DNA from: Acholeplasmatales bacterium DTU067
Lineage (GTDB): Bacteria > Bacillota_I > Bacilli_A > ML615J-28 > CAG-698
Assembly (NCBI GenBank): GCA_001512995.1
Contig: LFRY01000057.1
Span: 19,750-78,182, forward strand
Length of the DNA: 58,433 nt
Direction: 5' to 3'
The position numbers and the translations under genes were made by a program. The notes under the pieces are model-generated. The model did not search any database. It was not told the DNA's origin and worked only from the letters and a program-made list of their open reading frames with translations. Positions 1 to 58,433 of the stretch are shown one piece after another. Within the stretch, counting starts at the first letter, position 1. The number at the start of each line of letters is the position of its first letter.

Positions 1-96
1 CAGCAGCTTGACAGAGTGATGGAAGGCAAACTCGAACCGATCATTGAAGCTTTGATTTTGGAGGACCAAAGACGCCAACTCAGCGAAGGGGATTAA
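1..96 (+). CDS. C-terminal fragment of an unidentified protein
   Basis: The window opens inside a reading frame that gives 31 residues ending in LSEGD before a TAA at 94-96. The fragment is charged and probably helical. It carries no motif I can assign to a family. It ends 7 bases before the alr start, so it was probably the upstream gene of the same transcript. The rest lies outside the window. Confidence 0.5.
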   Translation, partial: QQLDRVMEGKLEPIIEALILEDQRRQLSEGD

Positions 97-103
97 GTGA
101 GGA

Positions 104-1126
104 ATGGACGATTTGCTTTACATGGAAGTGGATTTGCGGAAGTTTGCGGGGAATCTCCGGGAAATCGCAAAGCTTTCCGGTAAAAGCGTGCTCCCCGTCA
201 TTAAAAGCGAAGCGTACGGCATGGGGGCGCTTGCGATTGCCCGGAAGATTGCGGACATGGGTGTCGGCCTCGTTGCCGTCGCCGATTTGAAAGAAGCTTT
301 GCCCCTGGCACGGGATTTTGATTTTGAGATTTTGATTCTTAACGGCGCCAGGGAATGCGAATTTCCAAACTTGGAAGTTTTTCCGAACTTGGTTCTTTCC
401 GTCAATTCGCTCAGGGAAGCGGAAAGCCTGATTGGTTATGGCTTCCAAAGAAAAGTGAAAGTCCACATGCAAATTGATACCGGAATGAACAGATTGGGCT
501 TTTCGGATTTTCGGGAATATGCCCGGGCATTGGAATTGCTTTTGTCAGGCAATTTTCTGCCGGAAGGAATCTACACGCATTTTACGGATTCGGAAAATGC
601 CAAAATCCAATTGGAAAAGTTCCTCCCATATGCAAATCATTTTCCTTACGAAATCATCCACACGGCAGCAAGCTCTGCTTATCTTTCCACTGATTACGGA
701 ACCCATGTCCGTGTCGGCGTCGATTTATATGCCCAGCAAAAGGGAAATCTAAAGCAGATCGTCAAAATTGCCTGTCGGCCCCTTGCCATCAGAAAACTTA
801 AAAAAGGCGAGGAGCTCGGCTATGACCGCGCCTATGCCGCGGAAAGAGACGAATTGATTGCGGTGCTTCCGATCGGCTATTATAACGGTTTTAGGCGGAG
901 CCTCGGCGGCTTTCCGGTTTACGCGAACGGAAAGAGATACCCCACCGTCGGCAAAGTCTGCATGAACCATCTCTTCGTCAGGGTGGATGAGGAAGTGAAC
1001 CTCGACACGGAATTCATCATCACTTCCGAAGAATTGCCCGCCGGAGAGATTGCGGAATACTTGGGGACGGTTGCCCACGAGGTGCTCTGCATGTTTAGAA
1101 TTGACAACATCAGATATTTGAAGTGA
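104..1126 (+). CDS. alr: alanine racemase
   Basis: PLP-dependent alanine racemase making D-alanine for peptidoglycan in the cytoplasm. The N-terminal barrel carries the PLP lysine in PVIKSEAYGMG (about residue 33), corresponding to the family KADAYGHG motif. The C-terminal domain has the second catalytic tyrosine region (GEELGYDRAYAAERD), then LPIGYYNGFRR and VGKVCMNHLF, all landmark Alr motifs. At 340 residues it is slightly shorter than the usual 360-390, but both domains are present. The start at 104 follows a weak GAGGA. A second ATG at 122 (MEVDLRK) is possible. prmC begins 4 bases after the stop, so the two are probably co-transcribed. A spore-specific racemase role is possible but nothing here shows it. 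Confidence 0.9.
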   Translation: MDDLLYMEVDLRKFAGNLREIAKLSGKSVLPVIKSEAYGMGALAIARKIADMGVGLVAVADLKEALPLARDFDFEILILNGARECEFPNLEVFPNLVLSVNSLREAESLIGYGFQRKVKVHMQIDTGMNRLGFSDFREYARALELLLSGNFLPEGIYTHFTDSENAKIQLEKFLPYANHFPYEIIHTAASSAYLSTDYGTHVRVGVDLYAQQKGNLKQIVKIACRPLAIRKLKKGEELGYDRAYAAERDELIAVLPIGYYNGFRRSLGGFPVYANGKRYPTVGKVCMNHLFVRVDEEVNLDTEFIITSEELPAGEIAEYLGTVAHEVLCMFRIDNIRYLK

Positions 1127-1130
1127 TGCC

Positions 1131-1970
1131 ATGACTTATGAAGAGTTCTACATGGAACAGGCTCGCCTGGCTGAAAAATTAAAGAAAGAAAAACAAGTCG
1201 TGAAGCTCTTGTTGCTTGAAAAAAGCGGCATGACGGCGACCGAATTATACATAAATTATCGCAAAAAGATTCCGGTTGAAGTTCGAAAAAAAACCCTGGC
1301 AGCTTTGGACGAGTATTTTCATCACAACAAACCGGTCCAATATCTGCTTGGATACACTTATTTTTATGGCCTGAAACTCTTGGTCAGACCGGGAGTTTTG
1401 ATTCCGCGCCCGGAAACCGAACTCTTGGTGGAAAAAGTTTTGGAAAACATCGTGGGAAGAAAAACCCCCAGAATTCTCGACTTGGGGACCGGGAGCGGCG
1501 CGATCGCTTTGGCGATTAAGAAAAATCGCGGCGATGCTTTGCTGACGGCTACCGACATCAGCGCGCTTGCGCTCGGTGTGGCTCGCAAAAACGCAGCAAT
1601 GCACGGTCTGGATGTGGAATTCATCGAAAGCAATCTCTTTGCGAGCATCCCCGGAAAATACGATGTGCTGGTTTCCAATCCTCCCTATGTTAGCCGCGAT
1701 GAAAACATTGATCCTTTGGTGAGCGAAAATGAGCCCGAAGAAGCTCTTTACGCCGGGGAAGGAGGCTTGAGTTTTTATAGGGAAATTTTGAGCCGCGCCC
1801 GGGAGGTGCTATTCGATTCCAATCTGATCGCCCTGGAAATTCCGGAAAACAAGGACGAAGAACTTTCCGCAATCGTGAAAAACTATTTTCCTGAGAGCGA
1901 ATTCGCAATCCTGAAAGATTTAAACAATCTCTCGCGGATTCTCATCATCAGGAATGATTGGAGGATATGA
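1131..1970 (+). CDS. prmC: peptide chain release factor N5-glutamine methyltransferase
   Basis: Methylates the GGQ glutamine of class I release factors using S-adenosylmethionine. The N-terminal helical domain (about residues 1-75) is followed by a Rossmann methyltransferase domain with the SAM-binding ILDLGTGSGAIALA segment (about 116-129) and the substrate-glutamine motif NPPYVS (about 185-190), the signature of PrmC. Length (279) is normal. In Bacillus prmC follows prfA and precedes spoIIR; here prfA is not adjacent, but tsaC and spoIIR still follow. The stop overlaps the ATG at 1967 of the next frame, and GGAGG at 1960-1964 serves the ATG at 1973, which indicates translational coupling. 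Confidence 0.93.
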   Translation: MTYEEFYMEQARLAEKLKKEKQVVKLLLLEKSGMTATELYINYRKKIPVEVRKKTLAALDEYFHHNKPVQYLLGYTYFYGLKLLVRPGVLIPRPETELLVEKVLENIVGRKTPRILDLGTGSGAIALAIKKNRGDALLTATDISALALGVARKNAAMHGLDVEFIESNLFASIPGKYDVLVSNPPYVSRDENIDPLVSENEPEEALYAGEGGLSFYREILSRAREVLFDSNLIALEIPENKDEELSAIVKNYFPESEFAILKDLNNLSRILIIRNDWRI

Positions 1971-1972
1971 CG

Positions 1973-2926
1973 ATGAAATATATTTTGGCTTTTCTTTCGC
2001 TGGCAATGCTTGCAAGCAGCCGAGGGGAAGAAGTGTTTCAAGAATTTGATGAGAAGATCAAAGAAGCCTACAGCGAATATGTTTTGGAAGAGCATTACGA
2101 CGAGAATTATCCTTACGGAATAAAATTAGTCATTGGCAATCTTGGCGGAAAAATAAGATACGGTTTCTGTTTTTACAGTGACGATCCTAATGCCTATTAT
2201 GTCCGCGTATATTATAAAGACAAACTCTACGCAGTGGAAAGCAATTCCCGCGGCGATGTGCAGGCCGTTGCCCTGGATCTTCCGGAAGGCTCCACCTTTT
2301 CGCTGCTCATCTTTGACTCCGTCCACGACGAGGAAATGCCCTTGCCGAAGTTTAAAAACTTAAAGATTATGTCCAAAACGGAATTTGAGCAATTGGAAAA
2401 CAAATTCCAGGGCATGTCCAAAGGCGCAGCTTTGACCAGATTAAAACCGGAATTTAAACTAGCACCCGATTTTTGGTTTTACATGTTCGCGGTTTCAATC
2501 ATTTTGGTTTGCGGATTGGTAATCTTCATTTTTTATAAGAGAAGACAGGGTCTTTTTAATAAAGAGATCCGCTCGCAAAATGTTTTCAATTTCCGGGAAT
2601 TCCTCTCTTCAAGCTTTGAGTTTCCCCAGGAAGCAACGGATGAATATGAAGAAGCAGAGTATGAGGTAATGGAAGAATATGAGGAGGAAGAACAGGCAGA
2701 ACAAGAACCTCGTTTCGGAGCATATCCCTGGGCTCGCTATGAAGAAGAAAAAAGCGGCTTCAACATCGGAGAATACCTCCGAGACAAGGGCTACGTGACC
2801 GATTACAATTTTTTAAGCGAAAGCGAGAAGAACCAGATCATGCTTGAATTGATGCGCCTGAAAGACGAAAAAACAATCACGCATGATGAATACCTTGAGG
2901 AAATCATGAAATTATGGAAAAAATAA
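1973..2926 (+). CDS. membrane protein with extracytoplasmic domain and acidic cytoplasmic tail
   Basis: Not a family I recognise. The start at 1973 is chosen because GGAGG (1960-1964) is 8 bases upstream and the product then begins with a signal-like MKYILAFLSLAMLASS. A domain of about 140 residues follows outside the membrane, then one hydrophobic segment (about 168-190), basic KRRQ, and a cytoplasmic tail with a strongly acidic run (DEYEEAEYEVMEEYEEEEQ, about 222-240). The last 30 residues (LMRLKDEKTITHDEYLEEI) resemble the short SHOCT helical hairpin found at the C-terminus of many membrane proteins. It lies between prmC and tsaC and overlaps the tsaC start by 13 bases, so it belongs to that operon. 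Function unknown. Confidence 0.75.
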   Translation: MKYILAFLSLAMLASSRGEEVFQEFDEKIKEAYSEYVLEEHYDENYPYGIKLVIGNLGGKIRYGFCFYSDDPNAYYVRVYYKDKLYAVESNSRGDVQAVALDLPEGSTFSLLIFDSVHDEEMPLPKFKNLKIMSKTEFEQLENKFQGMSKGAALTRLKPEFKLAPDFWFYMFAVSIILVCGLVIFIFYKRRQGLFNKEIRSQNVFNFREFLSSSFEFPQEATDEYEEAEYEVMEEYEEEEQAEQEPRFGAYPWARYEEEKSGFNIGEYLRDKGYVTDYNFLSESEKNQIMLELMRLKDEKTITHDEYLEEIMKLWKK

Positions 2927-3468
2927 CTCTTTCGGATTTTTTGAAATTGGAAAGAAAGGCTTTGGCAGGCAAGGTGTTTTGCTTTCCTACCGACACAGTC
3001 TACGGTCTTGCTGCCCTTTACGGCGATCAGGAAGGTATCAAAAAGATTTATGAACTGAAAGGGCGCAGCTTTACCAAGCCCTTGGCCAATCTTTGCAGCG
3101 GTATTGAACAGATTACTGAACTGGGCATCCAAATTCCAAAATTTGCCCTGGAGCTGATGAAGAAACATTGGCCGGGACCCCTGACATTGATCCTAAAAGG
3201 ACCAGAAGGAAAAGTAAGCTTCCGGATGCCGGATTCGGAAATTGCTTTAAAAATCATCGATCGGTTTTCCCTGTTGCCCACAACCTCGGTCAATGAAAGC
3301 GGGAAACCGGAAATGAATTCCATGGCAAAAATCGAGGCCGCTTTCGGAAACCGCATAGATTATTTCATCACCGACCGCTCCAACTTTTCCGGCCTTCCTT
3401 CGACGGTCGCCGATGTTTCCGAAGGGGCAATCAAGATCATCCGCCAAGGAGCAATATCCATAGAATAA
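2914..3468 (+). CDS. tsaC: L-threonylcarbamoyladenylate synthase (YrdC/YwlC type)
   Basis: Makes threonylcarbamoyl-AMP from threonine, bicarbonate and ATP for the t6A37 modification of ANN-decoding tRNAs. Family landmarks are FCFPTDTVYGLAALYGD near the start, KGRSFTKPLA, WPGPLTLIL, FRMPDS and the late SGLPSTVADVS. At 184 residues it has only the YrdC domain; the Sua5-type C-terminal extension is absent. It corresponds to ywlC, which lies close to spoIIR and ywlB in Bacillus, although here it precedes rather than follows them. The start lies inside the upstream gene. A hairpin with a U-tail follows immediately. Confidence 0.92.
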   Translation: MEKITLSDFLKLERKALAGKVFCFPTDTVYGLAALYGDQEGIKKIYELKGRSFTKPLANLCSGIEQITELGIQIPKFALELMKKHWPGPLTLILKGPEGKVSFRMPDSEIALKIIDRFSLLPTTSVNESGKPEMNSMAKIEAAFGNRIDYFITDRSNFSGLPSTVADVSEGAIKIIRQGAISIE

Positions 3469-3473
3469 AATGG

Positions 3474-3508
3474 AAAAAACCGCCAATAATATATTTGGTG
3501 GTTTTTTT
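3474..3508 (+). terminator. intrinsic terminator after tsaC, abutting the spoIIR start region
   Basis: AACCGCCAA pairs with TTGGTGGTT (one G-T wobble), followed by seven T. The T-run ends directly at an in-frame ATG (3509). The hairpin therefore lies between tsaC and spoIIR and should uncouple spoIIR from housekeeping transcription. Confidence 0.75.
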
Positions 3509-3523
3509 ATGAAGAGGAAGCGG

Positions 3524-4006
3524 ATGCTTATGATTGTATTTTTAATCATTCTCATTGCCTTGGTTCTTCCCCGGGAAAGCAAGGAATTCAGGATTAGGGT
3601 TGTTGCAGCGAGCGACTCCCCGGAAGACCAGCGGGAAAAATATGCGGTCGTTCGCGTGCTCCAAGAAGAAATAAAAAAATATAACCCAAATGATATCATA
3701 AACGAAGTTCAAAAAAATATAGATTTAATGGAAGCAAAAATTACCAAGGTCTTGAAGGGGCGCGAATTCCTTATCCGGATAACAAAAGTGAAATTTCCGC
3801 CCAAAGAACACGGGGGGAAAGTGATTTCCGGAGGCAGATACAGAACCTTGCTCGTCATCATCGGCGAAGGAAAGGGGAAAAATTGGTGGAGCATTCTTTA
3901 TCCTGAATATCACGGCATTTCTTTTGAAGACAGGGAAGAGATTAGCTTTGAATTTTATTTCTATGAGAAACTGCGGAGAATTTTTTCAAAATCGAGGGGA
4001 GAATAG
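3524..4006 (+). CDS. spoIIR: stage II sporulation protein R
   Basis: SpoIIR is secreted from the forespore under sigma-F and triggers SpoIIGA-mediated processing of pro-sigma-E in the mother cell. The sequence has an N-terminal hydrophobic export segment (MLMIVFLIILIALVLP) and the diagnostic RIRVVAASDSPEDQREKY, then KFPP, SGGRYRTLLVIIGEGKGKNWWSILYP, where NWW-LYP is a SpoIIR hallmark. I prefer the ATG at 3524, because AGAGG at 3513-3517 is 6 bases upstream. The in-frame ATG at 3509 sits on the U-tail of the terminator and its only SD-like GGTGG lies in the hairpin. ywlB-like follows with no gap. A GGAAAAAAC at 3472-3480 resembles a sigma-F -10 element but no clear -35 is seen. Confidence 0.92.
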   Translation: MLMIVFLIILIALVLPRESKEFRIRVVAASDSPEDQREKYAVVRVLQEEIKKYNPNDIINEVQKNIDLMEAKITKVLKGREFLIRITKVKFPPKEHGGKVISGGRYRTLLVIIGEGKGKNWWSILYPEYHGISFEDREEISFEFYFYEKLRRIFSKSRGE

Positions 4007-4432
4007 ATGGATATCATAGCGGTGGACGCCAACAACAAAGAGGAAGTGCTGAATTTTTTAAAAAACATTTCCCTGGTTCATGACATCAACGAGGAGGTGG
4101 TCATGAACGGAGAATACGTCCTTGACGGGGAAATAGTCGGCCTGCTTTCGTTTGAGGAATTCAATCATTTCGGGCTCATCAGGTATTTCATATTCCGGAA
4201 AGAAGTCAAAGAAAAAATCATTTACGAACTCTTCAATAAAATTGTACAGAAAGCTTCAAAAAAGGGCATCAAGTCCTTGCTCAGTTTGGTTGTAAAAAAG
4301 GATGCGGTGGCGGTTTTTAAGGGTTTGGGGTTTTATGAAATCGACAAGGAAGATGTTTATATTGAAGAGACCGTCCTCCATCAGACCAAGTTCAAGGACG
4401 CTTTCGTTTTAAAATATGACATTCAAAAATAA
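4007..4432 (+). CDS. GNAT-like acetyltransferase (YwlB-like)
   Basis: A 141-residue protein with the layout of a small Gcn5-related N-acetyltransferase: a central strand pair (EYVLDGEIVGLLSFEEF), the region around LIRYFIFRKEVKEKIIYELFNKI where the acetyl-CoA loop would be, and a terminal AVFKGLGFYEI, typical of the last GNAT motif. The canonical Q/R-x-x-G-x-G/A loop is not obvious. It abuts spoIIR exactly (TAG then ATG) with GGGGAG as SD. Bacillus has ywlB, also a GNAT protein, near spoIIR, and this synteny is the main reason for the assignment. Substrate unknown. Confidence 0.6.
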   Translation: MDIIAVDANNKEEVLNFLKNISLVHDINEEVVMNGEYVLDGEIVGLLSFEEFNHFGLIRYFIFRKEVKEKIIYELFNKIVQKASKKGIKSLLSLVVKKDAVAVFKGLGFYEIDKEDVYIEETVLHQTKFKDAFVLKYDIQK

Positions 4433-4458
4433 AGAGCAAACGCTCTTTTTATTTTTTT
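4431..4458 (+). terminator. intrinsic terminator after the ywlB-like gene
   Basis: AAAGAGC (4431-4437), loop AAAC, GCTCTTT (4442-4448), then a T-rich tail. The stem begins inside the stop codon. Confidence 0.85.
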
Positions 4459-4459
4459 C

Positions 4460-4488
4460 TGGAAAATGAGCATTCCTTGTGTTATAAT
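4460..4488 (+). promoter_or_regulatory. sigma-A type promoter of upp
   Basis: TGGAAA at 4460-4465, 17-base spacer, TATAAT at 4483-4488 preceded by TGT (extended -10). The leader then carries AAGAAG and CTTCTT, which can form a short hairpin before the upp ribosome site. Confidence 0.65.
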
Positions 4489-4544
4489 ACTTGTTAAAAG
4501 AAGTTTCGAGAGCTTCTTAAATTCAATGCAAAGGGATTGAGAAC

Positions 4545-5174
4545 ATGAGCGGAAAATTAGTGATTTTTAACCACCCATTGATTCACCACAAACTCGCCCT
4601 GATTAGAGATGAGAATACCGGAACGAAAGATTTTCGCCAGACCGTTTCTGAAATCGGAATGCTGATGGCTTACGAAGTCACGAGGGACTTGCCGACTAAA
4701 AAAGTGAAGGTCAAAACGCCGGTGGCAGATGCGGAAGCGTATGTGCTCGAAAAATCCGTGGTCGTCGTGCCGATACTGCGCGCCGGGTTGGGAATGGTCG
4801 ACGGCATCACTGCCCTGATTCCGACGGCAAAAGTTGGGCACATCGGAGTTTATAGGGACGAAGAAACCTTGGAGCCCCACGAGTATTATGCGAAGTTCCC
4901 CAACATCATCAAAAACGCGGTTGTTTTTGTCGTTGATCCGATGTTGGCAACCGGCGGCAGCGTCAAACATGCGATAGATGTTTTGAAAGCGCGGGGCGCG
5001 AAAACGATTAGCTACATGGGATTGGTCGGCGCTCCCGAAGGCGTCAAAAAAATTCAGGAAGCTCATCCCGATGTCGACATATACTTGGCGGCACTCGATG
5101 AAAAATTAAACGAAAAAGGATACATCGTTCCCGGTCTGGGAGATTGCGGGGACCGCCTTTTCGGAACCAAATGA
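4545..5174 (+). CDS. upp: uracil phosphoribosyltransferase
   Basis: Converts uracil and PRPP to UMP in pyrimidine salvage. Full-length (209 residues). The PRPP-binding loop is [14 protein letters not shown] (about 125-138) and the uracil-binding C-terminus is [18 protein letters not shown], both family signatures. AAGGGAT serves as SD. It has its own promoter and terminator, so it is monocistronic. In Bacillus upp lies downstream of the prmC-spoIIR-ywlB-ywlC region, with further genes between that are missing here. Confidence 0.96.
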
Positions 5175-5183
5175 AGCTTAACC

Positions 5184-5220
5184 AAAGTTTATGCATTAAT
5201 TGTATAAACTTTTTTATTTT
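5184..5220 (+). terminator. intrinsic terminator after upp
   Basis: AAAGTTTAT (5184-5192) pairs with ATAAACTTT (5204-5212), followed by T-rich sequence. Confidence 0.8.
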
Positions 5221-5247
5221 GCTGAAAAATAAGAACGGTGAAGAAAA

Positions 5248-6252
5248 TTGAAAGTGGTTTCGCTCTTGGCCGGCGACAGAAGCATTCTTCATAAATTAAG
5301 ACCCTTGGTGAATTCAAAAAAATACCAATTGATCAATGTCATGATTAATACCGTCGATTATGAGCGGCTACGGAAATCCGAAGCCGTTTTTCTTGACGCT
5401 TCACTCGATAAAAAAATCAAAGAAGAAGTTCTTTTGTTCTGTGCGGAAAACTCCCTGCAAACATACTTTTTTCCCGGCCCTGCGGACATTGCCGTTCTGA
5501 AGAAGGACTTACACTTGGAAGATCTTCTCCTGAGAAAGGCAAGCACATTCAGTCTGACTTTATTCCAAAGATTCATTAAAAGAGCTTTTGATTTTGTATT
5601 TTCTTTTTTCTTCATAATTCTGTTTTCGCCGCTCATGCTTTTTATATATTTTATGATTAAAATCATGGACGGCGGTCCCGTGCTCTACCGGCAAAAACGC
5701 CTGACGGAGGGAGGAAGGGAATTCGTTCTCTTTAAATTCAGAACGATGGTGAAAAATGCGGAAAGGAAGTCTGGGGCCGTGCTTTCCCATGCTAACGATG
5801 AAAGGATTACGAAAACAGGAAAGATCTTGAGGAAAACGCGGTTAGACGAGATCCTGCAGATTTTCAATGTCTTGATCGGCGACATGTCGCTTGTTGGTCC
5901 GAGGCCGGAGAGAAGGTGTTTCGTGGAAGGGTTTTTGAAAGAGAATTCTTATTATAAATTCCGTTTCCAAGTTAAAGCAGGCATCACCGGGCTTGCCCAA
6001 ACGACCTGCTATTATGATTCTCATTACGAGGATAAATTATTGTTTGACCTCTTGTACATTGCCGGTTATAGTTTTTGGCTGGATTTAAAACTCATTTTCC
6101 GTACCATGACAATCTTCTTTAAAAAAAAGCATGCAACAGGTATAAATAACGGGGATTTGGAAACCTTTTTAAGAAAGCACGGATTGCAAATCATAGAAAC
6201 GAGTCCTGGAATTTTAGAATTGAGGGGTATAGATGAAGAAAATTATTATTAA
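5248..6252 (+). CDS. undecaprenyl-phosphate sugar phosphotransferase (initiating sugar transferase)
   Basis: Bacterial sugar transferase family (PF02397 type) that moves a sugar-1-phosphate onto undecaprenyl phosphate, the first step of polysaccharide assembly. An N-terminal domain of about 100 residues of unknown role precedes a membrane hairpin (FVFSFFFIILFSPLMLFIYF, about 120-140). The catalytic part follows: GGPVLYRQKRLTEGGREFVLFKFRTM, KTRLDEILQIFNVLIGDMSLVGPRPE and the late KAGITGLAQ. It starts at TTG 5248; an in-frame TGA at 5239 rules out an earlier start and the first ATG is far downstream. Its end overlaps the next glycosyltransferase by 20 bases, so it heads a tightly packed polysaccharide operon. 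Confidence 0.9.
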   Translation: MKVVSLLAGDRSILHKLRPLVNSKKYQLINVMINTVDYERLRKSEAVFLDASLDKKIKEEVLLFCAENSLQTYFFPGPADIAVLKKDLHLEDLLLRKASTFSLTLFQRFIKRAFDFVFSFFFIILFSPLMLFIYFMIKIMDGGPVLYRQKRLTEGGREFVLFKFRTMVKNAERKSGAVLSHANDERITKTGKILRKTRLDEILQIFNVLIGDMSLVGPRPERRCFVEGFLKENSYYKFRFQVKAGITGLAQTTCYYDSHYEDKLLFDLLYIAGYSFWLDLKLIFRTMTIFFKKKHATGINNGDLETFLRKHGLQIIETSPGILELRGIDEENYY

Positions 6253-7315
6253 TTGCAATGATTGTTTTTCTGCTTATACTTTCCGTTTGGGTTTGATCAA
6301 GGAACTTCAAAAAGAATTTGAGGTTCATGTCATGGCGGGCTTCGATAAATATCAGCCCCTGTTGGCTCAAGAAAAAATCAAAACGATTACCTTCTCTGCC
6401 AAAACGACTTCCTGCAGATTGAAAGACAATTTTAAGCAGCTCCGGAAATACCGCCGGGTTTTCAAAAAAATAAAACCTGATTTGATAATCAACTATAATA
6501 TCAAACCCCATCTATTGGGAACCCTGGCTGCTCCCAGGGCCAGCAAAGTAATTAATGTCGTTGCCGGGACGGGAACGGTGTTTGAAGAGAAGAATCTGCT
6601 ATTCAAAATTGTCCGCTTTCTTTACCGCTTGATTTCCAGAAAGGTCGATCATTATATTTTCCTAAACAAGGAAGATTATTATTTGTTTGCGGAATTGGAT
6701 CTTTTGCGTCAGCCGCACACAATCATCCCCGGCGAGGGGGTTGACCTTGAGAAATTCTTTCCCCATGTCGATTTGTCCGCGCCGCCGGTATTCATTTACA
6801 TCGGCAGGTTGCTGAAAGAGAAGGGAATCAGGGAATACCTCGAAGCAGCTAAAATTGTGAAAAGACGCTTCCCGGAAGTAAGTTTTTGGATTGCGGGAGA
6901 TTTCTATAAAAAGAAATCGGTCTTAAAAAAAACAGAGATTGAGGATTATGTGCAAAAGGGAATAGTGAGATACCTGGGGTACCGTTTCGACATCAATGTC
7001 CTGTTAAAAGATGTCCATGTTGTGGTGCTTCCCTCCTATCGCGAAGGCATGCCTTTTTCGCTGATGGAGGGCTTGGCGGCGAAAAAGTTTTTGATCGCAA
7101 GCGACGTCCCCGGCTGCCGAGATGTGATCAAAGACGGATACAATGGTTTTCTGGTCCGTCCGAGGAGCAGTTATGATTTGATATTAAAAATTGAAAAATA
7201 TATCAAATCCGAAAACAAATCGGATTTGCATGAAAACGCCCATGCTTCTTCGGCACGCTTTGACCAAAAGAAAATAATACCGGAAATCATCGGACTTATA
7301 CGTGAAATAATATGA
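6233..7315 (+). CDS. GT4-family glycosyltransferase, second step of the polysaccharide cluster
   Basis: GT-B fold glycosyltransferase. The N-terminal half has the acceptor domain with NVVAGTGTVFEE and IIPGEGVDLEKFFP; the C-terminal half has IYIGRLLKEKGIREYLEAA and the E-x7-E nucleotide-sugar motif in REGMPFSLMEG. The GTGTVF and GEGVDLEKF features recall the PglA/CapM-like branch that adds a second sugar to an undecaprenyl-linked sugar, which fits its place directly after the initiating transferase. It overlaps both neighbours (20 and 4 bases), indicating translational coupling. The sugar donated cannot be read from sequence. Confidence 0.85.
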   Translation: MKKIIINCNDCFSAYTFRLGLIKELQKEFEVHVMAGFDKYQPLLAQEKIKTITFSAKTTSCRLKDNFKQLRKYRRVFKKIKPDLIINYNIKPHLLGTLAAPRASKVINVVAGTGTVFEEKNLLFKIVRFLYRLISRKVDHYIFLNKEDYYLFAELDLLRQPHTIIPGEGVDLEKFFPHVDLSAPPVFIYIGRLLKEKGIREYLEAAKIVKRRFPEVSFWIAGDFYKKKSVLKKTEIEDYVQKGIVRYLGYRFDINVLLKDVHVVVLPSYREGMPFSLMEGLAAKKFLIASDVPGCRDVIKDGYNGFLVRPRSSYDLILKIEKYIKSENKSDLHENAHASSARFDQKKIIPEIIGLIREII

Positions 7316-8373
7316 AAATAGCCATGGTAATCACTTCGCTCGAAGTTGGAGGAGCGGAAAAATTAGTTTTAAATTTAGTGCGGGAATTAAAGAGCAAGGT
7401 AGAAATCAGGCTTTTTGTCATCAGAAAGAATTATCAAACCATATATGACAGAGAACTGGCGGAAATGGATATTTGGTATTGTTATCTGAATGCCGGCAAC
7501 CGCCTTTTTTCCGTCAAAGCATACAAAAAATTAAAAAACATGCTTGAAAAATTCAAGCCCGACATCATCCATACGCACCTTAAGGCGGCGGATTATATTT
7601 ATTTCTACCGGCCACACAAAAAAAACAGCAAATGGATCCACACCGTCCACACGCTTGCCGATTTTGACGCAAGAAACCTGAGAAGATTTTTTTACCGCCC
7701 TTTATACAAACGACGAACCATCATTCCTGTTCCCGTCTCGGAAGAAGTGGAGGAGAGTTTGTTGCGGCTCTACGGAATCCAAGGAAGGCTGATTCCGAAC
7801 GGCGTGAATTTGGAAAAATTCCGCTACCTCCCCCAAAAGAAAAATAGTTTTCAGGTCTTGCACGTCGGCCGCTTCGTTCCCTTGAAAAACCACAGATATT
7901 TGCTCAAAGAATTCGCGAAGTTTGCGAATAAAAAAAAGGATGTAAAATTGATTCTGATTGGGAGCGGACCACTGAAGAAGAAAATGAAGCGATTTGCAAG
8001 AAAGCTGGAGATCGTAAAACAGGTGGAATTCATTGATCACGCTGAAAATGTTGAAGAATACATGCGCGAGGCTTGTGTTTTTGTATTGCCTTCGCGCTAT
8101 GAAGGGATGTCCCTGGCTTTGCTTGAGGCGCTTGCATCCGGTCTCTTGGTGATAACGAGAAGGGATTTGAGTTCACTCATCGAAAGCGAAGTCAACGGAT
8201 TTGAAATCGACATCGAAAAGAATGCACTTTACTATGAATTGGAAAACATTTACCAGAATTACGACAATTTGGAAATAATCCGAAAAAACGCATCAAAATC
8301 CGCGCGCGCATTTTCTTTGAAACTGACCGCCGAACGTTACTTGCTATTATATCAGGAAACAGCCAATGCTTAG
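7312..8373 (+). CDS. GT4-family glycosyltransferase
   Basis: Group 1 glycosyltransferase of 353 residues. It begins with a Rossmann strand and the acceptor loop SLEVGGAEKLVLNL, has IPNGVNLEKFR before the C-terminal domain, VLHVGRFVPLKNHRYLL for the donor half, and YEGMSLALLEALASG as the E-x7-E motif. The start overlaps the previous stop by 4 bases (ATGA). It is closely related to the next gene (GGAEK/GGAET, GRF-P-KNHR, YEG--LA-LEA-ASG in both), suggesting a local duplication. It acts on the cytoplasmic face of the membrane as part of repeat-unit assembly. Confidence 0.85.
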   Translation: MKIAMVITSLEVGGAEKLVLNLVRELKSKVEIRLFVIRKNYQTIYDRELAEMDIWYCYLNAGNRLFSVKAYKKLKNMLEKFKPDIIHTHLKAADYIYFYRPHKKNSKWIHTVHTLADFDARNLRRFFYRPLYKRRTIIPVPVSEEVEESLLRLYGIQGRLIPNGVNLEKFRYLPQKKNSFQVLHVGRFVPLKNHRYLLKEFAKFANKKKDVKLILIGSGPLKKKMKRFARKLEIVKQVEFIDHAENVEEYMREACVFVLPSRYEGMSLALLEALASGLLVITRRDLSSLIESEVNGFEIDIEKNALYYELENIYQNYDNLEIIRKNASKSARAFSLKLTAERYLLLYQETANA

Positions 8374-9448
8374 ACTCGCTGTGTCAATCGGAACGCTGGA
8401 AATAGGCGGCGCGGAAACCTTCGTCATCAATCTCCTGAAAAACATTGATTATGCCCGCATTTCCGTTCTTTTGCTTGTTTTGGGAAGGAGGACGGGGAGC
8501 AGCTTGGAAAAGGAAGCAGACAGACTTCCGATTGAAGTCCGCTATATTTCAAAAAAGGAAGGTTTCAGTCCAAGGGCGGTTTTGCGCATCTGGCAAGCCT
8601 TGAAGGAATTTAAACCTGACATTTTGCACGGAAACATCGGCGGACTGATTTATTTCCTTCCTTTTCTTTATTTTCATAAAATAAAAGCGATATATACAGC
8701 CCACACCCTGCCGGAAAGAGAATTCGGTTTTTTGAAAAGATTCTTCATCAAAAAACTGATTAAAAATGGGAAGATCATACCGGTCGGAATCAGCCCTGAG
8801 ATCAAAGAAAGCTTGGAAAAAATTTATGAAATCAAAAACATTCCCATGATCGCAAACGGAATCGAAGTGGAAAAATTCAAACATAAGCGGAGTTTCAGAA
8901 GCGAAATGGTCTTGGGAAGCGTGGGAAGATTTGAGCCGGTCAAAAATCATCGGACAATCATCAATGTTTTTTTAACCCTGAAAGCGAGCTTTCCTAAGCT
9001 AAAATTAAGGCTTGTGGGCGGTGGAAGCCTTTTTGATAAATATAAGAACAGCTATCAGGAAAGAGAAGACATCGTCTTCGTCGGAATGAGTGAGCATGTT
9101 CCGGAGGAATTGAAGAAAATCGATATTTTTTTTATTCCCTCTTTTTATGAAGGGCTGCCGTTAGCGGTTTTGGAGGCGATGGCATCCGGCTGCGTGATTG
9201 TGGGAAGCAATGTTGGCGGACTACGGGGGCTTGTGGAAAACGGAATCAACGGTTATTTGCTTCAGGACTGCACTGATGTCGAAGGTTTTTCCAATCTCAT
9301 TGCAGGATTGCTTCAGGATCCTGAACTTTTAGAAATGATTTCTTTAAACAATACCCGCAAAGCAGAAAATTATAATCTTAAAGAAACTGCACAGAAGTAT
9401 CAGGAATTATATATATCGGAGGCCGGAAATGTTAAGCGGAGAATATAA
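8366..9448 (+). CDS. GT4-family glycosyltransferase, paralogue of the preceding gene
   Basis: Group 1 glycosyltransferase of 360 residues with GTLEIGGAETFVINLL at the start, TAHTLPE in the acceptor domain, IANGIEVEKFK, GSVGRFEPVKNHRTIINVF and the E-x7-E motif in YEGLPLAVLEAMASG. It overlaps the previous gene by 8 bases and the next by 20. The similarity to the preceding enzyme suggests duplication followed by change of specificity. Together with the two upstream transferases it would build an oligosaccharide of about four sugars, assuming one sugar per enzyme (inference). Confidence 0.85.
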   Translation: MLRLAVSIGTLEIGGAETFVINLLKNIDYARISVLLLVLGRRTGSSLEKEADRLPIEVRYISKKEGFSPRAVLRIWQALKEFKPDILHGNIGGLIYFLPFLYFHKIKAIYTAHTLPEREFGFLKRFFIKKLIKNGKIIPVGISPEIKESLEKIYEIKNIPMIANGIEVEKFKHKRSFRSEMVLGSVGRFEPVKNHRTIINVFLTLKASFPKLKLRLVGGGSLFDKYKNSYQEREDIVFVGMSEHVPEELKKIDIFFIPSFYEGLPLAVLEAMASGCVIVGSNVGGLRGLVENGINGYLLQDCTDVEGFSNLIAGLLQDPELLEMISLNNTRKAENYNLKETAQKYQELYISEAGNVKRRI

Positions 9449-10790
9449 TTTTTTAGTTGACAACATGTGGCTTGCGGAAATAATCGCAGTCATTTTATTG
9501 ATAATCCCGTTTTTTCTGTTTTTTGCGGATAAAAAATGGATTTTCGGTTTTTATGTGGTTTCAATCGTCGCAAATCTTCCGCTCATCTTTGTGATGGTTT
9601 TCGGTTTTTCCTATGAAATGATTATTGCCTTGGTCATCATCGCTGTAATAATCAGGGATCTCATCCGCAACAAAAACCTGCTCCTCCTTTCTACAAAAGA
9701 AAGCCGGGCCGTTTTTTTCTCCCTGTGCGGGCTGCTTGCTCTAAATCTCGCGACTTCTTTGTTTAACTTTTCAAAGTCCGCCTTTTTGGAGAGAAGCTTT
9801 GTTTATCTGGTCAATGTTTTCATATTGATCATCTTCAACTTTTTTTTAATCAACAGGGGGAGATTGCAAATCATCCGCTACGGCTTTGTAATCGGGGCTT
9901 TGCTTATCGTTCTCACGATGGCAATTGAGCTCATCTATGGCTATAACTATCTTCAGGTCGGGCGGCTCAGGCCGGCAGGGTTGTTGCTTGACCCAAATGT
10001 TTCCGCCTTTGCTTTGAATCTTGCCCTGCTGCTTTCTTTTTATAAACAGAAAAGACCAAATTCATGGACCAATGTTTTTTTCATCATCAGCCGCATTTTG
10101 ATTGTTTTCGGAATCTTCATGACTGTTTCCCGTTCGGGTTATGTATTGGCGCTCATCATTCTGGTATTCTTCCTGATCGAGCATTCAAAAAAGAAGAATT
10201 ACTTCGCTCCGCTTGCTGCCCTTTTCATGATCGTCATTTATTTCATCTTTCAAAAACCGCTTGCAAAGACTTGGGACAATCTCCACCTTCTGCTGGACTT
10301 GCAAAGAATTTTCCCCCGACCATCCCCACCGGGACCTTCTGGGCCGGGTCCCGCTCTTCCAGGACCGATTTTGGCCGAGCCGCGCTATGAACTCTTGAAA
10401 GCGGGAATTAAGATCTTTTTACATAATTTTAGTTTGGGCATCGGCATTGGAAACGTCCCCCCGGCAATGGAAGAGCTCACGGGCATGCGGATGAACACTC
10501 ATAACCTTGTATTGCAATTGCTCGCGGAGTCGGGCATCTTCATGCTAGTAATGCTCCTAGTGTTCTTTTACTATTTGGTGAATTTGATTATAAAATCGGG
10601 GAGGAAGGAGAGATTCTTATTGGGTTTGATTTTGTTTGCGGTGGCAGTTGAATCCCTATTTAACCACAATTTATTGAACATTAACATCGTTTACCTCTTG
10701 CTTGCGTTTTTCTTGGCGCTCAACATTCTTTATTCGAAAGAGCAAACGGCTTTGAGTTTTGCGCAGATAAAAAACCGGTTCAGGCGGTAA
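9429..10790 (+). CDS. O-antigen ligase/polymerase-like membrane protein (Wzy/WaaL superfamily)
   Basis: Polytopic membrane protein of 453 residues with about ten to twelve hydrophobic segments. The Wzy_C-type region is visible as LLKAGIKIFLHNFSLGIGIGNVPPAM followed by MNTHNLVLQLLAESGIFML, where THN--LQLLAE-G is the conserved core of this superfamily. It probably polymerises or transfers the lipid-linked glycan outside the membrane. An odd Pro/Gly-rich stretch (PRPSPPGPSGPGPALPGP, about residues 296-313) lies in the large outside loop just before the conserved region. The gene overlaps the upstream transferase by 20 bases and is the last of the operon. No Wzx flippase is seen, so that function must be encoded elsewhere. 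Confidence 0.82.
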   Translation: MLSGEYNFLVDNMWLAEIIAVILLIIPFFLFFADKKWIFGFYVVSIVANLPLIFVMVFGFSYEMIIALVIIAVIIRDLIRNKNLLLLSTKESRAVFFSLCGLLALNLATSLFNFSKSAFLERSFVYLVNVFILIIFNFFLINRGRLQIIRYGFVIGALLIVLTMAIELIYGYNYLQVGRLRPAGLLLDPNVSAFALNLALLLSFYKQKRPNSWTNVFFIISRILIVFGIFMTVSRSGYVLALIILVFFLIEHSKKKNYFAPLAALFMIVIYFIFQKPLAKTWDNLHLLLDLQRIFPRPSPPGPSGPGPALPGPILAEPRYELLKAGIKIFLHNFSLGIGIGNVPPAMEELTGMRMNTHNLVLQLLAESGIFMLVMLLVFFYYLVNLIIKSGRKERFLLGLILFAVAVESLFNHNLLNINIVYLLLAFFLALNILYSKEQTALSFAQIKNRFRR

Positions 10791-10793
10791 TGA

Positions 10794-10822
10794 TTGAAAA
10801 AGCCTTTTCCAAGTGTTATAAT
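10794..10822 (+). promoter_or_regulatory. sigma-A type promoter for the adenosyltransferase gene
   Basis: TTGAAA (10794-10799), 17 bases, TATAAT (10817-10822). It starts 4 bases after the end of the polysaccharide operon. The predicted transcript start is only about 12 bases before the ATG, so the leader would be very short. Confidence 0.6.
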
Positions 10823-10840
10823 ATTTTTGAGGTGGAAGCT

Positions 10841-11326
10841 ATGAAAATCTCAACGAGGACCGGCGATTTTAAAATGACGGATGCCATGGACAAACGCGTT
10901 GGCAAGGATGATGCTCTGATCGAATGTTTGGGAACGTTGGACGAATTGCAGGCCAATTTAATGCATGCCCATAACCTAGTAAGAAACTCTGCGATAAAAA
11001 CCGGCCTGGAGGCTTTAACGCAGGAACTCTTCCGGTTTGGAGAAGCGCTCATCCTGGACGGGAAGAAGCTCGGAAACGAGGCGGAAGCAATCGAGGAAGA
11101 AATAGAATTTTACGAAAAGAAGCTTCCCGAACAAAAGGGTTTCATCTTACCGGGAAGGACTTTGGCCAGCAGCCAGATTCACATTGCCAGGACCGTAGCC
11201 AGGAGGCTGGAAAGGAGAGTCGTGACATTGGGGAGAAGCAAAGATTTGGATCCGACCGTTTTTGCTTACAGCAACCGCCTCTCTGATTTGCTCTATTTAT
11301 ATGCGCGCGCGGAGGAGGAATTATGA
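10841..11326 (+). CDS. PduO-type cob(I)alamin adenosyltransferase
   Basis: Transfers the adenosyl group of ATP to cob(I)alamin to make coenzyme B12. The 161-residue four-helix protein shows the N-terminal ATP-binding MKISTRTGDFKMTDAMDKRVGKDD (family: T-TGD-G-T), LGTLDELQANL, and the C-terminal ASSQIHIARTVARRLERR helix with the conserved arginines. The N-terminal loop differs from the consensus (DFKMTDAM instead of DKG-T-L-GG), so activity is likely but not certain. I start at 10841 because AGGTGG lies 5 bases upstream and a good promoter sits between here and the previous stop. The next gene overlaps by 4 bases. No B12-dependent enzyme is in the window. Confidence 0.8.
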   Translation: MKISTRTGDFKMTDAMDKRVGKDDALIECLGTLDELQANLMHAHNLVRNSAIKTGLEALTQELFRFGEALILDGKKLGNEAEAIEEEIEFYEKKLPEQKGFILPGRTLASSQIHIARTVARRLERRVVTLGRSKDLDPTVFAYSNRLSDLLYLYARAEEEL

Positions 11327-11544
11327 TTGACAATTTGATTTCCATGTGGTTCTTTATTATACTGATAGGATTTACGCCCCTGACTTACAGGGCTCTGATG
11401 GCTCTCGATTTTTCAAAACTATTCCGCAGGAATTCCGGATGGCAGATCCGCTTTTTGGTAACCTTCGTCAGCTTTGCTTTTGCATTCATTATCGCCTATG
11501 CTTTTTTGGTCATTTACGAACGAATTTTTGTGGTGGTCAGATAG
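11323..11544 (+). CDS. small membrane protein, DUF1146 (YwzB-like)
   Basis: 73 residues with two hydrophobic segments (WFFIILIGFTPLTYRAL and LVTFVSFAFAFIIAYAFLVI) separated by the short basic loop DFSKLFRRN. This layout, and ALMALDFSKLFR in particular, matches DUF1146, represented by Bacillus YwzB (ALQAVNIDKLFK as I recall it). In Bacillus ywzB lies upstream of spoIID, spoIIQ and spoIIID; here it directly precedes spoIIQ, which supports the call. The start overlaps the adenosyltransferase stop (ATGA). Function unknown. Confidence 0.7.
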   Translation: MIDNLISMWFFIILIGFTPLTYRALMALDFSKLFRRNSGWQIRFLVTFVSFAFAFIIAYAFLVIYERIFVVVR

Positions 11545-11565
11545 AATTTCCCAAAAACAAATAAT

Positions 11566-11594
11566 GTATAAAAAAATCCTCGCAGTAAATAATA
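11566..11594 (+). promoter_or_regulatory. candidate sigma-F promoter of spoIIQ
   Basis: GTATA at 11566-11570 matches the sigma-F -35 (GywTA). GTAAATAATA at 11585-11594 matches the -10 (GGnrAnAnTW) with one mismatch. The 14-base spacer is one or two short of the usual. spoIIQ is sigma-F dependent in Bacillus. Confidence 0.4.
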
Positions 11595-11612
11595 CTAGCG
11601 AGGTGAATAATT

Positions 11613-12251
11613 GTGAAGCTAAAAAGGATTTCAAAGGAAAAAGCTCAGCGAATTCTTTTTATCGCGGTGCTGGTTCTTGTTTTCGGAGTATTTTTCATTT
11701 CTTTAAGCTTGCTTAATCCGCGAGAAACTCCCCCGCCGGGAGGGGAAGATCCCGGACCGCCGATTGAAGAACCCGAAGATCCAATAGTATATGAAAAAAT
11801 CATAGCCCCTTATATAGCAAAAAATGTCGAAACCATCAGAAGATTTTGGGCATTGGATAAAGAGACTGAAATACAGGAAATGTCGTTCATAGTTCAGGGC
11901 AGTTCTTATTATACAAGCACGGGAATTTCTTATTCCGCAGGCGATGAAGGATTTGAGGTCATCGCCAGCTTGAGCGGAACGGTGAAGACCGTCAGCGACA
12001 GTTCCGTTTTCGGAAAGGTGGTCGTGATTGAGCACGACAATGGTCTGGAAACGGAATACAGAAGCCTCGGAGAAGTTAGCGTGGAAATCGGCGATGAAGT
12101 TGCCCAGGGCGATGTCATCGGCATCTCCGGCGAAAACGAAAATGATGCGAGCGCGGGAAACCATTTGCACTTCCGGATTCTGGTGAACGGCAAGCCGAAA
12201 GATCCTGAGCTCCTAATCGGAAAAGCCATCAATGAAATAAACGAAAATTAA
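11613..12251 (+). CDS. spoIIQ: stage II sporulation protein Q (degenerate M23/LytM domain)
   Basis: Forespore membrane protein that binds mother-cell SpoIIIAH to form the engulfment-stage channel. One transmembrane helix (about 12-33) is followed by a Pro-rich linker and a LytM domain (about 95-200). Motif check: the H-x3-D metal pair is replaced (TSTGISYSAG), the Y-x-HL site reads YRSL, and only the final NHLHF is kept. It is therefore predicted to be catalytically dead, as Bacillus SpoIIQ is thought to be. The wording IASLSGTVKTV--S-VFGKVVVIEH and YRSLGEVSVEIGD is very close to SpoIIQ. GTG start at 11613 with AGGTGA 7 bases upstream. Its position between ywzB-like and spoIIID matches Bacillus. 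Confidence 0.88.
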   Translation: MKLKRISKEKAQRILFIAVLVLVFGVFFISLSLLNPRETPPPGGEDPGPPIEEPEDPIVYEKIIAPYIAKNVETIRRFWALDKETEIQEMSFIVQGSSYYTSTGISYSAGDEGFEVIASLSGTVKTVSDSSVFGKVVVIEHDNGLETEYRSLGEVSVEIGDEVAQGDVIGISGENENDASAGNHLHFRILVNGKPKDPELLIGKAINEINEN

Positions 12252-12288
12252 AAGCCTTATCGTTTTGATAAAGCTTTTTATTTTTTTG
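12250..12288 (+). terminator. intrinsic terminator after spoIIQ
   Basis: AAAAGCcTTATC (12250-12261) pairs with GATAAaGCTTTT (12267-12278) around one mismatch, followed by TATTTTTTT. It overlaps the end of the convergent membrane gene. Confidence 0.75.
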
Positions 12289-12889
12289 TCTGATGGGATA
12301 TCGTGTAAACGATAAGAAAACAAATTGCTGAGCCCATAAGCAAGAAGGGAAAAGTTCTCAAAAACAAATTCTTTTCAAAAAAGGCGCCAATCGCGGCAAG
12401 AACCGCAGCCTCTTTATTTGTAAAAGCGCAGAAAGCGGCTCCGAGAACAAACACCAAGAAATATGTTTTTAAGCTTCCGAAAATCCTTGCAATCAAAGTG
12501 AGGAGGGAAGCGAGCGAATAAGCAAAAAGGGAAAGTAAAAAGACGAAGGGGAGCAGGAGTTCGTTTCCGGAAAGAGCGGAGCCCGCTAGCAGGAAGGCGA
12601 GTGCGCCTAAGCTCTGGAGCAGGGCATTGATTCCGGAAAAGATGAGACTGCTTAAGAAAAACAAGGTATTGCTCGGTCTGAAGGCATAATAATGATGTTT
12701 CAGTTTCCGGTATTCGTAAGCTCCGAGGTGAAAACAGCTGAAGAGAACGAAGCCGATGGCTGCGCTCCAGAAATGGATGAATTCCGCTTGCAGATAGAGA
12801 AGCGCAGAAATGATGGAGAAAAAAGGAAACCAGATTAAGAAGTAATAGCGCCGATGTGCATAATAACGGAAGGCCAATGCGGACAACAT
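12278..12889 (-). CDS. polytopic membrane protein, partner of the degenerate ABC ATPase
   Basis: 203 residues, nearly all hydrophobic, with about six membrane segments (FLIWFPFFSIISALLYL, FWSAAIGFVLFSCF, TLFFLSSLIFSGINALL, LLLPFVFLLSLFAYSLASL, YFLVFVLGAAFCAF, FPFLLMGSAICFLIVY). It has no signal peptide and no assignable family motif. It starts 2 bases after the ABC-type gene ends, so the pair is one transcriptional unit, and by position it would be the ABC-2-like membrane component. It lies convergent to spoIIQ. Function unknown. Confidence 0.65.
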   Translation of the reverse strand: MLSALAFRYYAHRRYYFLIWFPFFSIISALLYLQAEFIHFWSAAIGFVLFSCFHLGAYEYRKLKHHYYAFRPSNTLFFLSSLIFSGINALLQSLGALAFLLAGSALSGNELLLPFVFLLSLFAYSLASLLTLIARIFGSLKTYFLVFVLGAAFCAFTNKEAAVLAAIGAFFEKNLFLRTFPFLLMGSAICFLIVYTISHQTKK

Positions 12890-12891
12890 GT

Positions 12892-13773
12892 TTATAAACC
12901 CTTTTTCTCGCGCAGATCCAAAAGGTAAACGAACACCTTCTGGATCGGTGCTTCGGAGATTTTAATCAGGTACTTCTGAAATTTCCTGGTTTCGTCCTTC
13001 GTTAAGGCTTTCGCCACGCAAACGGTGAGGATGTTGTAGCGTTCCTCGGCGCCAATGACTTTCAGATCGGATATTAAAGATTTCAGCACTTCGCTCTTTC
13101 CGCTTAAAAGCCGAAAGTTGTTTTTTATGTATTTGACCGTAAATGTTTCGAAAAGCCTGCCCTTATCCAAAAACAAAATTTTGTCAATTAAGTTTTCTAT
13201 TTCATCGACATTATCGGTTCCTATTATCAGAGTGCGCGGATAGCGGGTATGGTGGGAATAAACGAAATTATAAAAATCAAAACGGTCTTTCAGATCGATT
13301 TTATCCAAGGCAGAACCGAAGATGGTAATGTTGGCTCTTGAAGCAAGTCCGATGATTCCCGAAAAAAGAATCTTTTCGTTTGCTTTCAGGCTTCCGTAAG
13401 TCCTTTTTCTTTTGATTTTGAAATATTCGCATAATTCGAAAGCGTAGGCGTTATCCCATTTTGGATAAAGCCAGGACATCAAACGAAAAATGCTTTTGAT
13501 TCGAAAATGCTTCGGGAATGAAGTTGCTTCCGAAATATAGCACAGGCGCTTGTTCATTTTCAAATTACCGAAGAGTTCCTCCCCGTCCAACCAAACCTTT
13601 CCGGAATCGGGGCGAATTTGCGCGGCCAAAATCTGCAAAAGCTCATCGCGGCCGGAGTTGTCCCTTCCCACAAGCGCATAGATTTGGTTGTCAAGAAAAT
13701 TGTAGCTGAAGTTGCTCACCACAGGATTCTTCTTGATTTTCTTCGTTAAATTCTCGCAAACCAAAACGGACAT
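12892..13773 (-). CDS. ABC-type ATPase homologue with all nucleotide motifs altered
   Basis: 293 residues with the fold layout of a YtrB/EcsA-like ABC ATPase but none of its catalytic motifs intact. Walker A (GPNGAGKTT) reads GRDNSGRDE at 36-44, so the lysine is R and the next Ser/Thr is D. The Q-loop region reads YISEA. The signature YSKGMKQ reads YGSLKANEK. Walker B (LLILDEPT) reads ITIFGSAL, so both acids are gone. The H-loop (ISTHI) reads IGTDNV. The frame is nonetheless open end to end, with SD AAGGGA and a co-transcribed membrane partner, which argues against a random pseudogene. It is divergent from spoIIID. A structural or regulatory role in sporulation is inference. Confidence 0.75.
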   Translation of the reverse strand: MSVLVCENLTKKIKKNPVVSNFSYNFLDNQIYALVGRDNSGRDELLQILAAQIRPDSGKVWLDGEELFGNLKMNKRLCYISEATSFPKHFRIKSIFRLMSWLYPKWDNAYAFELCEYFKIKRKRTYGSLKANEKILFSGIIGLASRANITIFGSALDKIDLKDRFDFYNFVYSHHTRYPRTLIIGTDNVDEIENLIDKILFLDKGRLFETFTVKYIKNNFRLLSGKSEVLKSLISDLKVIGAEERYNILTVCVAKALTKDETRKFQKYLIKISEAPIQKVFVYLLDLREKKGL

Positions 13774-13895
13774 ATTTCTTCCCTTTGCATTAATAAAACT
13801 AATTTAAATATACACTATTTCATAAAAAAAGTCAATAAAAACGGAACAGCAAAGAGCGGAAAAAATCAATTATCAAAACCCCCCTTTCCGGCAAG

Positions 13896-13924
13896 TTATA
13901 TTAAAAGTGAGACGCGCATATATT
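13896..13924 (+). promoter_or_regulatory. candidate sigma-E promoter of spoIIID
   Basis: TTATATTA (13896-13903) resembles the sigma-E -35 (kmATATTT). After 13 bases CATATATT (13917-13924) matches the -10 (CATACAnT) at 7 of 8 positions, counting the n. The predicted start falls just before the GGGGGGA ribosome site. spoIIID is sigma-E dependent in Bacillus. Confidence 0.6.
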
Positions 13925-13945
13925 GTACTAAACGGGGGGAATAGT

Positions 13946-14218
13946 ATGGATTATCAAATAAGACAGCGCGTCTTAAAAATCGCCGATATATTTTTGACCG
14001 ATAGGAGCACGGTCCGGGAGGTAGCAAAAAAGGTCGACTGTTCGAAATCGACCGTTCATAAAGATTTGACAGAAAGGCTTCCCGACCTGAATCAGGATTT
14101 GTATGTCGAAGTCAAAAAGCTCTTGGAATACAATAAATCCATCCGCCATCTGCGCGGGGGTGAAGCCACGAGAAGGAGATTTTTGAAAGAAAAAGAAAAT
14201 AGGGAAGCAAGCGAATGA
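13946..14218 (+). CDS. spoIIID: stage III sporulation transcriptional regulator SpoIIID
   Basis: DNA-binding protein that activates and represses mother-cell genes between the sigma-E and sigma-K stages. The 90-residue product has the family N-terminus MDYQIRQRVLKIADIFL, the helix-turn-helix STVREVAKKVDCSKSTVHKDL (about 21-41), LLEYNKSIRHLRGGEATRRRF near the end and a basic tail. The start at 13946 is fixed by GGGGGGA 5 bases upstream. A good sigma-E promoter candidate precedes it. The usual downstream neighbour mbl is absent; instead a terminator and the convergent yigZ follow. Confidence 0.96.
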   Translation: MDYQIRQRVLKIADIFLTDRSTVREVAKKVDCSKSTVHKDLTERLPDLNQDLYVEVKKLLEYNKSIRHLRGGEATRRRFLKEKENREASE

Positions 14219-14225
14219 ATCTAGG

Positions 14226-14249
14226 GCCGGCAACGGCTTTTATTATTTT
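14226..14249 (+). terminator. intrinsic terminator after spoIIID
   Basis: GCCG, GCAA tetraloop, CGGC (14226-14237), then TTTTATTATTTT. Confidence 0.75.
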
Positions 14250-14258
14250 CCTTATCAA

Positions 14259-14861
14259 TCAAACAGAATCCTTCGTTCCCAAGACTTTAGTTTCGACAGC
14301 CCCCTTCGAAACTTCCGTCAGTTCTCTTTTTATGCGCTCAAACTCGTTTTCCGGTATTTCTGCTTTTAAATTGACTTTATCGGAAAAAATACGATCGATG
14401 ATGTGGTTTTCCAAAATCCTTTGGACGCTGTCGACATGAGCGTAATCAGCAATTATTTCCATAATTACCTTTTTCTCTATCTTTACGATTTCTGCAAGCT
14501 TCAGCGCTTCCGAAACGCTTGAACCATAGGCTCTGATCAGGCCGCCCGCGCCGAGCTTGACGCCCCCGAAATATCTGGTGACGATGGCGATGACATTGGT
14601 GAGGTTGTTTTTTTTCAGAACTTCGAAAATGGGGACGCCGGCGGTCTGGCTCGGTTCGCCATCATCGGATGATTTTGCGGTGGGAGGATTGGTGCCGATG
14701 ATGTAGCCATAGCAATTATGGTTGGCGTCATAGTGTTTTTTTCTGATATTGGCAAGAATTTCATTTGCTTCCGAAACATCCTTTACTGGGAAAAGATAAC
14801 AAATGAAACGACTTTTATTGATGATCTGCTCATAAGTCACCGTATTTTTAATCGTATACAT
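14259..14861 (-). CDS. yigZ: YigZ/IMPACT family protein
   Basis: IMPACT-family protein (YigZ in E. coli, YvyE in Bacillus); the exact molecular role is unsettled. The N-terminal domain has the signature SSDDGEPSQTAGVPIFEVL and VTRYFGGVKLGAGGLIRAYG (about 65-120); the C-terminal ferredoxin-like domain (about 130-195) is present. I start at 14861 (MYTIKN) because GGAG lies 8 bases upstream; the longer GTG start at 14870 would sit on top of that site. It converges on spoIIID and diverges from the CCA-like gene. Confidence 0.88.
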   Translation of the reverse strand: MYTIKNTVTYEQIINKSRFICYLFPVKDVSEANEILANIRKKHYDANHNCYGYIIGTNPPTAKSSDDGEPSQTAGVPIFEVLKKNNLTNVIAIVTRYFGGVKLGAGGLIRAYGSSVSEALKLAEIVKIEKKVIMEIIADYAHVDSVQRILENHIIDRIFSDKVNLKAEIPENEFERIKRELTEVSKGAVETKVLGTKDSV

Positions 14862-14962
14862 AATGCTCACTCCATGCTTTTATTATAACTCATTTTTGAT
14901 TTCCGGGCAAATCATGGATTTTCAAAATGTATAAAAGTCTAGAATTTTGTCTATTAATAGTG

Positions 14963-14968
14963 TATAAT
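14963..14968 (+). promoter_or_regulatory. -10 element of the CCA-like/yhaM operon
   Basis: TATAAT 34 bases before the chosen start at 15002. I see no good -35 at 17 bases. It makes the longer reading frame from 14927 unlikely to be the translated form. Confidence 0.4.
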
Positions 14969-15001
14969 AAACTTAAAGCGAAAAAGGGAGCATTCCTGGC
15001 C

Positions 15002-16540
15002 ATGAATGAACACATAGAACTCGGAAAAGAACTGCTAAAAATATTGATAGGTAAGGGTTGCGAGGCCTATATGATAGGGGAGGCCGTTTGTTATTACATT
15101 TTGGGACTCCCCATCAGGGAAGTCGAAATCGCGACCAGCGCCACCGCGGAGATGGTGAAAGGCATTTTCCAGGATTACAGAACCGAGGATGAGAACGGTT
15201 ATGTGCGCCTTTATTATCGCGGCTACGATTTTCTGATCGGCACTTTCAAACGCGTCGATTACCGCGATGACCGCACGCCTTTGAGAATGCACTATTCCAA
15301 AAATCTTCATGATGAGGTCTCCGCCCGCGATTTTACAATCAACTCCATTGCCATGAGCCCTGCTGAAAAATATACCGACATTTACCGGGGTTATGAGGAT
15401 TTACAAAAGAAAAGAATTAAAACAATCGGAAATCCGAAAACTAGGTTTGAAGAAAACCCGCTCCGGATTCTGACCGCATTCCGTTTTGTGAGCGAACTGG
15501 GGTTCAAGATTGAAAAACGGACCTTCAATGCGATGAGGAAAAAAGCGAAACTGCTTTTGAGAATGAGCCCTGAAGCCATGGTTAAGGAAATGAAAAGAAT
15601 CCTTGAAGGGGATCATTTCAAGAAAGCCTTGTTTTTGCTTGTCGATTCGGGAATATATAAAAGAATTCCTGTGTTGAAACATGAATTCAAACGCCTCAGG
15701 AATAAGTACCGACCGGAAACGACAGACATTTTCTTGGGATGCGCGTTTGTAAAAGCGGGGGAGTTCAACGCGGAATGGGGCCAAGCCAGCGAGGACCCCG
15801 CGCGTCTTGCGGAGATTGTGGATCTGGCGCTCGCCAATCCCAAGGGCAATTTCAATTCCGAAGATTTGTTTTTTAAAGGCTTAGACATCTGCCTGGAAGC
15901 CAACCGAATCAACCGCCTGCTGAATAAAAGCAAGAAAAAGGACAAGCAGATTCAGGCTGCCTTTGAAAACCTGCCGATCAAAACGGCAGACGAACTTGCC
16001 TTTTCCAAAAACGACCTAAAATACCTTTTGAAAAGTTATGACGCCTATGATGAAATCATCTATGAAAACATCCTGCGCAAGGTCTTGTTGGGAGAACTTG
16101 CAAACAATTACCAGGAAATCAGAAATTTTGCTTTTGAATCGCTGAAAACCTATTACGGTGAGGCGGTTGCCCAGAATTTGAGTGCGGAGCCGGCACCTGC
16201 GCCCACAGTCGCGGAAGAACCCCCGCAGCAGGATTTCGTGCATGATGCGGCTCCGGAAATCCCCGTTTATCACGATGGTTTTCAGAATCCCGGGTCAGAA
16301 AGTTTGGAAGAGAAGGTCAGAAGATTGGAACTACAGAACCTGGAATTGGAGTTGAACCGCGTCGTCGATAACCTCACCGCCCAAAACATAGAGATTCTTG
16401 CGGAGTTGGGCTATGTGCGAGGCGCGGAAAAAATACTCGTTACCAGGGAATTGAACAGGTTTTACAGGAATCTTCTGACAAGCATCGATCCGAAATATCA
16501 AGCACTAAAAAAATATCAAGAAAGAATTGATTCTAAATGA
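15002..16540 (+). CDS. CCA-adding enzyme/poly(A) polymerase homologue with altered active site
   Basis: Class II tRNA nucleotidyltransferase-like protein, 512 residues. The head domain aligns to the family, but key motifs are changed: GG-VRD reads GEAVCY (26-31), the catalytic DxD reads EVE (40-42, in REVEIAT), the third acid in the EvTTFR strand reads FLIGTFK, RRDFT reads ARDFTINS, and the nucleotide-choosing EDxxR reads ENPLR. The neck region (AFRFVSELGFKIEKRTFNAM) is normal. A C-terminal extension of about 110 residues has a Pro/Ala linker and a coiled coil (EEKVRRLELQNLELELNRV). GGGAG lies 12 bases before the ATG. The stop overlaps the yhaM start (ATGA). Family membership is clear; CCA-adding activity is doubtful. 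Confidence 0.8.
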   Translation: MNEHIELGKELLKILIGKGCEAYMIGEAVCYYILGLPIREVEIATSATAEMVKGIFQDYRTEDENGYVRLYYRGYDFLIGTFKRVDYRDDRTPLRMHYSKNLHDEVSARDFTINSIAMSPAEKYTDIYRGYEDLQKKRIKTIGNPKTRFEENPLRILTAFRFVSELGFKIEKRTFNAMRKKAKLLLRMSPEAMVKEMKRILEGDHFKKALFLLVDSGIYKRIPVLKHEFKRLRNKYRPETTDIFLGCAFVKAGEFNAEWGQASEDPARLAEIVDLALANPKGNFNSEDLFFKGLDICLEANRINRLLNKSKKKDKQIQAAFENLPIKTADELAFSKNDLKYLLKSYDAYDEIIYENILRKVLLGELANNYQEIRNFAFESLKTYYGEAVAQNLSAEPAPAPTVAEEPPQQDFVHDAAPEIPVYHDGFQNPGSESLEEKVRRLELQNLELELNRVVDNLTAQNIEILAELGYVRGAEKILVTRELNRFYRNLLTSIDPKYQALKKYQERIDSK

Positions 16541-17475
16541 GAAAAAAAATCAAAGATTTCAGCCCGTCGGATAAGGCGGTTTTGATTCTTCGCTTATCCG
16601 ACATCCAAATAAGAAAAACGAGCGCCAATGCCGATTATGCGAGCATGCTCGGGTTTGACGGCACGGATTTGATCGAAGTGAAAATTTGGGCCCTGACCGA
16701 TGAAAAACGCGAACTGTTGAAAAACGGGGAGGTATATGAACTCTCCGGCACGATGAAGGATTATCAGGGAAAAATGCAGTTCAACGTTTCCGAACTGAGA
16801 GTTCTTGACGATTCGGAAATCGATAAAAGCCAATTTTTTGAATACGCGAAAATGAGCGAGGAGGAACTGAAGGAAGGAATCGTCGCTTACATCAATAAAA
16901 TCGACAATCAGGTAATCAAAAAACTTGTTTTTGCGACACTCAAGCAATTTTTCCCTGATTTCTTCCGCCATCCCGCGGCCTTGAGCATGCATCACAATTA
17001 TTTCGGCGGGTTGGCCTATCATGTTTATTCGATGCTCGTTTTGGGCGATTCGTTTTTAGAACTCTTTCCCTATCTGAACCGCTCCCTGGTTTACGGGGGC
17101 ATCATTCTCCATGACATCGGGAAAATGGTGGAGCTCTCCGGACCCAAGGGAACCGAATATACGAAAGAAGGAAATCTCCTCGGCAACATCGCCATCGGCT
17201 CGAACATCTTATACAAAACCGCCTGCGATTTGGGACTGGAAAAAACGGACGAATTTTTGTCTCTCCAGCACATCCTCCTCTCCCATCACGGCCTTTTGGA
17301 ATATGGCTCGCCCAAAGAGCCGCTGATTCCGGAAGCGGTCCTGATCCACATCCTTGATTATTCCGATTCGCGGATGGCTGCTTTGGAAAAGGAAGTGACG
17401 ACCACGCTGCCGGGAGAATACACGGAACCGATATTGGCTTTTGGCAGGAAGAGATTCTATAAACCTGATTTCTAG
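16537..17475 (+). CDS. yhaM: 3'-5' exoribonuclease YhaM family
   Basis: Metal-dependent 3'-5' exonuclease acting on RNA and single-stranded DNA. An N-terminal OB-fold domain (DLIEVKIWALTDEKRELLKNGEVYELSG, about 45-75) is followed by an HD domain with HHNYFGGLAYHVYSM, ILHDIGKM, LLSHHGLLEYGSP and HILDYSDSR, the full set of metal ligands for this family. 312 residues, as expected. It is coupled by a 4-base overlap to the CCA-like nucleotidyltransferase, so an RNA 3'-end extending-type fold and a 3'-end trimming enzyme are made from one message. A strong terminator follows. Confidence 0.9.
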   Translation: MRKKIKDFSPSDKAVLILRLSDIQIRKTSANADYASMLGFDGTDLIEVKIWALTDEKRELLKNGEVYELSGTMKDYQGKMQFNVSELRVLDDSEIDKSQFFEYAKMSEEELKEGIVAYINKIDNQVIKKLVFATLKQFFPDFFRHPAALSMHHNYFGGLAYHVYSMLVLGDSFLELFPYLNRSLVYGGIILHDIGKMVELSGPKGTEYTKEGNLLGNIAIGSNILYKTACDLGLEKTDEFLSLQHILLSHHGLLEYGSPKEPLIPEAVLIHILDYSDSRMAALEKEVTTTLPGEYTEPILAFGRKRFYKPDF

Positions 17476-17510
17476 AACCTGAAAAGCATTTTCAGGTTTT
17501 TCTTTTTTCG
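17476..17510 (+). terminator. intrinsic terminator after yhaM
   Basis: AACCTGAAAA (17476-17485) and TTTTCAGGTT (17489-17498), 10 paired bases around a GCA loop, followed by a T-rich tail. Confidence 0.9.
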
Positions 17511-17514
17511 CTTC

Positions 17515-17543
17515 TGGACAAGCGTCCCATTAAGTGATATAAT
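17515..17543 (+). promoter_or_regulatory. sigma-A type promoter of the CNNM/CorC gene
   Basis: TGGACA (17515-17520), 17-base spacer, TATAAT (17538-17543). Confidence 0.75.
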
Positions 17544-17576
17544 ATTCCTAATAAAAGTATTGAGAGGTGTTGCTTT

Positions 17577-18938
17577 TTGGTTCCTCCGGAACTGCCCCAA
17601 TTATTGAACATTGACTTTTTTTTGAAAAAGCCGGAATTGAATATCATTCTTTTGTTGGTGTTCATTATTCTCTTTTTCTTTTCCGCTTTTGTTTCCAAAG
17701 CCGAGGCGGTTTTTTCCAGCGTCAACATCATCAGAATCCGCAGCTTTTTGGAGGAAAGGAAGCGGGGCGCGAAAAAAGCGGTGTATATCGCGGAAAAATA
17801 TGACGTGACCCTGATGACGCTTTTGATTCTGGACATTTTTTTGAAAATCGCTTTGGTCGCCCTTGCGGGGTATTTCCTCTACAACCTCCTCGATAATTTC
17901 TTTCTGGCTTCCTTGTTGGTGATTTTGATCCTTTCTCCGCTCATGCTCATTTTTACGGAAATCATTCCGCGCTCAAAAGGACAAATCACTCCGGAAATGA
18001 AAGCTTTGAAATATTCCGGTTTTCTTTACCTTTTGATTAAGATAATGACTCCAGTCACTTATCTCTACGTTAAACTGAGAAGGGCGATCATCAAGAAACA
18101 TGATCTTGCGGACGGCCCGAAGGTTACAGGAGAAGCGCTCGAATCAATCATTGACGCCATGGAGACGGAAGGGGTTCTTGAAGAAAACGATGCGGAAATG
18201 ATTCAAAACGCGATCTTCCTGAGCGAAACCACCGTATATGACATTATGACTCCCAGAGTCGATGTCGTCGCGGTGGAAATCTCAGCTTCAATCGAAGAAA
18301 TCAAAAACACTTTCTTTGAATACCAGTTTTCACGCATTCCCGTCTACCGCGAAGATAAGGACAACATTGTTGGCATTTTGAGTGAAAAGGATTTTTTCAC
18401 TGCCCTGCTCAAGGGGGAAAAGGTCGAACTTGAAGAACTTCTTTCGGAGCCCTTCTATGTTTCAAAGACGACCAAGGTGAATGATTTGATAAAAGAAATG
18501 CAGAGACTGCAGAAACACTTTGCGATCGTTGTCGACGATTACGGCGGGACGAGCGGAATTGTCACGATGGAAGACGCCTTGGAAGAAATCGTCGGAGAAA
18601 TTTATGACGAATATGACGATGTTGAGGGAGAAGATTTGGTTAAAATTGCCGAGGATAAATACCACGTGAAACCGGAAATGGATCTTGAGGAGCTCTTTGA
18701 GATTCTCGAACTCGGTAATCCTCCGGAAAGCGAATTCTCCAGCGTCGGCGGTTTTGTTTACGGACTCTGCGAAGGCTTGCCCTACGAGGGCATGGAAGTG
18801 ATTTATCGTCATCCCCCGTTTTACGGAGAGAATGAAGAAAGCGAGACCGGTCACATCCTCAAATTCACAGTCTCCAAGGTGGCCAATCGCAGAATCGAAG
18901 ATTTGGTTTTGGAAATCAGCGAAGACAGCGACGAGTAA
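17577..18938 (+). CDS. CNNM/CorC-type transporter (DUF21-CBS-CorC_HlyC)
   Basis: Membrane protein of the CNNM/CorC (hemolysin C-like) family linked to magnesium efflux or homeostasis. Order: DUF21 membrane domain with about four segments (residues 20-185, including FFFSAFVSKAEAVFSS and SPLMLIFTEIIPRSKG), a CBS pair starting at YDIMTPRVDVVAVE and ending near DYGGTSGIVTMEDALEEIVGEIYDE, and a C-terminal CorC_HlyC domain (about 355-440, SSVGGFVYGLCEGLPYEGMEV). The start is TTG at 17577, 7 bases after AGAGGTG; no ATG is near. It is a single-gene unit between its own promoter and terminator. Confidence 0.9.
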   Translation: MVPPELPQLLNIDFFLKKPELNIILLLVFIILFFFSAFVSKAEAVFSSVNIIRIRSFLEERKRGAKKAVYIAEKYDVTLMTLLILDIFLKIALVALAGYFLYNLLDNFFLASLLVILILSPLMLIFTEIIPRSKGQITPEMKALKYSGFLYLLIKIMTPVTYLYVKLRRAIIKKHDLADGPKVTGEALESIIDAMETEGVLEENDAEMIQNAIFLSETTVYDIMTPRVDVVAVEISASIEEIKNTFFEYQFSRIPVYREDKDNIVGILSEKDFFTALLKGEKVELEELLSEPFYVSKTTKVNDLIKEMQRLQKHFAIVVDDYGGTSGIVTMEDALEEIVGEIYDEYDDVEGEDLVKIAEDKYHVKPEMDLEELFEILELGNPPESEFSSVGGFVYGLCEGLPYEGMEVIYRHPPFYGENEESETGHILKFTVSKVANRRIEDLVLEISEDSDE

Positions 18939-18962
18939 GGGGGAGCGCATTCCCCTTTATTT
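18937..18962 (+). terminator. intrinsic terminator after the CNNM/CorC gene
   Basis: AAGGGG and CCCCTT pair around a loop of about 9 bases and are followed by TTTATTTCTT. Confidence 0.7.
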
Positions 18963-19025
18963 CTTGAAAATGGCATTAAAAAACCAGAGTGCTTATTTGT
19001 TATATTAAATGGAACTAAAAAAGCA

Positions 19026-19054
19026 TTTACATTTCCCGCAAAAAGTAGTAAAAT
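19026..19054 (+). promoter_or_regulatory. sigma-A type promoter of the large lipoprotein gene
   Basis: TTTACA (19026-19031), 17 bases, TAAAAT (19049-19054). Transcription should begin near 19061, immediately before the predicted pseudoknot, leaving a structured leader of about 110 bases. Confidence 0.65.
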
Positions 19055-19065
19055 ATATATGTTGT

Positions 19066-19101
19066 AAACGGAGCAATTTCCCCCGTTTCGCTTAGGGAAA
19101 T
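19066..19101 (+). promoter_or_regulatory. predicted H-type pseudoknot in the 5' leader
   Basis: Stem 1: AAACGG (19066-19071) with CCGTTT (19083-19088). Stem 2: ATTTCCC (19076-19082) with GGGAAAT (19095-19101). The stems interleave with loops of 4, 0 and 6 bases, the geometry of a compact H-type pseudoknot with coaxial stacking. A further TTATC/GATAA hairpin lies between it and the ribosome site. No known riboswitch class is recognised. Ligand binding or mRNA stabilisation would be inference. Confidence 0.45.
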
Positions 19102-19171
19102 ATATTGAAAAATTTTATCGGAAATGATAAGATAATATTGTTGCTAATCTGAATGTTAAGGAGTGAAAATT

Positions 19172-21850
19172 ATGAATGCGTCTCAAGTAGCAAAAAGGAC
19201 ATTGCCATTGATCATTGTTCTGTTGATAATAATAGGAATTGCTGTTTCCTGCACGATTTTCAATAGGGAGAAAGCCGTCCCGGGCATAAGCAATTTCGAA
19301 GGACTATATTTTGAAGCCAGCGAAGATGGCAGAAAATTTTCAATGACAAATCAAAGCGTATATGAGCAGTTGAAGAACAACTACGGACTCTCAATGCTGA
19401 TAGAAATGATAGACATTGAACTGCTCAAGTCCGGAGACGCGGATTATTACAATGCGGTTACGGAAGAGGAAATCAACGAAGCGATTGAGAAAGACAAATT
19501 CCCTCAGAGCAAATATCCGAAAGGGAAGGACGCGCTTACGGAAGAGGAATTGGAAGAAGCGGAAGAGAGTTTTGCGGAAAGCATGCTCGTGGAACGAGGC
19601 CTGAAAAACGAGGAAGACATTAAAGCCCACTATCGTTTGAAACTGGCCAAGAAGAAGTATGCGGCCGCGCAATTGGAAAAACAGATCGAAGAGCATGTTT
19701 CTGAAAAAGACGAACCATTCTTTTCGGATAAAGAATACGAAACGCAATATAAAGCTGACTACCAGAACGGTTATTGGGCAATCATCGTTCCTTTCAGATC
19801 TGAAGAAGAAGGTTATACGCTCCTAAAGCAACTCGGAATCACCGTTCATGAAAAAGACACATCCGTTTCCGGGGATTTTACAAAATGGGTCAAAGAAGTT
19901 GACGGCGAAGAAGTGGCGCTGACGACTGCCGAAGTCGTCAAGGCTTTCATCGACATGTACAATGCGGTGAATTCTCACAAACTCGAAAATTACCCCGAAG
20001 AAACGCTGACCGTTCTCGAAGACGTCCACTACACCATCAACGAGGACGGAAGATATGTTTTCAATACGACGGTCGAATCCGAGGACGGAGATCAGAGACT
20101 GAATGAATTCTATTACACCTACAAAGAAATCGTTGAGTATAATTCTTCAATTCAGAATTATTTGAAAGTCTCAATGAAGAATTATGCGGATTATGATAAT
20201 GAGGAAATAACCTCCAGCCAAAAATTCTTTACGCCTCAGCTCAGGGCTTATGAGAACAAGGAACTCTTTGTTTTCATGTTGAAACTTGCGGAAGAAGTTG
20301 CTCCCGAGTTGGACGATGTTCGTGACGAAGTATACGATAAACTTATTGAAAAGAAATTGACGGACAGTTTCATCGAAACCGAAATGGCGAAGCTACGCGC
20401 AGAAAAGGGACTTGTGATTTATGATGAGGCTCTGGAGAAAGAATACATCCAGAGAGTCAAGAGCTATGGTGTAGAACACAAGAAAACCAAGGGTGAAAGC
20501 AAGACGCTGGTTGCGAAGGTTGCCGGAAAAGATATCAGTGCCGATGATCTCTTCAATTACATGGACAAGCACTACGGCATGAACCTCGCTCTAGATAGAA
20601 TCAACTATCTCCGCCTCTTAAACAATCCTGATCTGAATACCATTTTCAATTATTATGAAGAAGGTCTTTCCGAAAAAGAAAGAATCCTCGATCCTGAAAG
20701 ATGGCAGGCAATCAAGAACACCGTCAGAGGACTGCGCGACTATTTCCTGAGGAACGGTTATGCGATGTACGGCTATCCTTCCACTTATGGATGGAAAAAC
20801 TTCATCAGGGATTTCTTCGGAGTTCAGGATGTTAATGAAATGAAATACTACGTCCTTTACGGTGAAATCTACTCGGATTACACTGACGACCTCAGTTTGC
20901 TGGCTGATGTCGATGAAGATTCCGAACTCTGGAAAAAGTATAAGGAAAAGATGGAAGAAATGGCCGACGAATATTTCTCCGTGCGCGGTATTCATCTCCT
21001 CATTAGGGTGGAGGACGAAGACGGCGAAATAATCCATCCAGACAACTGGACAAGCTATCAAAGGGAGCTTGCGGAGGAATTGTTTGCGGAAATTTGGAAA
21101 TATTATGATGCGGAACCGGGAACGGCCAAAGAAAAATTTGAGACCTTGGCTGACTTGTTCCTCAAAGCTCCGCGCTTCCTGGCCGGCATCGGGCAGGATG
21201 TAAGCGCCCAACCCGAAGGTTTTGATTATGCTCTCGAAAGCAAGGATTATAAATTTGAGTTTTCGAAATATAAATCTGCAGGCCTCATTCTTGAGTATCA
21301 GGACTTAGGAACAAAAGGACCAGGCGATTTTGTGAAAGAATTTGAGGATGCGGTCAGAGAAATGTGGAAAGCTGACCCGACTTCCGAGATTCCGACTCCC
21401 TATAAGGATCCTGTAACCGGAGAATTTAAGCCCATCATCACCCAATTCGGTTATCATGGCTATGTGAATTTAGGTTCCACGGACATCCCCAAATGGTACT
21501 ATGCAACCGATAAGGAGAAGGTAAACCCGGGAATCATACCGACATTGGAGATGATCAAGACTTACATTGAGGACAGCGAAAGCACGCACTTGCTTGATGA
21601 AAACAAAGAAAAAACAACTGCAGAATTCACAAGCACGATGAAGACGGCTGTCACGACTTATTATTCTTCGCTGTATAAAGAACTTAGCGATTCTAATTAT
21701 GTGACAATTCATTTATATAAGGATTTACAAGGTTTAGATTTTACCTTCAATTCTGAGAACTATGACGAGGCTCAATTCTTGGATTTCGTCCAGGGTAGAA
21801 TCAAATCCTACCAGTCCAATCTGCAATACTTTAAAGCGGAAGAGGAATGA
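19172..21850 (+). CDS. very large PrsA/SurA-like lipoprotein (foldase-like), first copy
   Basis: 892-residue lipoprotein. The signal segment ends in IAVSC with the lipidated cysteine at 27. An N-terminal acidic helical domain follows (about 60-190, rich in TEEEINEAIEK and LTEEELEEAEE), as in SurA/PrsA chaperone arms. Near the C-terminus are pieces resembling a parvulin domain: RGIHLLIRV (compare SHILV), FETLADLF (FEELA), LGTKGPGDFVKEFEDAVREMW (DLG--G-MV-EFEDA) and TQFGYHGYVNL (QFGYHII). This suggests an outside-facing foldase, though PrsA is usually about 290 residues and catalytic residues are not clearly kept. It is homologous to the protein at 22712-25195. The ATG at 19172 has AAGGAG 8 bases upstream; the GTG at 19163 overlaps that site. 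Confidence 0.75.
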   Translation: MNASQVAKRTLPLIIVLLIIIGIAVSCTIFNREKAVPGISNFEGLYFEASEDGRKFSMTNQSVYEQLKNNYGLSMLIEMIDIELLKSGDADYYNAVTEEEINEAIEKDKFPQSKYPKGKDALTEEELEEAEESFAESMLVERGLKNEEDIKAHYRLKLAKKKYAAAQLEKQIEEHVSEKDEPFFSDKEYETQYKADYQNGYWAIIVPFRSEEEGYTLLKQLGITVHEKDTSVSGDFTKWVKEVDGEEVALTTAEVVKAFIDMYNAVNSHKLENYPEETLTVLEDVHYTINEDGRYVFNTTVESEDGDQRLNEFYYTYKEIVEYNSSIQNYLKVSMKNYADYDNEEITSSQKFFTPQLRAYENKELFVFMLKLAEEVAPELDDVRDEVYDKLIEKKLTDSFIETEMAKLRAEKGLVIYDEALEKEYIQRVKSYGVEHKKTKGESKTLVAKVAGKDISADDLFNYMDKHYGMNLALDRINYLRLLNNPDLNTIFNYYEEGLSEKERILDPERWQAIKNTVRGLRDYFLRNGYAMYGYPSTYGWKNFIRDFFGVQDVNEMKYYVLYGEIYSDYTDDLSLLADVDEDSELWKKYKEKMEEMADEYFSVRGIHLLIRVEDEDGEIIHPDNWTSYQRELAEELFAEIWKYYDAEPGTAKEKFETLADLFLKAPRFLAGIGQDVSAQPEGFDYALESKDYKFEFSKYKSAGLILEYQDLGTKGPGDFVKEFEDAVREMWKADPTSEIPTPYKDPVTGEFKPIITQFGYHGYVNLGSTDIPKWYYATDKEKVNPGIIPTLEMIKTYIEDSESTHLLDENKEKTTAEFTSTMKTAVTTYYSSLYKELSDSNYVTIHLYKDLQGLDFTFNSENYDEAQFLDFVQGRIKSYQSNLQYFKAEEE

Positions 21851-21855
21851 AATTT

Positions 21856-21883
21856 AGGCCTTGAAACCTCAAGGCCTTTCTTA
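21856..21883 (+). terminator. intrinsic terminator between the lipoprotein and walJ
   Basis: AGGCCTTG (21856-21863), loop, CAAGGCCT (21870-21877), then TTCTT. The U-tail is short, so partial read-through into walJ is likely, since walJ has no clear promoter of its own. Confidence 0.65.
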
Positions 21884-21906
21884 AAAGAAAGAACGAGAGG
21901 AGAAAT

Positions 21907-22683
21907 ATGGAGTTTTGCGTTATTGCCAGCGGTTCGGGAGGGAACATGACTTTTATCAGGAGCGAGCATGCGAAAATCCTTTTGGATGCCGGCATTTCCC
22001 TTCCCGAGGCCAAGAGGCGTACCGCCGAGCACGGAATTGATCTCGACGACATTGATGCCGTCCTGATCACCCATGAGCACGGCGATCATGTTCGCTTTCT
22101 TCCCACAATCTTGAAGCGGACGAACGCGACTCTTTACATCAATCGTTTTTCTTTTGATGCGCTTCCGGAAACCATCAAAATCAAATTGATTGCTCATCCG
22201 ATCAAATTCATCGAGGAAAACAAAAGATATCGAATCCAGGATCTTCATTTCCTGACTCTGAAACTTGCTCATGATAGCGCCAACAATTTCGGCTTTGTTT
22301 TCATGGCTTCCGGAAAAAGGCTGGCATACATTACCGACACCGGCTTTTTCCCGATCCATTATCTCGAGATTTTGAAGCAGGTGGATGCGCTCATCATTGA
22401 AGCAAATCATGATGTGCAAATGCTTATCGAAAGCGAAAGAAGCTGGAATTTGAAAGAGCGAATCTTATCACCCACCGGCCACATGTCGAATCGGATTTGC
22501 GTTCAGGTTTTGGAAGCGGTGCTGAATGGCAGGCAGACCCACATCGTTCTTGCCCACATCAGCAGGGAATGCAATCATCCTGACCTGATAGAACAGGACA
22601 TCATCCAGGTCATCAGAAAAAAATATGAAGGCGAAATTTCAGTGGCCTCGCAGGAAGAAGCTTCACCGCTTTTTAAAATCTAA
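21907..22683 (+). CDS. walJ: metallo-beta-lactamase fold hydrolase WalJ/YycJ
   Basis: YycJ/WalJ-type MBL-fold hydrolase. In many Firmicutes it is encoded with the WalRK cell-wall regulators and is proposed to be a 5'-3' exonuclease affecting replication or mismatch repair. It opens with MEFCVIASGSGGN, has the metal motif THEHGDH (about 56-62), LAHDSANNFGF, YITDTG, EANHD and SPTGHMSN, the last typical of YycJ. 258 residues, full length. AGGAG serves as SD. It sits between two paralogous lipoproteins rather than in a walRK operon. Confidence 0.9.
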   Translation: MEFCVIASGSGGNMTFIRSEHAKILLDAGISLPEAKRRTAEHGIDLDDIDAVLITHEHGDHVRFLPTILKRTNATLYINRFSFDALPETIKIKLIAHPIKFIEENKRYRIQDLHFLTLKLAHDSANNFGFVFMASGKRLAYITDTGFFPIHYLEILKQVDALIIEANHDVQMLIESERSWNLKERILSPTGHMSNRICVQVLEAVLNGRQTHIVLAHISRECNHPDLIEQDIIQVIRKKYEGEISVASQEEASPLFKI

Positions 22684-22711
22684 ATTCCTTATAGGTTAAA
22701 AGGAGAACAAC

Positions 22712-25195
22712 ATGAAGAAAACATTATTGGTTTTAATGACTGTATTCGCTTTTGCAGTTTTTGTAGGTTGTAAAAGTGAAAAGTACCCGCAAATTTCGGA
22801 ATCGAACGAACTATATTTTTCAGCCAAAGAAGGAGAATATACTTATACCCTCACCAATGGAGAAGCATACGAAGAAATGAAAACCAAAGTCGGCTTGAAT
22901 CTCTTGCTCGATACGATTGACAGGGATCTTCTCCAATTTGTGAAAAGAAATGGCAAGAGTTATTGGGATTCGGTGACGGAAGAAGAAATTACGGAAAAAA
23001 TTGAGGAAGAAATTTTTCCGAGCGGAACCGACAATCTTACCGCTGATGAAATCGAAAAAGCACGTGAAGAGTTTTTCGATAAAATGTTCATCCAGTACGG
23101 TTTCAATACCGAAGATGAAGTTCGTGATTATTATCGCCTGACGCTTGCGAAGAGACTGTATGCGAGCGACCGCATTTTCGAACCCGAAGAAGAAGAGGGG
23201 GAGGAAGCAGGCGAGAAAAAAGATGATTTTTCGGAAGAAGAATATCAAAATTATTATAAGAATAATTATAAAAAAGGCTATTATGCACTCATCGTTGCAT
23301 ATGAAACTCCCAAACTTGTCCAACAGGCTTTGGAAAGCCTGAACGTCAGAATCGATAGAGGCATTTGGAGCTGGATTGATGGCAATCAGCTTTCCGAGTG
23401 GGAGATTGTTGAAACATTAATCGCTTTGTATAACAGCGCCAACTCCCATAAGTTGGACAATTATCCCGAAGCGACTCTGATATTGAATGAGGACACGGAG
23501 TACACTATTTCCGGAGACAAAATCAATTTCGTTTTGGAAAATATCAAAGACGAGCTCTTCTATACCCATAACGAGATTTACAGCTATGATTCCGTGCTTC
23601 AAAAACAGCTTCAGGACAATCTTGAAAGTTACGGGGAAGGCAGCAATTTCTATCTGAGAAATCCTTTAAGCAACGCGACCGGAAGCAGGCATTATTTGAT
23701 GATGAAGATTGCGGAAGAAGATGTTCCAGCATTTGAAGATGTAAAAGAGGAAATCAAAGAAAAACTGATTTCCGGCCGCCTCTCTTCCACATTCATATCC
23801 AAGAAGATTGCGCAATTACGAAGAGAGCATAATCTTGTCATCTACGATGATTTTCTTGAGGAAAGGTATTCCGAACAAGCCAAAGGTTTGGATGTGGAAT
23901 ATAAGGAAACGAAGAAGCTCAACGGGAATTTGGTCGCAAAAACTGATGTGAGTGAATACAGCGCCGACGAACTTTTTGAAATCATGAGCGAAGGTTACGG
24001 GCTCACTTTGGCTGCCTCGAAAATTGAGTATCTGAGATTGCTTTACAATCCGAAATACAATGATATTTATTCCATGGACAAAAGCCTGAAAGAATCTGAG
24101 CGGATCATTAAGGGCAAGGAGGATGAATATCAGGCAATCAAAAACGAAATCGAAGACGAAAAGGCGGCTTTTGAGGCCGGAGAATACAAGGACTATGGTT
24201 ACCCCGCGAAGATGGGCTGGAAGAATTTCATCAAGGTCCGTTACGGAGTGGCGACCGAAGAAGATGTTTTCTACCTCCTTCTCTTTAACCGCGTCAAGGA
24301 CAATTATGCGAAAAGCTTAGGCAAGATCACAGCTGCTGATTCGGAGCTTGCTGATTTTTACCTCAGGCAGATGCAAAAACAAGTTGATGACTATTTTAAA
24401 GCGAGGGGTATCCAACTGGTGATCGAAGTGCTCGACGAGAAAGGGAAGGCCAAAGATCCGGAAAAATGGAATGCTACTCAGAATGAGTATGCCAAGCACT
24501 TCTATAAGGACGTTCTTGACTTATTGGCCGCCGAACTTAAGGAAAACGAGACCCATGAAAAGAGATTGCATGAGCTCGTCACGGCTTACAAGAAAGCACC
24601 GCGATTCCTGGCAGGACTTCCCCAGGATAAAGACTCACAGCCCCTCGATGCCAGCCAATACCTGTATGAGGGCATTGAAATTTCCAAATATAAAACGGCC
24701 GGCTTGAACATCAGATTCTCCGATCTCGGCACATTCACCAACGGAAGCAAAGCCAAAGCTTTGAACGATGCTGCCAAAGAAATTTGGGACAAGGATCCTG
24801 ACAGCAAAGAAACTGTGATTTACGGTCTCGGTGAAGAGGAGATCCCCTACATCATCACAAGCGAAGGGTTCCATGTTTACATCAATCTGGAAACGATGCC
24901 CTTGAGCGAATGGGAAACAGGGAAAGTTTTGCCGACGATTGAACAAATCATGACCTATGAGAAGAGTTCTTCCGATTCGAGTCTGACTACCAAAATCAAG
25001 ACGGCAATCACCACTTATTATAAGCCCATCCATGACGAACTCACCGGAAGTTACAATGTTGCAGCAACATTGTATGAAGGCCTCAAGACTTTGGAAGTTG
25101 AGTTTGGACACGACCATTTCACGGCAACCGATTTTACCCGCTATCTGGATTTGCAGATAGCAAGCAATCGGGAGCGCCTGAAATACACCGATTGA
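22712..25195 (+). CDS. very large PrsA/SurA-like lipoprotein, second copy
   Basis: 827 residues. The lipobox ends FVGC with cysteine 20. It aligns along its length with the protein at 19172-21850: ELYFSAKEGEYTYTLTNGEAYEEMK, SVTEEEITEKIEEEIFP and RDYYRLTLAKRLYAS correspond to LYFEASEDGRKFSMTNQ, AVTEEEINEAIEKDKFP and KAHYRLKLAKKKYAA. The C-terminal parvulin-like pieces are RGIQLVIEVLDEKGK, KAPRFLAGLPQD and ITSEGFHVYINL, but the QFGYH motif has become SEGFH, so it is further from an active isomerase than its partner. A poly-Glu/Lys linker (EPEEEEGEEAGEKKDD) interrupts the N-terminal region. SD AAAGGAG. It ends at a strong terminator. Confidence 0.75.
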   Translation: MKKTLLVLMTVFAFAVFVGCKSEKYPQISESNELYFSAKEGEYTYTLTNGEAYEEMKTKVGLNLLLDTIDRDLLQFVKRNGKSYWDSVTEEEITEKIEEEIFPSGTDNLTADEIEKAREEFFDKMFIQYGFNTEDEVRDYYRLTLAKRLYASDRIFEPEEEEGEEAGEKKDDFSEEEYQNYYKNNYKKGYYALIVAYETPKLVQQALESLNVRIDRGIWSWIDGNQLSEWEIVETLIALYNSANSHKLDNYPEATLILNEDTEYTISGDKINFVLENIKDELFYTHNEIYSYDSVLQKQLQDNLESYGEGSNFYLRNPLSNATGSRHYLMMKIAEEDVPAFEDVKEEIKEKLISGRLSSTFISKKIAQLRREHNLVIYDDFLEERYSEQAKGLDVEYKETKKLNGNLVAKTDVSEYSADELFEIMSEGYGLTLAASKIEYLRLLYNPKYNDIYSMDKSLKESERIIKGKEDEYQAIKNEIEDEKAAFEAGEYKDYGYPAKMGWKNFIKVRYGVATEEDVFYLLLFNRVKDNYAKSLGKITAADSELADFYLRQMQKQVDDYFKARGIQLVIEVLDEKGKAKDPEKWNATQNEYAKHFYKDVLDLLAAELKENETHEKRLHELVTAYKKAPRFLAGLPQDKDSQPLDASQYLYEGIEISKYKTAGLNIRFSDLGTFTNGSKAKALNDAAKEIWDKDPDSKETVIYGLGEEEIPYIITSEGFHVYINLETMPLSEWETGKVLPTIEQIMTYEKSSSDSSLTTKIKTAITTYYKPIHDELTGSYNVAATLYEGLKTLEVEFGHDHFTATDFTRYLDLQIASNRERLKYTD

Positions 25196-25200
25196 CAAAG

Positions 25201-25229
25201 AATCTCTGCTAGCAGAGATTTTTTGTTTG
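25201..25229 (+). terminator. intrinsic terminator after the second lipoprotein
   Basis: AATCTCTG, CTAG loop, CAGAGATT (25201-25220), then TTTTTGTTT. Confidence 0.9.
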
Positions 25230-25231
25230 CG

Positions 25232-25260
25232 TTGAAAAACAGAGTAAAAAAATGTATAAT
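25232..25260 (+). promoter_or_regulatory. sigma-A type promoter of uvrB
   Basis: TTGAAA (25232-25237), 17 bases, TATAAT (25255-25260). I see no obvious LexA/DinR operator (CGAAC-N4-GTTCG type) beside it. Confidence 0.75.
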
Positions 25261-25285
25261 ATACATAATAATAACGGAGGCGATT

Positions 25286-27265
25286 ATGGGACTTTTCAAA
25301 CTGCACAGTGATTATAAACCGACGGGAGATCAGCCGGAAGCCATCGACAAATTAGTGAACAATATCAAAAACGGCGTCAAGGAACAAACCCTGCTCGGAG
25401 CAACGGGAACCGGCAAGACTTTTACAATCGCCAATGTCATTGAAAGAATCGGCAAAAAAACCCTGGTCTTGGCCCATAACAAAACCCTTGCGGGACAGCT
25501 CTACAGCGAACTGAAGGGTTTTTTTCCAGAAAACAGAGTCGAATATTTCATTTCTTACTATGATTATTACCAGCCTGAAGCGTATGTCGCCCACCGGGAT
25601 TTATACATCGAAAAGGACGCCAGCATCAACGACGACATTGACCAGATGCGGCACAGCACCGTGAGCTCGCTTTTGGAGCGGGAGGATGTGATCGTTGTCG
25701 CGAGCGTTTCTTGCATTTACGGCATCGGCAACCCCGAGGATTACAGAAACAAAATGCTCACGTTGAGGGTCGGCGACGTCATTCCCCGGGAGGAGATTCT
25801 GGAAAGACTCGTCAACATGCAATATGTGCGGAATGATTATGACATCAAGCGCGGGGTCTTTCGGGTCAAGGGCGAATCCCTAGACATCATCCCGCCTTAT
25901 GAGAAAAATGAAGCCATCCGCATTGAATTTTTTGATAACGAAATCGAAAAAATAAAAATCATCGACATCGTGAGCGGCCGGGCGCTTGCGGAAAAGAGGA
26001 TCGTGAATCTCTTTCCGGCAACTCTGTTTGCCGTCGATGATTGGAAAATGAAAGAAGCGATTCGGCGCATCAGAGAAGAATTGAAAGAAAGGGTCAAGTT
26101 TTTCGAAGAACAAGGGAAGCTGGTGGAAGCGCAGAGGATCAAGCAAAGGACCGAATATGACATCGAAATGTTGGAAGAAATCGGAACCTGCAGCGGGATT
26201 GAAAACTACTCCCGCCACATCGGGCTAAGGGAGGAGGGGGAGACCCCCTATACCCTGCTTGATTTCTTCAAAAAGGATTTTCTGCTGGTCGTCGACGAAT
26301 CCCACGTCACCCTGCCCCAGGTCCGGGGTATGTATGAAGGGGACCGTTCGCGGAAACTGAGTCTTGTGGAATACGGGTTCCGCCTGCCTTCCGCCCTCGA
26401 CAACAGGCCGCTCCGCTTTGACGAATTCTATGAAAAGCTGGACCGAATCATTTATGTCAGCGCCACTCCCGCCGATTTCGAAAAGGCGAGGAGCCACGAA
26501 ATTGTTGAACAAATCATCCGCCCGACGGGTCTTCTCGACCCAGAAATCGAAGTCCGTCCGACCGAAGGGCAGATAGACGATCTGATAAAGGAAATCGGCA
26601 AGCGCATCAGGGCCAACGAACGGGTCCTTGTTTTGACGCTGACAATCAAGATGAGCGAGGATTTGACCAAGTTTCTGCAGGAATTAAATATCAAAGTTGC
26701 TTACCTGCATTCGGAAATCAAATCCTTGGAAAGAATGGAAATCATCAGGGATCTGCGCACGGGCAAATACGACGTCCTGGTCGGAATCAATCTTCTGCGG
26801 GAAGGTCTGGACATCCCCGAGGTTTCCCTGATAGCAATTTTGGATGCCGACAAAGAAGGATTTTTACGGAGCGAAACATCATTGATTCAGATCATTGGCC
26901 GCGCCGCGAGAAACGCCAACGGCAAAGTCATCATGTATGCTGATGCGGTTACGGATTCGATGAAAAGAGCGATTGAAGAAACCTACAGAAGACGCTCAAT
27001 ACAAGACAGTTTCAATAAAGAACACGGCATCATCCCCAAGACCATTTACAAGCACATCACGGATTCTTTGATGGTGACCAAGGAAATCAAAGAAGAAGAG
27101 CACATCATTGATTCTAAGAACCTCAAGCAGATGTCGAAGCTAGAAATCAAGAAATTGCTTGGGGAATTGGAAGCGCAGATGCGGGAAGCCGCGCGTAAAT
27201 TGGATTTTGAGCAGGCGATGGCCCTGCGCGACATCATCTTTGAAATCAGAGCTGATTTGAGGTAG
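25286..27265 (+). CDS. uvrB: excinuclease ABC subunit B
   Basis: DNA-damage-verifying helicase-like subunit of nucleotide excision repair; works with UvrA and UvrC. 659 residues. Q-motif region [11 protein letters not shown], Walker [10 protein letters not shown] (about 39-47), beta-hairpin [12 protein letters not shown] (about 92-103), DEXD-type [11 protein letters not shown], helicase motif [11 protein letters not shown] and the C-terminal UVR motif ([22 protein letters not shown]) that binds UvrC. The start at 25286 follows CGGAGG. mnmA begins 3 bases after the stop. uvrA is not in the window. Confidence 0.97.
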
Positions 27266-27268
27266 CAT

Positions 27269-28390
27269 ATGAGCAAGAAAAAAGTGATATTGGGGCTATC
27301 CGGGGGCGTGGACAGCGCGGTCGCCGCCATCCGCTTGTTGGAGGAAGGCTACGAAGTTGAAGGGCTGTTCATGAGAAACTGGGATTCCTCCTTAAACAAA
27401 GACATCAGGGGCAATCCCCATGTCAATGACTCGGTCTGTCCGCAGGAAATAGATTATCTTGATGCGTTGGAGAGTGCCCGGATATTGGGAATCAAACTCC
27501 ACCGAGTCGATTTTGTTCAGGAATACTGGGATAAAGTTTTCACTTATTTTCTGGATGAATACCGGAAAAACCGCACTCCCAATCCCGACATCCTCTGCAA
27601 CAAAGAAATAAAATTCAAATGTTTCCTGGAAAAAGCTTTTGCCATGGGAGCGGATTACATTGCGATGGGGCATTATGCCCGCGTCCGCCATCATCCGGAA
27701 GTGGAGCTCCTCAGGGGCGTGGATCCTAGCAAGGACCAGAGTTATTTCCTCTGCCAGCTTTCCAAAGAGCAGCTTTCAAAAACCCTCTTTCCAATCGGAG
27801 ACATGCATAAGGGGCAAGTCAGAGAGCTTGCGAAAAGGCATAGGCTCAATGTCGCGAAGAAAAAAGACTCGACGGGTGTTTGTTTCATTGGCGAAAGGAA
27901 TTTCAAAGAATTCTTGAAGAATTATTTGCCTGCCAAGGAGGGAAACATGGAAACCCTCCGGGGGGAAGTCGTCGGACGGCATGAAGGAACGATGTACTAC
28001 ACCATCGGCCAACGCCGCGGCCTCGGTCTCGGCGGGGCGGGAGAACCTTGGTTCGTACTAGGCAAGGATGTGAAGAGGAACGTGCTCCTGGTCGGAAGGG
28101 GAGCCGAGCAGGAAATCCTTTATTCCAACCGCGCCATCATTACCGACATTAATTGGTTGAGCAAGGATTTTACGGAAAGGGAATGCACCGTCAAGTTCCG
28201 TTATCGCAGCAAGGATATTAAAGCTACAATCAAAAAAATCAATGAAAATACAATCGAAGTCCATTATCCCGGGCGCGCCAAAGCCGTTACCCCGGGACAG
28301 GCCGCCGTTTTCTATGATGGCGATCTTGTTCTGGGTGGGGGGACGATCGACAAAGTATATTTGGATGAGGAATTACGTCCTTATTGTTAG
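27269..28390 (+). CDS. mnmA: tRNA-specific 2-thiouridylase MnmA
   Basis: Adds sulfur to U34 of glutamate, glutamine and lysine tRNAs. 373 residues. PP-loop ATPase motif LSGGVDSAVAA near the start, RTPNPDILCNKEIKF with the first catalytic cysteine, GHYAR, KDQSYFLC, DSTGVCFIG with the second catalytic cysteine, and the C-terminal beta-barrel (GLGLGGAGEPWFV, KFRYRS). GAGGTAG lies just before the ATG. In Bacillus mnmA is close to recD2, as here. Confidence 0.96.
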   Translation: MSKKKVILGLSGGVDSAVAAIRLLEEGYEVEGLFMRNWDSSLNKDIRGNPHVNDSVCPQEIDYLDALESARILGIKLHRVDFVQEYWDKVFTYFLDEYRKNRTPNPDILCNKEIKFKCFLEKAFAMGADYIAMGHYARVRHHPEVELLRGVDPSKDQSYFLCQLSKEQLSKTLFPIGDMHKGQVRELAKRHRLNVAKKKDSTGVCFIGERNFKEFLKNYLPAKEGNMETLRGEVVGRHEGTMYYTIGQRRGLGLGGAGEPWFVLGKDVKRNVLLVGRGAEQEILYSNRAIITDINWLSKDFTERECTVKFRYRSKDIKATIKKINENTIEVHYPGRAKAVTPGQAAVFYDGDLVLGGGTIDKVYLDEELRPYC

Positions 28391-28399
28391 GGGGAAGCG

Positions 28400-30685
28400 A
28401 TGGAAGAAATTCATGGCACAGTGACGAAAGTGACTTATTATAATCCGGACACCCATTTCGGAGTGGTTCGCATCAAACTGGATTATAGGGATGAAAAGCT
28501 TGTAAAATACAGAGATAAGCTTTTTTCCAATTTGCTCACGGTCACGTGCAGTTTTGATCGCCAACCGATTGTAGACGAAGAATATGAATTCACGGGTGAA
28601 TTCGTCACCAATCAATACGGGCTTCAGTTCAAAGCCGCAAGTTATTTCCGCCGCGAAGCCAGCACTCCAGAAGGGATCATTGCCTTTCTTTCGAGCGAGC
28701 TCTTTCCCGGAATCGGAAAAGTGGCTGCTGCGCGTGTATATGAAGCTCTGGGAAAGGATTGCATTAATCTGATTGAAAAAAACCCCGAACTTGTGGAGGG
28801 GATTCCGGGGCTCAATTCAAAACAGAGGGAAACGCTCAAGACAAGGATTGTCGGGTTAGAAAAGCAAAAGCTGGTGCTCCTGAAACTTTTGGAGTTGGGA
28901 ATCACAATGAATGCCGCTTTGAAATTGTTGAAATCGCTCGGCGAGGATGCCTTTGAGATCATCAAAGAAAACCCCTATTGCTTGATTGACCGCGTTGAAG
29001 GATTCGGTTTCAGGAGAGCGGACAAAATCGCCATGGAAATCGGAATTCCCAAGAACAGTCCGCGCAGATTCGAAGCTTTGATTTTCTACCTTCTCCGAGA
29101 ACGCTGTTTCCGCACGGGAAATGTCTATCTCGAACATGAAGAACTCTTTCAACTTGCCGGAGAAGAACTGAACCGCGAAGAGAACATTTTCTTTTTAGAA
29201 GATTTTGAAAAAGCATTGAAAAATTTAGCCATCAACAAAAAAATCTATATTGATGAAGAAAAATGCGTTTATCTATTCAAACTCTACATATCAGAAAATC
29301 TCCTGGCACAAAAAGTCAATGAATTTTTGAAAAACGGAGTTCAAAAAGGATATAATATAAACGAAATTGAAATAATTATTAAAAAAATACAAGAAAAAAA
29401 CGGTATTGTTTATACCGAAAAACAAAGAGAAGCGATTATCCAAGCACTCTTGGAGCCGCTCGTGATCATCACCGGCGGTCCCGGAACCGGCAAGTCGACA
29501 ATCATCAAAGCAATCATTGAAGCGATCCTTGAACTTGAACCCAGCGAAGTGATTTCGGAAAGAATCGCATTGCTTGCGCCGACTGGTCGCGCCGCGAAAA
29601 GACTGAACGAAGTCTGCCGCTTCCCGGCGCAGACGATTCACCGTTTTTTGGGTTTTGAAGGACAAGGAATTTTCCGTTTCGGTCCGGAAGCGAAAACGGA
29701 CGCGAAAATCGTAATTATTGATGAATTTTCGATGGTCGATTTGAATCTGGCGGCAAGGCTTTTTTCCAGCCTCGAAAACGAAGCCAAAATAATCCTCATC
29801 GGCGACGTCGACCAATTGCCTTCTGTGGAGCCGGGAGAAGTTCTCGCGGATCTGATAGCTTCCAAAGAAATAAAAACGGTGCGGCTGGATCAGATTTACC
29901 GCCAATCCTCCGACTCCACGATCATCTCCCTTGCCCATTTCGTCAATCAGGGTTATGTGGGGGCGGACATTCTTGTGAAGCAGGAGGACAGAAACTTCAT
30001 TCGCCTGGATGACGGAAGCATTCTGCCCGGAATCTTAAAAACCGTCGAACAGGCAATTCTGAAAGGGATGGACCTCATCAGGGACATTCAGGTTTTAGTT
30101 CCCCTTTACAAAGGCGAAATCGGAATCCACGCCATCAATCGTAAGCTTCAGGAAAAATTCAATCCCGGTGACGGAAAGGAAATCAAAAACCAGGACAGGG
30201 TTTTTCGGGTCAACGACAAGGTCATCCAACTGGTCAATCGCAGCGAAAAAGGTGTCATGAACGGGGACATCGGCTACATCCTTTCCCTGAATCAGGAAGA
30301 AGGGGAATATAGCGGTCTCACTGTCATGTTTGACTTCGGCCCTGTCGATTATAAGATGGATGAACTGGAAGATTTGACGCATGCTTATGCGATATCAATC
30401 CACAAATCGCAGGGCAGCGAATACGATCTTGTCATCATACCTTTTTCTTACAAATATTATGTGATGCTCAAGCGGAAACTGATCTACACGGCAATCACAA
30501 GGGCCAAGAAATTTTTGGTCATGCTCGGAAACATTGACGCATTTCGCTTCGGGTTGAGGGACGTGGAGCTTAAAAGAAAAACAAAACTTTCCGAAAAAAT
30601 AAAAAATGGTTTCAATTTGCTTACTGATGATTTCGAAGAAGCAGAGCACATGGAAAATCTTTCGCCTTATGATTTCATGGATTGA
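28400..30685 (+). CDS. recD2: RecD2-type 5'-3' DNA helicase
   Basis: Superfamily 1B helicase acting in DNA repair without RecBC. An N-terminal OB-like region (1-80) and helix-hairpin-helix segments (FPGIGKVAAARVYEALG, EGIPGLNSKQ) precede the helicase core: Walker A ITGGPGTGKSTIIKAI (about 357-372), Walker B VIIDEFSMVD, GDVDQLPSVEPGEVL, and the C-terminal UvrD_C_2-like AYAISIHKSQGSEYD with ITRAKKFLVM. 761 residues is normal. It starts 9 bases after mnmA with GGGGGAAG as SD. Confidence 0.93.
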   Translation: MEEIHGTVTKVTYYNPDTHFGVVRIKLDYRDEKLVKYRDKLFSNLLTVTCSFDRQPIVDEEYEFTGEFVTNQYGLQFKAASYFRREASTPEGIIAFLSSELFPGIGKVAAARVYEALGKDCINLIEKNPELVEGIPGLNSKQRETLKTRIVGLEKQKLVLLKLLELGITMNAALKLLKSLGEDAFEIIKENPYCLIDRVEGFGFRRADKIAMEIGIPKNSPRRFEALIFYLLRERCFRTGNVYLEHEELFQLAGEELNREENIFFLEDFEKALKNLAINKKIYIDEEKCVYLFKLYISENLLAQKVNEFLKNGVQKGYNINEIEIIIKKIQEKNGIVYTEKQREAIIQALLEPLVIITGGPGTGKSTIIKAIIEAILELEPSEVISERIALLAPTGRAAKRLNEVCRFPAQTIHRFLGFEGQGIFRFGPEAKTDAKIVIIDEFSMVDLNLAARLFSSLENEAKIILIGDVDQLPSVEPGEVLADLIASKEIKTVRLDQIYRQSSDSTIISLAHFVNQGYVGADILVKQEDRNFIRLDDGSILPGILKTVEQAILKGMDLIRDIQVLVPLYKGEIGIHAINRKLQEKFNPGDGKEIKNQDRVFRVNDKVIQLVNRSEKGVMNGDIGYILSLNQEEGEYSGLTVMFDFGPVDYKMDELEDLTHAYAISIHKSQGSEYDLVIIPFSYKYYVMLKRKLIYTAITRAKKFLVMLGNIDAFRFGLRDVELKRKTKLSEKIKNGFNLLTDDFEEAEHMENLSPYDFMD

Positions 30686-30729
30686 AGAGATAATATAAAT
30701 GCATGCTTTTATCGGAAAGAGGTGGGATA

Positions 30730-30888
30730 TTGAATAAAGCTTTATCGTATATGCTAATCGGTGCTCTTGGTTCTGGCGCGCTTTTCCTCTATCTGAATAA
30801 TCGGGAAACGATTAACAGCAAGATGAAAAAATTGAAAAGAGAAGGGTTGAACAGAATCAAAAAGATTAAAGCAACGACAAATGAATAG
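30730..30888 (+). CDS. small one-helix membrane protein (DUF3918/YrzQ-like)
   Basis: 52 residues from TTG 30730: a hydrophobic segment (ALSYMLIGALGSGALFLYL) and a basic amphipathic tail (KMKKLKREGLNRIKKIK). AGGTGG lies 4 bases upstream; an ATG at 30703 would also work but has no SD. Position after recD2 and composition resemble the Bacillus DUF3918 small protein near yrrC, but the match is by memory and weak. It is closed by a good terminator. Confidence 0.5.
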   Translation: MNKALSYMLIGALGSGALFLYLNNRETINSKMKKLKREGLNRIKKIKATTNE

Positions 30889-30897
30889 TTCATTCTA

Positions 30898-30927
30898 AGA
30901 GCATAGGCCTGGAGTCTATGCTTTTTT
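30898..30927 (+). terminator. intrinsic terminator ending the uvrB-mnmA-recD2 operon
   Basis: AGCATAG (30900-30906) pairs with CTATGCT (30916-30922), followed by TTTTT. Confidence 0.85.
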
Positions 30928-30972
30928 AACGCAAATTACATTCATGGGAATAATATATTGGGGGAGGTAAGT

Positions 30973-31488
30973 ATGAAAGAAAAACTTAAAAAAATCATCA
31001 TTCCCCTGCTCGCTGTAGCGTTGCTTCTCCTGGGTTTCTTTTTCAGAAAGGAAGAGGAAACCCAACCCCGCATCGAAGGGAACGAGGAGAGCGCCGGCGC
31101 GGAGATAATTGTGGAAATAAAGGGGGAAGTGAGGTATCCCGGGGTTTATCAGGTTTCCGGGGATGCGAGAGTCTATGAGTTGGTCCGGATTGCAGGGGGT
31201 TTCACTTCAGCAGCCAATGCCGAATCAGTTAATTTGGCGGATTTTCTAAAGGACGGCTGTTCCATTTATGTCGCACCACGCGTGGAAGCCCAAAAAGGGA
31301 AAATATCCCTCAATCGAGCGTCTTTGGAAGAGTTGATGACGCTGAAGGGAATCGGGGAAGTGAGAGCGCAAAGCATCATTGATTACCGCGAATTGCATGG
31401 GGGTTTTAAAACCATTGATGAACTTAAGAATGTTCAGGGCATTTCCGAAAATCTTTTTGAACAGATTAAAGAATTCCTCACCTTATAG
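30973..31488 (+). CDS. comEA: competence DNA-binding protein ComEA
   Basis: Membrane-anchored receptor for double-stranded DNA in natural transformation. N-terminal anchor (IIIPLLAVALLLLGFFF), an SLBB domain (IVEIKGEVRYPGVYQV to NLADFLKDG, about 50-105) and a C-terminal double helix-hairpin-helix (ISLNRASLEELMTLKGIGEVRAQSIIDYR, about 117-170) ending at the stop. 171 residues. The start at 30973 has GGGGAGG upstream. comEC begins inside its 3' end; comEB is absent. Confidence 0.92.
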   Translation: MKEKLKKIIIPLLAVALLLLGFFFRKEEETQPRIEGNEESAGAEIIVEIKGEVRYPGVYQVSGDARVYELVRIAGGFTSAANAESVNLADFLKDGCSIYVAPRVEAQKGKISLNRASLEELMTLKGIGEVRAQSIIDYRELHGGFKTIDELKNVQGISENLFEQIKEFLTL

Positions 31489-33601
31489 GAAACTCATCAA
31501 TAATTTGTTCCTCATTGCTTTTTTCATTGTTCTCCTTCTGCTGGCAACCAATAACATTCTTGGCCTGCTTCCGCTTACGATTTACGGTTACTATCTTTTC
31601 CGAAACGAGCGCTTGCTTTTCCGTTTTTCCGCACTTCTGGCTTTACTTTTTCTGATCCATTTTTTCTTTTTGGAGGTGACGATTAAACCGGAAACAGATC
31701 CCGCTTTTTCCGGCGTGGTGATTGGCATTGAAAAGAAAGAAAATTACCAGAAATTGACGCTGAAAAAAGGACACAGACGCTACCTCATCCATGATTATGA
31801 ATTCCTGGATCTTTCTTTGGGGGATGTTGTGGAAGGGTGGGGAAGGGTTTTGCCTGCCGATCCAGCAAGGATAGAGGGCGGTTTTGATTACCGGGCATTT
31901 TTGAAACATCGGAAGGTGGTCAAATGCGTGCGTTCGGAAGAATTGCAGATAAGCTCAAGAAAGTATTCCTGGCGGCGTCTGAAAACTCTCTTTTACAACC
32001 ACCTGGAGAAAAATTTTGAAAAAAATAATTTAATATTTTTAAAAGCCATGCTCGTGGGTGACGATGGTGCTTTTTCCGAAGAACTAAAATTAGCAGTCCA
32101 AAAAAACGGCATTTTACATTTATTCGCGGTATCGGGATTGCATATTATGATATTTGTAGGCATTATTAACAAATTTCTACATTTTTTTAAAATCAAGGAG
32201 AATATAATTATTCTTGCGACCTCAACATTTCTTTGCTTTTATCTGGTGATTACGGGGTTTGCGCCCTCGGTGCTGAGGGCTGCGCTGATGTATTATTGCG
32301 GTGTTTTAAACAAAAAACTCAAGCTCGGATTTTCTTCGTTGGATATTGCTTCTTTCTGTTTTCTGATTTTGATATTGATCAATCCCTATTATATGTATGA
32401 TCATGGCTTTGTTTTGAGTTTTTTTGCTGCTTATACAATCATCCTATTCTCGCCCATGCTTTCTTCGAGGGACCATTTCGTTCAGCTCCTTTCGATTTCG
32501 CTTGCCATAAACATCATCACTCTTCCCGTCATCATCAATCTGAATAATGAAATCAATCTTTTAAGCCCGCTCACGAATGTGATATTCATTGATTTGGTTG
32601 AGATCGTCATGTTGCCAGCATCCCTGCTTGTTGTCGTTTTGCCGTTTCTGGGTGAGGTTTATGAATACCTAGTCATTGCTTTTGAAAAAGCGGCGGTTTA
32701 CCTTGGGGAAAAATTGTACTTACCGCTACGGATTGCGAATTTTTCCTTCCTTTCCGCAGGTATGTATTATTCATTGTTGCTTGCTCTTTGCGTCTTCCAG
32801 CAAAAAAAAACATATAGGCGTTTGTTGATCATTCTCAACCTTGGCTTCCTGTTTCTCTGCTTAAACAAAAACCGCCTGCAAGCGGCAGGGGAGGTTCATT
32901 TTCTTGATCTTTACAACGGTGAAGCCATCTTCATCCAAGCACCCTTCAACCAATGCACCGCTTTGATTGATGCCGGCTCCGGAAGCAACGACGATCTCGT
33001 CAGCTTTCTCAAAAGCAAAGGCATCAGGAGATTGGATTATTTGTTTCTGACGCATGACCATCATGACCATAACGGTGGCGCCTGCGATGTGTATGCAAAT
33101 TTTTCCGTAAAAAAAACGGTGGTCAGTGCATATGATGTTAGTGGTATAGGAAAAAGCGGGAACGTTTTGCGCGTCCGCGCGGGGGACAGGGTTGCCTGCG
33201 GGAAGATAAATTTCATGATTCTTCATCCAGATCGCGATTATGGCGATGAAAACGACAACAGCATCGTGATTCTTGCGCGCATCGGGAATAAAAATTTCCT
33301 TTTCCTGGGGGATGTCGGAAGAAAAATCGAAGAAAAACTTTTGAACTATGATTTGCAGGTTAATGTCATAAAAATCGCGCATCACGGAAGCAGGACATCG
33401 ACGAGCCCCTCATTCATCAGAAGTTTGCGTCCGCAACATGCGATCATTCAGACGGGCAGGGGTGAAAGGTTCGGATTCCCACACACAGAGACCATCGCGA
33501 CTCTGGAAGGAAACGGCGTCATCATTTACCGCACCGATTTGCATTATTCGATCAAATACCGCTTCCGAAAAAATGAAAGTATATTTGAAACCATGGGGTG
33601 A
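31430..33601 (+). CDS. comEC: competence DNA uptake channel ComEC
   Basis: Channel that carries single-stranded DNA across the membrane during transformation. About 720 residues: an N-terminal membrane and OB-like DUF4131 region (about 25-170), the Competence domain with AVSGLHIMIFVGI and several membrane segments (about 220-480), and a C-terminal metallo-beta-lactamase domain with LTHDHHDHNGG, FLFLGDVG and IAHHGSRTSTSP. All three domains look intact. The start is uncertain: ATG 31430 lies inside comEA and has only a weak site; TTG 31505 just after the comEA stop is an alternative with AGGA at 31487-31490. Confidence 0.9.
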   Translation: MFRAFPKIFLNRLKNSSPYRKLINNLFLIAFFIVLLLLATNNILGLLPLTIYGYYLFRNERLLFRFSALLALLFLIHFFFLEVTIKPETDPAFSGVVIGIEKKENYQKLTLKKGHRRYLIHDYEFLDLSLGDVVEGWGRVLPADPARIEGGFDYRAFLKHRKVVKCVRSEELQISSRKYSWRRLKTLFYNHLEKNFEKNNLIFLKAMLVGDDGAFSEELKLAVQKNGILHLFAVSGLHIMIFVGIINKFLHFFKIKENIIILATSTFLCFYLVITGFAPSVLRAALMYYCGVLNKKLKLGFSSLDIASFCFLILILINPYYMYDHGFVLSFFAAYTIILFSPMLSSRDHFVQLLSISLAINIITLPVIINLNNEINLLSPLTNVIFIDLVEIVMLPASLLVVVLPFLGEVYEYLVIAFEKAAVYLGEKLYLPLRIANFSFLSAGMYYSLLLALCVFQQKKTYRRLLIILNLGFLFLCLNKNRLQAAGEVHFLDLYNGEAIFIQAPFNQCTALIDAGSGSNDDLVSFLKSKGIRRLDYLFLTHDHHDHNGGACDVYANFSVKKTVVSAYDVSGIGKSGNVLRVRAGDRVACGKINFMILHPDRDYGDENDNSIVILARIGNKNFLFLGDVGRKIEEKLLNYDLQVNVIKIAHHGSRTSTSPSFIRSLRPQHAIIQTGRGERFGFPHTETIATLEGNGVIIYRTDLHYSIKYRFRKNESIFETMG

Positions 33602-33615
33602 ATAATAATCTTGTC

Positions 33616-33647
33616 CATTAAATGTTATTTTATAATAACATTTAATG
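33616..33647. repeat. perfect 13-bp AT-rich inverted repeat
   Basis: CATTAAATGTTAT (33616-33628), 6-base loop, ATAACATTTAATG (33635-33647). It has no U-tail of its own and lies between comEC and a separate UUCG-loop terminator. It could be an mRNA 3'-end structure or a protein-binding operator. Confidence 0.7.
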
Positions 33648-33656
33648 AGTATATAT

Positions 33657-33683
33657 AAAAGGCGCCTTCGGGTGCCTTTTCTC
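33657..33683 (+). terminator. intrinsic terminator after comEC
   Basis: AAAAGGCGCC (33657-33666), UUCG-type loop TTCG, GGTGCCTTTT (33671-33680), with one G-T wobble in the stem. Confidence 0.85.
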
Positions 33684-33691
33684 CATTCTCC

Positions 33692-33720
33692 TTGACAAAC
33701 AATTATCGTTGTTTTATTAT
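33692..33720 (+). promoter_or_regulatory. sigma-A type promoter of the zinc-ribbon gene and holA
   Basis: Consensus TTGACA (33692-33697), 17 bases, TATTAT (33715-33720). Confidence 0.75.
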
Positions 33721-33737
33721 AATAACGGAGGGAAATT

Positions 33738-34448
33738 ATGTATTGTAGGAATTGCGGAAGGGAAATCCCGACAGAAGCAAATTTCTGTCCGGATTGCGGA
33801 AGCAGCATTGCGGAAGTTCGGACGCAAAGCGGAAATTATTCCGCGACGGCCACCATTGCAACCGGAGCGTTTGCCATAGTGGCGAGCATGTTCTTGGAAA
33901 GAACCATCGCCCTCATCGGGATTCCTTTCGGAATATTTGCAATCATCAGCGGCATCAAACTATTAAAAACCCCCCTGCTTAAGAAAGCGCTGCTCGGGAT
34001 GACTTTCGGTCTTTTGGCCGTCATCTTCGGGGTTATTTTCATAATTCAATGGGGTGTTCAAATTAAGACACTGAATGAACTCAGCGCAAAGGTCGAGAAG
34101 AATTTTTCGCTTGTGCTTCCGGAAAGGGAACCGGACTATGCGCTCCTGTATTTTGACAGATATGATGATGCATCCTTTTGGGCGAATGAATACCATTTTG
34201 ATTTGAATGATTCTGAATATGAAGCTCTATTGGATCAGAATCTCGGATGGCACCTGTATGAAAACAATTCCGTTGCCAAGCATTTCTCACACTTCTTGGG
34301 CATTGAAAAAGGTGATTATACATGCATTGACAACAATCAAGAAGGCTTGCTTGTTTCCGATTTTGAAAAAAGAGAAGAATTCAATTATTGGGCGCTCATC
34401 CTCGATCATGAAAACAGAATACTTATCATTTATGAGATTTGGAAGTGA
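33738..34448 (+). CDS. zinc-ribbon membrane protein
   Basis: 236 residues. An N-terminal zinc ribbon (CRNCGREIPTEANFCPDCG: C3, C6, C17, C20) is followed by two hydrophobic segments (about 34-75 and 80-102, the latter LLGMTFGLLAVIFGVIFIIQ) and a C-terminal domain of about 130 residues with many aromatic and acidic residues. The ribbon plus DUF4190-like two-helix arrangement is common in Firmicutes proteins of unknown role. GGAGGG serves as SD. It has a consensus promoter and precedes holA by 3 bases, so holA depends on this transcript. Confidence 0.7.
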   Translation: MYCRNCGREIPTEANFCPDCGSSIAEVRTQSGNYSATATIATGAFAIVASMFLERTIALIGIPFGIFAIISGIKLLKTPLLKKALLGMTFGLLAVIFGVIFIIQWGVQIKTLNELSAKVEKNFSLVLPEREPDYALLYFDRYDDASFWANEYHFDLNDSEYEALLDQNLGWHLYENNSVAKHFSHFLGIEKGDYTCIDNNQEGLLVSDFEKREEFNYWALILDHENRILIIYEIWK

Positions 34449-34451
34449 ATT

Positions 34452-35414
34452 ATGGAATTGACAAGCATTTATTTATTTACCGGTCCGGAAACTTTTTTGA
34501 TTGACAACAAAATAAAGAGAATTGTTCTGGAATCGGGCGCTGACGAATTTAACATCAGCAGGTACGACGAAGAAGAGACGGGCATCGGCGAAGCGATCCG
34601 CGATGCCGCCACGCCGCCGTTCATGGCTGAAAGAAAAGTCGTGATCATCAAAAATCCCTTGTTTCTTACGAGCGAGAAAAATTTAGAGCTTTTGGAAAAT
34701 TCCGCCTTTCTGAATTATTTGAACCATCCCTTAAATTCCACCGTTTTGATTATTAATGCGGGAAATTTGAAGTTGGATGAACGAAAGGAAGTAGTGAAAC
34801 AATTGAAAAAAACCGCACATGTGGAAGAAGTGCGGCCGCTTTCGGAAATCGAAATCACCGGCTGGGTCAAAAGGCAGTGCACTCTGAACAGCGTGGCGAT
34901 TAAGGATGACGCAATCAAAATTTTTCTCAGACTCGCCGGTTCGAATCTGCAGAACGCCAAAAACGAATTGGACAAATTAATTAATTATGTCGGCCCTTCC
35001 GGAACAATTTCCGCTGACATTGTCCGGCGGGTTGTTGTAAAAGAGATATACAATGACGTTTATGCCCTGACCAATTCGATTCTGGATCAGGACAAAGCGA
35101 AAATCATCAACATCTATAATGAATTGCTCGCTTCGGGAAACGACGTGCATTATCTTTTCAGTTTGGTTGCGAAGAGCCTCAGGGAAACCCTCCTGGCCCG
35201 CATCATGCTGGAATCCGGCTATACCCAAGCCGACATTGCTAAAAAAATGAACATCAGCAGCGGCAGGGCCTATTATTTGGTCAAAAACGCGCGCGCCGTT
35301 GATTTGGAGAAAATCAAGAGGAATGTGAAAAAATTGGGGGATTTGGATTTTAGGATTAAAAGCGGCCAAATAGACATCAAAAGCGGATTTGAATTCTTCC
35401 TGTTTGGGTTATAA
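34452..35414 (+). CDS. holA: DNA polymerase III subunit delta
   Basis: Clamp-loader subunit that opens the sliding clamp. 320 residues with the HolA layout: N-terminal LYLFTGPETFLIDNKIKRI-like opening (here IYLFTGPETFLIDNKI), ATPPFMAERKVVIIKNP, the lidless AAA-like domains, and the C-terminal collar helix region VHYLFSLVAKSLRETLLARIML. In Bacillus holA (yqeN) lies between comEC and rpsT; here the rhamnose locus separates holA from rpsT. Confidence 0.92.
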   Translation: MELTSIYLFTGPETFLIDNKIKRIVLESGADEFNISRYDEEETGIGEAIRDAATPPFMAERKVVIIKNPLFLTSEKNLELLENSAFLNYLNHPLNSTVLIINAGNLKLDERKEVVKQLKKTAHVEEVRPLSEIEITGWVKRQCTLNSVAIKDDAIKIFLRLAGSNLQNAKNELDKLINYVGPSGTISADIVRRVVVKEIYNDVYALTNSILDQDKAKIINIYNELLASGNDVHYLFSLVAKSLRETLLARIMLESGYTQADIAKKMNISSGRAYYLVKNARAVDLEKIKRNVKKLGDLDFRIKSGQIDIKSGFEFFLFGL

Positions 35415-35415
35415 A

Positions 35416-35441
35416 AAATAGGGGCGGGGCCCCTTTTATTT
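35416..35441. terminator. bidirectional terminator between holA and the deoR-type regulator
   Basis: AGGGG and CCCCTT pair around CGGG, flanked by AAAAAATA on the left and TTTTATTTTTTT on the right, so it can act for both convergent genes. Confidence 0.75.
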
Positions 35442-35443
35442 TT

Positions 35444-36202
35444 TTATGCGATAATTAACCTGACGCCGGCTTCCGCCAACATATTGACGTATTTTTGTTC
35501 AGGTTCGCGGTCGGTAACCAAATAGTCGATGTCCTTGAAATCAGAACTCCTGCATAAAAAGGTTTTATCGAATTTTGTGTGATCGGCAAGCAGGATGTGA
35601 ATTTTTGAATTTTTCAACATTTCCCTCTTTACCATGCATTGTTCTGGGTTTGCCTCAGTTATTCCTTGGGGAGAAATTCCGGCGCAGGAAAACAAAAATG
35701 CATTGCAGTTGAACTTATTGATGTATTCGATCGTGTCGGCGCCGAGGATGGAATTCGTCTTTACATTCACGAAGCCCGGAGTGATGTAGACATTTGCGGA
35801 AGATGACTGCATGAGGATGGCGGCATTGTTCAGACCATTGGTGATGACGGTCACGTCCTGCAGATTGTTGAACAGATAAAGAAGATGCCCGATTGTGGTG
35901 CTGGAATCGACGAAATAAGATTGGTTGTTTTGGAGGAGTTCAATACATTTGCCGGCAATTTTTCTTTTTTCGCTGACTTGCTTTTGTTCGCGAATAAGGA
36001 TTGAGGATTCGTTTGCGATTGATTCCACAATCATTGCTCCACCGTATGTTCGTTTGATCAGACCCTTTTGTTCCATTTTTGTCAGATCGCGCCGCAAAGT
36101 GGCTTCGCTCACATAGAGAATTTCCATTAGTTTTTTTGTGGAAACGGCCTTTTCCTTCTGTAAAATTTCCAGTATTTTTTGATGTCTTTCGCTGATGAGC
36201 AT
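35444..36202 (-). CDS. DeoR-family transcriptional regulator of the rhamnose genes
   Basis: 252 residues. N-terminal winged helix-turn-helix (ERHQKILEILQKEKAVSTKKLMEILYVSEATLRRDLTKME) and a C-terminal sugar-phosphate sensor domain (DSSTTIGHLLYLF, VITNGLNNA, LLADHTKFDK, VTDREP). It is divergent from rhaB, and the two promoters share a 150-base region, so it almost certainly controls the rhamnose operon; DeoR proteins usually act as repressors released by a phosphorylated sugar. SD AAAGGA. The inducer (perhaps rhamnulose 1-phosphate) is inference. Confidence 0.88.
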   Translation of the reverse strand: MLISERHQKILEILQKEKAVSTKKLMEILYVSEATLRRDLTKMEQKGLIKRTYGGAMIVESIANESSILIREQKQVSEKRKIAGKCIELLQNNQSYFVDSSTTIGHLLYLFNNLQDVTVITNGLNNAAILMQSSSANVYITPGFVNVKTNSILGADTIEYINKFNCNAFLFSCAGISPQGITEANPEQCMVKREMLKNSKIHILLADHTKFDKTFLCRSSDFKDIDYLVTDREPEQKYVNMLAEAGVRLIIA

Positions 36203-36248
36203 GTTTTTCCTTTCTCATTAATGAACGTTTATGATTGATTTTAATTGG

Positions 36249-36277
36249 ATTATAACAAAAATATGAATATTTGTCAA
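36249..36277 (-). promoter_or_regulatory. sigma-A type promoter of the deoR-type regulator
   Basis: On the minus strand TTGACA (36277-36272), 17 bases, TATAAT (36254-36249): full consensus at both elements. Confidence 0.75.
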
Positions 36278-36292
36278 AATGTCTGTCAAAGA

Positions 36293-36322
36293 TTGACATA
36301 TTCAATCATTTCCAATTATACT
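36293..36322 (+). promoter_or_regulatory. sigma-A type promoter of the rhamnose operon with possible operator
   Basis: TTGACA (36293-36298), 18 bases, TATACT (36317-36322). Two copies of TGTCAAA (36272-36278 and 36284-36290) stand 12 bases apart just upstream, and the first also forms the -35 of the divergent regulator promoter. They are candidates for the DeoR operator. Confidence 0.65.
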
Positions 36323-36346
36323 TTGGTTAGGAAAAGAGGCAAATGC

Positions 36347-37816
36347 ATGAAAACGTATTACTTATCGATTGATTTGGGCGCTTCCAGCGGGCGGGCAATT
36401 GTTACGGAAAAGGTCGGCTGGGACCTATTGTTTCACGAGATCCATCGTTTCAAAAACCGAATTTATGAGGAAAGAGGAACACTCTATTGGGATTTTTCGT
36501 GGATTTATGCAAATGTTCTAAAAAGCATTGAAATGGCTTTCGAAAGGTATCCCGAGATTAAGGCCATCGGCATCGACTCCTGGGGTGTCGATTATGGTTT
36601 GCTCGATGCTTCGGGGGAACTTATGCGCGATCCTGCCTGCTATCGGGACGCACGCGGTCGGAAAGCGGAAGAAATTGTTTACGCCGTAATTGACAAAAAG
36701 CGCCATTACCGAGCAACAGGCATCCAGCACCTCCATTTCAACACAATTTTTCAACTTGCTTATGATGCCCATTATGAACCGGAAATCTTCCGAAAAGCCG
36801 CCAAGGTTCTCCTCATTCCGGATCTAATCGCATATATGCTTACTGGAAAGCAGAGGGCGGAAATCACCAATCTTTCCACTACCGGGCTCTTTTCTCCCTT
36901 CACGGGTTCCCTCATTCCGGAAAGCGAAGCCTTGGGCATCGGGGAGGATCTCTTTCCCGAAAAGATTGAACCGGGAGAAGCATACGGACTGCTGAAAGAA
37001 GCCCTTTCCCGTCGCTTGGGCGTTCCGCAGGTACCCGTGGTCGCGGTCTGCTCGCACGATACGGCCAGCGCCGTGCTGACGGTGGAGGACGCCGCAAACC
37101 GCGTTTACATCAGTTCCGGGACTTGGAGCCTTTGCGGGACGGTGCTTGACGAACCCGATGTCTCCGAGACTGCCTACCTCAACAATTTTACAAACGAACT
37201 TGGCCAGGGCGGAAAAATCCGTTTCTTAAAGAACATCGCGGGATTATGGATAGCAAATGAATGCCGGCGCGCTTGGAGCGAAGCTGGAAAGAATTTCAGT
37301 TATGAAGAACTCAACAGCATGGCGGCGCAGGCCCCGGGCTTCCGGACACTTTTCGACCCGGACGATCCTCTTTTCGTGGAACCGGGAATGATGCCTGAGC
37401 GAATCCGGGATTATTGCCTCCGTAGCGGGGAAACGGTGCCCGAAGGGGCAGGCGCATACTATCGCGCTGTCTACGACAGCTTGGCTTGCAAATATCGTTA
37501 TGTAATTGAGGGATTGGAGTCGATCGTCGGTCGGAGGTACGATGCGATCGTCATCATCGGCGGTGGCAGCAGAATCGACTTATTGAACCAACTGACGGCA
37601 TCGGTTACCGGAAAGAAAGTCGTAACCGGAGCGCAGGAAGCGACCATCATGGGGAATGCTCTCATTTTGATGCTTTACGGAGGGGACGTCTCCACGGTCG
37701 CAGAAGGCAGAAGGTTGCTTATGGAGACGGAGGGCGAAAAACGGTATTTACCGCTTGAAGATGATGATTATGCCGGCCATTATCAGAGATTTTTGGAAAG
37801 GATGAAGAAAAATTGA
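36347..37816 (+). CDS. rhaB: rhamnulokinase
   Basis: Phosphorylates L-rhamnulose to L-rhamnulose 1-phosphate. FGGY-kinase family, 489 residues: [11 protein letters not shown] at the start (ATP site), [22 protein letters not shown], the phosphate motif [12 protein letters not shown] (about 245-256) and the adenosine motif [17 protein letters not shown] lies 7 bases before ATG 36347. The rhaA start (TTG) overlaps the stop. First gene of the rhamnose operon. Confidence 0.95.
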
Positions 37817-39051
37817 TACACGAACATTATGCGTTAGCCAAGAAAATATATGCCAAAATCGGGGTTGACACCGATGCGGCGTTAGCCAAACTGAAGAAAG
37901 TGAAAATCTCCTTGCAATGTTGGCAGGGAGACGATGTGGAAGGGTTTTTGTTTAAGGAGAACGCCCTGTCCGGAGGCATACAGGTTACCGGGAACTATCC
38001 CGGAAAAGCCCGCAACGCAGAGGAACTGCGGTCGGATTTTGAAATGGCTTTGAGTCTGATTCCAGGTAAACACAAGGTTAACCTGCATGCGATTTATGCC
38101 GACACCGATGAAAAAGTCGACTTGGATGAATTGGAACCCAGGCATTTCTCTTCCTGGGTGGAATGGGCGAAAACGCAGGGAGTCGGACTCGATTTTAATC
38201 CGACTTGCTTTTCCCACGAGAAAGCGGAGAGCGGTTTCACGCTTTCTTCCGCCGATACTAAAATCAGGGATTTTTGGATTAGGCATTGCCGGGCATCCCG
38301 AAAAATCGGCGCTTATTTCGGAAAAGAACTCGGACAGAAAGCGGTCGTGAACATCTGGATTCCTGACGGATATAAAGACCTTCCGGTGGATCGCTATGGT
38401 CCGCGCGCACGTTTGAAAGAAGCACTTGACATCATTTATTCGGACAAATACGATGACGAATACATTTTTGACGCCATAGAGCCGAAACTCTTCGGTATTG
38501 GAGCAGAAGCTTATACGGTCGGTTCGAGTGAATTCTATTTCGGCTATGCCGTCGAAAACGGCAAAGCTCTTTGCCTCGACACCGGTCACTTCCATCCGAC
38601 CGAAAGTGTTGCCGATAAAATTTCGGCCGTCCTCCTTTATACAAAAGAGCTTTTGCTTCACATCTCTCGACCGATGCGCTGGGATTCCGACCATGTTGTG
38701 ATTTTTGACGACGAGCTCGGTGCTCTCGCCTCGGAGTTAGTCAGAAATAGTTTTTTGGAAAGAACCCACATCGGATTGGATTTTTTTGACGCTTCAATAA
38801 ATCGGATCGCAGCTTGGGTCATCGGTGCTCGCAGCGTCCAAAAAGCATTGTTAAGGGCTTTTCTCGAACCAATCGAGCTGCTCAAAGAATACGAAGCCAA
38901 GGGGGATTACACCTCACGTTTGGCGCTTATGGAAGAACTGAAAAATTACCCGCACGGAGCCGTGTACGATTATTTCTGTGTGACGGAGGGTGTTTCTGCG
39001 AAAGACTGGCTCGATAAAGTAAGAAATTATGAAAAAACACTCAAGAGGTAG
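37813..39051 (+). CDS. rhaA: L-rhamnose isomerase
   Basis: Converts L-rhamnose to L-rhamnulose; metal-dependent TIM barrel. 412 residues, full length. Landmarks are the N-terminal [16 protein letters not shown]-type [35 protein letters not shown] and the metal-site [14 protein letters not shown], with the late WDSDHVV. It starts at TTG 37813 within TTGA, overlapping the rhaB stop, which implies coupled translation. Confidence 0.95.
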
Positions 39052-39066
39052 AAAGGTAGAAGAATA

Positions 39067-39879
39067 ATGAAGGACATTTTCACTTCCCCTTTTGTCGCGG
39101 AATTTTGCGATTTAATTGACAATATGTACCGCCTCGGCTGGGACGAGCGCAATGGAGGAAATGTTTCCTATATTCTTAATGAAGAGGAAGTAGCAGAGTA
39201 TTTGGATCCCGAGTCATCCATTCGTACGCTCAATATCGGTTGCAATGCATCAGCTTTATCAGGAAAAATTCTTCTCGTCACTGGCAGCGGTAAATATTTC
39301 AAAAACATAAAAAAAGATCCGGAAGCAAATATCGGCATAATGAAAATAAACTCGGACGGGAAAACGGCTTCGCTCCTGTGGGGACTGAATGACGGCGCGG
39401 TTCCCACTTCGGAACTTCCTACGCATTTGCTGGCACATGCGGAAAGGCTGAAAGCCGATCCCGATCATAGGGTTGTAATCCACACGCACGCGACCAATCT
39501 TGTTGCCATGACATTTGTTCATAGTTTGAACGAAAAGGAATTCACAAGGACGCTTTGGAAAATGAATACCGAATGCTTAGTCGTTTTTCCCGACGGAATA
39601 GGCGTTCTTCCCTGGATGGTTTGCGGGAATGAGGAAATCGCATGCAGGACGGCTGAGAAACTGCGCGCCTCCCGTCTAGTGATTTGGGCTATGCACGGAG
39701 TCATCGGCGTCGGAAAAACGCTCGATGATGCTTTCGGTCTTATCGAAACGGCCGAGAAGGCAGCAGAAACTTATTTCAAAATTTCCGGATTTGCAGAGAA
39801 AAAGGGAATCACCGATGAGCAGTTAAAATCTTTGGCTTCAGCGTTTAAAGTCAACACCAAACCTGGTTATTTAGATTGA
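39067..39879 (+). CDS. rhaD: rhamnulose-1-phosphate aldolase
   Basis: Class II aldolase splitting L-rhamnulose 1-phosphate into dihydroxyacetone phosphate and L-lactaldehyde. 270 residues with LGWDERNGGNVSY near the start, GSGKYFKN, SELPTHLLAHAERL, the zinc-binding HTHATNLVAMTF (about 138-149) and the late MHGVIGVGKTLDDAF supplying another histidine. It completes the kinase-isomerase-aldolase set. No lactaldehyde reductase, mutarotase or rhamnose transporter is seen nearby. Confidence 0.95.
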   Translation: MKDIFTSPFVAEFCDLIDNMYRLGWDERNGGNVSYILNEEEVAEYLDPESSIRTLNIGCNASALSGKILLVTGSGKYFKNIKKDPEANIGIMKINSDGKTASLLWGLNDGAVPTSELPTHLLAHAERLKADPDHRVVIHTHATNLVAMTFVHSLNEKEFTRTLWKMNTECLVVFPDGIGVLPWMVCGNEEIACRTAEKLRASRLVIWAMHGVIGVGKTLDDAFGLIETAEKAAETYFKISGFAEKKGITDEQLKSLASAFKVNTKPGYLD

Positions 39880-39886
39880 AAGAGGG

Positions 39887-40537
39887 ATGAATTTGAAAAA
39901 AGAAGCAGTATGGATCTGGTATCCCGGAGATTTTGAAATCGCTCTTGCCAAGAAGGTAATGACCAGGAGATACGAAATTGTATTTATTCCTCCCTTTTGG
40001 CGTTTAGACGATTGTTACCATAATGTAAAATTTATGAAGGAGGTTTTGCTCAATAAACCGGAAATTCTTAATATAAAGAGCGAAGGTAAAACAAACGTTT
40101 CAATTAACGGAAGATATGTTTACGGTTTTTCTGGTTTGCTCAAGCTTCCACCTGGCAAATGGCTATTAGAGATTGTTTGTTTTAATCCCGACGGCCTTCC
40201 TGCCATTTTGGTTGAAGGCGAAGAAATTATATCTGATTTGAGTTGGAAGGTGACATGCGGAGATGGAAAATATGTAAAGGTCGGGACTAGCCGTCTTGTC
40301 AATAAAAAACCCTCGCCTAACGATGTTCGCTTGCCGACCGAAATCCGTTTTCCGTTAAGGGAGTTTAAAGTTGACGATAAAACAATATACGATTTCGGCG
40401 AAGAAATGATGGCCTACCTTTAAATTGATGGAGTAGAAGGATCGGGCAACATAGCTATATATTATGGCGATTATGCTTTTAAATCTCCGATGGATTTGAT
40501 TAAGTTATTAGAAAAGACAAACAAAAAAACCTTCTGA
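39887..40537 (+). pseudogene. truncated, stop-interrupted GH78 alpha-L-rhamnosidase remnant
   Basis: The frame begins like a GH78 alpha-L-rhamnosidase N-terminal domain (AVWIWYPGDFEIALAKKV, FIPPFWRLDDCY). It stops at TAA 40421-40423 after GEEMMAYL, yet the same frame continues with IDGVEGSGNIAIYYGDYAF, which is how this family reads on, and ends at TGA 40535-40537. So there is an in-frame nonsense change (a lysine-like AAA to TAA would explain it) plus loss of the whole catalytic part, about 215 codons remaining of a protein normally over 600. It once released rhamnose from glycans for the upstream genes. Confidence 0.8.
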
Positions 40538-40560
40538 TATCGGAAGGTTTTTTTTTTTTA
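40526..40560 (+). terminator. intrinsic terminator ending the rhamnose operon
   Basis: AACCTTC and GAAGGTT pair around TGATATCG, followed by about ten T. The stem includes the last codons of the rhamnosidase remnant. Confidence 0.85.
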
Positions 40561-40578
40561 AGGAAGCTTTATATTGAT

Positions 40579-40608
40579 ATAAAAAAAGGTTGTTGATGGC
40601 CAACAACC
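40579..40608 (-). terminator. intrinsic terminator of rpsT
   Basis: On the minus strand GGTTGTTG (40608-40601) pairs with CAACAACC (40595-40588), then seven T (40587-40581). Confidence 0.85.
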
Positions 40609-40616
40609 GGGGGGGT

Positions 40617-40877
40617 TTAGACCTGATTTACCAATTTCGAAAGCCGCGACTTCTTCCGGCTGACAAAATTCTTATGGTAAATGCCTTTAGCTAAACCCTT
40701 GTCTAATTTTTTGAAAGCAAAACTTAAAGCTGATTTCGCTTCTTCAAGATCATTATTATGGACTGCCGTTTCGACTCTTTTGATGGCTGTCTTAACGGAT
40801 GATTTGAAAGCGGCGGTCTGTAATCTTTTCTTTAAATTTGAGCGATTACGTTTTTCCTGTTGTTTGATATTAGCCAT
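40617..40877 (-). CDS. rpsT: 30S ribosomal protein S20
   Basis: 86-residue basic helical protein that binds 16S rRNA early in 30S assembly. Opening MANIKQQEKRNRSNLKKR and KSSVKTAIKRVETAV are typical of S20, as is the late KGIYHKNFVSRKKSRLSKLV. GGAGGTA precedes the ATG. It is divergent from gpr, as in Bacillus, and monocistronic. A second U-tailed hairpin lies upstream on the same strand (40912-40945). Confidence 0.97.
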   Translation of the reverse strand: MANIKQQEKRNRSNLKKRLQTAAFKSSVKTAIKRVETAVHNNDLEEAKSALSFAFKKLDKGLAKGIYHKNFVSRKKSRLSKLVNQV

Positions 40878-40911
40878 ATTTACCTCCAGATTTTATACAA
40901 CTTATTTTACC

Positions 40912-40945
40912 AAAAAAGCATCCGAAAAGCAAGGCTTTTAGATGC
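40912..40945 (-). terminator. U-tailed hairpin upstream of rpsT on the minus strand
   Basis: Reading the minus strand: GCATC-a-AAAAGC type arm, CTT loop, GCTTTT-GATGC arm (stems 40945-40934 and 40930-40918), followed by six T (40917-40912). It looks like a real terminator but lies in the gap between the divergent rpsT and gpr, where no minus-strand gene precedes it. An rpsT leader attenuator or the end of a short RNA are possibilities. Confidence 0.55.
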
Positions 40946-41024
40946 AAAATAAATAGCCATGATGTAAATATTTGGAAATCGTAAAAATTTGGAAAAGGCA
41001 AACAATATTCAAAGAGGTGATAAT

Positions 41025-42077
41025 ATGAATTTAGAGAAGTTTCAAATCCGAACAGATTTGGCTTTCGAAGCCTTGGATCTGAAGAAAACGACATATGCCG
41101 AGGAAGTAATCAATGAAGAATTTGAAGAAGACAATCTCATCATCAGGAGAACGGTCATATCGGAAAATGTCGGCAGGGAAATCGGAAAGAAACCGGGATT
41201 ATACTATGTCTTGGATACAAAAGCTATAAAAACTCATGATCATGACGAACTTAAGAAGTGTGAAAACGCCCTCACACAAATTATCAAAGAAGTGCTCAGG
41301 GCAGAAAACATTACGGAAAAGAGCAGGGGGTTGGTGGTGGGGCTCGGGAACATCAATGTCACTCCCGACTCCCTGGGCCCCATCGTCATTGACAATGTCA
41401 TCGTTACAAGGCACATGTTCCTCCTCAATCCGGAAGAAGTTTCCGAAGGCATCAGCGACGTTTCCGCCATTGCCCCCGGAGTGATGGGAAACACGGGAAT
41501 AGAGACCTATGACATCATCGAAGCGGTTGTAAAAAAGATCAATGTCGATTACCTGATTGTCGTTGATGCTTTGGCCGCGCGGTCCGTGGCAAGGGTGAAC
41601 AAAACAATCCAGGTTACAAACACGGGGATATCCCCCGGCTCCGGCGTAGGGAACTCAAGAAAAGAAATCAGCAAGGAGACGATGGGGATACCCGTGATCG
41701 CAATCGGTGTTCCGACAGTCGTTGATGCGGCTACGATTGCGAGCGACACGCTTGATTTGTTGCTGCGTTACTTGAACCACAAAATTGAGCAACAAAACCG
41801 CCCCATTCAGAACATCAGCGTCGGTCCGGAAAAAATTGATGTTGAGAGAACCGAATTGCCCGATGAAGAGTATCGCAAAGAATTCATGGGTGAGTTTGGT
41901 CGTTTGAGTGAGGAAGACAAAATTAAACTCTTGGAAGAAGTGCTCACTCCCAACGGTTACAATATGATGGTGACCCCCAAAGAAGTGGACCTCGATATTT
42001 CCGATCTGTCCGAAGTGATCAGCGGCGCGATCGACAGGTCTTTGCATACGATTGTTGATAATGGAATAATCGCTTGA
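41025..42077 (+). CDS. gpr: germination protease Gpr
   Basis: Aspartic-type (A25) endopeptidase made in the forespore as a zymogen, which degrades small acid-soluble spore proteins at germination. 350 residues. The N-terminus MNLEKFQIRTDLAFEA carries the pro-region with an IRTDLA-like autoprocessing site as in Bacillus Gpr. Core motifs are GLGNINVTPDSLGP, MGNTGIETYDII, VDALAARSVARVNKTIQVTNTGISPGSGVGN and GVPTVVDAATI. The start at 41025 follows GAGGTGA by 4 bases. I find no convincing sigma-G promoter; GTAAA (40981) with CAATATT (41003) at 17-base spacing is a weak candidate. Confidence 0.95.
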   Translation: MNLEKFQIRTDLAFEALDLKKTTYAEEVINEEFEEDNLIIRRTVISENVGREIGKKPGLYYVLDTKAIKTHDHDELKKCENALTQIIKEVLRAENITEKSRGLVVGLGNINVTPDSLGPIVIDNVIVTRHMFLLNPEEVSEGISDVSAIAPGVMGNTGIETYDIIEAVVKKINVDYLIVVDALAARSVARVNKTIQVTNTGISPGSGVGNSRKEISKETMGIPVIAIGVPTVVDAATIASDTLDLLLRYLNHKIEQQNRPIQNISVGPEKIDVERTELPDEEYRKEFMGEFGRLSEEDKIKLLEEVLTPNGYNMMVTPKEVDLDISDLSEVISGAIDRSLHTIVDNGIIA

Positions 42078-42090
42078 TGCATATAAATGA

Positions 42091-42333
42091 ATGATGGATA
42101 AAGTAAAATTCATTTTCATTTTCAGCCTGGGCTTGTTCTGTTTCATTTATAATCTCGTGCGCTTTGGCCTTCCTTCCTTGCCCGAAGATGTGCTCCGCGT
42201 CTTTCTCCAAGGTCAGCTTGGAGGAGGAGCGGATTCATCGTTCATCGGCACGGTTTTTGATTGCTTGCTCAGGTTTGCCTGCAATGTGGACATAAACGAT
42301 TTAAAAACATATTTCAAAAGTTTCGGAGTTTAA
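42091..42333 (+). CDS. small membrane protein of unknown function
   Basis: 80 residues: one hydrophobic helix (VKFIFIFSLGLFCFIYNLV, about 5-23) then a short soluble part with LPSLPEDVLRVFLQG and two cysteines. It starts 13 bases after gpr without a good SD, so translation may be coupled or weak. In Bacillus this position is held by spoIIP, which this is not. Sporulation role possible from context only. Confidence 0.5.
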   Translation: MMDKVKFIFIFSLGLFCFIYNLVRFGLPSLPEDVLRVFLQGQLGGGADSSFIGTVFDCLLRFACNVDINDLKTYFKSFGV

Positions 42334-42334
42334 A

Positions 42335-42604
42335 ATGAGAAAATTAGTTTACGTTTTTTTGCTTGTCTGTATTTTTGTGTTTGGCATAACGCTCGGAAAA
42401 TCCGAGCCGCGATCGGAAAGCGGCAGGATTCAGGAGAGGATTGAGGAATTTGAAAAAGAAATCCAAACTCCCGGCAATCGCTACAGCCCCCGGGAGAAAA
42501 TTGATCCCAATCTTGCGAATGAAATCGCAAAGACGGGCGAAAATCTCATCACCAAGGGTTTTGATTATTTATTGGAGGCAATCAACTCTTTGATTCAGAA
42601 ATGA
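42335..42604 (+). CDS. small exported or anchored protein of unknown function
   Basis: 89 residues with an N-terminal hydrophobic helix (LVYVFLLVCIFVFGITLG) and a charged helical remainder (RIQERIEEFEKEIQ, NLANEIAKTGENLITKGFDYLLEAI). It begins 1 base after the previous stop with CGGAG upstream, so the two small genes form a unit after gpr. No family recognised. Confidence 0.55.
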   Translation: MRKLVYVFLLVCIFVFGITLGKSEPRSESGRIQERIEEFEKEIQTPGNRYSPREKIDPNLANEIAKTGENLITKGFDYLLEAINSLIQK

Positions 42605-42630
42605 GCGGCGCTGCGCGCCGTTTTCATTTG
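42605..42630 (+). terminator. intrinsic terminator ending the gpr unit
   Basis: CGGCGC (42606-42611), TGC loop, GCGCCG (42615-42620), then TTTTCATTT; outer bases AAATGA/TTCATTT may extend the stem. Confidence 0.8.
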
Positions 42631-42685
42631 CAAGCGGAATGCCCATGTGTTAAAATATAAATAAATTGCATGAGCGGGTGAAGAT

Positions 42686-43837
42686 ATGAAAAGAAAAATC
42701 ATAATCATAGGAGGCGGCGCTTCGGGCATCGCCTGTGCCTTAAGGATGAAAATGAGGAACCCGGAACTCGATTGCCTGATTTTGGAACAAAATCCCCGCA
42801 TCGGGAAAAAAATCTTGAAAACCGGAAACGGAAAATGCAACATCAGCAATCTCCGCATGGCTTCCGAACATTACAATCAGCCGGATTTTATTGCCAGGTG
42901 CTTGGAAAGTTTCTCCGTAAATGACTTGGTCGAATTTTTCCGAAGGCTCGGACTGCTTCTCCGTGCCGATGCCGCGGAGAGGCTCTATCCTCACAGCGAA
43001 TATGCGAACACCGTTTTGGAAGTTTTGCTTCAGGCTTTAAGCAAATATCGCATTGAAGTCCTGTGCAACCAGCGCGTCAGGGAAATCCAACAAGGGGACG
43101 GTTTTGAAATCCTGACCGAAGACAGTCGTTTCTTTTCCGATGTCCTCGTGATTGCCACGGGTTCGCTGGCGCAGGAAAAAACTAACGGCTATGAGCTTTT
43201 GGGAAACCTGGGGCATTCGCTCACCCCGCTGGAACCGGGCCTGGTCGCTCTCGCAACGAAAGAAAATATGAGCAGCCTGCGGGGAATCAGGGTAAAATGC
43301 AGAGCGAAACTCCTCGACCGCGGGAAAATCATCCATGAAGAATCGGGCGAAATTCTTTTCAAAGAAAAAGGGTTGTCGGGAATTCTGGCGCTGAACCTTT
43401 CCCGCCATGCAAGGCCCGGAAACATCGTCAGTTTGGATTTGTTTCCCGATGTTGACATCCTTCGCTTTTTGGAGGAAGCTTTGGCAGAGAAAAGCATGGA
43501 TGAAGCGCTCCTGGGGATATTACCTAAGATGCTTGCACATGAGGTATTGAAAAGAAACATAAACCATGATTTGCAAGCAATCCATGCGACTCTACGGGGA
43601 CTCACCTTTGAAATAACGGGTAAATTCGGTTACGAATTTGCGCAGATTACGCTCGGGGGCGTGCGCATTGAAGAAATCAACCATGATTTTTCTTCAAAGA
43701 AAAATCAGGATCTCTATGTCATCGGTGAAATTCTCGACGTGGACGGGGGATGCGGCGGTTATAATCTCCACTTTGCCTGGATGAGCGGGATCTTGGCTGC
43801 CGATGCCATTGCCGATCGCTTTGAAAAAAACTTATAA
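42686..43837 (+). CDS. HI0933/YhiN-family flavoprotein
   Basis: NAD(P)/FAD-binding oxidoreductase of the HI0933-like (BaiN/YtfP) family; physiological substrate unknown. 383 residues. FAD-binding IIIIGGGASGIACAL at the start, KKILKTGNGKCNISN (family hallmark), VIATGSLAQEKTNGYELLGNLGH, GGVRIEEI and the C-terminal LYVIGEILDVDGGCGGYNLHFAWMSG. A TAAAAT -10-like element lies about 30 bases upstream. It separates the gpr block from the pgsA-recA block. Confidence 0.88.
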   Translation: MKRKIIIIGGGASGIACALRMKMRNPELDCLILEQNPRIGKKILKTGNGKCNISNLRMASEHYNQPDFIARCLESFSVNDLVEFFRRLGLLLRADAAERLYPHSEYANTVLEVLLQALSKYRIEVLCNQRVREIQQGDGFEILTEDSRFFSDVLVIATGSLAQEKTNGYELLGNLGHSLTPLEPGLVALATKENMSSLRGIRVKCRAKLLDRGKIIHEESGEILFKEKGLSGILALNLSRHARPGNIVSLDLFPDVDILRFLEEALAEKSMDEALLGILPKMLAHEVLKRNINHDLQAIHATLRGLTFEITGKFGYEFAQITLGGVRIEEINHDFSSKKNQDLYVIGEILDVDGGCGGYNLHFAWMSGILAADAIADRFEKNL

Positions 43838-43840
43838 ATG

Positions 43841-43869
43841 TTTACTAATGCCGCTTTTTATTGTATAAT
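43841..43869 (+). promoter_or_regulatory. sigma-A type promoter of pgsA-recA
   Basis: TTTACT (43841-43846), 17 bases, TATAAT (43864-43869). It begins 3 bases after the flavoprotein stop. Confidence 0.7.
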
Positions 43870-43898
43870 AGTTATAAGCAAACAAGGAGAGAACAGGT

Positions 43899-44513
43899 AT
43901 GAATCTGCCGAATAAACTGACGGTTGCGCGAATTTTTGCGATCCCGTTGATCATTATCGTTTCATTAATTCCTTTTTTTTCAAGCATAACTCTTTTTGGA
44001 AGCGCCGGCAACGAAGTGACTTTGGAAAACATCTTGGTTTTCGGAATTTTTTCCTTGGCCGCTTTCACTGATTTTCTCGACGGACACATTGCCAGGAAGC
44101 ATAACTTAATTACTGATTTCGGAAAATTCATGGATCCGCTTGCGGATAAGCTCCTTGTGCTCACGGCGCTGATTTATCTGCTTGAAAGAGGAAGGTTCCA
44201 GGTTTTTGGCTTTCAGCTGGGATTTGTGATCACAATCATTCTTGCCCGGGAATTCATGGTCACCGGCATCAGATTGGTCGCGGCCGACAACCAACAGGTA
44301 ATCGCTGCGAGCAAGCTTGGCAAAGCAAAGACGGTGTCGCAGATGTTTGCGATCCTGTTTTTGCTGGTGAACAACTATCCCTTCACTTTGCTCGGGGATT
44401 TGGGAAGGGAAATCACTGCCATTGTTTTGATTGGCTTGGCAGGAATTTTGACTCTGGTATCGGGATTTGATTATTTTATTAAAAATAGAAACATCATATT
44501 GAATAGCAAATAA
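43899..44513 (+). CDS. pgsA: CDP-diacylglycerol-glycerol-3-phosphate 3-phosphatidyltransferase
   Basis: Membrane enzyme that makes phosphatidylglycerol phosphate. 204 residues with the CDP-alcohol phosphotransferase motif DGHIARKHNLITDFGKFMDPLADK (about 67-90), giving the DG-x2-AR-x8-G-x3-D-x3-D pattern, and four to six membrane segments. GGAGAG and CAGG precede the ATG. recA follows after 9 bases; cinA, which sits between them in Bacillus, is missing. Confidence 0.94.
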   Translation: MNLPNKLTVARIFAIPLIIIVSLIPFFSSITLFGSAGNEVTLENILVFGIFSLAAFTDFLDGHIARKHNLITDFGKFMDPLADKLLVLTALIYLLERGRFQVFGFQLGFVITIILAREFMVTGIRLVAADNQQVIAASKLGKAKTVSQMFAILFLLVNNYPFTLLGDLGREITAIVLIGLAGILTLVSGFDYFIKNRNIILNSK

Positions 44514-44522
44514 GGAGTAAAA

Positions 44523-45518
44523 ATGGCAGAAGAGAAAATGAAAGCCTTGGAATCAGCTTTTAAACAAATCGAAAAGCAATACGGAAAAGGCTCCATAATG
44601 AGATTGGGGGAAAAAAACCTGGAAGAAATGGAGGTCATTTCTTCGGGTTCGCTCTCGCTTGATTTGGCCCTGGGCGTCGGCGGTTATCCAAAGGGAAGAA
44701 TCATAGAAATATACGGCCCCGAAAGCAGCGGGAAAACGACTTTTGCTTTGCTGGCGATAGCGGAAGCGCAAAAGGCCGGCGGGTATGCCGCATTCATTGA
44801 TGCCGAACATGCATTGGATCCTGTTTATGCGAAGAATCTGGGCGTCGATGTTAACAATCTGATTATCTCGCAGCCGGACACTGGCGAACAGGCCTTGGAG
44901 ATTGCGGAACACTTAATCCGCAGCAACGCCATTGACGTCATCGTCATTGACTCTGTCGCTGCTTTGGTACCGAAGGTTGAAATCGACGGCGACATGGGTG
45001 ATTCCCACATCGGGATGCAAGCGCGCCTGATGTCGCAGGCGATGCGTAAATTGAGCGGTGCGATTTCGAAAAGCAAAACGATTGCGATCTTCATCAACCA
45101 AATCAGAGAAAAGGTAGGCGTTCTTTTCGGTTCTCCGGAGACGACTTCCGGCGGCAGGGCATTGAAGTTTTATGCCACGATCCGTCTTGACATCAGACGC
45201 ATCGATGCCATAAAACAGGGGACTGAAATTATCGGGAACCTGACCCGCGTCCGCGTTGTCAAAAACAAGGTTGCCCCTCCCTTCAAGGCGGTTGAAGTTG
45301 ACTTGATTTATGGTAAGGGCATCTCCCGTGAAGGAGAGATCCTCGACCTTGCCGTCAAAAACGACATAATCATGAAAAGCGGTTCTTGGTATGCTTACAA
45401 TGATGAGAAGCTGGGCCAGGGCCGTGAGAACGTGAAAGATTATTTAAAAAACAACGTCAATCTTTGCCAGGAAATTGAAGCAAAAATCAGAGAATTATAT
45501 AAAAACAAAAGCCTATGA
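44523..45518 (+). CDS. recA: recombinase RecA
   Basis: DNA strand-exchange protein and LexA co-protease. 331 residues. Walker [13 protein letters not shown] (about 66-77), [27 protein letters not shown], loop 1 and 2 region [20 protein letters not shown] and [15 protein letters not shown]. The C-terminal tail is short and less acidic than usual ([14 protein letters not shown]). It is 9 bases after pgsA with AAGGAG as SD and appears to share the pgsA promoter; no LexA-type operator is evident. Confidence 0.98.
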
Positions 45519-45545
45519 GACCGAAAAATTTCGGTCTTTTTTTCT
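45518..45545 (+). terminator. intrinsic terminator after recA
   Basis: AGACCGAAA (45518-45526) pairs with TTTCGGTCT (45529-45537), followed by seven T. Confidence 0.9.
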
Positions 45546-45664
45546 ACATTTTTCTGCCAGGGGGTCCCCTTTTTCAGACAAATATTTCGCCCTTCTCGGA
45601 AGATTATTTCTGAAAAGACGGATGAACGTAAACAAAATTCCTGTCAGGGACGAGTATCTTTTAA

Positions 45665-45693
45665 TTGACTAGTCCCCCTTTTTATAGTATAAT
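45665..45693 (+). promoter_or_regulatory. sigma-A type promoter of rny
   Basis: TTGACT (45665-45670), 17 bases, TATAAT (45688-45693). The 120 bases between this and the recA terminator hold nothing I can support. Confidence 0.75.
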
Positions 45694-45744
45694 TAATTAA
45701 GTAGACTGAACTATATTCCATATATTTGGAGGTGCAAGAACAAA

Positions 45745-47331
45745 ATGCAAGAAATCGACCTGTTATATCTGGTTGGTTTCGATCGCATTGCTATTTTTGT
45801 TATTGCATCCATATTGCTTGTATTATTAGGATTTGGACTCGGTTACTTTATTTTCTATAAAAACTATCAAAGAGCGGGCAAAACTGCCGCGAAATTGATA
45901 GATGATGCTAAGAAACTTGCTGAAGAGAACAGAAAGACCATCTTGTTGGAGACCAAACAGGAGATCTTTCGTTTAAAACAAGAAGTGGAGCGCGAAATCA
46001 AAGAAAAACGGCGTGCTGCCAGTGAGCTTGAACAGAAGCTGGCTCAGCGCGAAGAACGTTTGGATAACAGAAGCGCTAATTTGGATAAACGCGAAGAATT
46101 ATTAAGCAAGAAAGAATTGGCACTGGACGAAAGAAAAAAGGATCTTGAAATACAATTAAGCGAAGTGGATGCATTAATTGAAGAGCAGAATCATAAACTA
46201 CTTCAGGTATCCGGTTTGACCGTTGAGGAAGCAAAGGAAATCATTCTCGAACAAGTGAAAAAGGAAATGTCTTTGGAAATTTCCGCCATCATCAAGGAGG
46301 CGGAAGAAAAAGCAAAGACCGAATCTGTCCGTAAGGCCCAAAGTCTACTGGCCAATGCAATCCAGCAATACGCTAGCGATGTGATTGCGGAGAAGACAGT
46401 TTCGGTGGTGCCTTTGCCCAATGACGAGATGAAAGGCCGGATAATTGGTCGTGAAGGAAGGAACATTAGAACGATCGAAGCCACCACAGGTGTTGATATC
46501 ATCATTGACGATACGCCCGAAGCGGTCGTGTTGTCCTGTTTTGACCCCATCAGGAGAGAGGTTGCCAGAAGAACTTTGGAAACCTTGGTTGCTGACGGGA
46601 GAATCCAACCATCGAGAATCGAGGAATTGGTAGGAAAATTCAAAAAAGAACTGGATACTGAAATTAGGGAAGCCGGGGAACAGGCAGTCTTTGAAACCGG
46701 CATTGGAAAAGTTCACCCGGAATTGGTAAAATTAATCGGAAGGCTGAAATACCGCACAAGTTACGGCCAGAATGCCTTGGCGCATTCCTTGGAAGTGGCC
46801 TTCTTGGCGGGCAAATTGGCCGCTGAAATTGGAGTCAATGAAACGCTCGCAAGAAGAGCGGGTCTGCTCCACGACATTGGAAAAGCCGCGGATGCGGAAA
46901 TGGAAGGCAGCCACGTTGACATCGGCGTGGAACTTGCCCAGAGAAACCACGAGCACCCGGTCGTAATCGACGCGATTGCTTCCCACCACGGGGACCGCGA
47001 ACCGACGCACATCATTTCTCAATTGGTTGCTGCTGCGGACACGATGTCTGCTGCCAGACCGGGAGCGCGCAGCGAATCACTTGAAAATTACATCAAACGT
47101 TTAACCAAGTTAGAGGAAATCTGCAATGAATTCAAAGGCGTGGAAAAATCCTACGCCCTGCAAGCCGGTCGCGAAATTAGAATTCTTGTTAAACCGGATG
47201 AAATCAATGATCTTGAGACGCACAAACTGGCGCGCGACATTCGCATGAAAATTGAAAACAACTTAAACTATCCCGGGACCATCAAAGTGACCGTCATCAG
47301 GGAAACCCGGGTCCATGAAGTGGCGAAATAA
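45745..47331 (+). CDS. rny: ribonuclease Y
   Basis: Membrane-bound endoribonuclease that starts mRNA decay in Firmicutes. 528 residues: N-terminal membrane helix (about 12-35), long coiled coil (about 40-200, RREERLDNR-type repeats such as [20 protein letters not shown]), KH domain with [13 protein letters not shown] (about 230-242), and HD domain with [27 protein letters not shown] and [24 protein letters not shown]. In Bacillus rny (ymdA) lies close to ymdB; here the accessory island separates them. Confidence 0.97.
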
Positions 47332-47333
47332 AA

Positions 47334-47368
47334 AGGCTGCTGCCGTGAAGGCAACAGCCTCTTTTTTT
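47334..47368 (+). terminator. intrinsic terminator after rny
   Basis: AGGCTG-c-TGCC and GGCA-a-CAGCCT form a two-part stem (47334-47360), followed by a T-rich tail. Confidence 0.85.
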
Positions 47369-47489
47369 ATTGTTTTTTGGCTTTCCGAACATAATCAACC
47401 CCAAAATCAAGCAAAAAGCAACATGGACTTTCGGTTATTTGCGTGATTTGTCGGGAATGTGGTCATGCCAATGATATTGTTGCATTTAT

Positions 47490-48278
47490 TTAGCCCCAGA
47501 GTTTCCGATAGACAGCGATGTCGGCCGGGCCTAATTTAGAAATGCTCCTGATCCCCTGGACCATGACATTGTCATACGATTCGCAATAATCCCATCCTGA
47601 AAACTCTGCCATCCCCAGAGTGTGCCCGAATTCATGCATGACGGTTTTTAACCTTTCAGACATAACCATGTCCTGAAAATAGTAATCATTGTACCAAATT
47701 GACCAACCCTTGAGCCAATGCTTGCTCGTATAGGCAACGATGCTGTCCTTATCATAAAATAGATTGAGGGTCAGGTCGGTGCGGTCCCCCGCGCCTCGGT
47801 GGCGGATTTGCACTTGCCCAAGCTTGTTCCATTGGGCAGCCCCGATGGAAATGTAGTAGCTGAGGTTCGTGTAGTCCTTGTAGTAAATTCTACCATTTTT
47901 GACCGCATTAATGCCGCTCACCAATTTCGAATAATCCGAAACATGGAAATTGTCAATCACGCAACGGATTGTGGTCGTGCCGGTCGCGCCAGATAGCGCA
48001 GGTTTTACCCCGAAATAATAATAGCGGTCACGATCGGCATAGAACTGGCAATAAAAATTTTTCCCGGATGTATAGATGGCTCCTCTTGAGTTGGGATCGA
48101 CATCGTCATTTCTATCAACAAGTGTATAAAAATCATCGTAAACCATCACTTTCGGATCAAATCCACCCATTGAAGAAATGGCCAAATAATCCAATGTGTC
48201 GCGCTTAATTTTGAAATAGTGAGTCTCTCCGTACCACATCGTAAAGCCAATAAAGAAATCATTCTTGCTTTTCTGCAA
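47490..48278 (-). CDS. matrixin-like zinc metalloprotease, probably missing its N-terminus
   Basis: 262 residues from a TTG at 48278 that lacks an SD. The first 95 or so residues look like a PPC-type beta-sandwich (MWYGETHYFKIKRDT, DRYYYFGVKPA). The C-terminal domain resembles matrixins: AAQWNKLG, then MHEFGHTLGMAEF and Met-turn NVMVQG. The zinc motif HExxHxxGxx ends in E rather than H or D. A secreted protease of this type should have a signal peptide, but none is present; the reading frame begins 22 bases from the start of an oppositely oriented decayed gene, so the 5' end was probably lost at that junction. Function: extracellular proteolysis if complete. Confidence 0.6.
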   Translation of the reverse strand: MQKSKNDFFIGFTMWYGETHYFKIKRDTLDYLAISSMGGFDPKVMVYDDFYTLVDRNDDVDPNSRGAIYTSGKNFYCQFYADRDRYYYFGVKPALSGATGTTTIRCVIDNFHVSDYSKLVSGINAVKNGRIYYKDYTNLSYYISIGAAQWNKLGQVQIRHRGAGDRTDLTLNLFYDKDSIVAYTSKHWLKGWSIWYNDYYFQDMVMSERLKTVMHEFGHTLGMAEFSGWDYCESYDNVMVQGIRSISKLGPADIAVYRKLWG

Positions 48279-48300
48279 GCACTTGAAGATTTAAAATAGA

Positions 48301-48808
48301 ATGGGAGGGAAAATCATTAAAAGAATTGTATCCATTTTCTTATTCACAACAATCGGATTGCTGTGCTTGATTGGCACAGAAAAACTTGCCACCTCCATTG
48401 TAAAAGGCAGAGCGATGCAAGTGAAACAACAACCCTTCTTCCCGAATATGCTCATGGTCTGGATGAAGATCCATTCGAACGCTATGACTATTGCTTTGAA
48501 GGGATTGTTTTAAAAGTTGAACAAGTATCGCAGTACAATGGTTTCGGCACCGACATGCCCTACACTTATTTCCGCGTGAGAATCCTCAGGGATATTAAAG
48601 GGCAAACCGATAACGAAGTAATCATCAAATATTACGGTGGTTATGACGAAAATGGGGAATTGGTGCTACTGGAGAACGCGGAACTTCCAGAAATCGGCGA
48701 AATCTACACTTTTTATTGCAATCGAACCAATTTAAGATATCAGGATGACGGAAGAACGCTTGACGGATGTTATGTCGTTTTGGTCATCAAAACCAGCATC
48801 GGGAATGT
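48301..48808 (+). pseudogene. decayed membrane-anchored protein, plus-strand copy of an inverted pair
   Basis: A hydrophobic N-terminus (RIVSIFLFTTIGLLCLIG) is in one frame, but the body (TTTLLPEYAHGLDEDPFERYDYCFEGIV and MPYTYF, IIKYYGGYDENGELVLL, ELPEIGEIYTF) is in another, with the shift near 48405. GGGAGGG at 48303-48309 is 6 bases before ATT AAA AGA, so the original start was probably ATG at 48316, now ATT. The body is homologous to the minus-strand gene at 48732-49399 (MPYSYY, LFYGGYS, ELPRPGEYYLF). Homology ends near 48,800, after which the frame reads antisense through the other copy until 48968. Function unknown. Confidence 0.65.
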
Positions 48809-49399
48809 AATCTTCCAAAGGAAGCATTTGGGCCTTCGTTATTACTGTATAAGAATCCGCTTCGACACGTGTATTCTCCGCGTTTGCTTTTCTTACGGTG
48901 AAAAGATAATATTCACCTGGCCTGGGAAGCTCGGTGTTGTCTTCAAACACGATGAGCTGATTCCATAAACTATACCCCCCGTAGAACAGGAGTTTGTCGC
49001 AGGCATCCTCGCCTTTTAGGAATTGGATGTCCGCAAGCGAGTAATAGGAATAGGGCATGCGAAAGCCTGTCCCGTCATATTGTTTCGTATATAGTTTTTT
49101 CTCGACCCTCGCGATGAACACATAATCCGCCCACTCGGCAGCTTCTGAAATGTCTTTAAAATAAACGAGATGCTCGGCCTGTTCGATGCAACGACCTTTT
49201 CTTGCTGCCAACATCAAAATGAATCCCAAAAGCGCGATTAACAGTATTAATGCCACCAATCCGGAGTTATGCAGGAGCAATTCGCTTTTGTCATAATTTT
49301 TGTAATGACAACGCGGTCTTTGATCTGTTCATACCTCAAGTTGTTTTTGAAAACATCGCAAAAGGCCTTTTTGAATTTTTTTAGGAAGTTTCTCATCAT
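48732..49399 (-). pseudogene. frameshifted membrane protein coupled to the ECF sigma factor (candidate anti-sigma)
   Basis: Its ATG (49399) overlaps the sigma-factor stop (ATGA), the usual layout of an anti-sigma gene. The first frame gives MMRNFLKKFKKAFCDVF and runs out at TAA 49249-49247. Shifting frame at the A-run near 49298-49302 joins it to YDKSELLLHNSGLVALILLIALLGFILML, a membrane helix, and then to an outside domain (MPYSYY, LLFYGGYSLWNQLIVFED, ELPRPGEYYLF). So one base is missing or extra in a homopolymer. Its 3' end overlaps the oppositely oriented paralogue at about 48,800, where its C-terminus becomes antisense sequence. No zinc anti-sigma motif is visible. Confidence 0.65.
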
Positions 49400-49926
49400 C
49401 TATCCCCTTTGTAATATTTTCTGATTTTTTCAATGCTACGCCTATATTTTCCGGAAACAGTATTGACAGACACATTCCTATCTTTGGCGATTTCTTTGAA
49501 AGTGCATTTGAAAATCAAGCGAAGCACGACTATGTAGGTTTCTTCTTCGGTCAGAAATGTTTTGAACTTGGCAATGATGTTATGGTAGTCTATGTTTTTG
49601 CTTCGGTCAGGTGCTTTCAACACAATATCATCGTTCAGTTCGATCTGGTTCTTTTTTAGTTTCAAGTAATCCAAAGATGCATTTTTAGCCGTCTTCACAA
49701 GCCAGTACTTAATGTTTTTATTAAAATTGATCTTGCGGATGTTATTATAAAATTTTAAGAAGGTGTCGTTCACAATGTCCTCCGCAATCTCCCTGCGCTT
49801 CACAATTGACAAAGATACGAACAGCAACAAGCCCGAATATTTGCGATAGATGGTTTCGAAGACATGTTCTATTTTATCTTCATCGTTCGATTTGAGGGCG
49901 CGCCGCAGTAAGTAATTATCTTTCAT
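49396..49926 (-). CDS. ECF-type RNA polymerase sigma factor
   Basis: 176 residues. Sigma region 2 (FETIYRKYSGLLLFVSLSIVKRREIAEDIVNDTFLKFY to NIKYWLVKTAKNASLDYL, about 24-92) and region 4 with a helix-turn-helix (FLTEEETYIVVLRLIFKCTFKEIAKDRNVSVNTVSGKYRRSIEKIRK, about 125-172). SD GGGG before ATG 49926. The gene is intact although both downstream partner-like genes are broken. A GGGGTAAT/ATTACCCC inverted repeat lies just upstream and may be part of its control. Target genes unknown; the nearby metalloprotease is a guess. Confidence 0.88.
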   Translation of the reverse strand: MKDNYLLRRALKSNDEDKIEHVFETIYRKYSGLLLFVSLSIVKRREIAEDIVNDTFLKFYNNIRKINFNKNIKYWLVKTAKNASLDYLKLKKNQIELNDDIVLKAPDRSKNIDYHNIIAKFKTFLTEEETYIVVLRLIFKCTFKEIAKDRNVSVNTVSGKYRRSIEKIRKYYKGDR

Positions 49927-49946
49927 AGTTTCCCCTATTTGAAAGA

Positions 49947-49982
49947 ATTACCCCTACACTAATAAAACGAATCTGGGGTAAT
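49947..49982. repeat. 8-bp inverted repeat upstream of the ECF sigma gene
   Basis: ATTACCCC (49947-49954) and GGGGTAAT (49975-49982) separated by 20 bases, 21 bases before the sigma start. TTGTCGAA (49986-49993), which matches a Spo0A box, lies next to it. Could be an operator or part of an autoregulated promoter; not proven. Confidence 0.45.
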
Positions 49983-50073
49983 GATTTGTCGAAATAATTA
50001 TACCACAGATGGAAAATAAAAGAAAATAAAGAAAAAAATAAATATTTGCTTTACGCGGAATTGATTTTTTTAT

Positions 50074-50102
50074 TTGTATAAGTTTATTTAATGTGGTATA
50101 AT
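50074..50102 (+). promoter_or_regulatory. sigma-A type promoter of ymdB
   Basis: TTGTAT (50074-50079), 17 bases, TATAAT (50097-50102). Confidence 0.65.
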
Positions 50103-50123
50103 CTATAAAATGATGGTGTGATT

Positions 50124-50900
50124 ATGAAAGTATTAATTGTAGGAGACGTTTTTTCGAAACTTGGACGCGCAAGTTTTCAAAAAAATGTGAAGAAAATCAA
50201 AGAACAAGAACAAGTAGACTTTATCATCGTGAACGGTGAAAACACTTCCCACGGCCGCGGCATGAACAAAAACCATTACAAATGGTACATGGAACAGGGA
50301 GTGGATGTCATCACCCTGGGCAATCATGCCTTCCATAACAAAGACATCTTGGAATACATCGGCGATGCGGAGAACATCGTGCGTCCGTATAATTTTTCGG
50401 AGGATTCTCCCGGGAAAGGGTATGTGACCATGCATTGCAAAGGCCTTAAAATCACAGTTTTCCAAGTCATCGGCAAGGTCTTCATGAATTCCGAGCATGG
50501 CAATCCCTTCAAAGCGGCGAAGAAGATTCTGGAGAACGTTGAAAGCGACATTTATATTTGCGATTTCCATGGGGAAGCGACCAGCGAAAAAATTGCTTTC
50601 GCGCTTGCCTTTGACGGTAAGATCCAGATTGTTTTTGGAACCCATACCCATGTTCAGACCAACGATGCCCGCATTTTGGAAAACGGGACGGCTTACATTA
50701 CCGATGTCGGTATGACTGGGGCCTTGGACGGGGTCATCGGCGTGAAAAAAGAAATTATCATCAGCCGCTATTTGAACGAAGTGGCGGAAAGATTTTCGCC
50801 CGAAAACACCGGCAAAACCCAATTCAACGCAATTTTGGTTGAAATAGATGAAAATTCAAAAAAACCGGCAAACATCGACATTATCAATGTGATAGAATAA
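50124..50900 (+). CDS. ymdB: YmdB-family phosphodiesterase
   Basis: Calcineurin-like metallophosphoesterase reported to hydrolyse cyclic nucleotides and to affect developmental choice (biofilm, motility, sporulation) in Bacillus. 258 residues. Metal motifs: IVGDVFSKLGR (D8), NGENTSHGRGM, LGNHAFHNKDI, CDFHGEATSEK and FGTHTHVQTND. The ATG at 50124 has GGTGTG upstream; GTG at 50118 is possible. It precedes spoVS as in Bacillus. Confidence 0.94.
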   Translation: MKVLIVGDVFSKLGRASFQKNVKKIKEQEQVDFIIVNGENTSHGRGMNKNHYKWYMEQGVDVITLGNHAFHNKDILEYIGDAENIVRPYNFSEDSPGKGYVTMHCKGLKITVFQVIGKVFMNSEHGNPFKAAKKILENVESDIYICDFHGEATSEKIAFALAFDGKIQIVFGTHTHVQTNDARILENGTAYITDVGMTGALDGVIGVKKEIIISRYLNEVAERFSPENTGKTQFNAILVEIDENSKKPANIDIINVIE

Positions 50901-50910
50901 CTCCTATACA

Positions 50911-50940
50911 AGCATAAATTCAGATTTTTCTGAATATAAT
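50911..50940 (+). promoter_or_regulatory. hairpin and possible sigma-H/sigma-A promoter before spoVS
   Basis: ATTCAGA (50918-50924), TTTT loop, TCTGAAT (50929-50935) with TATAAT at 50935-50940. AGCATAA (50911-50917) and TCTGAAT (50929-50935), 11 bases apart, also resemble a sigma-H promoter, the type used by spoVS in Bacillus. The readings cannot be separated here. Confidence 0.3.
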
Positions 50941-50968
50941 TTTATGACATAATAACAGGAGGAGAAAT

Positions 50969-51232
50969 ATGGATGTATTAAAAGTTTCATCAAAGTCAAA
51001 ACCAAACTCAGTTGCGGGCGCTCTTGCGAATGCTTTTAAAACCGCGCAGGCGGTTGAAATCCAAGCAATCGGAGCTGGCGCTTTGAATCAGGCTATTAAG
51101 TCTATTGCTATTGCCAGGGGATATGTGGCTCCCACCGGTAAGGATCTGATTTGCATTCCAGCATTCAGCGACATCATTATCGATGGTGAGGAAAGGACTG
51201 CCATTAAACTTATTGTAGAGCATCGGAAATAA
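50969..51232 (+). CDS. spoVS: stage V sporulation protein S
   Basis: Small Alba-like protein, 87 residues, needed for normal spore coat and core dehydration in Bacillus. The whole sequence is recognisable: MDVLKVSSKSKPNSVAGALA, GAGALNQAIKSIAIARGYVAP, DLICIPAFSDIIIDGEERTAIKLIVE. SD AGGAGGAG. Monocistronic with a strong terminator. Confidence 0.97.
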   Translation: MDVLKVSSKSKPNSVAGALANAFKTAQAVEIQAIGAGALNQAIKSIAIARGYVAPTGKDLICIPAFSDIIIDGEERTAIKLIVEHRK

Positions 51233-51241
51233 ACACAGTAG

Positions 51242-51270
51242 AAAAAAACATCGGTTCCGATGTTTTTTTT
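51242..51270 (+). terminator. intrinsic terminator after spoVS
   Basis: AAAAAACATCGG, TT loop, CCGATGTTTTTT, then more T; a near-perfect hairpin. Confidence 0.92.
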
Positions 51271-51271
51271 A

Positions 51272-51300
51272 TTGCAACTCGCCATTGATTTATATATAAT
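51272..51300 (+). promoter_or_regulatory. sigma-A type promoter of the acetyltransferase gene
   Basis: TTGCAA (51272-51277), 17 bases, TATAAT (51295-51300). Confidence 0.65.
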
Positions 51301-51322
51301 GATAACGGAAGGATGTATTTTT

Positions 51323-51892
51323 ATGGAAAAACTGCCGATTATCATAACCGAAAGATTGTTGCTAAGGGAAATTGAAGAAGGCGACGCTTTTGACATGTTC
51401 GAGTTCGCCCGCCTTTCCACAATCGGCCCCAATGCCGGTTGGCGGCCCCATGCTTCTCTCAGCGAAACGAGAGAAGTGATCAAATTATTTCGTAATAAAA
51501 AAAAATACGGACAGCTGGGAGTTTTTGCGATTGTTTGGAAAGAAAACAATAAAATGATCGGAACGATTGAACTTCACTCCTATGTCCGCAACCATAAAGC
51601 CGAATTGGGTTACACCGTCAGCCCGAAATATTGGGGAAGGGGAATCGCGGTTGAGGCTTCCAAATACATCATTTCCTGGGGTTTTGAAAAACTCAATATG
51701 AAAAGGATTGAATGCACGGCTTTTCCGGAAAATTTCCAATCGCGAAGGGTTTGCGAGAAGCTTGGTTTTACCTATGAAGGCCTCAGGAAAAAAGTATATT
51801 TGAACTATGACGGCAGCGTCAGGGATCTTGAATCTTTTGCGATCACCGATGACGAATATTGGGATAGGATTTATAAGAACACCTGGTGGTGA
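51323..51892 (+). CDS. RimJ/RimL-type GNAT acetyltransferase
   Basis: 189 residues of the acetyltransferase_3 type. ITERLLLREIEEGDAFDMF opening, IGTIELHSYVRNHKAELGYTVSPKYWGRGIAVEASKYII with the acetyl-CoA loop (YWGRGIA, about 109-115) and NFQSRRVCEKLGFTYEGLRKK. Such enzymes acetylate N-termini, amino acids or small molecules; the substrate cannot be inferred. The ATG at 51323 follows GGAAGGATG. It ends at a bidirectional terminator facing the kinase gene. Confidence 0.85.
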   Translation: MEKLPIIITERLLLREIEEGDAFDMFEFARLSTIGPNAGWRPHASLSETREVIKLFRNKKKYGQLGVFAIVWKENNKMIGTIELHSYVRNHKAELGYTVSPKYWGRGIAVEASKYIISWGFEKLNMKRIECTAFPENFQSRRVCEKLGFTYEGLRKKVYLNYDGSVRDLESFAITDDEYWDRIYKNTWW

Positions 51893-51922
51893 CCCGTTTC
51901 ATTTATTAGCCTTGTTTATAGC

Positions 51923-51946
51923 AAAAGCTGCCTGCGGGCAGCTTTT
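51923..51946. terminator. bidirectional terminator
   Basis: AAAAGCTGCC (51923-51932), TGCG loop, GGCAGCTTTT (51937-51946). A/T tails on both sides serve the convergent acetyltransferase and kinase genes. Confidence 0.85.
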
Positions 51947-52960
51947 TCATACGATCAAATCTGAATTTTCATAAATCCCTTCCTTTTGAAAATACTTCTT
52001 TTCACGCGGCAGCCATTCGTCCAAAAAGCGCGGAAAAAGCCGTTCAGAGCGCTTTTTGAGCCTCTCCAGTTGTTCTTCCTCGGAGGCTTCAAAATAGATG
52101 ACAGCGTCGTAAAAACTGCTGAGGAGGGAGTTTGCGGAATAGAGCCCTTCAAGAATGACGATGTTCTTCACTTCCTCGATCCTTCTCTTGACGAACTCAT
52201 TTTTTGAACAATCATATCTTTGGTATTCGAAATGTTTTCCGGGTTTTAAACGGAGAAGGATTTCCTCTTTGATTCTTTCGGAATTAATGCCGATTTCATC
52301 ATCGCTTCCGTCAAAGAAATCATCGACGGATATCAGGGTAATATCCAATTTTTCTTTCAATGCTTCCGTTACCGTCGTTTTTCCGCTCGCGGAGGGACCG
52401 TCGATGGCGATGACTGTCAAGCCTGTTTTTGGAATCCGTTCCAGAAAATTTTGGATCTGCAGGGCTTTCAATTCCGGTCCGATGAAGCTCCTTTCCAGAA
52501 CACGATAGGCAGGTTTGTAAACTCGGCGGAATTTAGGGCTGTGTCTCATAGCCGGATTGCCCTTTCGTTTGAACTTCTCCATTTCCGTTTCTACAAGTTC
52601 CCTTGGAAAGAGTTTTTCCAAAAAAACTGCAAGCTCAGGCAAAGCATCCTCAATGGAAATTTGTTTGCCCGAAGCTGCGGAAGCGTAGAAGGCCGCATTC
52701 AGCCATTCCAAATCCAAGCCCAACTTGATGAAGGGGCGCAGGTTGACCCTCACGTAATTGGGTCCGATGCAATCATACAGATTTTCGTGTTTTCTCACTT
52801 TTGGAAGCGCCTGGGCTTCAGAAAGCAAAAATTCCAAGGATTTGCTTTCTGATTCAAGGAAATGCCCCGGACCGGAGCAGATCTGTTTCAATAATTTCAA
52901 AAAATCCCTAATTTCGTTTTTTGGGTAATTATGACTATAATATTTAAAATATTGCTTCAT
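51947..52960 (-). CDS. uridine kinase-like P-loop protein with a novel N-terminal domain
   Basis: 337 residues. The C-terminal half is a uridine kinase/phosphoribulokinase-type P-loop fold: VIAIDGPSASGKTTV (about 181-195), ISVDDFFDG, YDCSKNEFV, IVILEGLYSANSLL (about 266-279) and the late RSERLFPRFLDEW lid-like region. The N-terminal 165 residues (ICSGPGHFLESES, PNYVRVNLRPFIKLGLDLEWLNAAFYASA) match nothing I recognise. They may bind a substrate. SD AAGGTG. It stands alone between a shared terminator and the divergent miaB promoter. Nucleoside or sugar kinase activity is likely; the substrate is unknown. Confidence 0.65.
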   Translation of the reverse strand: MKQYFKYYSHNYPKNEIRDFLKLLKQICSGPGHFLESESKSLEFLLSEAQALPKVRKHENLYDCIGPNYVRVNLRPFIKLGLDLEWLNAAFYASAASGKQISIEDALPELAVFLEKLFPRELVETEMEKFKRKGNPAMRHSPKFRRVYKPAYRVLERSFIGPELKALQIQNFLERIPKTGLTVIAIDGPSASGKTTVTEALKEKLDITLISVDDFFDGSDDEIGINSERIKEEILLRLKPGKHFEYQRYDCSKNEFVKRRIEEVKNIVILEGLYSANSLLSSFYDAVIYFEASEEEQLERLKKRSERLFPRFLDEWLPREKKYFQKEGIYENSDLIV

Positions 52961-53026
52961 TTTTTCACCTTCCCCATTTTATCATTATTCCATTCTTTAT
53001 TCAAGAAATGTGGAAAAGAAAACAAG

Positions 53027-53055
53027 TTGCTTAAAGAAAGTAAAATTGGTATAAT
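53027..53055 (+). promoter_or_regulatory. sigma-A type promoter of miaB
   Basis: TTGCTT (53027-53032), 17 bases, TATAAT (53050-53055). Confidence 0.65.
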
Positions 53056-53078
53056 AATAAAACATGAGGGTTAAAGAC

Positions 53079-54524
53079 ATGGAAAAAGATTATGGAAAAT
53101 ACTTCGCTCCTTCTTTGAAAGAAGCAAGAAAGAGAATCAAAAAAGAAATAGAAAAGATAAAATTTTCATTCCCCGAGCATTTGCGTCAATTCGGAAAAGA
53201 CAAGAAATATCTGATCAAAACCTTCGGCTGCCAAGCAAATGAAGCCGACAGCGAAAAAATGGCGGGCATTCTTCATAGATTGGGTTTTACCGAAGCGGAT
53301 AATGAAAGCGAAGCCGATTTGATCTTGCTTAACACTTGCGCAATCCGCGAAACCGCTGAAAACAGAACTTTCGGGGAACTCGGCAGGCTGAAGGGCTTTA
53401 AGATGCACAATCCCGATTTATTGCTCGGGGTCTGCGGGTGCATGCCCCAGGAAGAAAGGGTCTTCAATCTGATCAAGGAAAAATACCCCCACATTGACCT
53501 GGTCTTTGGGACGCATAACATCCACAAACTCGGAGAATATCTCTACGATGCTTACTTAAATAAAGAAAAGGTTGCGGAGGTTTTTTCGGAAGAAGGAAAA
53601 GTCGTTGAAGGCATCCCGACCAAACGCGCCCATGACCGCAAGGCTTGGGTTAACATCATGTACGGCTGTGATGAGTTCTGCACCTATTGCATCGTTCCCT
53701 ACACCAGGGGCCGCGAAAGATCGCGGAGTCCCGAGGACATCATTTCGGAAGTGAGGGAACTTGCGGAGTTGGGTTATCAGGAAGTGACCTTACTCGGCCA
53801 GAACGTCAATGCTTACGGAAAAGACTTGAACATTGATTATACATTTGCGGATTTATTGCTTGAATTACGGGAAATCGCCATTCCGCGGATTAGATTCACC
53901 ACTTCCCATCCCCATGATTTGGACGACGAAACGATATATGCGCTTGCAAAAGGAGGCAATCTCATGCCCCATCTGCATTTGCCGGTGCAGTCGGGAAGCA
54001 ATAAAATCCTGAAAAAAATGAACCGCAAGTACACTCGCGAAGAGTACTTGGAAAAAATCCGGATGCTGAGAAAGCATGTTCCCGGCATTTCGATCACTAC
54101 GGACATCATTGTCGCCTTTCCGGGAGAGACGGATGAAGATTTTAAAGAAACTCTGTCCTTGGTCAGGGAAGCTGATTTCGAAGGAGCCTTCACCTTCATC
54201 TTTTCGCCCCGCGAAGGCACTCCCGCGGCCAAGTATCCCGATGATTTGGATCCGGGTGTGAAAAAGGAAAGATTGCTTGCCCTGAATAAGTTGGTGAACG
54301 AAGGCTATCTGCGCGGCAACAAACGCTTTGAAGGGAAAACCGTGAAAGTCTTGGTGGACGGACCGAGCCAAAAGAATCCGCACCTTCTTTCCGGTTATAC
54401 AGAGCACAACAAGTTAGTGAACTTCCCCGGCGATAAGAATTTGATTGGGAAAATTGTCGATGTGAAGGTAGAAAAGGCATATACATGGCATTTGCGCGGA
54501 ATAATCTCCAAATCTCATTCATAA
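53079..54524 (+). CDS. miaB: tRNA-2-methylthio-N6-dimethylallyladenosine synthase
   Basis: Radical-SAM methylthiotransferase acting on i6A37 of tRNAs. 481 residues. An N-terminal UPF0004 domain binds one iron-sulfur cluster through [23 protein letters not shown] and GVCGCMPQ. The radical SAM core has [21 protein letters not shown] (C-x3-C-x2-C), and a C-terminal TRAM domain starts near [17 protein letters not shown] (53066-53070) is 8 bases before ATG 53079; the ATG at 53064 overlaps that SD. In Bacillus miaB lies upstream of cotE, as here. Confidence 0.96.
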
Positions 54525-54528
54525 TATA
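54499..54528 (+). promoter_or_regulatory. candidate mother-cell (sigma-E or sigma-K) promoter of cotE
   Basis: CATAATATA (54520-54528) fits the -10 of sigma-E (CATACAnT) partly and of sigma-K (CATAnnnTA) fully. GAATAATC thirteen bases upstream is a partial sigma-E -35. cotE is transcribed in the mother cell in Bacillus. Confidence 0.35.
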
Positions 54529-54544
54529 AAATAGATTATTACCT

Positions 54545-54581
54545 AGTAGCAATATATCTTCTGGGTGAATATATTGTTACT
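54545..54581 (+). repeat. 13-bp inverted repeat immediately before the cotE ribosome site
   Basis: AGTAGCAATATAT (54545-54557) pairs with ATATATTGTTACT (54569-54581) with one G-T wobble; 11-base loop. The second arm abuts the GAGGAGGG SD of cotE. No U-tail, so not a terminator; a leader hairpin or an operator. Confidence 0.65.
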
Positions 54582-54595
54582 GAGGAGGGATATGT

Positions 54596-55111
54596 ATGAA
54601 TGAGATCCGTGAAATAGTAACCAAGGCAATTGTCGGCAAAGGCAAAAAACTCATCCGGATCAAAGAAAATGTCACGCCACGGTTCGAAGCTTTCAGCATC
54701 CTCGGGGTTTGGGTCATCAACCATGAATTCGAGGCTTCGCTTGCGGACAACAACCGCGTCGAATTGATCGGCAATTTCGAAATCAACATCTGGTATTCCT
54801 ATGACGACAATACAAAGACCGACATCGCCAAGAAAGTCGTGGGTTATTCGCAGGGCATCAACACAAGGCAGATAGTAAAAGAAGTCAGAGATAATTCCCA
54901 GGATGTGATTGTGCGCATCATCCAGCAACCGACATGTACGAACGCGAAACTGGTCGGCTCCGACATCGAAACGGAAATCGTGTTTGAAGTGGTCGCGGAA
55001 GTCATCGGCGAAACGAAAATGATGGTTACGGTTTTCACGCAAGTGGAAAGTTATGAGCCCATTGACGATAATTTTGAAAACGAAATAAATGAGAATTTCT
55101 TAAACACATAA
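54596..55111 (+). CDS. cotE: outer spore coat morphogenetic protein CotE
   Basis: Directs assembly of the outer spore coat in the mother cell. 171 residues (Bacillus about 181). MNEIREIVTKAIVGKGKKL, SILGVWVINHEFEA, FEINIWYSYDDNTKTDIAKKV, IIQQPTCTNAKL and VAEVIGETKMMV match CotE closely. The acidic C-terminal tail is shorter than in Bacillus (DDNFENEINENFL). SD GAGGAGGG. It follows miaB as in Bacillus and has a hairpin and a possible sigma-E/sigma-K promoter in front. Confidence 0.93.
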   Translation: MNEIREIVTKAIVGKGKKLIRIKENVTPRFEAFSILGVWVINHEFEASLADNNRVELIGNFEINIWYSYDDNTKTDIAKKVVGYSQGINTRQIVKEVRDNSQDVIVRIIQQPTCTNAKLVGSDIETEIVFEVVAEVIGETKMMVTVFTQVESYEPIDDNFENEINENFLNT

Positions 55112-55136
55112 ATCGTATTCCTAAATACGATTTTTG
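55110..55136 (+). terminator. intrinsic terminator after cotE
   Basis: AAATCGTAT (55110-55118) pairs with ATACGATTT (55125-55133), followed by TTG; the T-run is five bases including the stem. Confidence 0.75.
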
Positions 55137-55182
55137 TTATAAGTGAAGAACATGCTTCATAAATATATAACAGGTGATTGAC

Positions 55183-55665
55183 ATGAAATTCCACATCGTC
55201 AGAACCGGCGAAACCGTCGAGGACATCCTTTTTTTATATAATCTAACGAAAGATGAGCTTGTGGAAGAGAACAGGCACATCCGTGTTTGGGACCGGCTGA
55301 TTCCCGGAACGAAACTTAAAATCCCTCCGCTCACGGAGGCGATTGAAGATGACGTGAGCGAAATGGAGCCTTTTGTGGAGGATTATTATCCGAAGCTTTC
55401 CGATGAAGAAATTGAGACGGCTGAAGTTGCGGCATTCCAGGAAGATGACGGAGGCGAGCAGGAGCTTGATTTTGGCCAGGCCGAGTCCATAAAATCTATC
55501 GAGATAACGAAGGATGGTGAAAAAATCGTCTCCGAAAAGCCGAAAATAAAAACCGCAACCAAACCGCAGGACTACCCGTCCTATTATCTGGGTCATTATA
55601 ATTATCCGCGCTATTTCTCTTATAATTATCTTTACTATCCGATTTATTATCGCAGGCGCAGGTGA
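55183..55665 (+). CDS. LysM-domain spore coat protein with Tyr-rich C-terminus (SafA-like)
   Basis: 160 residues. An N-terminal LysM domain (MKFHIVRTGETVEDILFLYNLTKDELVEEN to PGTKLKIPP, 1-50) as at the start of SafA, an acidic middle part (55-105), and a C-terminus very rich in tyrosine (SYYLGHYNYPRYFSYNYLYY) ending RRRR. LysM would bind cortex peptidoglycan and the tyrosines could be cross-linked, as in coat proteins. ATG 55183 has AGGTGA 5 bases upstream. It follows cotE directly. Coat or cortex-coat interface role is inference from architecture and position. Confidence 0.75.
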   Translation: MKFHIVRTGETVEDILFLYNLTKDELVEENRHIRVWDRLIPGTKLKIPPLTEAIEDDVSEMEPFVEDYYPKLSDEEIETAEVAAFQEDDGGEQELDFGQAESIKSIEITKDGEKIVSEKPKIKTATKPQDYPSYYLGHYNYPRYFSYNYLYYPIYYRRRR

Positions 55666-55670
55666 ATGAG

Positions 55671-55698
55671 AAAAGCAGGCAACATGCCTGCTTTTTTT
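55671..55698. terminator. terminator between the LysM protein and the DUF362 gene
   Basis: AAAAGCAGGC (55671-55680), AACAT loop, GCCTGCTTTT (55686-55695); A/T-rich on both sides, so usable in both directions. Confidence 0.85.
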
Positions 55699-56851
55699 AA
55701 TCCCTGTTTTTTAGGGCAATCCTGCCGATCAGGGGTCTTTTTGATTTCAATATCGCATTTTTTGGACACACCTCAGCGCAGCACCAGCAGCGGATGCAGT
55801 CGCTTTTCCGTAAATGCGGGAAAGCTTTTTTGAATTTCAAAGCTTTCGGAGGGCAGATTTTCACACATTCCCCGCATTTGATGCAGCGCTCGCGGTCAAT
55901 CCGGGGATGTTCAAGGAGAAGATTGCGCAAAAAGTTATACTTCAACAATCTCAGCCCGAAAGTGCTGTGTGGATTGACGGCTTCTTGGAATTTCAAGTCT
56001 TCGAAAGCGCTCAAGCTCTCCCCGACAATGTCAATGTTTTTCAAATCACCCTCGCCGTATTCTCTTTCATGGGCAATTTTCGTAACAAAGATCTTTTCGG
56101 GATCGAGTTTGCAGACGGATGCGGCGACGCGGTCCAAACTCACTGCATCTGCAGAAGCAAAAATCACGCCCGCAGCTTTTGGCCTGCCCCCTGTTCCCGG
56201 GCCTTCGCCCTCCAAACCGAGAATGCCGTCGCAGAGATGGAGCATTCTTCTTCCCTCATAGGCTTTAAGAATCGCGCCGTACAAATCATTCAGGGCTTCC
56301 CCGAATTGCAGGGGGTTGTTGGCCCGGACATGCCAGCCGGCTTTGCTGAGTCCGTAAATCATTCCGAAGAGATTCTTTTCCGCCACCGACATGTAAGTGA
56401 GGGAATGGGTTTTCAGTTTCGGAAGATTCACCAACAAATCGACTTCAATCATTTCCCGTGAAACTTGGAACTCAGAAAAAATCCTCGGGTTAGGATTCTT
56501 GATCGTGATGAGATCATTCCCGCGGAAGATTTTTAGGTTGTGTTTCAAAGCAATCTCGTAGAGACCGCATTTTTTTAATACCGGAATGATGTCCCTGGTC
56601 GCGGGATTGTCACCGAAGATGATGTCATCCGTGTATTCCTTCAAAATCTCGACCACCGCTTCCAGAAAAACGGGATGCGTCGTGATTCCTAATTCGGGAG
56701 GAAAGGCACCGACGCAATTCGGTTTTAGAAAAACCTTCATTCCCGGTTTCAGAAACTCCGCGCTCCCGATTGCATCAAGGCAGTTCCTGATTTTTTCTTT
56801 CAAAACTTCCTTTTCATAAGTAGAACATTTCTGAATCGCAACTATTGCCAT
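55697..56851 (-). CDS. DUF362 protein with two 4Fe-4S clusters
   Basis: 384 residues. DUF362 domain (about 35-290) with KVFLKPNCVGAFPPELGITTHP, DLLVNLPKLKTHSLTYMSVAEKNLFG and LEGEGPGTGGRPKAAGVIFAS, then a bacterial ferredoxin domain with CIKCGECVKICPPKAL and CIRCWCCAEVCPKNAI, each C-x2-C-x2-C-x3-C. Electron-transfer role likely; substrate unknown. It stands alone and ends at the terminator shared with the coat gene. Confidence 0.88.
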   Translation of the reverse strand: MAIVAIQKCSTYEKEVLKEKIRNCLDAIGSAEFLKPGMKVFLKPNCVGAFPPELGITTHPVFLEAVVEILKEYTDDIIFGDNPATRDIIPVLKKCGLYEIALKHNLKIFRGNDLITIKNPNPRIFSEFQVSREMIEVDLLVNLPKLKTHSLTYMSVAEKNLFGMIYGLSKAGWHVRANNPLQFGEALNDLYGAILKAYEGRRMLHLCDGILGLEGEGPGTGGRPKAAGVIFASADAVSLDRVAASVCKLDPEKIFVTKIAHEREYGEGDLKNIDIVGESLSAFEDLKFQEAVNPHSTFGLRLLKYNFLRNLLLEHPRIDRERCIKCGECVKICPPKALKFKKAFPHLRKSDCIRCWCCAEVCPKNAILKSKRPLIGRIALKNRD

Positions 56852-56911
56852 ATTTCTCTTCTCGCTTTAAAAAGTATTATACTACACCCATCTTTTTGAA
56901 GCAACCTTTAT

Positions 56912-56931
56912 TTTTTTTCTTGTATATTAAT
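56912..56931 (+). repeat. 20-bp direct repeat, left copy
   Basis: TTTTTTTCTTGTATATTAAT, repeated exactly at 57669-57688. The copies bracket the transposase remnant. TTGTAT inside it could be a -35 element. Confidence 0.75.
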
Positions 56932-56953
56932 AGCTGTTATATTACAATACATA

Positions 56954-57647
56954 TGAGACCAAGTATTGTATAAGATGCGAAAGAAGATAACCACATAATC
57001 TTTCCCGTGGGTTTAGGCTTGTCGCTTTTCTCCTTAAGGGAATCAATGGTGCCGTCAAAGGCTTTATTCCAGCGCATCAGGGAAGCTTTGGAGATGTGGT
57101 ATTTCGTACAGATGTGGTAGACAGAATAACGTCCGGTACGATAAGTGGTAACTGCATGAAATTTTGTTTTGATATAGTGAAATCTTTGTGATAAAATAGC
57201 CATGTGACGTTCCTCAGAAGGATGATAAGACACTTCGGTTATGTACTAAGAATTGTTCAGACGAATTATGGTCAGGAATTCAGTTATTTCAAGGAAACAG
57301 AGAGAGTGCATCCGTTTGACAGAGAGTGTGAAAGGCTTGGGATTGTTCAAGAACTCCGAGGCATAACGGCAAAGTGGAAAGAAGCCATCGAACCGACAAT
57401 GAACGTTTCTATTCAACACTCAGGTTTTATAGCTACGAAGACCTTCAAAAACAAGGCCAAAGATATCTCTACAGATCCAACAGAATTGGCATGACTCCTT
57501 TGAAAAAAGAAGGCTTGAGCTGCTTGAAACCGATATGGTGAACTGGCTCAAAACCGCATAAAACTTTTTCGCGCGCCCCAGATACTAAGGGGGACACATT
57601 CCCCCTTATACCCCTTTGTTGTCTCTTCTTTCACTTATTTGGTCTCA
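56954..57647. mobile_element. scrambled insertion-sequence remnant (DDE/rve transposase)
   Basis: The ends are imperfect inverted repeats: TGAGACCAAGTA (56954-56965) and, read in reverse complement, TGAGACCAAATA (57636-57647). On the minus strand, 57203 to about 56990 encodes a transposase N-terminus with a helix-turn-helix (YSVYHICTKYHISKASLMRWNKAFDG). On the plus strand, from 57204, is the C-terminal rve part (RIVQTNYGQEFSYF, HPFDRECERLG, then in another frame HNGKVERSHRTDNERFYS and LELLETDMVNWLKTA), ending at TAA 57559-57561. The halves are head to head, the second catalytic Asp (QTDNG) is lost and there are frameshifts, so it is inactive. TAAGGGGG/CCCCCTTA (57586-57608) is a further inverted repeat inside. 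This fills the gap from 56851 to 57738. Confidence 0.75.
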
Positions 57648-57668
57648 AATCATTTACAATCATACATA

Positions 57669-57688
57669 TTTTTTTCTTGTATATTAAT
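57669..57688 (+). repeat. 20-bp direct repeat, right copy
   Basis: Identical to 56912-56931. TTGTAT within it (57678-57683) stands 17 bases before TATCAT (57701-57706), a possible weak promoter for the ABC gene. Confidence 0.75.
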
Positions 57689-57737
57689 TACGAGATGTTA
57701 TATCATATTAGTGAAGATATAGAAAGGAATATGCAAT

Positions 57738-58433
57738 ATGCAGGAATCCATTGTGATAAGGGACTTGCGGAAGACATTCCGCATGTCCAATAAACAAAGG
57801 CAACTTGAAGGAAGCAAGAGCAAAGTCAAAGTTGCGGTCGACGACATTTCCTTCACCACTTACAGGGGTGAGATTTTCGGACTGCTCGGACCGAACGGGG
57901 CCGGAAAGACGACGACCTTGCGTTGCATCGCGACTCTAATCAAGCCCGATTCGGGGGAGGTTTTTGTAGAAGGAGTAAGCATCAAAGACGAAGTTAACAT
58001 CAAGAAAAAAATAGCCTTTCTGACCAATGATTTGAAACTGGAAAAGATGTTCACGCCCAATTACCTTTTCGATTATTTCTCTTCCTTTTATGGAATTGAT
58101 TCCGAAATATCGGCGCGGAGGAAGAGATTCCTTTTTGAAAAATTCGGAATCGATAGGTTTGCGGAAGTGAAAATCGGAGAGCTTTCCAGCGGCATGCAAC
58201 AAAAAACATCAATTGCCATTTCGCTGGTGAACGATCCCGAAGTCGTCATTTTTGACGAGCCGACCAATGGTTTGGATGTCATCACTGCCAAAACAGTGAC
58301 GGATTTTCTCTTGGACTTACGGGCTCGGGGGAAGAGCATCATCATCAGCACGCACATTATGAATCTTGTGGAAAAGATTTGCGACAGGGTCGGAATCATC
58401 CTTGACGGGAAATTGGTGCTAACGGATTCCGTC
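57738..58433 (+). CDS. ABC-2 type transporter ATP-binding protein (NatA-like), truncated by the window end
   Basis: 232 codons without a stop, running off the window. Walker A GLLGPNGAGKTTTLRCI (about 53-69), signature ELSSGMQQKTSIA, Walker B VVIFDEPTNGLD and the H-loop IIISTHIMN are all intact, in clear contrast to the degenerate ATPase at 12892-13773. The NLKLEKMFTPNYLFDYFSSFYGI region is typical of Na+ efflux or antibiotic-type ABC-2 exporters. ATG 57738 follows AAGGAA by about 10 bases. A permease probably follows outside the window. Confidence 0.88.
   Translation, partial: MQESIVIRDLRKTFRMSNKQRQLEGSKSKVKVAVDDISFTTYRGEIFGLLGPNGAGKTTTLRCIATLIKPDSGEVFVEGVSIKDEVNIKKKIAFLTNDLKLEKMFTPNYLFDYFSSFYGIDSEISARRKRFLFEKFGIDRFAEVKIGELSSGMQQKTSIAISLVNDPEVVIFDEPTNGLDVITAKTVTDFLLDLRARGKSIIISTHIMNLVEKICDRVGIILDGKLVLTDSV

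Follow-up and report, generated by a model that had tools for sequence, protein, structure and literature searches.

ABC systems of the PmtA/YtrB type have been described as PmtR-PmtAB in S. aureus, YtrA-YtrB in B. subtilis and ClnR-ClnAB in C. difficile. YtrBCDEF affects cell-wall thickness (PMC8060467); for ClnAB the effect is on gene regulation and not on resistance to LL-37 (PMC6117091). One nucleotide site of an ABC protein is formed by the Walker A, Walker B and H-loop of one subunit together with the signature of the other (PMC7756269). Here we analysed a stretch of DNA of 58,433 nucleotides (the window), in which an ABC gene and an adjacent membrane gene lie between spoIIQ and spoIIID. 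The ABC protein has the same length and C-terminal extension as the PmtA/YtrB type, and its gene, like theirs, is accompanied by that of a membrane subunit. Unlike these systems, the protein is devoid of catalytic motifs, a GntR gene is missing, and the ABC gene has its own sigma-A-like promoter at a spoIIQ-spoIIID locus (Table 1).

Table 1. Features of the ABC locus, in window positions.
Feature	Position	Strand	Basis
spoIIQ, M23 domain	11613-12251	+	NCBIfam 127 bits, below 250-bit cut-off
Terminator-like hairpin between membrane gene and spoIIQ	12250..12278	-	sequence
Membrane partner, 203 aa, weak ABC-2-type TMD resemblance	12278..12889	-	ORF, profile comparison, model
ABC nucleotide-binding-domain protein, 293 aa, predicted ATPase-dead	12892..13773	-	ORF, Pfam, alignment, predicted fold
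C-terminal domain, residues 213-293, best-conserved part in the family	12895..13137	-	column conservation
H-loop-equivalent GTDN, residues 185-188	13210..13221	-	alignment with intact relatives
Walker B-equivalent ITIFGSA, residues 149-155	13309..13329	-	alignment with intact relatives
Signature-equivalent LKANE, residues 129-133	13375..13389	-	alignment with intact relatives
Walker A-equivalent GRDNSGRD, residues 36-43	13645..13668	-	alignment with intact relatives
Shine-Dalgarno-like AAAGGGAA (upstream of ABC start: AAAGGGAAG)	13779..13786	-	sequence
Sigma-A-type promoter TTGACT-17-TATATT of ABC gene	13807..13835	-	consensus match
Sigma-E-like site TTATATT-14-CATATATT upstream of neighbour spoIIID	13896..13924	+	consensus match
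spoIIID	GTG 13907 as listed; ATG 13946 likelier start	+	Pfam 105 bits

An ABC fold without catalytic residues

The original prediction described an open gene of 293 codons with a Shine-Dalgarno sequence and a partner gene 2 bases downstream; both reading frames and the spacing were found as described. The ABC protein passed the Pfam ABC_tran cut-off of 25 by a small margin (28.5 bits, residues 20-106 only), and its best NCBIfam match was PmtA (residues 19-283), at 58.7 bits far under the cut-off of 350. An AlphaFold2 model with a pLDDT of 91.7 displayed the nucleotide-binding-domain fold, and the top solved structures matched by Foldseek were all ABC ATPases (TM 0.6-0.76). Full-length matches that include the C-terminal domain comprised 4yer and NosF, and the EcsA model 9a6w_B was also matched. 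Alignment with intact relatives showed that GRNGAGKT had been replaced by GRDNSGRD, which deviates from the Walker A consensus GxxGxGK[ST], and LSTGY by LKANE in place of an LSGGQ-type signature; VILLDEP corresponded to ITIFGSA, with GS at the positions of the Walker B Asp-Glu, and STHL to GTDN, from which the H-loop His is absent. The four motif placements proposed from the sequence (GRDNSGRDE, YGSLKANEK, ITIFGSAL and IGTDNV) all proved correct.

Relatives outside the window's own family were sought across the class, and 11 were examined. The nearest belonged to other Bacilli families, equally full-length and with motifs that are near-intact; in one of them (L085, GRNGAAKT) a single Walker A glycine deviates. 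For ten of the 11 the alignment extends from end to end and takes in the C-terminus (hhalign prob 100, E 1.5e-51, 286 columns). Nine of these ten genes immediately follow a short gene for a GntR-like regulator, no upstream regulator ORF being listed for the tenth (L091), and all ten are followed by genes for membrane proteins of ~205-300 aa. The regulators of two relatives were searched and found to be GntR by Pfam with PmtR as one of the top NCBIfam matches, and the relatives' ABC proteins match PmtA. Similarity between the window's membrane partner and the relatives' subunits was weak (hhalign prob 81, E 1.2e-5), and no YtrA/GntR regulator was found among the window's neighbouring genes. Given the full-length ABC homology, the operons of the relatives and the similarity of the membrane proteins, a GntR-ABC-TM operon is the most likely ancestor of the window pair.

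Motif loss and constraint across the family

Among 60 genomes, all of them draft assemblies, we identified 24 orthologues, every one in the window's own family (24 of 28 genomes), which consists of uncultured bacteria akin to the wall-less Acholeplasma. They share 46-73% identity, and all 24 have open frames free of internal stops. Four genomes do not have it. In G020 and G027 the IMPACT neighbour is located at a contig end, and the absence is explained by contigs ending near the locus. In the other two (G008 and G021, genus g7) IMPACT abuts DUF1146 with no ABC gene between, and these absences look like clean, true losses.

None of the orthologues has a complete motif set. The H-loop His and the fourth Gly of Walker A are missing throughout, and the signature S..G is missing in 23 of 24, the sole keeper being G017 (locus L014, LSRG). 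The Walker A Lys is retained in 11 of 24, followed by Ser/Thr in 2; the Walker B Asp is retained in 14 and the Walker B Glu in 2. G006 has kept GKSNSGKS together with FDE, and G025 GKSDSGKD together with FDE. Motif erosion is thus family-wide yet uneven, with the window's genus among the most eroded. A whole family-level clade shares these losses. The claim that every ATPase motif had been erased, which holds for the window protein, thus comes out stronger than first put, with the correction that the retained residues vary between members.

For the four pairs with computable dS (0.9-2.3), dN/dS was ~0.06-0.12, values that are only approximate because dS is near saturation. The family alignment contains 40 invariant columns. 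Mean column conservation was compared between 23 family and 10 relative sequences, two sets that differ in divergence: in the relatives it was 0.93 for Walker A, 0.86 for the signature, 0.93 for the H-loop and 0.54 for the C-terminal part, versus 0.67, 0.48, 0.53 and, for residues 220-290, 0.81 in the family. In the tree, the family radiates only after a stem branch 1.4-1.9 changes per column long. Judged from these comparisons, the ABC gene is a constrained pseudo-ATPase and not a decaying gene, and the open frames, low dN/dS, invariant columns and confident model bear out the earlier proposal that selection kept the fold and not the catalytic residues. Our search of open-licence papers returned no description of this pseudo-ABC family.

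Membrane partner, locus and sporulation

The model of the membrane partner has long helices, seven in number, one of them maybe split or amphipathic. A fold search returned no significant solved match for it (best E 0.93), with NosY and ABCG-type TMDs at TM 0.4-0.6. Within the genus the membrane partner is ~35% identical, versus 73% for the ABC protein. Six carriers (G006, G007, G014, G017, G019 and G025) have no membrane gene beside the ABC gene and none elsewhere by profile search, where a profile-negative membrane gene could be a too-diverged relative; on the tree these absences amount to about two losses. Relocation of the membrane gene was rejected, the profile finding no copy elsewhere in these six. 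The partner-less clade of L014 (G017), L015 (G025) and L016 (G006) has kept more ATPase motifs than most partnered members. Because the membrane partner diverges fast and is missing in six carriers, the conserved element is the ABC-like protein, and the notion of a membrane complex is weakened.

In most family loci that could be tested on their contigs, the ABC gene is flanked by DUF1146/spoIIQ and by spoIIID/IMPACT/cca-like genes; the position between spoIIQ and spoIIID, whose sharing by homologues had been put forward as a check, is therefore conserved, and it looks inherited. In the loci of G007 and G026 (L039 and L040), putative small regulator-like and DegV-like genes were seen by eye upstream of the ABC gene, in the place of spoIIID. 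As to the window's own spoIIID, a GGGGGG run precedes the ATG, the SpoIIID profile match comes shortly after it, and the listed GTG is probably wrong. Several genomes of the sister family (L110, L111, L112 and L113) have the spoIIQ-spoIIID-IMPACT neighbourhood without the ABC gene, the spot being occupied by genes for a radical SAM protein and a putative rRNA methylase. With different genes at this spot in the sister family, the position of the ABC gene reflects a family-level acquisition at an older locus and is no evidence of function.

A sigma-A-like promoter lies 33 nt upstream of the ABC gene (p 0.01 versus shuffles in the window). Both hexamers recur unchanged and equally spaced at 11 of the 24 loci (eight from spore-formers, three from non-spore-formers), and many other loci have variant forms. 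The promoter is identified by its match to the consensus, and in several members (G017, G010 and G016) this match is weak or missing. Upstream of the window's ABC gene no sigma-E site better than chance was found, and the gene is thus without a recognisable sporulation sigma-factor promoter.

The original prediction had the pair used in sporulation, as a membrane complex with SpoIIQ-SpoIIIAH. The position between spoIIQ and spoIIID in spore-formers and the presence of the ABC gene in all 11 SpoIIID-positive genomes would fit such a complex. However, SpoIIID was found in 11, SpoIVA in 9 and the ABC gene in 24 of the 28 family genomes, so that 13 of the 24 carriers are without SpoIIID and SpoIVA. 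Eight of these 13 genomes have a completeness of 90% or more (G004, G006, G007, G010, G011, G014, G015 and G024). The gene is thus not confined to spore-forming genomes, and by parsimony the spore state changes at least five times on the ABC tree. Its promoter is sigma-A-like, whereas spoIIID has a sigma-E-like site, and unrelated genes fill the same spot in the sister family. Retention in non-spore-formers together with the promoter type makes a dedicated sporulation role unlikely; we rejected it, and consider a sporulation complex with SpoIIQ-SpoIIIAH very improbable.

Genes with a transpeptidase domain (PF00905) occur in exactly the 11 SpoIIID-positive family genomes and in 0 of the 17 others, and SEDS (one copy) and MraY-type genes in 10 of these 11. 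The sole SEDS gene of the window's genome (L114:8828-9940, G000:C12) is followed downstream by putative murB, ftsZ, spoIIGA, sigE and sigG, as judged by eye. In the sister family, 12 of 15 genomes have a single SEDS gene, mostly with one MraY-type gene. The distribution in the window's family suggests that these bacteria retain peptidoglycan solely for the spore and that vegetative cells may lack a wall. For Anaeroplasmataceae, a GTDB family that may be the window's own, spore and wall genes have been reported in part of the family, leaving open whether the cells are walled or the genes vestigial (PMC10868615). Carriers without SEDS or transpeptidase genes retain the ABC gene, and a cell-wall role like that of YtrBCDEF was considered unsupported on this ground.

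A predicted ATP-independent role

Within ABC proteins, the nearest parallels to a fold kept under selection without catalytic residues are TAP, CFTR and RbsA/NupO (PMC7756269, PMC11466899). In these, one site is degenerate and the other works, whereas in the window protein Walker A, Walker B, signature and H-loop are all affected. The protein could still be the degenerate half of a heterodimeric transporter whose intact nucleotide-binding domain is encoded elsewhere: one degenerate site per dimer is common (PMC7756269), B. subtilis RbsA/NupO have such a site (PMC11466899), and the window's genome contains other ABC genes. Known degenerate subunits, however, normally retain what the other site needs, while here Walker A/B and the signature are both gone; moreover, there is no linked gene for a second nucleotide-binding domain, and the membrane partner can be dispensed with. 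We regard a heterodimer as quite unlikely. Lacking Walker A/B, H-loop and signature, the window protein would probably complete neither a homodimer nor a heterodimer site.

The main rival arises from those members that keep the Walker A Lys (11 of 24) or Walker B acids (the Asp in 14 of 24). Some of them might still bind a nucleotide, be it ATP or a different one, and respond with a conformational change but no hydrolysis, and the motifs of G006, G025 and G017 given above are in line with this; nucleotide binding may thus survive in part of the family. Against a non-hydrolysing sensor stand the window protein itself, which has neither the Lys nor the two Walker B acids, and the loss of the H-loop His and the fourth Walker A Gly in all members, so that we judge this reading unlikely, if less so than a heterodimer. 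Decay to a pseudogene, or neutral persistence of a former transporter gene, would account for the motif loss, the lack of a linked regulator and a membrane partner that evolves fast and is sometimes missing, and near-intact homologues, named beforehand as half of what would speak for drift, do exist outside the family. Drift is nevertheless contradicted by the dN/dS values, and the open frames in all 24 members, the 40 invariant columns, a promoter conserved in many members and the confident model led us to reject a pseudogene, which we hold to be extremely improbable.

With no completable ATP site predicted, the simplest role left is that of a non-hydrolysing scaffold or regulator in which the C-terminal domain is central. 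FtsEX, EcsAB-RasP and ClnAB are likewise ABC complexes that act as regulators and not as pumps; EcsA and ClnA are assumed to have an intact ATPase. FtsE acts via its ATPase activity (PMC11627006), unlike the motif-less window protein.

We propose that an ABC subunit of the YtrB/PmtA type, a type usually encoded beside a GntR regulator, landed together with its membrane partner between spoIIQ and spoIIID in the family ancestor, as the comparison with the sister family shows. As comparison with the relatives shows, the linkage to GntR has gone and the ATPase residues were lost on the long stem branch, followed by purifying selection with the strongest constraint in the C-terminal domain. The protein, with predicted vegetative expression, would then act as an ATP-independent scaffold or regulatory adaptor, with a fast-evolving and dispensable partner that probably serves as its membrane anchor in most species. 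We see about an even chance that this explanation holds as a whole, from a GntR-ABC-TM-derived pseudo-ATPase to an ATP-independent vegetative scaffold or adaptor, a role reached by elimination. Somewhat more tentatively, the pseudo-ABC protein may be a regulatory scaffold throughout the family, independent of ATP and of its partner, with constraint shifted to the C-terminal domain, in many apparently wall-less bacteria.

As a rule, a degenerate ABC site is one member of a pair that works. If the proposed explanation is true, this family would provide a clear example from nature of an ABC protein changed from a motor into a non-motor component: a conserved, stand-alone subunit that has lost both halves of its site while retaining the fold and outliving its membrane partner. 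This change from motor to non-motor would be testable because intact, alignable relatives exist.

Follow-up and report, generated by a model that had tools for sequence, protein, structure and literature searches.

Paired giant PrsA-type proteins with two PrsA units per chain in an Acholeplasmatales genome

Genes at the Locus

The window (the whole stretch of DNA analyzed, 58,433 nucleotides) belongs to the genome of Acholeplasmatales bacterium DTU067. It contains two long open reading frames, LPP1 (copy one, 892 aa, with an AAGGAG-like ribosome site immediately 5') and LPP2 (copy two, 827 aa), with a metallo-beta-lactamase gene between them that we take to be walJ, the name used in the earlier note. 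The arrangement described in that note, giant proteins flanking walJ, is indeed present, as are all the parvulin-like peptides that it quoted. The features of the locus are listed below by position in the window.

16537-17475, + strand: YhaM-like protein with OB fold and HD domain (conserved prsA neighbour)
19172-21850, + strand: LPP1, copy one, predicted two-unit PrsA-type foldase, 892 residues (ORF, pairwise alignment, profile-profile comparison)
19187-19252, + strand: LPP1 N-terminal hydrophobic anchor, residues 6-27, final Cys unconserved (model, family alignment, lipobox patterns)
19304-19759, + strand: LPP1 unit 1 N-domain, beta-hairpin and helices, residues 45-196 (model, profile, VIA)
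19769-20296, + strand: LPP1 unit 1 parvulin fold lacking both active-site His, residues 200-375 (VIA, sequence)
20309-20461, + strand: LPP1 unit 1 PrsA-type C-terminal helices, residues 380-430 (HMM, profile, VIA)
20507-20974, + strand: LPP1 unit 2 N-domain, beta-hairpin and helices, residues 446-601 (models, profile)
20987-21469, + strand: LPP1 unit 2 parvulin, residues 606-766, with H608 (20993) and H762 (21455) (VIA, models, alignment)
21539-21838, + strand: LPP1 unit 2 C-terminal helices, residues 790-889 (models, VIA)
21855-21877, + strand: stem-loop at the LPP1-walJ junction (folding)
21907-22683, + strand: walJ/yycJ-like metallo-beta-lactamase-fold hydrolase, single copy (ORF, domain search, neighbourhood)
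22712-25195, + strand: LPP2, copy two, two-unit PrsA-type paralogue, 827 residues, lipobox-type N-terminus (ORF, alignment, lipobox pattern)
22811-23884, + strand: LPP2 unit 1, residues 34-391 (profile, alignment)
23930-25192, + strand: LPP2 unit 2, residues 407-827, with the parvulin at 566-725, Q568 in place of H608 and H721 retained (profile, alignment)

Aligned over 894 columns, LPP1 and LPP2 share 35% identity (BLASTP E 9e-137). The homology runs end to end, beyond the N-domains to which it had been assigned, so that the earlier description was right as to homology and too narrow as to its extent. A paralogue count in the window genome (1.47 Mb in 91 contigs, about 90% complete) returned these two giant homologues, with no others found. 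Among named relatives, a protein of an 'Acholeplasmataceae bacterium' MAG (L003) is 67% identical and one of 'Tenericutes bacterium ADurb.BinA124' (L004) is 41% identical. The window genome also encodes two PF00905 transpeptidases of the penicillin-binding type and a lipoprotein signal peptidase, from which it appears that the organism probably makes a cell wall and lipoproteins.

Two PrsA Units per Chain

The giant-family alignment was split near LPP1 residue 437 into unit 1 and unit 2 profiles. It comprised 42 rows, excluding two f1 copies cut by contig ends (L059, L061) and a 615-aa match on contig C3 of G019. The reference profile was made of 18 ordinary-length PrsA proteins of the class. 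By hhalign, both units matched this profile with nearly the whole of PrsA covered, unit 1 with a probability of 98.3 (E 2.5e-14) and unit 2 with 98.4 (E 9.8e-15), and all controls (seven unrelated families, two reversed and 16 column-shuffled profiles) gave E values of 0.04 or worse. The LPP2 rows alone also matched PrsA, with E 1.2e-11 for unit 1 and, in the N-domain part only, E 2.2e-9 for unit 2. The mutual resemblance of unit 1 and unit 2 is weak (E 0.0013), and small PrsA subsets weaken some of the unit matches, f14 alone giving E 0.009 for unit 1 and E 0.00033 for unit 2.

A SurA/PrsA-type N-domain starting with a hairpin and helix was found in both units by profile, model and VIA. As for the C-terminal helices of the NC-domain, HMM positions 340-432 aligned to the PrsA C-terminus at 231-323 (L116), and the VIA matches reached 430 and 440. 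A single PrsA unit of about 290-350 residues, a length that is typical and not defining, is thus not the layout of this family; there are two units, in the order N-P-C-N-P-C.

The earlier note had seen an expanded extracytoplasmic foldase family with parvulin-like pieces at the C-terminus. In that picture, a single PrsA had its N-domain enlarged by unrelated helices and kept one parvulin. The PrsA-type assignment, borne out by profile and structure, and the parvulin near the C-terminus both stand, but the N-terminal half is also a complete PrsA unit. The size of LPP1 and LPP2 comes from an internal tandem duplication of the whole PrsA and not from an enlarged N-domain. An enlarged single PrsA would have parallels in the long proteins of families f7 and f18, where one unit is apparently interrupted by an insert; unit 1, however, matches whole PrsA in profile and structure, including the parvulin-fold centre and the C-helices, which makes this explanation very improbable.

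As a separate observation, the PrsA proteins of f7 and f18 (L099-L111, L137, L138) measure 565-753 aa and apparently consist of one PrsA unit with a long insert after the start of the parvulin, another route to a giant PrsA.

Standard domain searches did not recognize the giant proteins. Pfam and NCBIfam searches with LPP1 and LPP2 gave no match above the cut-off, with sub-threshold chance matches or none. No match above the cut-off was obtained either in a PDB sequence search with LPP1, and the giant-family profile found no chain among PDB sequences at E 10 or less. An NCBIfam scan of all 42 members gave sub-threshold PpiC matches in four (best 0.0003) and PrsA matches in two (best 0.00044). 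Since a repeat scan of 10 of the 42 members, picked by eye, returned a weak PrsA match alone (0.53), these sub-threshold matches carry no weight.

The connection is made by family f8 (L112-L115, L135), five proteins of 751-786 aa that lie above the Pfam Rotamase cut-off. The f8 family aligns to PrsA twice, at columns 351-728 (E 2.5e-33) and 34-345 (E 1.8e-15), and its proteins match the giant-family HMM with E values between 2e-34 and 2e-29; none of the decoys fell below E 1. By sequence, f8 is a link between ordinary PrsA and the giant family, with a plain two-unit layout. Taken as a whole, there is strong evidence that the giant family is derived from PrsA.

Predicted Fold

Structure models were built for LPP1, full-length (pLDDT 72.8) and unit 2 alone (pLDDT 80.5), from six input sequences each. 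The earlier note had staked its reading on a parvulin or SurA-like fold appearing in such predictions, and both parvulin and PrsA folds were found. In the full-length model, residues 40-430 matched Listeria PrsA1 5htf by VIA (Z 11.3, rmsd 8.0 over 247) and 5tvl (Z 10.5, rmsd 5.8 over 249), and residues 594-768 matched the isomerase domain of Pin1 (Z 6.6, rmsd 5.0 over 107). The unit 1 parvulin was matched by VIA to 3rfw at 198-377 (rmsd 2.8 over 89) and to 6xd8 at 197-375 (rmsd 3.0 over 86). In the unit 2 model, residues 8-440 matched PrsA of B. cereus (6vj6; Z 9.8, rmsd 10.8 over 250). Two parvulin domains were matched by its region of about 163-340, 3gpk with Z 8.2 (rmsd 2.6 over 103) and 6xd8 with Z 7.8 (rmsd 2.1 over 88). 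In the model, a hairpin-helix opens both units, with strands at 45-51/54-59 and 446-450/453-456.

The rmsd of the whole-PrsA VIA matches is high, about 6-18 A, because the domains are differently oriented in the LPP1 models, and Z scores of 8-11 are moderate for partly helical folds; the relative domain orientation in the models therefore carries no weight. Two Foldseek searches gave just 2 and 3 matches at E <= 0.001, and the top rows in both were PrsA/parvulin-type foldases.

Among the PrsA/SurA matches of the LPP1 model there was a weak one to Mpn444 (9gn0; Z 5.0, rmsd 9.2 over 266), an essential lipoprotein of Mycoplasma pneumoniae. On this modelled resemblance, mycoplasma lipoproteins may be linked to PrsA.

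Parvulin Active Sites

Parvulins have a conserved His pair, and the S. aureus PrsA paper that describes it states that the His is not strictly essential for the isomerase activity of Pin1 (PMC2678132). Since it is dispensable there, activity cannot be read from these residues, and where a loss of activity is proposed below, we infer it. Aligned to PrsA, the pair corresponds to H608 and H762 in LPP1 unit 2, both present. The unit 1 parvulin of LPP1 has no His at either position (sequence NGYWAIIV and LFVFMLKL). In LPP2 the pair is incomplete, with Q568 replacing the first His and H721 retained, and QFGYH has become SEGFH.

The drift of copy two from the QFGYH core, as previously proposed, is thus real at these residues, but the LPP2 parvulin is no less conserved than that of LPP1. 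Decay of the second LPP2 parvulin was considered and rejected, the mean identity among the six genomes of the window's clade being 49.2% for LPP2 vs 46.0% for LPP1. Of the 15 genome pairs, 4 had LPP1 as the more alike of the two proteins. For the g9/g14 clade, each of the six regions is less conserved in the second copy.

The His pair was surveyed in 81 aligned proteins, of which one f2 row (G197) was cut short. Outside the LPP2 clade, 26 of the 29 family rows retain both His, as do 8 of 10 f8 rows. The walJ-linked LPP2 copies keep both in 2/6 and the second His in 6/6. The relocated second copies (seven in the His count and six in the region identities, the G014 slot copy being cut) keep both in 0/7 and the second in 2/7. 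The first copies of the sister family f2 have both in 0/15, with Asn for the first His in 15/15 and the second His in 14/15, the remaining one being cut short; in the f2 second copies, both are found in 0/14. By these counts, alteration or loss of the His in a second gene arose in both families, the window's own and f2.

Membrane Anchors

Lipoboxes had been reported in both proteins. LPP2 fits the loose Prosite-type lipobox pattern at its N-terminus, but in LPP1 the presumed lipobox Cys lies at the end of an unbroken transmembrane-like stretch, and neither protein fits the strict Gram-positive pattern. A lipobox in LPP1 is therefore doubtful on its sequence, and an uncleaved transmembrane segment is its most likely anchor. 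Among the 29 family rows outside the LPP2 clade, the loose pattern is found in 14, the strict pattern in 2, and no Cys at the position in 8. The loose pattern fits the walJ-linked LPP2 copies in 6/6, the relocated copies in 5/7, the f2 second copies in 10/14 and the f2 first copies in 0/15. Read from pattern fit, LPP2-type copies would be lipoproteins and copies of the f2-first type transmembrane-anchored.

Distribution and Gene Neighbourhood

Giant homologues were found in 28/28 genomes of the family and 43/43 genomes of the order, with lengths from 794 to 1266 aa where complete; many family genomes have a single copy. The Pfam models PF00639 (Rotamase) and PF13616 (Rotamase_3) were found in 0 of the 43 order genomes and in 8 of 14 control genomes. 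PF00639 gave no match in the window genome and is present in 113/296 genomes of the class. Since the f8 relatives pass the Rotamase cut-off, the missing Pfam score of the giant family is a limit of the models.

One homologue, that of G015 (L060 4205-7426, 1073 aa; member assigned by eye), appears to carry Big_2 Ig-like sequence (E 2.8e-15), the only one of the 42 members to match. In the alignment, this sequence falls within the degenerate unit 1 parvulin region and at the C-terminus.

The gene order in the family is CCA - yhaM - [CNNM] - giant gene - walJ - uvrB - mnmA - recD2. On the upstream side, yhaM lies on the contig of the giant gene in 23/28 family genomes, the others being contig ends or not found, and walJ is downstream in 27/28, the remainder likewise a contig end or not found. 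In 6/28, a giant copy follows walJ. The f2 genomes, 15 in all, have two adjacent giant genes (14 complete pairs and one cut by a contig end), with walJ in the opposite orientation wherever observed. Of 40 parvulin-bearing stretches of 8-15 kb taken from other families of the class, 20 also contained a YhaM homologue. A review places yhaM next to L. monocytogenes prsA2 and S. aureus prsA and near B. subtilis prsA (PMC3921577), and the giant gene resembles the Listeria and Staphylococcus prsA genes in being near yhaM. Because of this shared neighbourhood, the giant gene occupies the prsA place.

In the six genomes of the window's clade, a gene at 17577-18938, presumably for a CNNM/CBS-type membrane protein, stands between yhaM and LPP1; no CNNM gene was found at this position in the other family genomes examined.

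These data bear on the possibility that the giant proteins are surface lipoproteins built on a PrsA scaffold that now serve in binding or adhesion, with no foldase role. The failure of Pfam to recognize a parvulin above its cut-off in 43/43 genomes would agree with it, as would the great variation in paralogue and insert lengths, the Ig-like domains of the G015 protein and the weak Mpn444 match. However, the yhaM neighbourhood is conserved, presence is universal, the His pair persists in 26/29 rows outside the LPP2 clade, and no other parvulin was found for the job of PrsA despite the penicillin-binding-type transpeptidases. An adhesion role is accordingly considered improbable, though less so than an enlarged single PrsA.

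The stem-loop at 21855-21877 is strong, and a stem-loop occurred at the LPP1-walJ junction in all nine family loci examined, which were folded as native sequences only. Several are followed by T runs and promoter-like sequence. Together, these elements suggest a walJ-LPP2 unit that is separate or attenuated.

History of the Gene Pair

The relocated copies found in genera g9 and g14 form a group with LPP2 (bootstrap 96, SH-aLRT 97). A recent local duplication within the window's clade was weakly rejected, as forcing its LPP1 and LPP2 together gave an AU p of 0.033 in a tree covering 31 of the 81 rows. From the grouping and the AU result, the LPP1/LPP2 duplication, within the family, probably predates the split from the genera with the second copy elsewhere.

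The earlier note had concluded that the duplication must predate or include walJ, which is not supported. In the family stretches read walJ is single, and it is therefore outside the duplication; the copy after walJ is limited to 6/28 genomes, and since its clade has copies elsewhere in other genera, the copy moved independently of walJ.

A single ancient duplication for the whole order is unsupported, since the 81-row tree, from which four f12-type family-HMM matches (L126, L190-L192) were left out, divides the f1 copies from the f2 copies (99 SH-aLRT). The same tree shows separate pairs in G010, G018 and G154. It seems that f2, G010 and G018 acquired further pairs of their own, unless gene conversion masks an older event; conversion between neighbours could mimic the separation by family.

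Proposed Function

As a whole, the explanation that we hold with good confidence is that LPP1 and LPP2 are extracytoplasmic PrsA foldases doubled in one chain; a pseudo-dimer arrangement and a division of labour are hypotheses within it. They are likely to be post-translocational foldases, possibly as a single-chain PrsA dimer. Both would be anchored outside the cytoplasmic membrane, LPP2 through a lipid and LPP1 most likely through its uncleaved transmembrane segment. Newly exported chains would be held by the NC helices of both units, and penicillin-binding-type proteins are classic clients of PrsA. Of the two LPP1 parvulins, the second alone, with its His pair, would isomerize proline bonds, the first being a structural or client-binding relic. 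LPP2, with its first active-site His replaced, may be a chaperone-biased partner.

The usual PrsA-type foldase is a homodimer shaped like a bowl, in which a swapped N-terminal hairpin keeps the two chains together. Given that a hairpin-helix starts both units, one giant chain may reproduce the PrsA dimer as an asymmetric single-chain pseudo-dimer. In the E. faecium PpiC paper, the two chains of the dimer exchange their starting hairpin-helix (PMC12524980), and the units of LPP1 start alike in the model.

That PrsA and PpiC both dimerize through swapped hairpins (PMC12524980) can also be read differently. Two-unit chains might still form homodimers or LPP1-LPP2 heterodimers, each chain being half of a four-unit cage, and the fact that two differing giant copies stay adjacent in several lineages fits this. 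But both hairpins are already in one chain in the model, and many family genomes have a single copy. We consider the cage rather unlikely, although clearly a stronger candidate than adhesion.

The pseudo-dimer reading can be set against known foldases. The giant proteins resemble PrsA of Bacillus, Listeria, Staphylococcus and Enterococcus (4wo7, 5htf, 9ibn) in the hairpin-helix N-domain, parvulin, C-helices and predicted extramembrane site. They differ from ordinary PrsA in having two units per chain (827-892 aa vs roughly 320-400 aa in class members), a first parvulin lacking the His pair, and scores below the Pfam cut-offs. Like E. coli SurA, of whose two parvulins only one is active, they combine a chaperone domain with two parvulins per chain; the order in SurA is N-P1-P2-C, unlike the N-P-C-N-P-C of the giant family. 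They share with f8 of the same class (751-786 aa) the two-unit layout, the transmembrane or lipobox type of anchor and, for some f8, a nearby yhaM, whereas the second parvulin of f8 passes the Pfam Rotamase cut-off. As with Listeria PrsA1/PrsA2, there are two paralogues in the genome, but the Listeria proteins are single-unit, and their genes are presumably not adjacent around walJ. No description of a doubled PrsA was found in titles and abstract openings of the open PMC literature.

A broader proposal is that the whole order has exchanged the swapped PrsA homodimer for a covalent asymmetric pseudo-dimer, repeatedly duplicated into catalytic and parvulin-dead chaperone copies. This is tentative, and we lean somewhat against it. 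If true, nature would here have separated the isomerase and holdase functions that ordinary PrsA combines.

The apparent lack of an extracytoplasmic parvulin in 43 genomes is explained, as the protein is present in doubled form and has diverged beyond the reach of the Pfam models. The lineage-wide PrsA variant is real: it is doubled within the chain, has one parvulin degenerate, and is often accompanied by an active-site-altered paralogue. The pseudo-dimer and the division of labour are hypotheses built on it, under which the giant chain would be a naturally fused version of the PrsA dimer, and the paralogues with and without the active-site His may offer a direct test bed for PrsA as an isomerase versus a dimeric client-holding bowl.
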